Assembly: GCA_027065045.1 (NCBI GenBank)
Contig: JAMOOX010000093.1
Location: forward strand, 1 to 38,159
Direction: 5' to 3'
Source of the DNA: Campylobacteraceae bacterium
Lineage (GTDB): Bacteria; Campylobacterota; Campylobacteria; Campylobacterales; Sulfurovaceae
Length of the DNA: 38,159 nucleotides
The position numbers were made by a program, and so were the translations under genes. This document shows, one piece after another, positions 1 through 38,159 of the stretch. The notes under the pieces are model-generated. The model did no database searches. It was not told where the DNA came from and saw only the letters and a list, made by a program, of their open reading frames with translations. Every line of letters begins with the position of its first letter. Within the stretch, counting starts at the first letter, position 1.

Positions 1-81
1 TATATCTTTGCGATAAATATATTTAATCTCTTCTAATTTTTTTATAAAATCCAATTCTATTTGATGCTCTTTTGTTTTCAT
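1..81 (-). CDS. Type I restriction endonuclease R subunit (HsdR-like), N-terminal 27 codons only
   Basis: An open frame runs off the left edge. It starts at an ATG (79-81, complement) preceded by an AAGG ribosome site. The visible residues begin MKTKEHQIELDF and end YIYRKDI, which resembles the conserved start of HsdR proteins (family pattern roughly DFI-KL--LKY-YRPDI). HsdR is the motor and nuclease subunit of type I restriction systems. Only 27 codons can be read, so the helicase and nuclease motifs and any hsdM/hsdS partners lie outside the window. The gene is divergent from the PH-like membrane protein. The assignment rests on this short N-terminal match alone; another DEAD-box restriction protein is possible. 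Confidence 0.55.
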   Translation of the reverse strand, partial: MKTKEHQIELDFIKKLEEIKYIYRKDI

Positions 82-225
82 TATTGACCTTGTTTTTGTT
101 GCTGTTATTATATCATTTTAGGCTTTTTCCTAGAACATAATAGTTAATAGGTCATTTTAGTTTAAATTGTTTTAAAGGTTACTTATTGTTTATGATATAT
201 TAACAAACTTTTATCTTATTTATGT

Positions 226-231
226 TATAAT
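226..231 (+). promoter_or_regulatory. Putative extended -10 promoter element for the PH-like membrane protein gene
   Basis: TATAAT is preceded by TGT, making an extended -10 (TGnTATAAT), in the AT-rich gap between the HsdR-like start and the next gene. No good -35 hexamer is visible. This would give a leader of about 100 nt before the ATG at 340. The rest of the gap (82-339) shows no other gene or RNA that I recognise. Confidence 0.35.
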
Positions 232-339
232 CTATAATTAGTTTATTATATAGACTTTTACTACTTCGTAAGATACAAAAACTACAATTTATAAAATTAC
301 ATAAATATACTTACTATTTTTTATTTAAAGGATATTCTA

Positions 340-864
340 ATGGGTGATATTGATAATGATAACCTAATTAATGATGTTGAAAGTGATTATCAAAAACTAT
401 ACAACAAGAGAGAAGAGCTTATATGGAGAGGAACGCATAGACATACAAGAATGATTTTTTACCATTTTATTGATTTGTTATCTATTATTTTTTTGATATA
501 CTTATCAATCAATCTTACACCATACTTTTTGGTACTATTAATTATTCCTATGACTATATCAACAATTAAATTTTTGGAAATTGAAAAAAATATTTATGAG
601 ATTACTACAAAAAGATTAAAAATAAGAAAAGGTAAATTTACAAGCACTCTATATGAGATAGAGCTTTATGATGTAAAGCATACTGTCTTAGAAGAGAAGC
701 GAAACCGTCAAGGATATATTACTTTTCTTACAAGTAGTAGCAAGTTTGGCACTATTAGATTTCCTAGAATGAACGAACCTGCTGTAATTCATGATAAGGT
801 GCGTGATATATACGAAGAGATAAAGCTAGAACGAAATAAAATTACTCATAAAGGCAAAAGATAA
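340..864 (+). CDS. Small membrane protein with bacterial PH-like domain (bPH2/YdbS-like)
   Basis: The protein is 174 aa. An acidic N-terminus (about 1-25) is followed by an E-x-L-x-W segment, two closely spaced hydrophobic helices (about 39-60 and 62-80), then a soluble basic domain with the pattern YEITTKRLKIRKGKF and a following beta-rich stretch (about 85-165). This layout, TM pair then TxxRL--rkG, is typical of bacterial PH (bPH2/YdbS/YdbT) inner-membrane proteins, whose function is mostly unknown. The ATG at 340 has a well-placed AAAGGA site. The gene is convergent with def: its TAA (862-864) directly abuts the def stop, and both stops lie in one palindrome. There is no clear operon partner. 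Family level is fairly secure; the biological role is unknown. Confidence 0.6.
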   Translation: MGDIDNDNLINDVESDYQKLYNKREELIWRGTHRHTRMIFYHFIDLLSIIFLIYLSINLTPYFLVLLIIPMTISTIKFLEIEKNIYEITTKRLKIRKGKFTSTLYEIELYDVKHTVLEEKRNRQGYITFLTSSSKFGTIRFPRMNEPAVIHDKVRDIYEEIKLERNKITHKGKR

Positions 865-873
865 TTATCTTTT
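856..873. terminator. Palindrome spanning both convergent stop codons, likely bidirectional terminator
   Basis: AAAAGATAA followed by its exact complement TTATCTTTT makes an 18-bp perfect palindrome. Read on either strand it encodes Lys-Arg-stop, so the PH-like protein and peptide deformylase both end in KR. Each strand has a short T-run after the dyad centre. The stem is all A/T apart from two G:C pairs and has no loop, so as an RNA hairpin it would be weak. Termination is inferred from position. Confidence 0.35.
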
Positions 874-1386
874 ATTACCTAATTTTTTCCACTCTTTTTC
901 AAACTTTTTTCTCTTTGTAAATGATAAATTCTCAATAAATAGATGACCCTCTAAATGCTCTATTTCATGTTGAAGTGCTATTGCTAAAAACTCATCATCT
1001 TCAATAATATGTTTTTCACCAAATCTATCTTGATACTCTAGTTTTATATGTTTAGCTCGTTTAACATCTTCAAAAATAGTAGGTACACTTAGACAACCCT
1101 CTTGATAAATAGTTGAGCCATTTTTTTCTAAAAATATAGGATTAATAACCTCTAGTGTGTTATCTTTTGGCTGAATAGCATCTTCATCATCTCCAATAGG
1201 GATATTAATAATTAATACTCTCTTATCAATGCCTATTTGAATACCTGCTAACCCTACCCCATTTTTGGCAACCATTGTATCATACATATCATCAAGTAGA
1301 GTATGTAACTCCGTATCAAAAGATATTATCTCTTTTGATACTAACTTTAATCTCTTATCTGGATATATTAAAATTTCTCTTACCAT
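865..1386 (-). CDS. def: Peptide deformylase
   Basis: At 173 aa this is the usual size for the family. It removes the N-formyl group from initiator methionine on nascent proteins, using a cytosolic metal centre. All three signature motifs are present: motif I GVGLAGIQ (43-50, with Gln50; the family usually has GLAAxQ, so one Ala is Gly here), motif II EGCLS (96-100, metal ligand Cys98), and motif III HEIEH (140-144, ligands His140 and His144, catalytic Glu141). It is the last gene of a tig-clpP-def run, starting 15 nt after the clpP stop. The same grouping occurs in Campylobacter genomes and couples three steps of nascent-protein handling. Assignment is very secure. Confidence 0.96.
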   Translation of the reverse strand: MVREILIYPDKRLKLVSKEIISFDTELHTLLDDMYDTMVAKNGVGLAGIQIGIDKRVLIINIPIGDDEDAIQPKDNTLEVINPIFLEKNGSTIYQEGCLSVPTIFEDVKRAKHIKLEYQDRFGEKHIIEDDEFLAIALQHEIEHLEGHLFIENLSFTKRKKFEKEWKKLGNKR

Positions 1387-1401
1387 TAATCATATTTCCA
1401 T

Positions 1402-1986
1402 TTAGATATTTTTTGTAAGAACTTTATCTATTAACCCATACTCCAAAGCCTCTTGTGAAGACATAAAGTAATCTCTCTCTGTATCTTTTTCTAATCTCTT
1501 GGTAGTTTTACCTGTTTGAGATGCCAAAATTTGATTTAGAGTATCTTTGAGTCTCTGTATCTCTTTGGCTTGAATTTGAATATCTGTTGATTGACCTTGT
1601 GCGCCACCTGATGGTTGATGTATCATAATTCTAGCATTAGGTAGGGCATATCTTTTGCCTTTTGTCCCTGATGATAATAAAAATGCACCCATTGATGCAG
1701 CTTGTCCGATACAGATTGTTACAATATCAGGCTTAATATAGTTCATTGTATCAAACATAGCCATTCCACTTGTAATTACTCCACCTGGAGAGTTGATATA
1801 AAAATATATATCTTTATCAGGGTCTTGTGCTTCAAGAAATAGAAGTTGTGCTACAATAGTAGCTGAAACAGCATCATTTACTTCACCTGTAAGCATAATA
1901 ATTCTATCTTTTAGAAGACGAGAGTATATATCATAACTTCTCTCACCTTTGTTTGTCTGTTCTATAACATAAGGTATATAGCTCAT
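1402..1986 (-). CDS. clpP: ATP-dependent Clp protease proteolytic subunit
   Basis: At 194 aa this is typical for ClpP. It is the barrel-shaped serine peptidase that degrades substrates unfolded by ClpA/ClpX-type ATPases in the cytosol. The catalytic triad is visible as Ser98 in GQAASMGAF, His123 in MIHQPSGG and Asp172 in ERDYFMS. The INSPGG oxyanion loop (64-69) and the Y-F-Y strand before it are also intact. The gene starts 9 nt after the trigger factor stop and is followed by def. No long N-terminal propeptide is seen. No clpX lies in the window. Assignment is very secure. Confidence 0.97.
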
Positions 1987-1995
1987 TAAATAGAC

Positions 1996-3282
1996 CTATT
2001 TACCTAGAAGTTTAGAGAATAGTTTATCTTCAATCATTCCCATTTTAATAGCAGGGATTAGATTATTATCTTGATAATGTTTGATAACCTCTTGTGGGTT
2101 TTGTCCTGACATCATCGCTTCATAATATAGTGTTTGACTCACTTCATCATCAGTTACTACTATCTCTTCTGCTTTTGCTAAAGCATCTACAATAAATGTA
2201 GCTTTTACACTATCAGTAGCATCAGTTCTTAAAGACTCTCTAAACTCATTTAGTTTATCACTATCATTTTGAAGCTCTTCAATTTTCTCTTTATCCATAG
2301 TTTGTGCTTCTTGATTTACTTTTGCATCAAGTTCTTGTTCTACGATATTTTTTGGTAAATCAAAGTTAAATTTCTCTACTAATGCTTCTAAGATTTTTGG
2401 CTTTAACTCATCATTATATAATTTACCAAATTTCTCTTGTTCTAATTGCTCTTTGATTTTCTCTTTTACAGTTTCAATTGAACCATTCTCTTTGTCATTT
2501 AGAAGCTCTTTTGCCAAATCTTCAGTAAGTTCAACTTTCTCTTTTGCTTGAATTTCATGAAGTTTTACTTTAAATACTGCCTCTTTACCTGCTAAATCTT
2601 TTACTTGATACTCTTCTGGGAATGTTACTTTTACATCTTTTTCATCTCCACTATTCATACCAATGATTTGTTCTTCAAATCCAGGGATAAATTGATTTGA
2701 ACCAATTTGAAGATTAAATCCATCAGATGCTCCACCCTCAAACAGCTCACCATCAACACTACCCTCAAAATCAATTAGAGTCATATCACCATCTTCAACA
2801 GCTCTATCATCTTCTAGTTTCACAAATTTAGCTCTTGAATCCATCAAAGAGTTTACTCTCTCATTAATCTCATCTTCACTAATTTCTGCCTCTTCATACT
2901 CTGGTGCTATATCTTTGTAACCATCTAAATCAAATGTTGGTTTGATAGATACTTCTACTTCAATATCAATCCCATCATCTGTTTTATCATATTTTTGAAT
3001 TGATGGTTCACCAATTACTACATCTTGTGTTATCTCTAACTCTTTGTAACCATCAGCTAATGCTTTTCTTACTAACTCTGATTCACCATCTTGTGTTAAT
3101 CTCTCTCCATGCATTTTCATAACAATTGCTACTGGAACTTTACCTGCTCTAAAACCATCAACTTTAATCTGCTTTGATGTCTCTTTTGCCAATCTTTTTA
3201 CTACTGCTTCAATCTCACTATTTTCTATTGTTGTAGAAATTTTAAAATTTGCGTTATCAATTTTTGTTGTTGTAATACTCAA
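1996..3282 (-). CDS. tig: Trigger factor (ribosome-associated chaperone / prolyl isomerase)
   Basis: The protein is 428 aa with the three-part trigger factor plan. An N-terminal ribosome-binding domain carries the signature loop GFRAGKVP (43-50; usual form GFRxGKxP). An FKBP-type peptidyl-prolyl isomerase domain (about 150-240) includes DFEGSVDGELFEGG and the GFEEQIIGM segment. A long charged alpha-helical C-terminal substrate-binding domain follows. It binds at the ribosome exit tunnel and shields emerging chains. The start is TTG at 3280-3282, supported by an AAGGG site about 8 nt upstream and alignment of the SITTTKIDNANF start with the family. It is the first gene of the tig-clpP-def unit, with an AT-rich gap behind it that could hold the promoter. 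Confidence 0.95.
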   Translation of the reverse strand: MSITTTKIDNANFKISTTIENSEIEAVVKRLAKETSKQIKVDGFRAGKVPVAIVMKMHGERLTQDGESELVRKALADGYKELEITQDVVIGEPSIQKYDKTDDGIDIEVEVSIKPTFDLDGYKDIAPEYEEAEISEDEINERVNSLMDSRAKFVKLEDDRAVEDGDMTLIDFEGSVDGELFEGGASDGFNLQIGSNQFIPGFEEQIIGMNSGDEKDVKVTFPEEYQVKDLAGKEAVFKVKLHEIQAKEKVELTEDLAKELLNDKENGSIETVKEKIKEQLEQEKFGKLYNDELKPKILEALVEKFNFDLPKNIVEQELDAKVNQEAQTMDKEKIEELQNDSDKLNEFRESLRTDATDSVKATFIVDALAKAEEIVVTDDEVSQTLYYEAMMSGQNPQEVIKHYQDNNLIPAIKMGMIEDKLFSKLLGK

Positions 3283-3367
3283 TACAAACCCTTTTTTTAA
3301 TATATAATTTCGTGATTTTATCTAAATTTTAATAAGAAACTAATTTAACTTACTAGATAAGAACTAT

Positions 3368-3598
3368 CTATTTGCCAATTTGAACATCAATAGAGAGTGC
3401 TTCAAGCTCTCCATCTTGCTCTTTTTTAATATCTACATCTCTAACTGTAATATATTTTTTGACAACAGCGATAATATCTGCTTTAAGATCTTCCATAAAT
3501 GGATACTTGTTATGCTCTTTATCAGTCATAATTGCAATTCTAAGCCTATCTTTGGCTATATTTGCACTACTCTTTTTTTTATTCCATGGAAATATCAT
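3368..3598 (-). CDS. minE: Cell division topological specificity factor MinE
   Basis: At 76 aa this is slightly shorter than the E. coli protein. MinE stimulates the MinD ATPase and drives Min pattern formation, keeping FtsZ rings at midcell. The N-terminal membrane-targeting and MinD-contact part includes IAKDRLRIAIM, and the C-terminal topological domain runs from about residue 35 (FMEDLKADIIAVV) to the end. The start codon overlaps the minD stop by 4 nt (ATGA), indicating translational coupling. It is the last gene of minC-minD-minE. An open frame on the other strand of this segment is a shadow. Confidence 0.93.
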   Translation of the reverse strand: MIFPWNKKKSSANIAKDRLRIAIMTDKEHNKYPFMEDLKADIIAVVKKYITVRDVDIKKEQDGELEALSIDVQIGK

Positions 3599-4407
3599 GA
3601 AAACATCCCTCTAAATTTACCCATTATTCCTTTTGATGAGGCTGATGGTTCTTCTATTGCTATATTATTTCCACATAGTCTTGAAGATATTCGTACATAA
3701 GCCCTTCCTGCAACAGATTTTGGGTTTAAGATAATTGGTTTTCCTTGGTTAGAGGCATCTATTACACCTTTATCTTCTGCTACTTTACCTAAAAGCTTGA
3801 TATTTAAAATCTCTAAAATATCTTCACTACTTAACATCTCTCCACTACTTACCATCTCTGGTATAATTCTATTTATTATTAGATATTTTGCCACTTCTTC
3901 GCCATCTTTGACTTTTTGGCTTTTTGAATCTAATATTCCAATAGCACGGTCAGAATCTCTAATAGATGAAACCTCAGGATTGACCACAACAATTGCACTA
4001 TTAGCAAACTCAATAGTATGTTCGTAGCCACTCTCTATTCCAGCAGGAGAATCTAATATTACATACTCAAACTGCTCACTAAGTTCATCTATTAGCTTTT
4101 TGATTTTATCTGAATCTAATACACTCTTATCTTTGGTTTGAGATGCTGCTAGAAAATATAGATTTGGACTTGATTTACTTTTGATAATAGCTTGTGAAAC
4201 TGTAGCTTCACCATCCATCACTTGAACCATATCATAAACAACTCTATTTTCAAGTCCTAATATCATATCAAGGTTTCTTTGACCTATATCAAAATCAACC
4301 AATACACATTTTTTACCATTTAAGGCAATTCCTAGTCCTATATTAGCAGATGCTGTAGTTTTTCCTACTCCACCTTTACCACTAATTACTGCTATAATCA
4401 TACCCAT
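3595..4407 (-). CDS. minD: Septum site-determining ATPase MinD
   Basis: The protein is 270 aa, a ParA/MinD-type P-loop ATPase that binds the membrane in its ATP state and recruits MinC. The deviant Walker A motif GKGGVGKTT (10-18) has the signature lysine (Lys11), and DFDIGQRNLD is the switch region. The C-terminal tail GIMGKFRGMF fits the amphipathic membrane-targeting helix. The start ATG has AAGGAG 5 nt upstream; a second ATG two codons later is spaced less well. The start overlaps the end of minC by 10 nt and the stop overlaps minE by 4 nt. Very secure. Confidence 0.96.
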   Translation of the reverse strand: MGMIIAVISGKGGVGKTTASANIGLGIALNGKKCVLVDFDIGQRNLDMILGLENRVVYDMVQVMDGEATVSQAIIKSKSSPNLYFLAASQTKDKSVLDSDKIKKLIDELSEQFEYVILDSPAGIESGYEHTIEFANSAIVVVNPEVSSIRDSDRAIGILDSKSQKVKDGEEVAKYLIINRIIPEMVSSGEMLSSEDILEILNIKLLGKVAEDKGVIDASNQGKPIILNPKSVAGRAYVRISSRLCGNNIAIEEPSASSKGIMGKFRGMFS

Positions 4408-4985
4408 TGTAACTCCTTTTTGGATATTGATGTTACACTTACTATATCATCTATGATTTCTATTTTATTTAATTTATGTTGTAAAAGTAAATTATTGATT
4501 TTATGCCCTTGAATTAATATATTAGACCTACTTGATTGGGGCATAATAATATAATTACCATTACAAATTATATCTCCATTGATAATATTCAATGCGATAA
4601 TATTCCCTCCTGAAACTAATTTAGCTCCACTATTAACTCTATCTGTTATTAAAATATCACCCTCATACTCTATCACTTGCCCACTTCTTAATGCTTCATT
4701 AATAATTTTTAATCTATAATCATTGATTTTTAGTTTATCTTTTATAATTATAAAATTATCTTGAATTTTTTTGGCTTTTGGAAGAGATATATTATTTATA
4801 TATTTTAGATTTAATTTATCTAAAAATTCTGATATATTAGAGGATATATTACCCTGTATTAATATAAGATGATTTTTAAATAGTTCATAATTTGTCTCTA
4901 TAAATGATATAAACTTATCATCATCCTCTATCTGAGTTTCAAATACTTTAATTGAATATTGACTGCTTTGCAAGGGTATCTCCAC
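4398..4985 (-). CDS. minC: Septum site-determining protein MinC
   Basis: The protein is 195 aa from the GTG at 4985. The C-terminal half (about 105-170) is the MinC beta-helix domain, with a repeating Gly/Ile pattern (GDILITDRVNSGAKLVSGGN, GDIICNGNYI). The N-terminal half is a weakly conserved FtsZ-inhibiting domain. MinC blocks FtsZ polymerisation at the poles when recruited by MinD. A better start may be TTG at 4971-4973 (191 aa), because GGAG lies 6 nt before it and nothing like a ribosome site precedes the GTG. The end overlaps minD by 10 nt. Assignment is supported by both the domain and the neighbours. Confidence 0.88.
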   Translation of the reverse strand: MEIPLQSSQYSIKVFETQIEDDDKFISFIETNYELFKNHLILIQGNISSNISEFLDKLNLKYINNISLPKAKKIQDNFIIIKDKLKINDYRLKIINEALRSGQVIEYEGDILITDRVNSGAKLVSGGNIIALNIINGDIICNGNYIIMPQSSRSNILIQGHKINNLLLQHKLNKIEIIDDIVSVTSISKKELQWV

Positions 4986-5056
4986 AAATTTTAGAATTTA
5001 TAGATTTTATCCTATTTTACTTAATATAGAGATATAATAGAGAGATTTTATTATAT

Positions 5057-5079
5057 ATTGGGGGATAGAACCCCCCAAT
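5057..5079 (-). terminator. GC-rich hairpin after nuoN, probable nuo operon terminator
   Basis: ATTGGGGG pairs with CCCCCAAT around a 7-nt loop, immediately downstream of the nuoN stop and upstream of minC. It is the most GC-rich stretch of the neighbourhood. On the minus strand it is followed by an AT-rich stretch but not by a proper T-run, so it may act as an mRNA 3'-end stabiliser or a weak terminator. Confidence 0.5.
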
Positions 5080-5088
5080 GATAAAAAA

Positions 5089-6579
5089 TTAATACCCACT
5101 AGCACTTACCATATATGTAATATATTGTAGTAGAGGTTGAATATAAAGAATTGATGTAACTGTAACAAATACTGCTATTCCAATAATTGTCATTAATGGT
5201 TTATTAATATTATAATAAATTGTACCATCGTTATCTGCTGGTTCTTTTAAGAACATATATACTATTAGTTTCAAATAGTAATATGCTGAAATTGCTGAGT
5301 TTAATCCCATAACAATTGCTAACCATACATATCCTGCATCAACTGCTGAACTCATAATATAGATTTTACCCCAAAATACAGAAAATGGTGGCACACCTGC
5401 AAGAGAGAGCATAAATAGTGCCATTACAACAGCACCAAGAGGCATAACTTTGATAAGCCCTGCAAACTTCTCATAAGGGTGGTCAAATCTATTATGAAAT
5501 TTATTATTTTTATGACGACTAATCCATAGCATACTAAATGCTCCAAGATTTGTAAATAAGAATAACATATAGTACAAGAATACACCACTATTTGCTTTTG
5601 TTGTATCAAGCGCGATTGCTGCCATTACAAAACCTGCATGTGATATTGAACTATATGCCAACATTCTTTTTACATCAAGTTGAACTAATGCCATCATATT
5701 TGCTAAAGTCATAGTAAGCACTGATAATAGTAAAATAGCTGTTCTTATCTCTTCTATACCAATATCTATATATAATCCAAATATTCTCATAGCCACTACC
5801 ATAGCAGCAACTTTTGGAACAATTGACATATATCCTGCTAATGGTGCAGAAGCACCCTCATAAGCATCTGGTCCCCAAGTATGAAATGGAAACAGTGACA
5901 TCTTAAATGCAAATGCAATTAAAAGCATTATACCACTTGATATCAATAGAACCATTACACCTGCTTCATCCATTCTACTCTGCATTACTTCAGCTATTTT
6001 ATAAAGCTCTAACGAACCAGTAGCTGCATATACCATAGCAGAACCCATTACAAAGAACCCAGCTGCTAATGCACCCATTGTAAAGTACTTAACAGCAGCC
6101 TCATAAGAGTTTGAACGGTTATGCATAGCTATCAATGTATATAGTGATAGTGATGCTGTTTCAAGTCCTACAAATATTAGAATTAGATTATCACTTGATA
6201 CCATAAATTGGTAACCTGCAATCATAAATAAAAATAGTGCAAAATATTCAGGATATGAATATTCGTGAAATCTCTTTGATGTCAAAGCAAGAGGAATAAA
6301 TAGCATTGAAGCTAGCAAAATCAAAGCTTGTGAAATAATAGAGATACCATCAATTAATATTAAATCAAAGAAACCTCTTTGATTTACACCTAATCCCAAA
6401 GTAGCACCTAAATCAATTAATAAAACTAAAAGAGTTAGCATAACATACAGTGATTTATGCAGACCATCTTTAAACAAATCAATAATTAATATAATTAAAG
6501 CACCACAAATAGCAATTAGCATCGGTGCTAGTGTTGCCATATTTAGAGATTCTAAACTTACGCTAATAGGTTCTAACAT
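5089..6579 (-). CDS. nuoN: NADH-quinone oxidoreductase (complex I) subunit N
   Basis: The protein is 496 aa, an antiporter-like proton-pumping subunit of the complex I membrane arm with about 14 hydrophobic segments. The key charged residues of the family are visible: Glu in the GLETASLSLYTL helix and Lys in AFKMSLFPFHTWGPDAYEGA, the signature before the broken helix. It is the last gene of the operon. Its ATG overlaps the nuoM stop by 1 nt (TAATG), consistent with coupled translation. Start choice is supported by that overlap and by a GGAGG site in the end of nuoM. Confidence 0.95.
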   Translation of the reverse strand: MLEPISVSLESLNMATLAPMLIAICGALIILIIDLFKDGLHKSLYVMLTLLVLLIDLGATLGLGVNQRGFFDLILIDGISIISQALILLASMLFIPLALTSKRFHEYSYPEYFALFLFMIAGYQFMVSSDNLILIFVGLETASLSLYTLIAMHNRSNSYEAAVKYFTMGALAAGFFVMGSAMVYAATGSLELYKIAEVMQSRMDEAGVMVLLISSGIMLLIAFAFKMSLFPFHTWGPDAYEGASAPLAGYMSIVPKVAAMVVAMRIFGLYIDIGIEEIRTAILLLSVLTMTLANMMALVQLDVKRMLAYSSISHAGFVMAAIALDTTKANSGVFLYYMLFLFTNLGAFSMLWISRHKNNKFHNRFDHPYEKFAGLIKVMPLGAVVMALFMLSLAGVPPFSVFWGKIYIMSSAVDAGYVWLAIVMGLNSAISAYYYLKLIVYMFLKEPADNDGTIYYNINKPLMTIIGIAVFVTVTSILYIQPLLQYITYMVSASGY

Positions 6580-8102
6580 TATTTACCCTCCTCTTTTTTT
6601 GGACTAACAATTATATCTTTAGCCTCTTGTGTTTGTGCCTTTTTATCCATAAAAGATACCAAAGATTTAACACTATTATCAATTGGTTCTAAAATAGGTT
6701 TTGGATATACACCTAACCAAACTACAATTAATACAAGAGGAACAAGAGAATACATCTCTCTACTATTTAAATCTTTAAGACCCTTATTCTCATCATTTGT
6801 AACTTCACCAAAGAATGTCTTTTTATAAAGAGACAACATATAAACGGCACCCAAAATAATTGTAGAACCTGCAATTATTGTCATAATTGGTGATATATTA
6901 TAGAATCCTAAAAGAACCAAAAACTCTCCAACAAATCCAATAGTCAAAGGAAGCCCAACAGAAGCCATCAACATAATACCAAATATAACTGCATATTTTG
7001 GCATAATAGATGCTAATCCACCAAACTCACTCATCATCTTAGTATGTCTTCTATCATAGATTACTCCAACAAGCATAAACAATGCCCCTGAAACAACACC
7101 ATGAGAAAGCATTAAGAATATAGAACCACTAATTCCCTCACTATTCATAGCAAACACACCTAGCATAATAATACCCATATGTGATACTGATGAATATGCA
7201 ATAACTTGCTTCATATCTTTTTGAGCATAAGCTATCATAGCTGTATAAACAACCATAATCAATGCAAGAATTGCAACTGGAGTAATCATATATACAGATG
7301 CATCTGGTAAGATTGGAAGTGAAAATCTTATAAATCCATAAGTACCCATTTTAAGAAGTACTGCTGCAAGTATCACTGAACCAATTGTTGGTGCTTGACC
7401 ATGGGCATAAGGCAACCAAGTATGAAATGGGAACATTGGAACTTTAATAGCAAATCCAAAGAAGAATGCTATAAAGAGCCAAATTTGTGTCTCAATAGGA
7501 AGCACAAGTGCATACCAATCTGTAATTGCAAAACTCCAAGTTCCTGTAACATCATGATATAGATAAGCTAAAAATAGCATACCTACTAACATAATTAATG
7601 AACCAATAAATGTATATAAGAAAAATTTGATTGATGCATATACTCTTTTAGGTCCACCCCATGCACCAATGATATATAACATTGGTACAAGAGAAAGCTC
7701 CCAAAATAGATAAAATATTACAGCATCAAGAGCCAAAAATACACCCACCATTGTCATCTCTAAAAAGAGAAGAGAGATAATCATATTTTTAATATCTTTT
7801 TCTATACTCATACCTATCATTCCAAGAAGAATCATTAGTGTTGCCATTACAACAATAAATAGACTAATCCCATCAACACCAAGGTAGTAACTAATTCCAA
7901 AATCAGGAACTAAAGGTAGCATCTCTACAAACTGCATACTACCATTACTACCATCAAAACTCATCCACAACCAAACAGCTAATAAAAACTCAATAGATGC
8001 TACACTTATACCATAAGCCCTAGCACTATTTTTATCAACTATAAAACCCAACACTCCTGCAAATGCTGGGAAAAATATCAATATACTTAAAATATTATCC
8101 AT
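6579..8102 (-). CDS. nuoM: NADH-quinone oxidoreductase (complex I) subunit M
   Basis: The protein is 507 aa, a member of the antiporter-like subunit family in the inner membrane. Seen are LFWELSLVPMLYIIGAWGG, with the conserved intramembrane Glu and Pro, and KVPMFPFHTWLPYAHGQAP, with the key Lys. The C-terminal tail after the last helix is charged and a little extended (about 475-507). It starts 11 nt after the nuoL stop and overlaps nuoN by 1 nt. The role is proton translocation driven by quinone reduction in the peripheral arm. Confidence 0.95.
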   Translation of the reverse strand: MDNILSILIFFPAFAGVLGFIVDKNSARAYGISVASIEFLLAVWLWMSFDGSNGSMQFVEMLPLVPDFGISYYLGVDGISLFIVVMATLMILLGMIGMSIEKDIKNMIISLLFLEMTMVGVFLALDAVIFYLFWELSLVPMLYIIGAWGGPKRVYASIKFFLYTFIGSLIMLVGMLFLAYLYHDVTGTWSFAITDWYALVLPIETQIWLFIAFFFGFAIKVPMFPFHTWLPYAHGQAPTIGSVILAAVLLKMGTYGFIRFSLPILPDASVYMITPVAILALIMVVYTAMIAYAQKDMKQVIAYSSVSHMGIIMLGVFAMNSEGISGSIFLMLSHGVVSGALFMLVGVIYDRRHTKMMSEFGGLASIMPKYAVIFGIMLMASVGLPLTIGFVGEFLVLLGFYNISPIMTIIAGSTIILGAVYMLSLYKKTFFGEVTNDENKGLKDLNSREMYSLVPLVLIVVWLGVYPKPILEPIDNSVKSLVSFMDKKAQTQEAKDIIVSPKKEEGK

Positions 8103-8113
8103 CTATATTCTCC

Positions 8114-10006
8114 TTAACCTATCATCGATGCTATTACTGCAAATAACATTAAAGCTACTGCTCCAAAACCCATCCAATTTAGATAATGTGAAAGGTTACC
8201 ACTTTGCATTCTTCTAGTTCTATCACCATTATTAAAAAAGAAGTGAGCAATACCATCAACTGTGGTATCTACTATTTTCATATCAACTTTATTCCATAAC
8301 ATATCTGAAATTTCTTTGTATGGTTTGGCAATAACATTATTATATAATGCTGGTATATAGTATTGATTTGTTAATAATCTATATACAAAACTACTCTCCA
8401 ACTCTTTATCTCTAATAAGTCCCGAAGCATATTTTTTATATGCGTAGAAAATACCAGAAAGAGCAATAAGTGTTGTAATAATAATAAAGAACCATGCTAT
8501 ATGATGTGTCTCATGACTCATCTCATAAGATGGTAAAATTGTTGTTACAAACTCATTAAATGGTTCCATAAAGAATCCAAATATAACTGCTAGAATAGCT
8601 AATGGTGCCATTGCTACAAGAACAAATGTTGGCATCTCATGAGGATGCGCACCTATCTCTTTATATCTCTCATTTCCACTAAATGTCAAGAATACTTGTC
8701 TAAAGCTATAAAATGCTGTAAGTCCCGCTGTTACCCATAAAGTAAACCAAATGATATAAGTATCTTCATTAATAGCTACCTCTAAGATAGTATCTTTTGA
8801 GAAGAACCCTGCTAGTGGGAAAATACCTGCTAAAGCCAATGATGCTAGACCCATATATAAATATGTTCCACCCATAACTTTTTTCAATCCACCCATCTTA
8901 AAGATGTCAAGTTCATCATGCATAGCATGCATAACATTACCAGCACCAAGGAATAAGAGAGCTTTAAAGAATGCATGAGCAGCAAGATGGAAAAGTGCTA
9001 CCCAATAAGCACCAAGTCCAGCAGCAGCAAACATATAACCAAGTTGAGATAGAGTTGAATAAGCGATAATTCTTTTTAAATCTCTATTAACCAGTGCCAT
9101 TGAAGCTGCAAAAATAGCTACAAATGTACCAAGATATGCAATAAATATAGCTACATTTGGAATAGCATCATATAGTGGGTTTGCTCTAATTACCAAATAA
9201 ACCCCTGCTGTTACCATTGTAGCTGCATGAATAAGAGCCGAAACTGGTGTAGGACCCTCCATCGCATCTGCCAACCAAGTATGTAGAGGAAATTGTGCTG
9301 ATTTACCCATAGCCCCAATAAATAGTGCTATACCAATAGATGTCAATAATCCATTATCAAGTGAAGGAATTGCATCAAAGAAAACATTATAGTTTAATGA
9401 CCCAACATTCCAATATATTAAAAAGATACCAACAAGCATTCCAAGGTCAGCTATACGGTTCATAATAAATGCTTCATTTGCCGCCCATGATGGAGAGATT
9501 GATGGATTAACATCTGTACCAACATCTGCTTTGTGATACCAAAAACCAATTAGTAACCACGAACAAACACCAACACCTTCCCAACCAATAAATAGTCCTG
9601 CAAAGTTATCACTCATAACTAAAATCATCATTGAAAATACAAATGCTGAAAGATATGAGAAAAATCTATTAAAACCTTTGTCATGGTCCATATATCCTAT
9701 AGAGTATATATGAACAACAGTTGAAACAGTTGTAACAACTACCATCATAACAGCAGTGATTGCATCAACTGCAAATCCAAAGTCAATAGTTAAATCACCT
9801 GCTCCAATCCACTCCATCATATTGGCACTTACTGTACCATGAGATAAAACATGAATTAGAAGTAAAACAGAAGCTAACCATGAAATAAATAGTAGCCCTG
9901 ATGTAACAAAACCTGTAATTAGGTTCTTTGGAGTCATTCCAAAGAGTGCTGCAAAGAGAGACCCAACTAATGGTGCAAAAAGTGCTATATATAGTAAATT
10001 TTCCAT
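8114..10006 (-). CDS. nuoL: NADH-quinone oxidoreductase (complex I) subunit L
   Basis: The protein is 630 aa, the largest antiporter-like subunit, at the distal end of the membrane arm. Motifs include GWEGVGVCSWLLIGFWY (conserved Glu in a helix), GKSAQFPLHTWLADAMEGPT (conserved Lys and broken helix) and IHAATMVTAG. The long C-terminal part after about residue 500 fits the lateral (HL) helix and its anchoring helix that clamps NuoM and NuoN. The spacing is 2 nt to nuoK upstream and 11 nt to nuoM downstream. Full length, no oddities noted. Confidence 0.96.
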   Translation of the reverse strand: MENLLYIALFAPLVGSLFAALFGMTPKNLITGFVTSGLLFISWLASVLLLIHVLSHGTVSANMMEWIGAGDLTIDFGFAVDAITAVMMVVVTTVSTVVHIYSIGYMDHDKGFNRFFSYLSAFVFSMMILVMSDNFAGLFIGWEGVGVCSWLLIGFWYHKADVGTDVNPSISPSWAANEAFIMNRIADLGMLVGIFLIYWNVGSLNYNVFFDAIPSLDNGLLTSIGIALFIGAMGKSAQFPLHTWLADAMEGPTPVSALIHAATMVTAGVYLVIRANPLYDAIPNVAIFIAYLGTFVAIFAASMALVNRDLKRIIAYSTLSQLGYMFAAAGLGAYWVALFHLAAHAFFKALLFLGAGNVMHAMHDELDIFKMGGLKKVMGGTYLYMGLASLALAGIFPLAGFFSKDTILEVAINEDTYIIWFTLWVTAGLTAFYSFRQVFLTFSGNERYKEIGAHPHEMPTFVLVAMAPLAILAVIFGFFMEPFNEFVTTILPSYEMSHETHHIAWFFIIITTLIALSGIFYAYKKYASGLIRDKELESSFVYRLLTNQYYIPALYNNVIAKPYKEISDMLWNKVDMKIVDTTVDGIAHFFFNNGDRTRRMQSGNLSHYLNWMGFGAVALMLFAVIASMIG

Positions 10007-10008
10007 TA

Positions 10009-10311
10009 TTATCCTTTCATTACTGCAAGATTATCAAGGTCAAGAGTTCCTTGCTTTTTATAAAGTACAATTAACAAACCAAGACCAACAGCAACTTCAC
10101 TAGCTGCTACTGCTATGATAAAAAATGCAAACATTTGACCTGATAAATCACCATAATGTCCAGATATTGCCGCAAAAGCAATATTAGCAGAATTTAACAT
10201 AATTTCAGTTGCAAAGAAAAGCATCAAAAGATTTTTTCTTCGTAGTACACCTACTAAACCTATTGAAAACAATATACCCGAAAGTATAAGGTACTCATTC
10301 AATCCTATCAT
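10009..10311 (-). CDS. nuoK: NADH-quinone oxidoreductase (complex I) subunit K
   Basis: At 100 aa this is the usual size. It has three hydrophobic helices and carries the two conserved intramembrane glutamates, in FFATEIMLNSANIAF (about residue 36) and in AASEVAVGLGLLIVLYK (about residue 70), which belong to the central proton path. Its start overlaps the nuoJ stop by 4 nt. An inner-membrane subunit next to NuoJ and NuoA in the complex. Confidence 0.95.
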   Translation of the reverse strand: MIGLNEYLILSGILFSIGLVGVLRRKNLLMLFFATEIMLNSANIAFAAISGHYGDLSGQMFAFFIIAVAASEVAVGLGLLIVLYKKQGTLDLDNLAVMKG

Positions 10312-10871
10312 TTCTCATCCTTTAAGCCAAAAGTAGTATCCTCTTCGTGATTTTCATCTCTAGTAGTAAGACTATCATCCATCTTTTTACCAGCTAAGAT
10401 AATACCAGCTATCATAGCTACTAATAACATTATAGCTGCTACTTCAAATGGTATAAGATACTTTGTAAATAAAATTAAACCAACTGCTTGTGGATTTGTT
10501 GCTCCTGTAACAAAGTATGTAGCTTGAATATTTTCACCTATAACTGGCGCTGAGAATATTACAACAAACATAACAGCAATCATTCCACCAAGTGCAAATA
10601 CTAAATAACTATTTGTATTTTTCTCTTTAATATCTTTTGTTGCATCAAAAAACATCATACCAAAAGAGTATAATGCCATTATAGCCCCAACATATACTAC
10701 AAGTTGTACTACACCTAAAAAATCTGCTCCAACAAGGAAGAAAAGTCCTGAAATAATAACCATTCCAGCAGCTAGTGAAGTCATCGCATACAACACATTA
10801 CTACTAAGAACCGTTACTAAAAAAAGTCCAATTGTAAGGACTGAAAATATATAAAAGGCAATCTGTTCCAT
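10308..10871 (-). CDS. nuoJ: NADH-quinone oxidoreductase (complex I) subunit J
   Basis: The protein is 187 aa with five predicted transmembrane helices and a charged C-terminal tail (about 168-187) that faces the cytosol. The conserved third helix segment VVQLVVYVGAIMALYSFGMM contains the pi-bulge/Tyr region that moves in coupling. It overlaps nuoK by 4 nt and starts 14 nt after nuoI. Conserved, full length. Confidence 0.94.
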   Translation of the reverse strand: MEQIAFYIFSVLTIGLFLVTVLSSNVLYAMTSLAAGMVIISGLFFLVGADFLGVVQLVVYVGAIMALYSFGMMFFDATKDIKEKNTNSYLVFALGGMIAVMFVVIFSAPVIGENIQATYFVTGATNPQAVGLILFTKYLIPFEVAAIMLLVAMIAGIILAGKKMDDSLTTRDENHEEDTTFGLKDEK

Positions 10872-10885
10872 ATTTAACTCTCCTT

Positions 10886-11509
10886 TTAATACGCTAAAGG
10901 CGTTTTTTTAATATTATCATCAGCATTTGGACTAACTGCCCCAAATCCTGGATACTCTTTTTGAGAAGAGAGTGCATCTATTGGTGTAAGCATATCTTCA
11001 AATATAGAGAAACTTGCTCTTTGTTGAGAACTTGTCTCATATCTTCCACCATGAACAATTGCAAGTTCTGGACAAACTTCTGCACAATATCCACAGAAGA
11101 TACATCTACCAAAGTTAATAGTATATTCAGTTACCTCTTTTCTTTGGTTCTCATCATACTTTGTATCTATTTTAATACAATCAGAGATACATATCTTTTC
11201 ACAAAGCCCACAACCAATACATCTATAATGACCACTCTCAAGAAGTCTAAGCATCTCATGGATTGCTCTATATCTAGGACTTATTGGTAACTTTTCAAAT
11301 GGATACTTAACTGTATGCATATCATCTTGAAATAGAGCTTGATACATAGTTCTCAAAGTTACCCATAATCCTACAAAAAGCTCACCTTTAACCATTCGCT
11401 TCATAACTCTAGCAAATTTTTGAGCATTACTCTTTGGAAAAGCTTCGTGTTCTACCACTTTATATTGTTGAATTCCAACATTTCTATCTTTAAATTTTTC
11501 TAAACCCAT
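10886..11509 (-). CDS. nuoI: NADH-quinone oxidoreductase (complex I) subunit I (2x[4Fe-4S])
   Basis: The protein is 207 aa, the ferredoxin-like subunit holding clusters N6a and N6b, which pass electrons towards N2 in NuoB. Two cluster motifs are seen: Cys97-x2-Cys100-x2-Cys103-x3-Cys107 (RCIGCGLCEKIC) and Cys136-x2-Cys139-x2-Cys142-x3-Cys146-Pro (RCIFCGYCAEVCP). The first motif has Ile in place of the usual Pro after its last ligand, and an extra Cys111 follows. The N-terminal extension before the clusters (about 95 aa) has a membrane-associating amphipathic part. It sits between nuoH and nuoJ as usual. Confidence 0.95.
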   Translation of the reverse strand: MGLEKFKDRNVGIQQYKVVEHEAFPKSNAQKFARVMKRMVKGELFVGLWVTLRTMYQALFQDDMHTVKYPFEKLPISPRYRAIHEMLRLLESGHYRCIGCGLCEKICISDCIKIDTKYDENQRKEVTEYTINFGRCIFCGYCAEVCPELAIVHGGRYETSSQQRASFSIFEDMLTPIDALSSQKEYPGFGAVSPNADDNIKKTPLAY

Positions 11510-11518
11510 TATCCCCTC

Positions 11519-12508
11519 CTATACCATCATCACTAAACCAGTGATTAATACATTTAATAGTGCTATTGGCATAAGTACTTTCCAACATAACCACATCAAC
11601 TGGTCTGGTCTTACATGAGGCCATGAAGCTCTTACCCATAGCATCAAGAAGAAGAAGAATGATACTTTTAAAATAATTGCTAAAAAGCCTGGAATGAAAC
11701 CTAAATCATTAAATCCACCAAAAAAAATCAATGATGCCATAAATCCAATAGTAATCATATTGGCATACTCACCAATAAAAAACATACCCCATCTCATACC
11801 ACTATACTCAGTCGCATAACCAGAAACTACCTCTGCTTCATGCTCTAAAAGGTCAAATGGTGTTCTATTTGTCTCTGCAAAACCAGCTATTAAAAATAGT
11901 ATAAATGCTAATGGTTGTTGCCATACCATCCACTCACCAATACCACCAGATTGAGCATTATTAAAATCAATCAATGATAATGAACCTACTAACATAATAG
12001 GTGCTAATAGTGAAAGTCCTGTAACTACCTCATAACTCATAAACAGTATAGCTGTTCTAGCAGAACCTATAATACCCCATTTATTTGCTTGTGCCATACC
12101 AGCTAAAAGTGGTCCATATAATCCTGATGCCATAGCACCAAGAATAAATAAGATACCAACATTAAGGTCTGCTACAATTGGATGAACTGTATATCCAAAA
12201 AGAGTAAACTCTGGTAGCAAAGGCACAGCAGCTAGAGCTATAAATGCTGTAGCTGCTGTAATAATAGGAGCTATCATAAATATAAGTCTGTTTGCGTGTT
12301 GAGGAATAATATCCTCTTTTGTAAATAATTTTATACCATCTGCTGCTAGTTGAAGTAGTCCAAAAGGACCAACATGCATAGGTCCAAGCCGTCTTTGCAT
12401 AAAAGCAAGGACTTTTCTCTCTATAAATGTTCCAAAACCAGCTAAAGCAGCGATAACACTAAGTACGATTATCGCTTTAATAATGGTTTCTATAATAATT
12501 GCATCCAT
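11519..12508 (-). CDS. nuoH: NADH-quinone oxidoreductase (complex I) subunit H
   Basis: The protein is 329 aa with eight or so helices. It forms the membrane end of the quinone chamber. The signature loops are intact: QRRLGPMHVGPFGLLQLAAD near the start, and AGFAETNRTPFDLLEHEAE followed by VVSGYATEYSGMRWGMFF, which face the quinone channel and NuoB/NuoD. It starts 3 nt after the stop of the 818-aa NuoG paralogue. Full length and highly conserved. Confidence 0.96.
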   Translation of the reverse strand: MDAIIIETIIKAIIVLSVIAALAGFGTFIERKVLAFMQRRLGPMHVGPFGLLQLAADGIKLFTKEDIIPQHANRLIFMIAPIITAATAFIALAAVPLLPEFTLFGYTVHPIVADLNVGILFILGAMASGLYGPLLAGMAQANKWGIIGSARTAILFMSYEVVTGLSLLAPIMLVGSLSLIDFNNAQSGGIGEWMVWQQPLAFILFLIAGFAETNRTPFDLLEHEAEVVSGYATEYSGMRWGMFFIGEYANMITIGFMASLIFFGGFNDLGFIPGFLAIILKVSFFFFLMLWVRASWPHVRPDQLMWLCWKVLMPIALLNVLITGLVMMV

Positions 12509-12511
12509 ATA

Positions 12512-14968
12512 TTACCCCTTTTTAATTGTTACTGTTTTATATCTATCTTTACCAAAAATAGAGTAGATATTTTGATGACTTTTAAAATCAGGAACTAAAA
12601 CTATATCTCCATCTATTCTATCATCAACCACAACTTTTAATTTTAGAGTTGTATCTTTATCAAATTCAACTTCAACCTCTTCTTCAAGTGTTTGAGCTTT
12701 TGATGGACTTACATAAAGAGCAAACTCTTCATTGATTTGATGAGATTTATCTGTAAAATCATTAAATTGTCGTTGAGGATTACATCTATAAGCAATCTCT
12801 CCTTCTAATACAATACTATCATTAAACTCTACTACACTAACAGCTTGTTTTTCAACAGAGATATTATCTATAATATAACCTCTATTCTCTTTACCTGTAT
12901 TTGTATAACCATTTGGTAAATCATCAAATTCAATATCTTTAAATCCATCAAAACGAGCTAACTTAGGAGTGAAATCAATCGTCTCATCTAATCCTATATC
13001 AAACTCATTTAAAATATCATTAAGCTCGTAACCTTTATACTCCAAAGCAGGATTTGTTGGTACTACAACTTTATTCATAGTTACAAATGTACCCTCTTGT
13101 TGGTTAAGTGCAGGAATATCTAATTTACTAAATCCTCTAGCACCTAATCTAAAGTGTCCATGTTCGTTATATCCTACAATATATCCACTCTCTTCTTCAT
13201 CAAGGTTACATATCATAGCCACACCTAATGAGTTTGTTCTTGGTGGTATCATTACTAGATTCATATCACAAACATCTTCAATCAAGGCTACAAGTCTTGA
13301 AAGGTTTCTAGCACGAGGGTGGAAGTATAAATCTTCACCAATGATAAGGCTAAAGTTCTCTTTTTTCTTCATCATTTTTTCAAAAGTTTCAGCAAAATTA
13401 TCACTACCACCTAAGATAGATACAAGTCCATTCTCATCAACCTCTACCTCTTTATCTACCATCTTAGGTACTTTTTTAGTAACCTCTTTTGATTCACCAG
13501 TCTCTTTATCTACCACTGTTGAAGTTACACTCTCCATAACTTTTTCTTTGATAGTTTTTTTAACTGTTTTATGAAATGATGCTAAATAATCTTTAGTTTG
13601 AACTGGTAATTTATCTTTATCTCCAAATAGGTCAAGAATTAGATATAAAACTGCCTCTTCTTGCCCTACTTTATGATTAAACACTTCTACACTTTTACCA
13701 AATGTTGGCACTAGCATATCACCTACTGGGTGGAAATATAATCCTGCACCTTTGTTCATTTTTTGAACATTATTAAAAGCATATCTAGCATTTGGATTAT
13801 CATTTCTTAGTGATGCCCCAACAGATATTACAAAATCACTCTTCATAACTTCTCTAAAATCACTTCCATATAGAGATGACCCACTAGCTTTTGAGTAACT
13901 ATCTAAGAAATCTTTAAATGCTTTTGCATCGTGATTGATTAATTTAACTCCTAGTTTCTCTTTTAGAAGTTGAAGCATAAATGCCTCTTCATTTGTAATA
14001 GCAGAGTTAAATTTAATAGTATCAGCTTTTTTAAATGCGTTTATAGCTTGTTCAAATGCCTCTACATCTTTGCCCTCTACATCATTTTGGAAATCATAAC
14101 CAAATCTACCTGCACCACATAGTGATACAAAGTTCCACTCATTTGTTACTCTATAAATCTTCTCATCAGGATTTGCAATACTTGTATGCTTTTTCTCATA
14201 ATAGATTTGACAACCACTACTACAATGTGCACAAGTAGCAGGGACTCTCTCTAACTCCCAAGCATTAGATGAATATACAAAATCTCTACTTACTAACGCA
14301 CCAACAGGACAAACTGCTGTACATTCACCACAATCACTACAATTTGTATGTTCTGTCCCATTACTAGGAACAATTATAGATTTTTGTAGCTTATTCCACA
14401 TAGCATAAGCATCTTTTGGCATACTATCTTTTGCCTCTTTAGATAGTTTTTCACCACCTCTAGCACCTGTTTTGATAGCCGCATCACCTATCATATCTTT
14501 ACAAACTGTTGTACATCTCTCACATACAATACATAAACCTGCATCATAGTGAAGTACGCTACTCCAGTTAGTATTTTCTCTTTTGGTATCAGGGATTGAG
14601 TAGCTTTGAGAATCTACACCAATTTCAAGTGTATAATTTTGCAATTCACACTCTCCACTCTTATCACAAACACCACATTGAAGAGGATGATTTACATCAT
14701 ACACTTCCATAATAGCTCGTCTCTCTTTGAGAATATTAGGAGTACTTACTGTTACTTCCATACCCTCTTTTACTTTGGCATTACAAGCATAAACTTGCTT
14801 TCCATCAGCCTCAACAAGACATATACGACAAGCTAATGTCGGAGAACATCTTGTAAGATAACAGATAGCAGGGATAAATACATCATTTGCACGAGCAGCA
14901 TTTAATATATATTCACCCTCTTGAGTCTTATACTCTCTACCATCAATTTTTATTGTAATTTCGCTCAT
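12512..14968 (-). CDS. nuoG: NuoG paralogue, 818 aa, with a two-cluster ferredoxin-like segment
   Basis: An iron-sulfur subunit of the complex I peripheral arm. The ligand sets visible are [2Fe-2S] N1b Cys36, Cys47, Cys50, Cys62; the His-Cys3 N5 site His94, Cys98, Cys101, Cys107; then two complete ferredoxin-type motifs, Cys146-x2-Cys149-x2-Cys152-x3-Cys156 and Cys210-x2-Cys213-x2-Cys216-x3-Cys220-Pro; then an N7-type set Cys246, Cys249, Cys253, Cys284. Canonical NuoG keeps only one cluster (N4) in the middle segment, so this copy looks closer there to hydrogenase/formate dehydrogenase electron-transfer subunits. The C-terminal molybdopterin-oxidoreductase-like part is long, with a charged insert (about 460-510, many Lys/Glu/Val). 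It lies 11 nt after the 742-aa paralogue. Confidence 0.9.
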   Translation of the reverse strand: MSEITIKIDGREYKTQEGEYILNAARANDVFIPAICYLTRCSPTLACRICLVEADGKQVYACNAKVKEGMEVTVSTPNILKERRAIMEVYDVNHPLQCGVCDKSGECELQNYTLEIGVDSQSYSIPDTKRENTNWSSVLHYDAGLCIVCERCTTVCKDMIGDAAIKTGARGGEKLSKEAKDSMPKDAYAMWNKLQKSIIVPSNGTEHTNCSDCGECTAVCPVGALVSRDFVYSSNAWELERVPATCAHCSSGCQIYYEKKHTSIANPDEKIYRVTNEWNFVSLCGAGRFGYDFQNDVEGKDVEAFEQAINAFKKADTIKFNSAITNEEAFMLQLLKEKLGVKLINHDAKAFKDFLDSYSKASGSSLYGSDFREVMKSDFVISVGASLRNDNPNARYAFNNVQKMNKGAGLYFHPVGDMLVPTFGKSVEVFNHKVGQEEAVLYLILDLFGDKDKLPVQTKDYLASFHKTVKKTIKEKVMESVTSTVVDKETGESKEVTKKVPKMVDKEVEVDENGLVSILGGSDNFAETFEKMMKKKENFSLIIGEDLYFHPRARNLSRLVALIEDVCDMNLVMIPPRTNSLGVAMICNLDEEESGYIVGYNEHGHFRLGARGFSKLDIPALNQQEGTFVTMNKVVVPTNPALEYKGYELNDILNEFDIGLDETIDFTPKLARFDGFKDIEFDDLPNGYTNTGKENRGYIIDNISVEKQAVSVVEFNDSIVLEGEIAYRCNPQRQFNDFTDKSHQINEEFALYVSPSKAQTLEEEVEVEFDKDTTLKLKVVVDDRIDGDIVLVPDFKSHQNIYSIFGKDRYKTVTIKKG

Positions 14969-14979
14969 ATTTTAATCAC

Positions 14980-17208
14980 CTACACTTTTTCTATTTCTAA
15001 ACGAATATATCTATAAGAGGATAGCAAAGCTTCACTTAAGCCTCTATCATAGGTTGGGTTAAGTGCTATAATTCCTTTGAGAGATGTATCAATCTTAAAC
15101 ACTCTTTGGAACTTCACATCACCTATAGTGAAATTAACCATATCACCATCATTAAGCTTAGATACCTGCCCAAACTGCTTTGAACCTACTAAATAAGCAT
15201 CTGATTTTAATAATTTACTCTTATTTGTAAATTGAGATGTATGTTCTGCTGGATTACAGTTATAGATAACTGCACCATCAATCCCATCACTCTCAAATGG
15301 CTCTTCTATATTTTCATCAATCTCAACATCTACACTATCTAATAGATAACCTCTAAACTCATTACCACTATTATCAAAATAATCTTCTAAATCATCAAAT
15401 TCTATCTCTTTAAATCCATTAGAAACTGGTAATATTTGAGTATAATCAATAGTATATTTTACATTTAAACCCAACTCATTAGATATATCATTAAGAGTAT
15501 ATCCACCATAAGGAAGTACAACATTTAAAGGCACTACTCGTTTATTAAATCCAACTAAAGTTCCCTCTTGTTGATTTAGTGATGGCAAATCTAAATCACC
15601 CTCACCCATAGCAGAGAGAGTAAAATCACCTTTGGCATTAATTCCAATACTCTTACCCTCTATCTTATCATCAAGCTCACATATCTGTGCAATTCCCATC
15701 GCATTACCCGTTGGAGGCACAACTACTACACTAAAATCACTATATTTATCAATTAATCCTACCATCTTAGCTATATTTTTAGCTCGTGGGTGAGAGTATA
15801 AATCAGCACCAACTACAAGTGATAATCCATTTTTATTGATGAGTGATTTTGACAGAGCTTCAAGTTCTTCTTCTGATACATTTGATTCTGCACTAAGATT
15901 ACCTATATCAAAACTTTTGATTAAAGCTGTGATATTATCAGGTAACTTTTTATCTCTAAGTAGTGTATCTACAAGAAGTGCTAATACCATCTCTTCGCTA
16001 CTTGGTTCATACTTAATAAACTGTGTAACAATATTAGATATATTTTTATCCTCTATTGGGTGCATATATATCACTCTTGAACGATTATGCTTACTAGCTG
16101 TATTAATTGCATATTTGATAATAGGTGCATCATCATTAATTCTACTACCTACTACTAATACTGCTCTTGAACTTTTAATCTCATCAACACTACCACTAAA
16201 TAGGCTTTTACCTGTAATAGAAGAGTATGAAGCGATAAAGTCTTGATATGCTTTAGCTTGTGGAGATATTAGTTTATAACCATTTTTCTCTTTTAATTTT
16301 TGAAGGATTAATGCCTCTTCATTTGAAATTTCATTTGAAAAAATTATACTTTTAGCATTTTTAAATGCTTCAACTGCACCATTAAATGCACCTATATCTT
16401 TAGTAACGCCTCTATTTTGAAAATCAAATCCATATCTTGATGATGGACAAAGAGTAGAAAATTCAGCATGGTTTGATACACGATAAATCTCATCATCTTT
16501 GACTTCATAAATTACATCATGCCCACCACCACAGTGAGGACAAGATGATGGGATTTGTTTAAGTTCCCACGCATTTGCACTATATTTAAAGTTTGTATCA
16601 ACTAATGCACCCACAGGACAAACGGCAGCTGCTTCACCTAGTGATTTATAATTTTTATCTTGCTTGACATTAATAATAGTAGAGTTATATCCACCAAATT
16701 TTACTTGAAGTGCTTCATCTCCTGTAATTTCAGTAGAGACTTTGACACATCTTTCACACATAATACACAAAGCAGGGTCATAAGATACACTTCCCCACTT
16801 TTGCACTGGTCTATAAATATCTTTTGTTGTGAAGTTTTGGTTGGTTAAACCATACTCCATAGTCTTATTTTGAAGCTCACACTCTCCACTCTTATCACAT
16901 ACACCACACTCTAAAGGGTGATTTACATTATAGAGTTTCATAATGTTTGTTCGTTCTTTGTGAAGTTGTTCATTTTGAGTATTAATTACAGCACCATCAG
17001 TTGCTTTCTCTTGACAAGATAAAATTAATCCATCAACGCCCTCAACAGCAACTACACACATTCTACAAGATGCGATAGGTAGAGTTTTTGTAAGATAACA
17101 CATAGTTGGAATATATACTCCATTTGCTCTTGCTACCTCTAATATACTCTTACCATATTCACTAACACACTCTTTACCATCAATAGTAACTTTAATAGTT
17201 TTGCCCAT
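14980..17208 (-). CDS. nuoG: NuoG paralogue, 742 aa, with an altered N7 site
   Basis: The second NuoG-type subunit, promoter-proximal of the pair. Ligand sets are N1b Cys37, Cys48, Cys51, Cys65; N5 His97, Cys101, Cys104, Cys110; a single N4 cluster Cys148, Cys151, Cys154 with Cys197 (CPVGAL); and an N7-like site Cys223, Cys226, His230, Cys254 in which the third cysteine is replaced by histidine (CPHCGGGH). The C-terminal region is the inactive molybdopterin-oxidoreductase-like fold. It starts after a 1-nt gap from the FAD subunit and is followed by the 818-aa paralogue. The pair probably arose by an old duplication, since N1b/N5 regions match well but the rest has diverged. Confidence 0.9.
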   Translation of the reverse strand: MGKTIKVTIDGKECVSEYGKSILEVARANGVYIPTMCYLTKTLPIASCRMCVVAVEGVDGLILSCQEKATDGAVINTQNEQLHKERTNIMKLYNVNHPLECGVCDKSGECELQNKTMEYGLTNQNFTTKDIYRPVQKWGSVSYDPALCIMCERCVKVSTEITGDEALQVKFGGYNSTIINVKQDKNYKSLGEAAAVCPVGALVDTNFKYSANAWELKQIPSSCPHCGGGHDVIYEVKDDEIYRVSNHAEFSTLCPSSRYGFDFQNRGVTKDIGAFNGAVEAFKNAKSIIFSNEISNEEALILQKLKEKNGYKLISPQAKAYQDFIASYSSITGKSLFSGSVDEIKSSRAVLVVGSRINDDAPIIKYAINTASKHNRSRVIYMHPIEDKNISNIVTQFIKYEPSSEEMVLALLVDTLLRDKKLPDNITALIKSFDIGNLSAESNVSEEELEALSKSLINKNGLSLVVGADLYSHPRAKNIAKMVGLIDKYSDFSVVVVPPTGNAMGIAQICELDDKIEGKSIGINAKGDFTLSAMGEGDLDLPSLNQQEGTLVGFNKRVVPLNVVLPYGGYTLNDISNELGLNVKYTIDYTQILPVSNGFKEIEFDDLEDYFDNSGNEFRGYLLDSVDVEIDENIEEPFESDGIDGAVIYNCNPAEHTSQFTNKSKLLKSDAYLVGSKQFGQVSKLNDGDMVNFTIGDVKFQRVFKIDTSLKGIIALNPTYDRGLSEALLSSYRYIRLEIEKV

Positions 17209-17209
17209 A

Positions 17210-19222
17210 CTACACCGCCACCATTGAGATATAATAACATCTCATACATCTGTTTGCTTCATCTTGTGCTTCTTGACCAGTAAAGCCTAGATTAACCTCT
17301 TTGTTATTATCTACTCTCTCATTAGTCTCTAACTTTTGGCTAACTTCTCTTGGAATACCTGGTATCCAACCTGTGATTTTTTCATTTTTATCATAGACTT
17401 TAAGTTTCGTTAAATGGTCTTCCATAATCTCATCATCAGTTAGACTCACTTTACCCGTATAGATATATCTACTAATTACACTAGCTGCTCTTTTTGCTTG
17501 ACCAACTGCATTAACAATAGTCATAGGACCATATTCACAATCACCAGTAGCAAAAAGACCATCACGATTTGTCATATAATCTTTACCATTAGTTAAAAGA
17601 GTATTCCAAGAAGTAAGCTTAATATCCCACTCTTCTGGTAAAAGTTGTAAATCAGCAGCTTGTGAAACAGCAGGAATTAAGAAATCACAATCAATCTCAA
17701 AATCTCCATCTTCAATTTTAACAAGTTGAGCTCTTCCACCATTAGGGTCAGGTACTAATTCAAACTTATTTACTAGAAGTTTGACAAGCTTATTATCTTC
17801 ATCAAATATCTCTTCAACAGCTGAATGGAATATAAACTCTACACCCTCTTCAACTGCTTCATGATACTCTTCATAAGTTGTATTTCTAATAATAGTTTTT
17901 TCATCTCTACGATAAAGCATAATTACTTTTTTAGCACCATCTCTTACAGCACATCTTACAACATCCATTGATGTAAATCCACCACCAACACATACCACGG
18001 TCTTATCTTTTAGCTCATTAGAAGCAGTTGAACCAATACCATATTTAGTCCATAGATTTACTTTATCAAGCATATCTATCGCACCCCAATATCCATTAAT
18101 ATCAGCTCTCTCATTTTTAGCACGAACTTTTTTGGATAATCTAGCTCCAAAACCAAGCATTGTAGCATCATACTCTGCATCAATCTCTTTAAGTCTTTTA
18201 GCATCTACTCTATGGTTATTATGTATTGTTACAGCTTCCATCTCAAGGACTAAATCAATATCTTTTTGATACTTCTCTATTGGCATACGGTATTGTGGTA
18301 CTCCCACTGCTACCTCACCACCATTTACAGGAAGCTCTTCAAAAATATCAACTTTAATCCCCTCTAATGCTAAATAATAAGCAGTTGTAAGCCCAGCAGG
18401 ACCTGCACCAATAACTGCTACTTTTTTACCATCATTTCTTAGAGGTTTTGGCTCTCGTGGATGTTGCCATAATAATCCATGGTCGCTCTCATAATCAGCC
18501 CCAAGTCTTTTAAGCTCCATAATTGATATAGGCTCATCAAGATTTGTTCTTCTACAAGCATCTTCACAAGGGTGAGGACAGACTCTACCACAAGTATGAG
18601 CAAGTGGCATAGTCTCTCTTGTAGCCACTAAAGAATCAGCAAACTGCATATCTCTAACACCCTCAATATAAGCAGGAATATCCACATGAGCAGGACACAT
18701 ATCTGTACAAGGTGCTGTTACTTTTGCAATATATTTTATATCATCATTATAGTGGTGAGATGGGATTTGTTCATCAATTACTTTATTAAATTGTGCCTCA
18801 AAATGGTTCATCAAATCTAATATAGGTTTTGGAACAGTTTTACCAATCTCACATTTAGAGGTACTCATCATAGTCTCACTCACCTCTTTTAGGTGTGCAA
18901 CATCATCATAACTACCCTCTCCTCTTGCTATCTTATCAAGTAAATCATATAAAATCTTACCACCCCATCTACCAGGTGCACATCTTCCACATGCTTCTGA
19001 ATAGATTTGATATTGAGCAGCATATTCTGTAGCTAATCGTACGGCATCTACATCTTCATTAAAGATAGCTACACCGTCCCAACCAATAAATGCTTTGGAA
19101 TTTACATCTGCTGTATAATCTTGTGGTAATTTAAAACCTGATTTACTCATCTCGTCATCAGATGATTTATCTCTATTATCGATAAATTCACCTCTCCAAG
19201 TTGAGAAAATTACATCAGACAT
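17210..19222 (-). CDS. GltD-like FAD/NAD(P)-binding iron-sulfur subunit in the NuoF position
   Basis: The 670-aa protein sits where nuoF is expected but is not the FMN-binding 51-kDa subunit. An N-terminal segment (about 75-145) resembles the C-terminal cluster domain of NuoF: Cys78, Cys81 and Cys124 are kept but the third ligand of C-x2-C-x2-C is Gly84. Next comes a GltD-type cysteine region (Cys172, Cys176, Cys211, Cys215, Cys219, Cys223), an FAD Rossmann motif GAGPAG (272-277), an NAD(P) Rossmann motif GGGFTSMD (413-420) followed by YRRDE, and the FAD-closing ATGDCEYGPMTIVNAVGQAKRAA-type segment near 558-580. The C-terminus has CMRC. It probably feeds electrons from NAD(P)H or another donor into complex I. 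It overlaps the 77-aa gene by 1 nt. Cofactors are inferred. Confidence 0.82.
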   Translation of the reverse strand: MSDVIFSTWRGEFIDNRDKSSDDEMSKSGFKLPQDYTADVNSKAFIGWDGVAIFNEDVDAVRLATEYAAQYQIYSEACGRCAPGRWGGKILYDLLDKIARGEGSYDDVAHLKEVSETMMSTSKCEIGKTVPKPILDLMNHFEAQFNKVIDEQIPSHHYNDDIKYIAKVTAPCTDMCPAHVDIPAYIEGVRDMQFADSLVATRETMPLAHTCGRVCPHPCEDACRRTNLDEPISIMELKRLGADYESDHGLLWQHPREPKPLRNDGKKVAVIGAGPAGLTTAYYLALEGIKVDIFEELPVNGGEVAVGVPQYRMPIEKYQKDIDLVLEMEAVTIHNNHRVDAKRLKEIDAEYDATMLGFGARLSKKVRAKNERADINGYWGAIDMLDKVNLWTKYGIGSTASNELKDKTVVCVGGGFTSMDVVRCAVRDGAKKVIMLYRRDEKTIIRNTTYEEYHEAVEEGVEFIFHSAVEEIFDEDNKLVKLLVNKFELVPDPNGGRAQLVKIEDGDFEIDCDFLIPAVSQAADLQLLPEEWDIKLTSWNTLLTNGKDYMTNRDGLFATGDCEYGPMTIVNAVGQAKRAASVISRYIYTGKVSLTDDEIMEDHLTKLKVYDKNEKITGWIPGIPREVSQKLETNERVDNNKEVNLGFTGQEAQDEANRCMRCYYISMVAV

Positions 19223-19455
19223 TAATCAGCCTTTCTCTTTACAACAATAGTCCAATCAACTTCATTAAACTTTAAAGAATTCATAAGTTCATGACCATTT
19301 TCTTTAACTATATCTGCACTTTTTTGAATAGAAGAGAAATCACCCACTTCAAATAGGAAAATTCCTACCTCTTGTGGATTAACATCAGTTTCTAAAAGCT
19401 CAACCATTCTACCATAAAAATCATCTTTTAAATTTCTTAAGTCAAATCTTTTCAT
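19222..19455 (-). CDS. Small complex I accessory subunit in the NuoE position (HP1264-like)
   Basis: The 77-aa protein has no cysteine at all, so it cannot carry the [2Fe-2S] cluster of true NuoE. Its sequence (start [20 protein letters not shown], end VDWTIVVKRK) resembles the short proteins at this place in Helicobacter and Campylobacter nuo clusters, which are labelled NuoE by position only. It overlaps nuoD and the 670-aa FAD subunit by 1 nt each, so all three are translationally coupled. It is probably a structural or docking partner for the FAD subunit; no enzymatic motif is visible. Confidence 0.75.
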   Translation of the reverse strand: MKRFDLRNLKDDFYGRMVELLETDVNPQEVGIFLFEVGDFSSIQKSADIVKENGHELMNSLKFNEVDWTIVVKRKAD

Positions 19456-20681
19456 TATCTATCTACCTCTCCAAATACAATATTTGTAGTACCAATGATA
19501 GTAACAACATCTGCAATATAAGTACCTACTAGAAGTTCTTGAAGCAATCCTGTATGATAAAAACTAGGTGCTCTACATTTCAATCTATAAGCATAAGGCT
19601 CACCCTCTGATTTGATATAGAAACCAAGTTCTCCTTTTGGTGATTCAGTTGGTACATATACATCACCTTTTGGTGGTCTCATACCTTGTGTTACAAGCAC
19701 AAAATGTTGCATTAGAGCATAATTTTGAGTCATCATCTCCTCTTTTGAAGCTGATATATATTGAGGTGAGTGTGCCATAAGTTTTGGTTCTGTTTTTGGA
19801 TACATAAGCACAAGTTGTTCTATAATTCTAGCTGATTGTCTCATCTCTTCCATATATAGTTTATATCTTCCAAGACTATCACAACTATTACTTACAGGAA
19901 TATCAAAGTTAAGCTCACTATATAGTTCATAAGGCTCTTCTTTACGAATATCATACTTTATTCCACTTCCTCTTAACATTACACCACTACAACCCCAACT
20001 CATCGCATTTTCTGCACTAATTGTACCTACATCTTCTAGTCTCATTTTCCAAATTCTATTTTCTGTAAGTAGGTCTTCATACATTTTTACATTTTCAGGT
20101 AATTTTTGAGTATAAGTTATCATATTCTCAATCCAACCATCTGGTAAATCTAATGGTACTCCACCAATTCTAACTGCACTATGAGTAAGTCTTGCCCCAC
20201 AATAATCTTCCATCAAATCCATTGCAAACTCTCTCTCACGGAAAGCATAAAGGAATACACTCATAGCCCCAACATCAAGAGCGTGAGTTGCAATAAAAAA
20301 TAGATGTGAAATAATACGGTTAAGTTCAAGCAACATTGTTCTAATTACTTGCGCTCTTCGTGGTACCTCTAATCCTATTAATCTCTCAACAGAGAGTGCA
20401 TAAGCATAATTATTAGCAGTTGAAGCGATATAATCTAATCTATCAGTAGTTGGCAAAAACTCATTATATGTCATATTTTCTGCCATTTTTTCTATACCAC
20501 GATGAAGATAACCTATATCAGGTAGTGCTTTGACCACCTCTTCTCCATCTAGTTCTAATACTAATCTCAACTGTCCATGAGCAGATGGGTGCTGAGGACC
20601 AAAGTTGATTACCATTGTATTATCATCTCTCTCAAAGTTGAGATTTTCAAAAAATGGACTTAATTTATTGGTTACTTGCAT
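19455..20681 (-). CDS. nuoD: NADH-quinone oxidoreductase (complex I) subunit D
   Basis: The 408-aa, 49-kDa-type subunit lines the quinone site together with NuoB. The N-terminal loop [11 protein letters not shown] (26-36) carries the conserved histidines, and [18 protein letters not shown] with the following PTTDRLDY are the expected quinone-chamber segments. It is related to the large subunit of NiFe hydrogenases but lacks metal-ligand cysteines. It starts 8 nt after nuoC (separate, unlike NuoCD fusions). Full length, ending VFGEVDR as in the family. Confidence 0.96.
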
Positions 20682-20689
20682 ATTCTCTC

Positions 20690-21472
20690 CTATCTTCGCT
20701 CATCTAGTTGTTCTGTCCCAGTAGTATAATCTACTAACACAGTTTGGCTATATTCAATTGGAGTTTTAGACTCACCTTTAGATATATCAGCATCAAAATC
20801 AACTTCATATCCTACTCTTGAAAATCTCTTAGTATCATATCTATCAATTCTTGAAGCATCACGATTTTCTGGTCCAATTACATCTCTGTACTCTTTTCCA
20901 AATATCTTATCAACCTCATACCATGATGCAAACTCATCACCTTGAAGAGGATAAGTCTTAAGTAGAGGATGTCCCTCCCAATCATCAGGCATAATAATTC
21001 TTTTGTGAAATGGATGATTATTTATCTTAATTCCAAACATATCATACATCTCTCGTTCTGCAAAGTTAGCACTTTTAAATAGAGGAACTGTTGTTTCAAT
21101 AGCTTCACCATCAGGTATTCTACATACAACTCTAACTCTAAGTGCATCATCAAGATTTAACATTTGATAAAAAATCTCAAACTCTCCATCTTGTGCTAGA
21201 TAATCAACAGCACTAAGTTCTGTACATACTTTATATCCACACTCATCTTTTAGAGTCTCTAGTGTAGAGTAGTTATCTTGATGCTTGATTGTTACAATTA
21301 GTTGTCCAAGTGAAATATAAGCACAAAGCACTCTATCACCCAAAGCATCTACTACACTAGCAAAATGCGAACCCTCTTCTACATCAGATTGTGGGACTCT
21401 TGGTGCTACCCAAAATCTATCAGTATAGTATGATTTTTTTTGTACATTATCTTTTGGTACATATTTTCTCAT
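20690..21472 (-). CDS. nuoC: NADH-quinone oxidoreductase (complex I) subunit C
   Basis: The 260-aa, 30-kDa-type subunit carries the signature [21 protein letters not shown] region (about 125-147) followed by [20 protein letters not shown]. It is a peripheral-arm scaffold between NuoD and NuoB. The N-terminal 30 aa and the C-terminal tail (about 215-260) are extended relative to the shortest homologues. The start overlaps the nuoB stop by 1 nt. Confidence 0.95.
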
Positions 21473-21990
21473 TATATTAACCTCAAGTCTTGTTTTTTAT
21501 TATTATTCATATTTGCTGATTCACTTCTAATTTTCTTTTGAAGCATCATCAAAGCATATTGAAGTGTCTCTGGTCTTGGCGCACAACCTGGAAGATAAAT
21601 ATCAACAGGGACTATTCTATCTACACCTTGAACCGTAGCATAAGTATTAAACATACCACCAGTATTTGCACAACTACCCATTGAAATTACCCATTTAGGT
21701 TCAGTCATTTGGTCATATAATCTTCTTGCAAATTCAGAGTGCTTTTTAGAAAGAGTACCAGCTAATATCATTACATCAGACTGTCTTGGAGATGCTCTAA
21801 AGATTGTCCCCATTCTATCAAAATCGTATCTACTACCACCAGATGCCATCATCTCAATGGCACAACAAGCTAAACCATAAGTCAAAGGCCAAAGTGAATT
21901 TGAACGCCCCCAGTTTAATAGTTTATCTACTGAAGTTAACGCTATTGGTAAACCTGCGTTAGAGGCGAAATCTACTTTATGCTGTGCCAT
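21472..21990 (-). CDS. nuoB: NADH-quinone oxidoreductase (complex I) subunit B
   Basis: The 172-aa PSST-type subunit holds terminal cluster N2. The four ligands are visible: tandem Cys42-Cys43 ([11 protein letters not shown]), Cys107 ([10 protein letters not shown]) and Cys136 (LPGCAPRPE). It overlaps the end of nuoA by 19 nt and nuoC by 1 nt. The basic, Asn-rich tail (about 155-172) is not part of the conserved core. Very secure. Confidence 0.96.
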
Positions 21991-22364
21991 TCAAGTGCTC
22001 CTTTTTTCCATGCATATATAAATCCTATTGCTAAAAGTAGTACAAATAGAACCATCTCAACAAAACCAAACCAACCCAATAACTTAAAGTCTATTGCCCA
22101 TGGAAACATAAAGATAATCTCTACATCAAACAATATAAATAGAAGTGCTATCAGATAAAACTGAACCGATATAGTGTTAGGTTGTTTTGTAACCTCTGGC
22201 CCACACTCATATATAGTTAGCTTCAATTTTTCAGTATCAAGTTTTGCCAACTTTCTACTGACTAATCGTGCCAAAAATAGAGTTGCAGGAAATGCAACAG
22301 CTGTAAGTGCAAAAAGTACAAAAACACCAAAATATGGATGATCCGTAACAATATGAGTCATCAT
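21972..22364 (-). CDS. nuoA: NADH-quinone oxidoreductase (complex I) subunit A
   Basis: The 130-aa subunit has three transmembrane helices. The conserved loop [14 protein letters not shown] contains the reporter cysteine, and [16 protein letters not shown] is the family signature with intramembrane Asp and Glu. It is the first gene of the nuo operon. AAGGGGCGA precedes two consecutive ATG codons; the first was taken. A perfect 14-bp palindrome lies 14 nt upstream of the ATG. Confidence 0.95.
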
Positions 22365-22378
22365 TCGCCCCTTTTAAA

Positions 22379-22392
22379 TGAGAATATTCTCA
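22379..22392. promoter_or_regulatory. Perfect 14-bp palindrome upstream of nuoA
   Basis: TGAGAATATTCTCA is an exact inverted repeat without spacer. It lies just before the nuoA ribosome site and, if the -10 at 22408-22413 is right, in the very start of the transcript. It could be an operator for a dimeric regulator or a short leader hairpin. No regulator gene is adjacent. Confidence 0.45.
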
Positions 22393-22407
22393 AAATAATT
22401 TGTTCTT

Positions 22408-22413
22408 ATCATA
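22408..22413 (-). promoter_or_regulatory. Putative -10 element of the nuo operon promoter
   Basis: On the minus strand the sequence reads TGATATGATAAG. TATGAT is one mismatch from TATAAT and has a TG-like upstream extension. A start site near 22401 would place the nuoA palindrome at about +9 to +22. No convincing -35 box is seen, as is common in Campylobacterota promoters. Confidence 0.35.
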
Positions 22414-22519
22414 TCAAAATTAATGTTAAAGAATTGTGAGTAGAATTTGATTAAGAAATAAGTTTGAGATTTGTAACTATGTGAAACAGATTTTAATCTA
22501 AAAAATAGTATTCTTACAC

Positions 22520-22525
22520 TATAAA
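22520..22525 (+). promoter_or_regulatory. Putative -10 element for cysQ
   Basis: TATAAA within CACTATAAATAATATAAG, about 20 nt before the cysQ ATG. The AAGAGG ribosome site follows. The placement is plausible, but AT-rich background makes it uncertain. Confidence 0.25.
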
Positions 22526-22545
22526 TAATATAAGAGGTAATTATA

Positions 22546-23298
22546 ATGTTAGATAAAATAGATTTAAAAGATATAGAAAAGATTGCACTTAAAGCAGGAC
22601 AAGAGGTGATAGAGATATATAATAAGGACTTTAAAGTAGAGTATAAAGATGATAAATCTCCTCTAACAATAGCTGACCTTAAAGCCAATGATATTATATG
22701 TCAAAGCCTAATTTCTCTATATCCAAATATTCCAATCCTATCTGAAGAGAACAAAAAAATAGAGTATAATGATAGAAAAGATTGGGAATATTACTGGTGT
22801 ATAGACCCAATAGATGGAACAAAAGAGTTTATCAAAAAAAATGGTGATTTTACAATAAACATAGCTTTAATTTATAAAAATAGTCCTATTTTAGGTGTAG
22901 TTTATGCCCCTGTTTTAAAAGATATGTATAGTGCCAAAAAAGATAATGGTGCTTTTAAAAATGGAGTGAAATTACCAATAAAAAGAGATGATAATAAACT
23001 TGTAGTAGTAGCAAGTAAATCCCATCTTTCACCTGAAACAGAAGAGTATATTAACAGTTTAGAGTTAAATGGAAGAGAACTGATAAAAATCTCAAAAGGC
23101 TCATCTCTAAAATTATGTATGGTAGCAGAGGGAGTAGCCGATATTTATCCAAGACTAGCCCCCACAATGGAGTGGGATACAACTGCTGCTGATGCTATTG
23201 TAAGAGAGGCAGGGAAGATGTGTTATGATTTTGAATTAGATACTCCAATGGTGTATAATAAAGAGAATTTATTAAATCCGTGGTTTGTTGTGAGATAG
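22546..23298 (+). CDS. cysQ: 3'(2'),5'-bisphosphate nucleotidase CysQ
   Basis: The 250-aa protein is a member of the lithium-sensitive, Mg-dependent phosphatase family related to inositol monophosphatase. It hydrolyses 3'-phosphoadenosine 5'-phosphate (pAp) to AMP, clearing a by-product of sulfate assimilation. Metal-binding motifs visible are SEE (66-68), DPIDGTKEF (87-95) and WDTTAADAI near residue 205-213. The start ATG has AAGAGG 8 nt upstream. It is transcribed divergently from the nuo operon. A general inositol-phosphatase role is the alternative, but the DGTKEF form favours CysQ. Confidence 0.9.
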   Translation: MLDKIDLKDIEKIALKAGQEVIEIYNKDFKVEYKDDKSPLTIADLKANDIICQSLISLYPNIPILSEENKKIEYNDRKDWEYYWCIDPIDGTKEFIKKNGDFTINIALIYKNSPILGVVYAPVLKDMYSAKKDNGAFKNGVKLPIKRDDNKLVVVASKSHLSPETEEYINSLELNGRELIKISKGSSLKLCMVAEGVADIYPRLAPTMEWDTTAADAIVREAGKMCYDFELDTPMVYNKENLLNPWFVVR

Positions 23299-23360
23299 GT
23301 AAATTTTATATAATATTTAAAGATATTCTGTGTGGACATCCCTAGTAAATTATTATCTTA

Positions 23361-23394
23361 TTTCTAAAATTTAATATTAAAATTGTTTTAGAAA
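23361..23394. terminator. Hairpin downstream of cysQ, just outside the left inverted repeat
   Basis: TTTCTAAAA (23361-23369) pairs perfectly with TTTTAGAAA (23386-23394) around a 16-nt AT loop. It could terminate cysQ transcription, but there is no T-run after it and the stem is AT-rich. It ends 6 nt before the 34-bp inverted repeat begins. Confidence 0.3.
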
Positions 23395-23399
23395 GTTAT

Positions 23400-23433
23400 A
23401 AAAGTGGAAATTTAATACACGGTACTTAAATTG
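23400..23433 (+). repeat. Left copy of a 34-bp inverted repeat bounding a 3-kb accessory block
   Basis: Key blocks are AAAGTGGAAATT at the outer side and ACACGGTACTTAAATTG at the inner side. The reverse complement of this copy matches 26381-26414 at 33 of 34 positions (one A/G difference). It lies 11 nt beyond the stop of the AAA-ATPase/nuclease gene. I do not recognise the repeat as a known insertion sequence end, and no target duplication is evident outside it. Confidence 0.85.
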
Positions 23434-23444
23434 AGAGAAGAGGA

Positions 23445-25001
23445 TTAGACTATCTTCTCCCACTCAAATTTGCAGATATTTCTATCTTTTTTAGAAAATT
23501 CTATACCAATGATAACTATCTCTTCTGCCTTGTTTAGATACTTTTCGTGATACTTTTTCTCTTTTATCTGCTCTAAAGCTTTGCCATTTCTATTCTTATT
23601 TTCTACTACTTTAAACTCAATAATATAGACTTGGCTCATATCAGGTGTGGCGATAGTTAAATCTATTCTTCCTAAATTAGTTGTATCTTCGGCTATAAAC
23701 TCAATCCCTAAACCTGATAGGTAACTGTAAATGATGTTCGCATAGTAGCCCTCATAATGGTGCATATCATTTTTTGTATAACTATTATAAGGAAGAGTAG
23801 CAAAAACTTGATAGATGGCTTTTTCAAACTGTTTCATATCTTTAAATTCAATTGCATCAAATATAGGATTTTTTTGTAAAATATTATTGGTCAAAAGATA
23901 GCGATAAATTCGTTCATTAAGGGCAGTTCTTACTTCAAGATTGGGGTAACTTAACTTAAATATTCGTTGGTTAAATCGTGTTCTAACCTCTTGAATAGTC
24001 AAGTAACCTGTTTGAAATAATAGTGTTTCTATCTTAATATCATCTACATCAAAACTGCTTATATCAGTCTCACTCATATAGAGATTTTCTAAATTTGGTA
24101 GATAATACCTCTGCTCTTTTAAAAGTTGAATTAAAAAACTTGGGCTACCTGTCTCAAACCAATAGTGACTATAGATTTTTCCCTTAGAGAAAAAGAGTAA
24201 AATATCAAAAGGATTATAAACTCCCTCTCCCAAGAAGTTATAACCGTTATACCATTTTTTGAGTTCATCTAAATCAACACCATCTAATCGTTCATTAAAT
24301 GACTCTTTTACATCATTATGTGTATAACCACAAATGGTAGCATATCCTTCATCTAAAGATATATCTTCTAAATTATTCAATCCACTAAATAGGCTTACTT
24401 TTGAGAACTTACTAACACCTGTTAACATAGCAAACTTTAAATATTGGTCACTCTCTTTAATCACAGAGTAGATATTTTTGAGTCTATCACGAACCTCTTT
24501 AGATAACTCTTTGTCTGTAATATTATCTAAAATAGGTTTGTCATACTCATCTACCAAAACAACAACTTTTTGATTGTATTTTTCATAAGCAGTACGAATG
24601 AGTTCGCTCAAACATTTTTTATGTTTACTATTATCTGTACAATCTAGTTTTAATCTTCTCTCATTGTTCTCTATAAGCTCTTGAATAGTATCATCAATAT
24701 CAGTAATACTTTTCACTACCCCTGCACCAAAACTGATTTTAATCACTGGATAAGTGGTTTTCCAATCCCACTTATTATAAATATAAAGTCCCTCAAATAA
24801 TTCTTTTTTACCCTCAAATATATCTTTTAGGGTATCTAAAAAGAGAGACTTTCCAAAACGGCGAGGGCGAGAAAGAAAAAAATATCCCCCCTCTTTAGTT
24901 ATAAGATTATATGCCAAATCTGTTTTATCTATATATATATAATTCTCTTTTTTATCTCTTATTTTTTGGAATGTTTGGATTCCTATTGGTAGGTTTTTCA
25001 T
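23445..25001 (-). CDS. AAA-ATPase-like / PD-(D/E)XK nuclease family protein
   Basis: The 518-aa protein has the two-part plan of the AAA-ATPase-like (PF09820-type) plus PDDEXK_9 family. The N-terminal half starts LPIGIQTFQKIR, has YIDKT (23-27), a Walker A-like RPRRFGKS (45-52) and Walker B VVVLVDEYD (147-154). The C-terminal half carries the nuclease-like set Asp447, Glu462 and Lys464 (ID...EFK). The family is abundant and often multicopy in anaerobes and Campylobacterota. Its role is not established; mobile-element or defence functions are suspected. It begins 1 nt after the truncated DUF262 frame, implying it or a rearrangement cut that gene. It lies in the inverted-repeat-bounded block. 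Confidence 0.8.
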   Translation of the reverse strand: MKNLPIGIQTFQKIRDKKENYIYIDKTDLAYNLITKEGGYFFLSRPRRFGKSLFLDTLKDIFEGKKELFEGLYIYNKWDWKTTYPVIKISFGAGVVKSITDIDDTIQELIENNERRLKLDCTDNSKHKKCLSELIRTAYEKYNQKVVVLVDEYDKPILDNITDKELSKEVRDRLKNIYSVIKESDQYLKFAMLTGVSKFSKVSLFSGLNNLEDISLDEGYATICGYTHNDVKESFNERLDGVDLDELKKWYNGYNFLGEGVYNPFDILLFFSKGKIYSHYWFETGSPSFLIQLLKEQRYYLPNLENLYMSETDISSFDVDDIKIETLLFQTGYLTIQEVRTRFNQRIFKLSYPNLEVRTALNERIYRYLLTNNILQKNPIFDAIEFKDMKQFEKAIYQVFATLPYNSYTKNDMHHYEGYYANIIYSYLSGLGIEFIAEDTTNLGRIDLTIATPDMSQVYIIEFKVVENKNRNGKALEQIKEKKYHEKYLNKAEEIVIIGIEFSKKDRNICKFEWEKIV

Positions 25002-25002
25002 A

Positions 25003-26196
25003 TTATTTTCTTTTATTTAAATTTCTTTTATTTTCAGTTAATATTTTTTCAAATGCGTCTATAATGTTGATATTGGTTATTTTCTTTTTCTTTAAAATAT
25101 TAATCTCTTTTTTATAAGAAAACGCATTATAAAAATGTCTTAAAAATCTCTCTTGTTTTTTTGCATCATTCACATAAGTTACCAATTTATTCCATATATC
25201 TATGGAACTTTCTATAGACTTATCATCTAATTTTGAAAAAATAATATTTTTAATTAAATCCATTGGAGTTAACTCTTGTCCTCTATTATTTAAGGTTTCA
25301 AACAACCTATTTGCTGAGTTATAATCAGATACTCTTGATTAAATACGCCATATTCGCAAGAATAAGGTCATGTATAAGGTTCAAGCTACCTTATTATTTT
25401 TTGTTTAAAAAAGTTTAATTAACTACTACATAAGCTTGGATATCGCTTGTATAGTATATAAAAACTCATATGTAAAATATTATTTAAACATTAATATTTT
25501 ATAACTTTATATATTTTATTTTGTTTAAAACATATAATCCAATAGTAAAATAAGCTATTTAAACTATAGAATATTGCTTATATTGCTTTAAATTCCAACT
25601 GATATTTCAATTAAAACAGTTAGTTATATTTAATTTTTCATAAAAATTCATTAATTCATTAAGTTTAAAAGATTGAAATCGTTTATAAAAATATTCATAT
25701 GATTTATTAATATTTGACTCTTGTTCAAGTTTCTTATCTTGACTTTTATTTTGCAATAAACCAACTTCTTGAAGTAAAGCTATATAATTTTGATAGTCAT
25801 TCTTTTGATGAGAGGGATGGAGTCGAGGAATTTCTTCTTCAATAACAACAAAATCACTGATATAAGTACACATTCTATAAAATTTGTTCTTTATTTCATT
25901 TGGAATATTTTCCATTTCACTAGTAATTTTAGAAAGAGCAATTAAAGCTAAAGAAATAGTTGTTAATCTTTGTTGACCATCTACCACATCAATATAGTCA
26001 GAATCTTTATCATTAATAGTAATAATAGAACCTAAAAAATGACTTTCTCCATTTACTGTTTCAGAGTCTTGTATATCATTTATAAAAAACTCCCAATTTT
26101 TTTTATCCCACACATATTCTCTCTGATATGGTGGTATCTTATATACAGTTGTCTTATCAGTAGCATTTTATTTATTTTTTTGTTATTAGCTTCCAT
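25003..26196 (-). pseudogene. Broken DUF262 (GmrSD-type restriction) gene in three pieces
   Basis: The gene starts at an ATG at 26194-26196 (MEANNKK). It loses frame near 26165-26170 and continues in the frame open from 26167 to 25607. That frame holds KIPPYQREYVWDKKNWE and the DGQQRLTT motif (DVVDGQQRLTTISL), hallmarks of DUF262. It then stops. About 265 bp of AT-rich foreign-looking sequence follows. The family continues at 25338 with RVSDYNSANRLFETLNNRG and TPMDLIKNIIF, and ends at 25003, before the expected C-terminal DUF1524/HNH part. DUF262-DUF1524 proteins include GmrSD-type nucleases against modified phage DNA. With a frameshift, an insert and a lost 3' end this copy should be dead. 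Confidence 0.8.
25342..25606. mobile_element. AT-rich insert of about 265 bp within the DUF262 pseudogene, possible non-autonomous element
   Basis: It splits the DUF262 reading frame between LNITNCF and RVSDYNSA. It has no coding capacity and no terminal inverted repeat. One end carries AATAAGGT paired with ACCTTATT (about 25359-25394 on the plus strand, with an inner repeat of AAGGT/ACCTT). The other end has AATAT/ATATT around AAGCA. Sub-terminal hairpins, no terminal repeats and an AT-rich TTTAA-like context at both edges would fit a relic of an IS200/IS605-type element, but this is inference. Edges are approximate. Confidence 0.35.
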
Positions 26197-26298
26197 TCTC
26201 TATTTCCATTTTTTAATTGAATTTTATTTTTTCAATATTATATCAAGATTTTTAATAGATAAAGGTATCCTTGAATTGTTTGTTTTTGATTATTTTAA

Positions 26299-26388
26299 CT
26301 TTATGGTCTAGTGCCAAAAGAGTATATCATGATAACAAAAGGTGGAGTAGCAGAAGAGTTTTTTATAAACTCAATCGCACCAATTTAA
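26299..26388 (+). pseudogene. C-terminal remnant of an unidentified protein ending in the right inverted repeat
   Basis: A 29-codon stretch reads LYGLVPKEYIMITKGG then VAEEFFINSIAPI and stops at TAA (26386-26388) inside the repeat. The composition looks protein-like, but there is a stop directly upstream and no start with a ribosome site. I do not recognise the family. The surrounding gap 26197-26553 otherwise holds AT-rich sequence, the right inverted repeat, a long hairpin and the tolC-like leader. Confidence 0.25.
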
Positions 26389-26414
26389 GTACCGTGTATT
26401 GAATTTCCACTTTT
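26381..26414 (-). repeat. Right copy of the 34-bp inverted repeat
   Basis: Reads CAATTTAAGTACCGTG at the inner end and AATTTCCACTTTT at the outer end, in inverted orientation to 23400-23433 with one mismatch (26401). It contains the TAA of the unidentified remnant. Together the two copies bound about 3,015 bp holding the AAA-ATPase/nuclease gene and the DUF262 pseudogene. Confidence 0.85.
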
Positions 26415-26473
26415 TGAAACTGATGCTTTAGCTTCAGTAGGTATTTAGTGAGGCTGAAGCTATCACTTTCAAA
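26413..26473. repeat. Long imperfect hairpin next to the right inverted repeat
   Basis: TTTGAAA, TGA and TAGCTTCAG on the left arm pair with CTGAAGCTA, TCA and TTTCAAA on the right arm: 19 pairs, a TGCTT bulge and a 16-nt loop. It starts inside the outer end of the 34-bp repeat and lies upstream of the TolC-like gene. It could be the terminus of an element, a transcript-end structure or a leader hairpin. No T-run follows. Confidence 0.5.
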
Positions 26474-26514
26474 GAGCAATAATCCTTAATTCACTTTAAG
26501 TTCACATAGATTAG

Positions 26515-26543
26515 CTATTATTTTGAAATATCTAAAATAGTAG
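26515..26543. promoter_or_regulatory. Imperfect inverted repeat abutting the ribosome site of the TolC-like gene
   Basis: CTATTATTTT and AAAATAGTAG pair at 9 of 10 positions with a 9-nt spacer, ending at the first G of GGAGT. It could be an operator for an efflux regulator or a structure hiding the ribosome site. In a 70% AT background such repeats also arise by chance. Confidence 0.25.
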
Positions 26544-26553
26544 GAGTAATCTA

Positions 26554-27837
26554 ATGAAACAAATTTTATATCTATTTGTATTTAGTGGATTTTTATTTGG
26601 TAGTTCGCTAGGTGAGTTGGTTCATTATGGATTGACTCATAGTACTATTATCAAAAAGAGTGAAAATCAGATAGAGTTATCAAATCTTGCTCATCAAAAT
26701 AGCAAAATAGTCCAATATGGAGATTTAAATCTTGTGGGTAGTTATACCCGTTATAATAGCCCACGAACATTAGCACCACTTACTCCATCTTCTATTGCTA
26801 GTGGTTCGCCAATTACAACAAGCGAGAATATTTTTAGTTCAGGGGTTAGTTATAGTGTAGCTCTTTTTACTGGATTTGCTCAGACAAGAGAGATGGAGAT
26901 TAACCATATATCCAAAAATATCTCATATATCAAATCTCAACTTACCAAAGAGCAGTTAGTATATAATATTCGCTCCTTATATCTATCAATTTTAGCCCAA
27001 CAAGAGATATTAAAAGCTCAAAAAAATCATACAAATGCTCTTAGAAAATTGACCAAACAGATAAAATTAGAGGTAAAACTTGGTAAAAAAGCCCAAATAG
27101 ACCTACTTAAAGTCAAATCAGACCTACAATCATCTCAAACTTATCAAGAGATAATATCATCAAATATAGAGATAACCAAATCAAGCTTATCAGCACTTGT
27201 AGGCAAAAGAGTAACAAGATTAAAACCGATTAAAATTAGAGTCAAAAAGCCTAGATACTCAATAGATAGACTATATAAAAAAATTGCAAACTTATCTAAG
27301 ATAAAAATAGAGAATATGCAACTTCAAAAAGCTAATAAATCTATTGATAAAGCCCACTCATCTAAACTACCACAACTTCATCTAAACTCATATATTGGCA
27401 AAAACTATGCACAAGATTTGATTAGTGATGATTGGGAAGATGAGACTATATGGCAAGTTGAATTAAATGTAAAATATAATTTAATAGACTTTGGCAAAAG
27501 CTCAATAGCCTCTCAAAAAGCAAAAATTGCTAAAATGAATGCTATATATCAAAAAGAACAGACTATATTAGATATTAAAAAATCTCTTAATGAGGCTATA
27601 GAGAAAATTAAACAGAGTTATACTCAATATTTAGGAAATAGCTCACAACTAAAGCTAATTAGCAAAAGCCAAAAAATAGAGGAGATAAGGTATCAAAATG
27701 GAGTGGCAACTCTAAATGATTTGCTATTTATCAAAGCCCAAAAATCATTAGCAAGAGCCAAAGTAATTGAGAGTAGATATAACTATAAAAAAAGTATATA
27801 TTATTTAGATTATATACTAGAAAGAGGAGTAAAATAG
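26554..27837 (+). CDS. TolC-family outer membrane efflux channel protein
   Basis: The 427-aa protein has a signal peptide (about 1-20, MKQILYLFVFSGFLFGSSLG) and two repeats of long coiled-coil helices, as in TolC/OprM-type trimeric tunnels. The motifs RSLYLSILAQQE, ELNVKYNLIDFGKS and the C-terminal NGVATLNDLLFIKAQ (the typical x-G-x-x-x-x-x-D-L-L/L-x-A segment) support the family. The start ATG has AGGAGT 7 nt upstream. The stop overlaps the adaptor start by 1 nt. It provides the outer-membrane exit for the adaptor and RND pump next to it. Substrate unknown. Confidence 0.87.
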   Translation: MKQILYLFVFSGFLFGSSLGELVHYGLTHSTIIKKSENQIELSNLAHQNSKIVQYGDLNLVGSYTRYNSPRTLAPLTPSSIASGSPITTSENIFSSGVSYSVALFTGFAQTREMEINHISKNISYIKSQLTKEQLVYNIRSLYLSILAQQEILKAQKNHTNALRKLTKQIKLEVKLGKKAQIDLLKVKSDLQSSQTYQEIISSNIEITKSSLSALVGKRVTRLKPIKIRVKKPRYSIDRLYKKIANLSKIKIENMQLQKANKSIDKAHSSKLPQLHLNSYIGKNYAQDLISDDWEDETIWQVELNVKYNLIDFGKSSIASQKAKIAKMNAIYQKEQTILDIKKSLNEAIEKIKQSYTQYLGNSSQLKLISKSQKIEEIRYQNGVATLNDLLFIKAQKSLARAKVIESRYNYKKSIYYLDYILERGVK

Positions 27838-28895
27838 TGAAAAAGAGGATAATATTAATAGTAGGTATAGTAGTATTAATTATTTTAGCCAAAGGATTAG
27901 TAACTCAAAGAAAAAATGAGATAAAAGATGAACCAATACCTCAAAAAAAGAGTATAACAGTATCATTAACACAAGCTAAAGAGGGCATAATGAGAGAGAC
28001 ATCATCATATCTAGCAGTAGTTAATTCTGATAAAAGCATCAAAATAGCCACCAAAATGGCAGGATATATTGAACATATATTTGTAGAAGAGTCTCAAAAA
28101 GTAAAAAAAGGCGAACTATTAGCCAATATTGACCAAAGCGATATAAACTCAAATATCTCTCTACTAAAAACCACTCTAAAGCAACAGCAAAATGATTTGG
28201 CTCTATCTAAAGATATTTATAATAGAAATAGAAAATTATATAAAGTAGGTGGATTAGCCAAAGAGCAACTAGATACATCAAAAGTAATAATGCAGGGTAA
28301 AATATCTCTAATAGAAACCACCAAAGAGAAAATATCTCAACTAAAAGAGCAAAAAAACTACCTACAAATCAAAGCCCCATTTGATGGAGTAGTAGATAAT
28401 ATCATAATGAACCAAGGAGATTTAGCCGTAGCAGGTAAGCCTATTTTAAGTATGAGCAGTGGAGATAAAAAACTAATATTCTCTTTTGTATCAAGAGAAA
28501 AAAGTATCCAAGAAAATCAAAAAGTATATAGCAGTGGCAAAGAGATAGGTAAAATTGATAAAATATTAACTATTGCTAAAAATGGACTAATTCAAGCCGA
28601 GATTAGATTAAAAGGTAATATTGATTTACCAATAGGGACTACTTTAAATATAGATGTATTAATCAAAAATCAAAGAGGTTGTATAGTCTCAAATGATACG
28701 ATATTACATAAAACTAATGCTAATTATCTAATGGTTTATAAAGACTCTAAGTTTAGAGCATTTAAAGTAGAGACTTTAATGAGCCAAAAAAATCAGAGTT
28801 TAATTGCTCCTTGTACAAAAGAGAAGATAGCACAAGGGAGTGAAGTTTTATTGGCTAAGTTGCCTATTTATGGGGAGGTGGAGATTAGAAAATAA
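27837..28895 (+). CDS. Periplasmic adaptor (membrane fusion) subunit of an RND efflux system
   Basis: The 352-aa protein starts with GTG, overlapping the last base of the TolC-like gene. The N-terminal hydrophobic anchor (about 4-20) has no clear lipobox cysteine. The next parts are a lipoyl-like barrel half (MAGYIEHIFVEESQKVKKGELLANI), an alpha-hairpin (about 95-165), the second barrel half (IKAPFDGVVDNIIMNQGDLA) and a beta-barrel plus membrane-proximal domain. It links the inner-membrane pump to the outer-membrane channel. The next gene starts 172 nt later, an unusually wide gap for such a set. Confidence 0.86.
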   Translation: MKKRIILIVGIVVLIILAKGLVTQRKNEIKDEPIPQKKSITVSLTQAKEGIMRETSSYLAVVNSDKSIKIATKMAGYIEHIFVEESQKVKKGELLANIDQSDINSNISLLKTTLKQQQNDLALSKDIYNRNRKLYKVGGLAKEQLDTSKVIMQGKISLIETTKEKISQLKEQKNYLQIKAPFDGVVDNIIMNQGDLAVAGKPILSMSSGDKKLIFSFVSREKSIQENQKVYSSGKEIGKIDKILTIAKNGLIQAEIRLKGNIDLPIGTTLNIDVLIKNQRGCIVSNDTILHKTNANYLMVYKDSKFRAFKVETLMSQKNQSLIAPCTKEKIAQGSEVLLAKLPIYGEVEIRK

Positions 28896-29067
28896 TCTCT
28901 ACTATTTTGAATAAGAAATATCTATATTATTTCTCATAGTTGTTGGTACTTTTGTTGGTTTATAAAAGCTACCTCTCTTTTCAACATTGTCAATACAAGA
29001 TTTTGCTATATAATTCACACCTAATTCATACTAAAATGTTATTCTACCCAAAAAGTAGGATAACAAT

Positions 29068-32000
29068 ATGCCCAAAACCAATCAAGAACTATCTCTAATA
29101 GAAAAAATCCTAAAAAAGCCCCATTTTATCATCTCAATTCTAGCTATCTTTATAGTAGCAGGTATTATGGGTTATGGTAAAATTCATAGAAATCTATTTC
29201 CAAACTCTAACTATCCTGAGGTTGCAGTGGTTATAGTAGAGGGTGGGGCTAGTGCTAAGAGTATGGCATCTAATATTGCTGTCCCAGTAGAAGAGGAGCT
29301 TTATACACTTGATAATATTCGTCGTGCTTACTCTAGTACGATTGATGAAGTTACTGTAATTCATGCAGAGTTTGATTATATCAAAGATATAGATACGGCC
29401 GTTAATGATGTAACTAATGCTATATCTAAAATTCGTTCAAAGCTTCCAACAGATATTAAAGAACCTCAAATTATCAAGATAACATCTGCTACTCCACCAG
29501 TGAGTGTAATTGCTATGAGTCCAAAAGATGACTCTATTAGCCTAGAGGATATTCGTGATTTAGCATCAACTGATATTAAACATAAGCTTATCAAAGCACA
29601 AGGGGTGGCAAATGTAGAGATATTTGGTGGATATGATAAAGAGTTGCAAATTATTATTGATAAAGATAAGCTTGATAGATATAATCTAACTATTGGGCAA
29701 GTTATTGCTACTTTAAAACAAAATAACAAAGAGTATGCCATAGGTTTTGTAACCAACTCTCAAACATCATATCTACTTAAATCTGGTGGGCAAAAAGAGC
29801 AGATAAGTAAGATAAAAAATATGCCTCTTACACCAAGTATCAAGCTTAGTGATGTGGCAAAGGTCTATTTTGGACATTATCAAAATCGTTCTGCATATTA
29901 TGGAAACGGCAAAAAAGCAATAGCCTTATCAATCCAAAGAACACAAAGTGCTGATGTAATTCAAACTATTAAATATGCTGGGCTTGAGATAGAAAAATTT
30001 AAAAAAGAATATCCAAATATCAATTTTGAACTTACAGATACGCAAGAAGATACAATTCTACAAAGTACCAAAAATATGTTTGAATCATTAAGAGATGCAA
30101 TTATAATGTCCACTATAATTGTATTTCTATTTTTAGCCTCATTTCGCCAAATTTTAATTGTGCTTTTTACTATTCCTATGGTTTATGCTTCTACTATTGC
30201 TTTGATGTGGTTGATTGGAATTGAGTTTAATGTTGTTACTCTTACGGCTATTATCTTGGCTCTTGGGTTGTTACTTGATGATACTGTTGTGGTGATGGAG
30301 AATATTGAAAGGCACTACTCTAAATTGGGTAAAGATATTCATAACTCTGTCTTTGATGGTACAAGAGAGATTATGTTTGCCGATTTGAGTGGAACGATTA
30401 CCACCATGATAGCCCTCGCCCCAATGCTCTTTGTGGGTGGCTATCCACAGACGGTTTTTGGTCCATTAATTGCTACACTTCTTTTGGCATTAGTAGCTTC
30501 GTATTTTATATCTATTACAGCAGTACCACTATTATCAATCTTCTTTTTAAGTATCAAAAACCCAACTCTACTTAAAATTGAAGATAGATTTAATTATATA
30601 ATTTCTAAAATAAATGATAGCATTCAAGCCTTTTTTGCCTCAATTGTAAGAAGTACAACAGAGTTTAAATCAGTGGCTATTGGATTAGTAGTTGCATTGA
30701 TTATGCTATTTGTTATATCTGTCAAACTTGTAATGCCAACAGTCGGTCAAGAGCTAATGCCCCCAATGGATACAGGAGCAATCGCTATTAAAATCACAAC
30801 AGATGCCAACCTACCAATAGAAAAAACCCAAGAGGTTATGGAAAAAATCAATAAGCTTATGTATGCCAAAGGTGGAGAGAAGTTATTAAGAGTATCAGGT
30901 TCAATCGGAAGTGAAGCAGGAGTTATGAGTGTGGGTAGTGGAAGTGGGATTGACCATATTTTGATTATGGCAACATATATCAATAGACACGAACGAGAAG
31001 AGAGTATATGGGATATATCAAACTATCTAAGAGAAGAGATAGCTAAAATTCCTTATGTCAAACAGCTAGATGTTGCCCCAAGTGGCTCAACGGCTATGGC
31101 AAGTATTAGAGCATCTCTCAATACAATGTTAAGCTCATCAGATTATAAACTCCTTCAAAAAGAGGGAGTAAAAGTAGAAGAGGCGATGAACCAAACCAAA
31201 GGAATAGTTTCAGTTCTTAAAACTTGGGATATGGATAAAGTAGTTTATAACCTTGATATTGATGAACAACAAGCAATGGAGTATGGACTTAATCGTTCTG
31301 ATATAACCTCTCAAATCCAAATAATGCTAAGAGGAGTCCTAGTAGCCACATTCCCAAAAGCCAACTCCATAGATTATACTGTAAGAGTATGGTTGCCTCA
31401 AAATCAAATAGATGATTTTAGCACCATCTTAAACACTCTAATTGTAACACCAAAAGGCAAAATCCCATTAAGCAAAGTAGCAAAATTAAATATAAATAGA
31501 GAACCAAGCACCATCACAAGAGATGGATTAGATTATACTTTAGAGATTTACGGAAACCGAGAAAAAGGTGCAATATCACACATTATGGCAAACCTAGAAG
31601 AACAACTAGATAAAATAACTATCAACTCAAATGTAGAGATAGAACAAATTGGAGAACAAAAACAGTTCAAAGCATCAGCATCAAGAATGATAGGAGCAAT
31701 TAGCACAGCCATTTTCTTGATTTTATTTACACTTATTGGGATGTTTCATAGCATTAAAATATCACTTATGATACTATTTTCAATCCCACTTACAATTATT
31801 GGGGCATCTTGGACAATGTTAGCAATAGGTTATCATGTATCAATGCCAGCGATGATGGGCTTTATGCTACTATCAGGTATTATTGTAAATAATGCTATTT
31901 TACTAATTCACTTTGCACTAGAACAAATAAAAGAGGGAATGAATAAACGAGATGCCATGCTAGAATCTATCAAAATACGAACACGACCTGTATTAATGAC

Positions 32001-32178
32001 TGCATTTGCTGTAAGTGTGGGAATGTTGCCTGTGGCACAAGGAAGTGCGATTGGATTAGAGAGACTTGCACCACTTGGGGCTGTGGCTATTGGTGGGTTG
32101 GTTGTTGGGACTTTGATGACGCTGATTTTTATTCCTATTGGGTTTGTTTGGTTGGTGGATGAAGAGACGGTAGTTTAG
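29068..32178 (+). CDS. RND family efflux transporter, inner-membrane pump (HAE1-type)
   Basis: The 1036-aa pump has two duplicated halves, each with a large periplasmic loop. The proton-relay motif in TM4 is LGLLLDDTVVVMEN with Asp404 and Asp405, the form typical of hydrophobe/amphiphile pumps (AcrB-like) rather than metal pumps. In the second half SGIIVNNAILLIHFA has Asn where AcrB has its key Lys. NLFPNSNYPEVAV near the start is a family signature. The start ATG has AGGA upstream. The 172-nt gap from the adaptor gene holds no clear promoter or gene. Substrate cannot be read from the sequence; no regulator gene is adjacent. Confidence 0.92.
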   Translation: MPKTNQELSLIEKILKKPHFIISILAIFIVAGIMGYGKIHRNLFPNSNYPEVAVVIVEGGASAKSMASNIAVPVEEELYTLDNIRRAYSSTIDEVTVIHAEFDYIKDIDTAVNDVTNAISKIRSKLPTDIKEPQIIKITSATPPVSVIAMSPKDDSISLEDIRDLASTDIKHKLIKAQGVANVEIFGGYDKELQIIIDKDKLDRYNLTIGQVIATLKQNNKEYAIGFVTNSQTSYLLKSGGQKEQISKIKNMPLTPSIKLSDVAKVYFGHYQNRSAYYGNGKKAIALSIQRTQSADVIQTIKYAGLEIEKFKKEYPNINFELTDTQEDTILQSTKNMFESLRDAIIMSTIIVFLFLASFRQILIVLFTIPMVYASTIALMWLIGIEFNVVTLTAIILALGLLLDDTVVVMENIERHYSKLGKDIHNSVFDGTREIMFADLSGTITTMIALAPMLFVGGYPQTVFGPLIATLLLALVASYFISITAVPLLSIFFLSIKNPTLLKIEDRFNYIISKINDSIQAFFASIVRSTTEFKSVAIGLVVALIMLFVISVKLVMPTVGQELMPPMDTGAIAIKITTDANLPIEKTQEVMEKINKLMYAKGGEKLLRVSGSIGSEAGVMSVGSGSGIDHILIMATYINRHEREESIWDISNYLREEIAKIPYVKQLDVAPSGSTAMASIRASLNTMLSSSDYKLLQKEGVKVEEAMNQTKGIVSVLKTWDMDKVVYNLDIDEQQAMEYGLNRSDITSQIQIMLRGVLVATFPKANSIDYTVRVWLPQNQIDDFSTILNTLIVTPKGKIPLSKVAKLNINREPSTITRDGLDYTLEIYGNREKGAISHIMANLEEQLDKITINSNVEIEQIGEQKQFKASASRMIGAISTAIFLILFTLIGMFHSIKISLMILFSIPLTIIGASWTMLAIGYHVSMPAMMGFMLLSGIIVNNAILLIHFALEQIKEGMNKRDAMLESIKIRTRPVLMTAFAVSVGMLPVAQGSAIGLERLAPLGAVAIGGLVVGTLMTLIFIPIGFVWLVDEETVV

Positions 32179-32185
32179 GCTTCTT

Positions 32186-32386
32186 CTATACCAACTCAAT
32201 CCCATCTAAATAGATAAAATCTTTTCTATTTAGGCTCATAAGTTTCATATCATAAACCAAAATGGTAGAAGCGATAATTGCATCCATCATTTTTATATTG
32301 TGTGATAGATTATACCCTTTGACCAATAAACTTCTCTTGGTTAGAGTGAAATCGTATCTCAAAAATATCTTGCATTTCAGGGCTAT
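32186..32386 (-). pseudogene. VapC-like PIN-domain toxin remnant (C-terminal part)
   Basis: A stop-free frame without a start codon reads YNLSHNIKMMDAIIAST then YDMKLMSLNRKDFIYLDG and ends at TAG (32186-32188). DAIIA (with the acidic PIN residue) and LNRKDF are characteristic of the C-terminal half of VapC ribonucleases. The N-terminal catalytic half (first Asp) is missing, so it should be inactive. It overlaps the antitoxin remnant in another frame, as if an internal deletion joined the two. Much of the gap 32179-32614 is taken by these remnants; the remainder is AT-rich with no feature I recognise. Confidence 0.65.
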
Positions 32387-32405
32387 TTATTTGTAGTTGT
32401 ATCAC
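32310..32405 (-). pseudogene. Antitoxin-like N-terminal remnant (vapB position)
   Basis: The 31-codon frame starts at GTG (32403-32405) behind a strong AAAGGAG site and reads MIQLQINSPEMQDIF before drifting out of sense and stopping at TAA. The start resembles small antitoxins that precede PIN toxins, and the intact ribosome site suggests this was the real start of the operon. After about 14 codons the toxin-type reading lies in the +1 frame on the same DNA, which marks the deletion junction. Confidence 0.45.
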
Positions 32406-32614
32406 GGTATGCTCCTTTTATCATTTATTTAAAGTATATCAGAAAGTTGTTGAAAGTGTGATGGAGGGTTATTTCCTATCTCTACTATTGGCTTCTTCTC
32501 TGTTGAATTTGAAAGCTTTTGTTTTGGATTTTTAATAGATACCTAAATAGATAAATCACTATTAAATATAAATAATGTTAAAATTTGACCTAATAAACAA
32601 AATAGGGAGTTTTA

Positions 32615-33067
32615 TTGAATATTTTACTTATAAATAAGAGTATAGTTATATCAAGATTAGTTACTATTTGTATTAAAGATATTAATGCTTCATTAGATGA
32701 GATAGATGATATTTCTAATCTAAGAAGAGATAATTATGATATTATCATAATTGACCAACAGATACACTCTAATGAACTAGAAAACTCTATTAATCAGATG
32801 ATGTATAAATCTAAAATTATTTTATATAATGAGTTAGAAGATACTTTAGATGATTATGATATTAAAATAAAAAAACCTTTTTTACCTCAAAAGCTTATAG
32901 ATATACTAAGTGGCTTAAATGGGCTTAAAAATAAAAATGATATTAAAGAAAAAATAGATAACTCTTTGATAGAAGAGATTATCAAAATGCCATCACAAAA
33001 GATTAAAGATATTTTAGCTGGGGCTGAAGTAACTATTAAAATAAAATTTCCAAAGGGGTCTAAATGA
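32615..33067 (+). CDS. Degenerate receiver-like protein of unknown function upstream of gmk
   Basis: The 150-aa protein has a TTG start with GGGAG 6 nt before it. Residues 1-100 have the alternating strand/helix pattern of a response-regulator receiver: hydrophobic strand NILLINKS where the acidic pair should be (no Asp/Glu), YDIIIIDQQ with Asp47 at the phosphorylation position, and KKPF (86-89) with the conserved Lys. The C-terminal 40 aa include MPSQKIKDILAGAEVTIKIKFP. A 'poly E-rich' or acidic protein often precedes gmk in related genomes, and this could be a short relative, which I infer from position only. It overlaps gmk by 4 nt. Confidence 0.5.
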   Translation: MNILLINKSIVISRLVTICIKDINASLDEIDDISNLRRDNYDIIIIDQQIHSNELENSINQMMYKSKIILYNELEDTLDDYDIKIKKPFLPQKLIDILSGLNGLKNKNDIKEKIDNSLIEEIIKMPSQKIKDILAGAEVTIKIKFPKGSK

Positions 33068-33675
33068 GAGGGGCAATATTAGTATTATCAGGACCTAGTG
33101 GGGCTGGTAAAAGCACTATAATTTCAGCTTCAAGTGAGGCTATTGGTAGTTATTATTTCTCTATCTCTACTACTACAAGGAAGCCTAGAGAGGGTGAGGT
33201 AGATGGAGTTGATTATCATTTTGTTTCCAAAGAACAATTTGAAGAGGATATAAAATCTGGTAACTTTTTGGAGTATGCAACCGTTCATAATAACTATTAT
33301 GGTACATCTTTATTACCTGTTAGAAATGCCTTAGATGAGAATAAATTGGTGATTTTTGATATTGATATTCAAGGTCATAGATTAGTAAGGGCAAAACTTG
33401 GAGATATTATAACATCAGCATTTATAACTCCCCCTACCCTAAGAGAATTAGAGACTAGACTTCGTTCAAGAAGTAGTGATAAAGAGGATATTATTACCCA
33501 AAGAGTAGAGAATGCCAAAGATGAGATAAAGGCCATTGGTGAGTATGATTTTATGATAATTAATGATGATATAGAAAAAGCATCAAAAGAGTTTACGCTA
33601 GTTGCTAATAGTGCAAGACTCAAACACTCTCAAATAGATTTAAATAGCTTTATAGATGAGTGGTTAGTAGGATAG
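33064..33675 (+). CDS. gmk: Guanylate kinase
   Basis: At 203 aa this is the normal size. It phosphorylates GMP/dGMP to GDP/dGDP with ATP in the cytosol. The P-loop GPSGAGKST (about 9-17), the GMP-binding TTTRKPREGEVDGVDYHFV region (about 37-55) and FIDIQGHRLVRA-type segment (D-I-D-x-Q-G) are all visible. The ATG overlaps the preceding gene stop (ATGA), and the gene ends with TAG directly abutting the next ATG. Very secure. Confidence 0.96.
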   Translation: MRGAILVLSGPSGAGKSTIISASSEAIGSYYFSISTTTRKPREGEVDGVDYHFVSKEQFEEDIKSGNFLEYATVHNNYYGTSLLPVRNALDENKLVIFDIDIQGHRLVRAKLGDIITSAFITPPTLRELETRLRSRSSDKEDIITQRVENAKDEIKAIGEYDFMIINDDIEKASKEFTLVANSARLKHSQIDLNSFIDEWLVG

Positions 33676-35031
33676 ATGGTATCAATTAATATAGATGGTA
33701 TAGATTATAGTGTAGAAAAAAACTCTCTTCTTATTGATACTATGATAGATAATGGGTTAGATATTTCATATTTTTGTTATCATAAATCTCTTGGTTGTGA
33801 GGGTAGTTGTAGAATGTGTATGGTAGAGATTGAGGGGGCAAAAAGACCTCAAATCGCTTGTGATACACTTATCAAAGATGGAATGAGAGTATCAACTAAA
33901 AGTGATAAAATCAAAGCAACACGCAAAGAGATACTAGAACTAGAACTAATAAACCACCCAATAGATTGCCCAACTTGTGATAAAGCAGGAGAGTGTAAAT
34001 TACAAGATAGCTATATGGATAATGGATTATATGATAACTATATAGATAAAACTCAAAAAGCACCCAAAAAACCAAATATAGATTTTGGTGGAGGGGTACT
34101 CTATAATCCAAATAGATGTGTATTATGTACAAGATGTGTCAGATTTACAAGAGATATTACTAAAAGTAGCGAACTTGGAGTATTAAAACGAGCTAATAAA
34201 TCATATATATCTACCATAGATGGATTAAATAATAACTCTTATGCCAAAAATATTGTATCTCTTTGTCCTGTGGGGGCATTGAGTGATAAAGACTTTAGAT
34301 TCAAACAAAGAGTTTGGTTTCTTAAATCCACCCCATCATTTTGTATAGGTTGTGCTAAGGTATGTAGTATATATATTGACCATAATAGAGAAAAAAACAA
34401 AACTGATAAAATATATAGATTTCGCCCACGAGAAAACAGAGAGATAAATGAGTATTTTATATGTGATTATGGAAGAGACTCTTTTAATAATTTCCAATCT
34501 AATTTAACTACTAATATGATTGAACCACAAACTATAATAAGCACCATAAAAGAAAAAATCAAAACATCAAAAAATATAGTGGTAATGGTAGATGCAAATT
34601 TATATAATGAAGATATTGAAAAAATTTATAAATTCTCAAATACAATAAGTGCCAAACTAATATCACCATTAGAACCATATTATGATAAGACTTTTGGCGA
34701 TAAGTGGTTAAAGAATAGTTATAAGTGTGCTAATATATTTACAATAAAAGAGTATAATATTGCTCAAAAAGTAGATATAGATGATATAGATTTACTAATA
34801 AATTTCAACCACCTTACTCCATTAGAGGCTAAATATAGAGTATCATTTCAAACTCATAATGATAATAGAGTATCTAATCTAAAAGTGCCGATTAAAGTAT
34901 ATACTCAATATAGTGGGTCTATTACAAATATTGATGGGGTAACTCAAACAACTCAAAAAGTGGTTGATAGTGATATTTATAGTGTAAGTGAGTGGGTGGA
35001 GAGAATTCTTGAAGAGATATTTGCAAAATAA
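33676..35031 (+). CDS. Third NuoG-like iron-sulfur protein, short (451 aa)
   Basis: The N-terminal half matches NuoG: N1b Cys34, Cys45, Cys48, Cys62; N5 His94, Cys98, Cys101, Cys107; N4 Cys148, Cys151, Cys154, Cys197; and an N7-type site Cys223, Cys226, Cys230, Cys263, with all four cysteines. The C-terminal part (264-451) is much shorter than the molybdopterin-like half of full NuoG (750-900 aa). It starts immediately after the gmk stop with no gap and is followed 20 nt later by a sugar epimerase. It may be an alternative G subunit of complex I or an electron-transfer subunit of another oxidoreductase whose partner lies elsewhere. All key ligands are intact, so it is probably functional. Confidence 0.8.
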   Translation: MVSINIDGIDYSVEKNSLLIDTMIDNGLDISYFCYHKSLGCEGSCRMCMVEIEGAKRPQIACDTLIKDGMRVSTKSDKIKATRKEILELELINHPIDCPTCDKAGECKLQDSYMDNGLYDNYIDKTQKAPKKPNIDFGGGVLYNPNRCVLCTRCVRFTRDITKSSELGVLKRANKSYISTIDGLNNNSYAKNIVSLCPVGALSDKDFRFKQRVWFLKSTPSFCIGCAKVCSIYIDHNREKNKTDKIYRFRPRENREINEYFICDYGRDSFNNFQSNLTTNMIEPQTIISTIKEKIKTSKNIVVMVDANLYNEDIEKIYKFSNTISAKLISPLEPYYDKTFGDKWLKNSYKCANIFTIKEYNIAQKVDIDDIDLLINFNHLTPLEAKYRVSFQTHNDNRVSNLKVPIKVYTQYSGSITNIDGVTQTTQKVVDSDIYSVSEWVERILEEIFAK

Positions 35032-35051
35032 AAGATGATTATAGGAATAAA

Positions 35052-36119
35052 ATGAAAATATTAACAATTTTAGGAGCAAGACCACAGTTTATAAAAGCTG
35101 GAAGTGTTAGTCGCCAAATATCAAAACATCAAGATATAGAGGAAATCATAGTCCATACAGGACAACATTATGATGCTAATATGAGTGATATATTTTTTGA
35201 TGAGATGAAGATACCAAAACCTAATTATTTTTTGGGGATTGGTGGAAAATCTCATGGGGCTATGACTGGGCAGATGATAGAAAAAATTGAAGAGGTCGCA
35301 GTACAAGAAAAACCTGATTGGATTATGGTATATGGAGATACAAATTCAACTTTAGCAGGGGCAATAGTTGCTTCTAAACTTCATGTAAAATTGGCTCATA
35401 TTGAAGCAGGACTTAGAAGCTTTAATATGCAAATGCCTGAAGAGGTCAATAGAATTTTAACTGATAGAGTCAGTAGTATTCTATTTTGTCCCACAGATAC
35501 AGCAGTCAAAAATCTTCAAAATGAAGGATTTGATAATTTTGATATAGAGATAATCCAAAGTGGAGATGTAATGCAAGATGGTGCTATATTTTATAAATCT
35601 TTAGCATCAAAACCAAATATAGATATAGAAGATAATTATATATTATGTACTATCCATAGAGCAGAAAATACAGATAATGAAGATAGAATTAGAGATATAT
35701 TTAAAGCACTTAATAAAATATCTTATGATAAAAAAATCATTTTACCACTACACCCAAGAACAAAAAAGATAATTGATAGTTTAAAATTAGATACTACAAA
35801 TTTAACAATTATAGAACCTGTTGGTTATTTAGAGATGGTATGGTTGATTGATAATTGTAGTTTAGTAATGACTGATAGTGGTGGTCTTCAAAAAGAGGCA
35901 TATTTCTTTAAAAAGCAGTCTATTACTTTGAGAGATGAGACTGAATGGGTAGAGCTTGTAGAGAATGGATTTAATACTTTAGTGGGTGCTAATAGCGATA
36001 AAATTATAGAGAGCTATCAAAATCATTCAAAGTTTAAAACTCAAAACTCACAATTAAATCTATATGGAGATGGAGAGGCAAGTAAAAAAATTATAGAGGC
36101 ACTTTTAAATTATGAGTAA
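35052..36119 (+). CDS. wecB: Non-hydrolysing UDP-N-acetylglucosamine 2-epimerase
   Basis: The 355-aa protein has the two-domain GT-B-like epimerase fold. Recognisable segments are ILGARPQFIKAG at the start, VYGDTNSTLAGA (Asp96), HIEAGLRSFNMQMPEEVNR (Glu118, Glu130/131) and TIHRAENTDN (His202), which are the catalytic neighbourhood in WecB. It makes UDP-ManNAc from UDP-GlcNAc, or acts on a modified sugar as WbpI/WbjD-type enzymes do; the ARPQFIK start is frequent in the latter, so the symbol is tentative. It overlaps the glycosyltransferase by 8 nt and probably feeds the surface or N-glycan pathway downstream. Confidence 0.85.
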   Translation: MKILTILGARPQFIKAGSVSRQISKHQDIEEIIVHTGQHYDANMSDIFFDEMKIPKPNYFLGIGGKSHGAMTGQMIEKIEEVAVQEKPDWIMVYGDTNSTLAGAIVASKLHVKLAHIEAGLRSFNMQMPEEVNRILTDRVSSILFCPTDTAVKNLQNEGFDNFDIEIIQSGDVMQDGAIFYKSLASKPNIDIEDNYILCTIHRAENTDNEDRIRDIFKALNKISYDKKIILPLHPRTKKIIDSLKLDTTNLTIIEPVGYLEMVWLIDNCSLVMTDSGGLQKEAYFFKKQSITLRDETEWVELVENGFNTLVGANSDKIIESYQNHSKFKTQNSQLNLYGDGEASKKIIEALLNYE

Positions 36120-37314
36120 AAATATTTGGATAATTAATGAGTACGCAGGTAGTCCATATCATGGTATGGAGTTTCGCCACTACTATATAGGCAAAGAGTT
36201 AGTTAAACTTGATAATAGTGTAACTATTATTAGTTCTTCTTATTCACATCTATTCAAAAATTTACCAAAGAAGAGAAGAGAAAATATTGATGGAGTTGAT
36301 TATTTATGGTTAAAAACTCTAAACTATGGAAATTCACATAGTAAAAAAAGAGTATTTAAATGGTTTATATTCTCTTTTAAAATTTTATCTTTACCATTTA
36401 GAGTCAAAAAACCTGATGTAATTATAGTATCTCCAATGGCACCTTTTCCCATTTTACCAGCTTGGATACTATCTAAAATATATAAAGCTAAATTAATTTA
36501 TGAAGTCAAAGATATATGGCCTTTATCTATAATTGAACTTGGTGGATACTCTCCTAAACACCCTTTTATTAGATTTATGAGTTTGTTTGAGAGATTTGCT
36601 CTTAAAAAGTCTAATATAATTGTATCAAATCTACAAAATTATGGAGAACATATAAAAAATGATATTGGATTAGATAGAGATTTTGAGTGGATTAGTAACG
36701 GTGTAGATTTAGATGAATTAGCAGATATTAAGCCTCTATCAAAGAGTATTATAGATAAAATACCAAAAGATAAATTTATTATTGGTTATACTGGTACAGT
36801 AGGGGTAGCAAATGCTTTAGATTCTTTTTTGGAAGCATCTATTTTACTCAAAGATTATAATGATATTCTGTTTGTAATAGTAGGAGATGGACAAGAGAAA
36901 GATAAGTTAATAGATAAATATAGTAGTGATAATATTCTATTTATTGAAGCTATTGATAAAAAGGAGGTTCAAAGTATGTTAAATCTTTTTGATATTTGCT
37001 ATATTGGATTAAAAAAAGAGAACCTATTTAAATATGGGGTATCTCCAAATAAACTATTTGATTATATGTATAGTGCTAAACCTATTTTATATGCTATTAA
37101 TTCAGGAAACAGTAGTATAGTTAAAGTAGCAAAATGTGGTGTAGAGGCTGAATCTGAAGATAGTATGGATATTAGTATAGCGATTTTAAAACTCTATAAT
37201 AATAAAAATAGAGAAGAGTTAGGTCTAAATGGCAAAGAGTATGTATTAAATCATTTTACATATCAGAAATTGGCATATAGATTTAATAATTTAATTAATA
37301 AGGATAAAGATTAG
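36112..37314 (+). CDS. Family 4 glycosyltransferase (WbuB-like)
   Basis: The 400-aa GT-B enzyme has an N-terminal acceptor domain (WIINEYAGSPYHGMEFRH, then DVIIVSPMAPFPILPAW) and a C-terminal donor domain with IGYTGTVGVANALDSFLEA, FVIVGDGQEKDKL and SPNKLFDYMYSAKPI, where the family's catalytic-site Glu is Asp, as in other WbuB-like proteins. The WbuB group includes L-FucNAc transferases acting on lipid-linked glycans. The overlap with the epimerase and zero gap to pglB argue for assembly of a lipid-linked oligosaccharide. Sugar specificity cannot be deduced. Confidence 0.82.
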   Translation: MSKNIWIINEYAGSPYHGMEFRHYYIGKELVKLDNSVTIISSSYSHLFKNLPKKRRENIDGVDYLWLKTLNYGNSHSKKRVFKWFIFSFKILSLPFRVKKPDVIIVSPMAPFPILPAWILSKIYKAKLIYEVKDIWPLSIIELGGYSPKHPFIRFMSLFERFALKKSNIIVSNLQNYGEHIKNDIGLDRDFEWISNGVDLDELADIKPLSKSIIDKIPKDKFIIGYTGTVGVANALDSFLEASILLKDYNDILFVIVGDGQEKDKLIDKYSSDNILFIEAIDKKEVQSMLNLFDICYIGLKKENLFKYGVSPNKLFDYMYSAKPILYAINSGNSSIVKVAKCGVEAESEDSMDISIAILKLYNNKNREELGLNGKEYVLNHFTYQKLAYRFNNLINKDKD

Positions 37315-38159
37315 ATGGAATTTTTAAAGATTAAAGAGGAGAAAATTGATAATAGAACTCTTTTGGGATTAATTCTTTTAGCATATATATTTAGTATTGC
37401 TATTAGAATGATATGGGTTTATCAATTTAGTGGTTTAGATAGTTTTCATTGGAATAATCAACTAATGATAAATACAAATGATGGATACTATTTCGCATCG
37501 GCTGTAAAATCTCTATTTGATATAGGTGCTTATGAAAATAATCCAATGATACCTAAAGCATTTGATAGTTATCCAGCTGTTATATATGTAACTTACTTTT
37601 TTGCTAAAATATTACCATTTTCATTAGATACAGTTGTTTTATATGCACCCGCATTTATATCAGGTTTAATAGTAATTCCAATTATTTTATTAATGAGACT
37701 ATTTGGCTATCCTATATTAGGATTTTTCTCAGCACTAATAGCCTCTATTACTTGGTCATACTATAATAGGACTATGGTTGGATATTATGATAGTGATATG
37801 TTTGCTCTTATTTTACCATTTTTTACTTTAGTACCATTAATTGGATTTATTGTAAAAAAAGATATTAAATATATTGTATATTCATCTATGATTATATTGT
37901 TATATCCTCTATTTTATCCACAAGGAATGAGTGTTATATATCCTATATTTATAATGTTTATTCTATATAGTGCTATTTTTAATAGAGATGAGATAATATT
38001 CTATCAGGCCATTAGTATATTAGCTATATCACTTTTAAAAATATCTATACCAATTCAATTTTTATTAATTTTAGCAACTATATATCTATTTAATAATAAA
38101 AAGATAGATAAAAAACAAATTCTAATATTAACTGGATTTTTAATATTTATATTTTTAAT
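37315..38159 (+). CDS. pglB: Oligosaccharyltransferase PglB (STT3 family), N-terminal 281 codons
   Basis: The frame starts with an ATG directly after the glycosyltransferase stop and runs off the right edge. It is a multi-spanning membrane protein. Catalytic landmarks of bacterial STT3 are seen: NTNDGYYFA with Asp56, the same position as in Campylobacter PglB, and WSYYNRTMVGYYDSDMF with Asp159 and Asp161 (the second acidic metal-binding motif). PglB transfers a lipid-linked glycan to Asn in periplasmic D/E-x-N-x-S/T sequons. The WWDYG motif and the periplasmic domain lie beyond the window. Assignment is strong from motif spacing. Confidence 0.9.
   Translation, partial: MEFLKIKEEKIDNRTLLGLILLAYIFSIAIRMIWVYQFSGLDSFHWNNQLMINTNDGYYFASAVKSLFDIGAYENNPMIPKAFDSYPAVIYVTYFFAKILPFSLDTVVLYAPAFISGLIVIPIILLMRLFGYPILGFFSALIASITWSYYNRTMVGYYDSDMFALILPFFTLVPLIGFIVKKDIKYIVYSSMIILLYPLFYPQGMSVIYPIFIMFILYSAIFNRDEIIFYQAISILAISLLKISIPIQFLLILATIYLFNNKKIDKKQILILTGFLIFIFL

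Follow-up and report, generated by a model that had tools for sequence, protein, structure and literature searches.

A 3-kb block between cysQ and an efflux operon in a Campylobacteraceae bacterium is bounded by a long inverted repeat, which raises the question of whether the block is a mobile unit. The DNA analyzed was GCA_027065045.1, contig JAMOOX010000093.1, positions 1-38,159, and this whole stretch of 38,159 nucleotides is called the window here. An earlier note had suspected a defence unit moved as cargo in trans, a non-autonomous transposon or the trace of an inversion. Our results support none of the three. The arms of the repeat are very probably solo TIRs, left by two copies of a Y1 transposase element that landed near each other and then decayed, and the block is most likely not itself a mobile unit but ordinary DNA between two old insertions.

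The inverted repeat and the genes between its arms

The left arm (AAAAGTGGAAATTTAATACACGGTACTTAAATTG) and the right arm (CAATTTAAGTACCGTGTATTGAATTTCCACTTTT) are complementary at 33 of 34 positions and form the strongest inverted repeat of the window (Table 1). Only ~2e-8 inverted pairs this good were expected in the window from its base composition, and extending the pairing past 34 bp brought no gain. The earlier note had thus placed the repeat correctly and had rightly judged it to be beyond chance. Its statement that the arms enclose no transposase also holds, as no transposase ORF was found inside the block.

Table 1. Features of the window at and between the arms of the inverted repeat.
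Feature	Coordinates	Strand	Description
Left element remnant	23343..23433	+	~90 bp including the TIR; 3' end of transposase element
Left arm	23400..23433	+	3'-end TIR of a TIRYT (TIR-associated Y1 transposase) element; this sequence also ends ~870-bp elements in L053, L054 and L061; outer tip on the side of 23433, interior on the side of lower coordinates
AAA-ATPase_like (PF09820) + PDDEXK_9 (PF08011) gene	23445..25001	-	518 aa, intact
Broken DUF262/GmrSD_N gene	25003..26113	-	Two pieces in different frames: N-terminal 25607-26113, middle 25003-25305
Second mobile-looking insertion	25332..25601	.	~270 bp, inside the DUF262 gene
Right arm	26381..26414	-	Solo TIR, same family as left arm; outer tip towards 26381

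Both genes that had been read between the arms were recovered. The AAA-ATPase/PD-(D/E)XK gene was confirmed by its two domain matches, and the DUF262 gene is dead, as had been claimed, because its frames are broken and its C-terminal part is missing. PF09820 has 11 matches in this 2.06-Mb genome, the gene of the block included, and several of them are fragments or carry stops, in keeping with a gene-family expansion. A plasmid search with the block returned only distant matches to the AAA gene (Moraxella, Calditerrivibrio). Copies of the insertion inside the DUF262 gene were found on contig C17 of the same genome (96%) and in the relative G060 (97%), and its 64-bp ends (CTCTTGATTAAATACGCC...AAGGTTCAAGCTACCTTATT) are also present alone at a number of sites in the own genome, G060 and G056. 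In relatives, cysQ and tolC have other neighbours than at the window locus, and synteny is lost. Elsewhere in the window there are two pairs of diverged direct repeats (71-72%), 12852-13024 / 15323-15495 and 14596-14733 / 16827-16964, both upstream of respiratory-complex genes; they are presumably paralogous subunit genes.

The transposase element and its repeats in relatives

Searching the genome and its relatives for the 34-bp sequence, as the earlier note had proposed, yielded a third copy in the own genome and four relatives with several copies. The third copy, 87% identical (C30:14549-14579), has a HigBA-like pair on one side and a CDP-glycerol-type transferase gene on the other, names that were read from translations without a family search. 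In a scan of 175 family genomes, 14 copies were found in G015, 13 in G055, 6 in G056 and 3 in G060; in the 170 other family genomes it was not found even with 3 mismatches allowed, and the reversed control gave zero. An exact 19-mer scan of genome contigs found 3 loci from two Campylobacterota assemblies and one match in Pseudohongiella, which has no element around it and is probably due to chance. In a Sulfurovaceae genome, a PIN-toxin/antitoxin-like gene pair directly adjoins the TIR (L051:502-1309, on the same contig as L058), so that toxin-antitoxin neighbours occur at the TIRs of both L051 and C30.

In G055 and G015, two repeats in (-)..(+) arrangement bound an element of ~870 bp with a single 265-aa ORF. 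The suspicion that the repeat is the end of a mobile element was therefore borne out, since it forms both ends of this element in relatives. The ORF codes for a Y1/HUH tyrosine transposase (Y1_Tnp, 2e-16), and its match to the NCBIfam model REP_Tyr_transpos reached 5e-20, yet remained below the curated cut-off. It carries the motifs NHYH at 58, WQ at 97 and YIEQNP at 118, and matches for a C-terminal HTH domain were weak (HTH_3, 0.14; Sigma70_r4, 0.15). The terminal part of the transposase gene contains the 3' TIR, which encodes ...SIHGT and the stop. A search of PDB sequences with the transposase was uninformative. G055 has two full copies, 99-100% identical and in different contexts, which indicates that the element moved recently there, and the same-genus genome G015 holds an 89% copy; more distant relatives of the transposase were found in 82 of the 175 genomes. 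An alignment of element copies also revealed internally deleted forms of ~350, ~250 and ~125 bp, which keep both ends and have lost the middle.

At many TIRs, the outside tip is followed by short tandem echoes of its own last bases, such as ACGGTACTTAAGTT-ACGGTACTTAAGTT; examples are L053:1926-1990, L054:785-842, L056:1885-1969, L057:453-519, L061:3590-3643 and L063:2198-2260. An exact repeat of at least 8 of the last 14 bases was found within the next 40 bp at 9 of 41 TIRs, as against 0.5% of shuffled flanks; the flanks of other copies also gave a high value (16%) because the same echoes are present there.

Polarity of the TIRs and origin of the block

Among all elements seen, complete copies were always arranged (-)..(+), with the interior between the TIRs. 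Every (-)..(+) neighbour pair was an element with an interior of 68-820 bp, and the (+)..(-) neighbour pairs, among them the pair of the window, were gaps of unrelated sequence. Given its (+)..(-) arrangement, the interiors of the elements at the window lie outside the 3-kb block; the arms point towards each other with their outer tips, and the 3 kb between them is most likely flanking DNA. The block as a transposon would require these tips on its outside, and the arms are instead reversed relative to all element pairs. The same geometry was found in G015 (L060:486-3836), where a (+)..(-) gap of 3.35 kb, with a complete miniature element on each side, contains antiporter and MFS transporter genes (names from translations). 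This polarity, which was not visible to the earlier note, decides the question of the block.

A remnant of the element is still recognizable beside the left arm. Its frame ends in ...KIVLESYKSGNLIHGT and the stop, compared with KIVLESYKSVNSIHGT and the stop at the C-terminus of the cognate transposase. The DNA of the remnant, TIR excluded, scored 50 against the element (mean of shuffles, 27.6; 0 of 500 shuffles reached 50), and its peptide scored 66 against the cognate C-terminus (maximum of shuffles, 49). Beyond the right TIR, no recognizable element sequence was detected, 228-382 of 500 shuffles being as good in comparisons with either element end, and no relative of a short peptide beside this TIR (VPKEYIMITKGGVAEEFFINSIAP / ETDALASVGI) was found among 175 genomes. 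The right flank no longer shows from which end of an element its copy came. The own assembly contains no intact transposase of the TIR family, and an intact copy could be unassembled since the assembly is fragmented (164 contigs).

The arrangement probably arose as follows. Between cysQ and the efflux operon, two copies of the ~870-bp TIRYT element would have inserted independently at sites ~3 kb from each other, and each would then have decayed, the left one to ~90 bp of transposase 3' end and TIR, the right one to its TIR only. The spot appears to be accessory and insertion-prone, the dead DUF262 gene there having itself been struck by another small element. Two of the three copies in the genome lie within 3 kb (P ~0.009 under random placement), and local clustering of TIRs was also observed in G055 and G060. 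Because the arms are nearly identical, 3 kb apart and drawn from three copies in the genome, the two may be less than fully independent; we rate both local clustering and a composite arrangement that was later lost as unlikely. A preference of TIRYT elements for insertion next to their own outer tips, with short tandem echoes of the TIR terminus left behind, would fit the echoes at 9 of 41 TIRs but seems rather unlikely to us. If it existed, the close pair of the window would reflect local targeting of insertion, which neither PMC3733652 nor PMC6006769 describes for this transposase class.

The small distance between two of only three copies would also suit a decayed composite transposon, in which two TIRYT copies moved the 3-kb cargo by their far (outer) ends, since lost. 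The genes of the block are of an accessory kind, and, as the left copy is the 3' end of an element, the right one could be a 5' end, which would give a direct orientation. This origin is nevertheless improbable: the intact far ends that should surround the cargo are absent on both sides, neither being present in the window; no TIRs were found beside the loci of AAA-gene homologues examined, save at the window's own locus, the closest homologues in other genomes (75-83%) included; and the geometry shared with G015 encloses ordinary genes there. The lack of arms at the AAA homologues also weighs on the reading of the earlier note, a non-autonomous unit mobilized in trans with both arms as its termini. 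The near-perfect inverted pair and the cognate transposases of relatives speak for such a unit, but its polarity would be the inverse of that in every observed element pair and the genome has no intact transposase, which makes it very improbable.

Two further explanations have a negligible probability. The arms might be gene-end or regulatory palindromes (terminators or REP hairpins) with no link to movement, in that the left arm codes for a C-terminus and some copies lie downstream of toxin-antitoxin genes. However, the arms as single-stranded DNA folded weakly or not at all (0 to -2.7 kcal/mol; z from -1.7 to +0.9), for which an identity as REP hairpins was rejected, no Rfam match was found for the repeat, and full, transposase-bearing elements share the arm. 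The alternating orientation along contigs and the toxin-antitoxin genes nearby would fit Xer/pdif-type modules or integron cassettes, with alternately oriented sites bounding swappable gene modules, but only the (+)..(-) gaps are diverse; these candidates were discarded when the (-)..(+) intervals turned out to be a single homologous transposase element. Thus, two independent insertions followed by decay remain the reading that we prefer, and a concrete element takes the place of the suspected defence cargo. Before sequence enclosed by inverted repeats is taken for cargo, the polarity of the TIRs must be established.

Comparison with known systems

Forms of ~125 bp in G015, which keep both TIRs and have no gene, resemble MITEs, whereas the window holds solo TIRs only and no intact miniature element. 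IS200/IS605 elements share the Y1 catalytic domain, and their published single-stranded transposition is likely a model for the present element, which, judging from its transposase family, would move as single-stranded DNA by HUH chemistry. They differ from it in that the protein here is longer, has YIEQNP and not the Y---Q motif, and is encoded between ends that are true TIRs. RAYT/REPtron systems and REPINs have a related transposase (REP_Tyr_transpos, Y1_Tnp) and short dispersed repeats in pairs, but the stable, GTAG-tagged palindromic hairpin beside the gene is lacking in the repeats described here.

The closest likeness is to the TIRtrons. Di Nocera et al. (2013; PMC3733652) gave the name TIRYT to Y1 transposase genes with long flanking TIRs and the name TIRtrons to the elements, reported a GGGGWSAS motif in some TIRs, and found TIR families single, as dimers and in groups. 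Most TIRYTs were assigned to subclass 2.1 by Quentin et al. (2018; PMC6006769), who described their prevalence in epsilonproteobacteria and a C-terminal helix-turn-helix, and whose table gives the class 2.1 motifs as NH[YF]H, W[EQ] and Y[IV]xxNP. The element of this study matches the TIRtron/TIRYT kind, subclass 2.1, with a transposase of the RAYT superfamily: a TIR pair encloses the Y1 HUH gene in L053, L054 and L061, one TIR overlaps the gene end, NHYH, WQ and YIEQNP agree with the class motifs, and the long TIRs, unrelated to GTAG-tagged REP hairpins, are dispersed singly, as dimers and in groups. The window, by contrast, holds remnants only, the left one a C-terminal piece of the gene. In sister elements of many distant relatives, the TIRs share the inner half (TTGAATATCCACTTT), have GGGTCAGGCG as the outer half and carry the GGGGWSAS-type motif as GGGTCAG/GGGGTCAG. 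In the present TIR type this motif is absent and the outer half is AAGTACCGTGTA instead; GGGGWSAS is not a defining feature of TIRtrons, since in PMC3733652 not all members need to carry it. This class of Y1 transposases has scarcely been studied, and it gains here a lineage-specific TIR type in which the outer half is swapped on a shared inner half; the young full-length and miniature copies in G055 and G015 are suited to testing its transposition mechanism.
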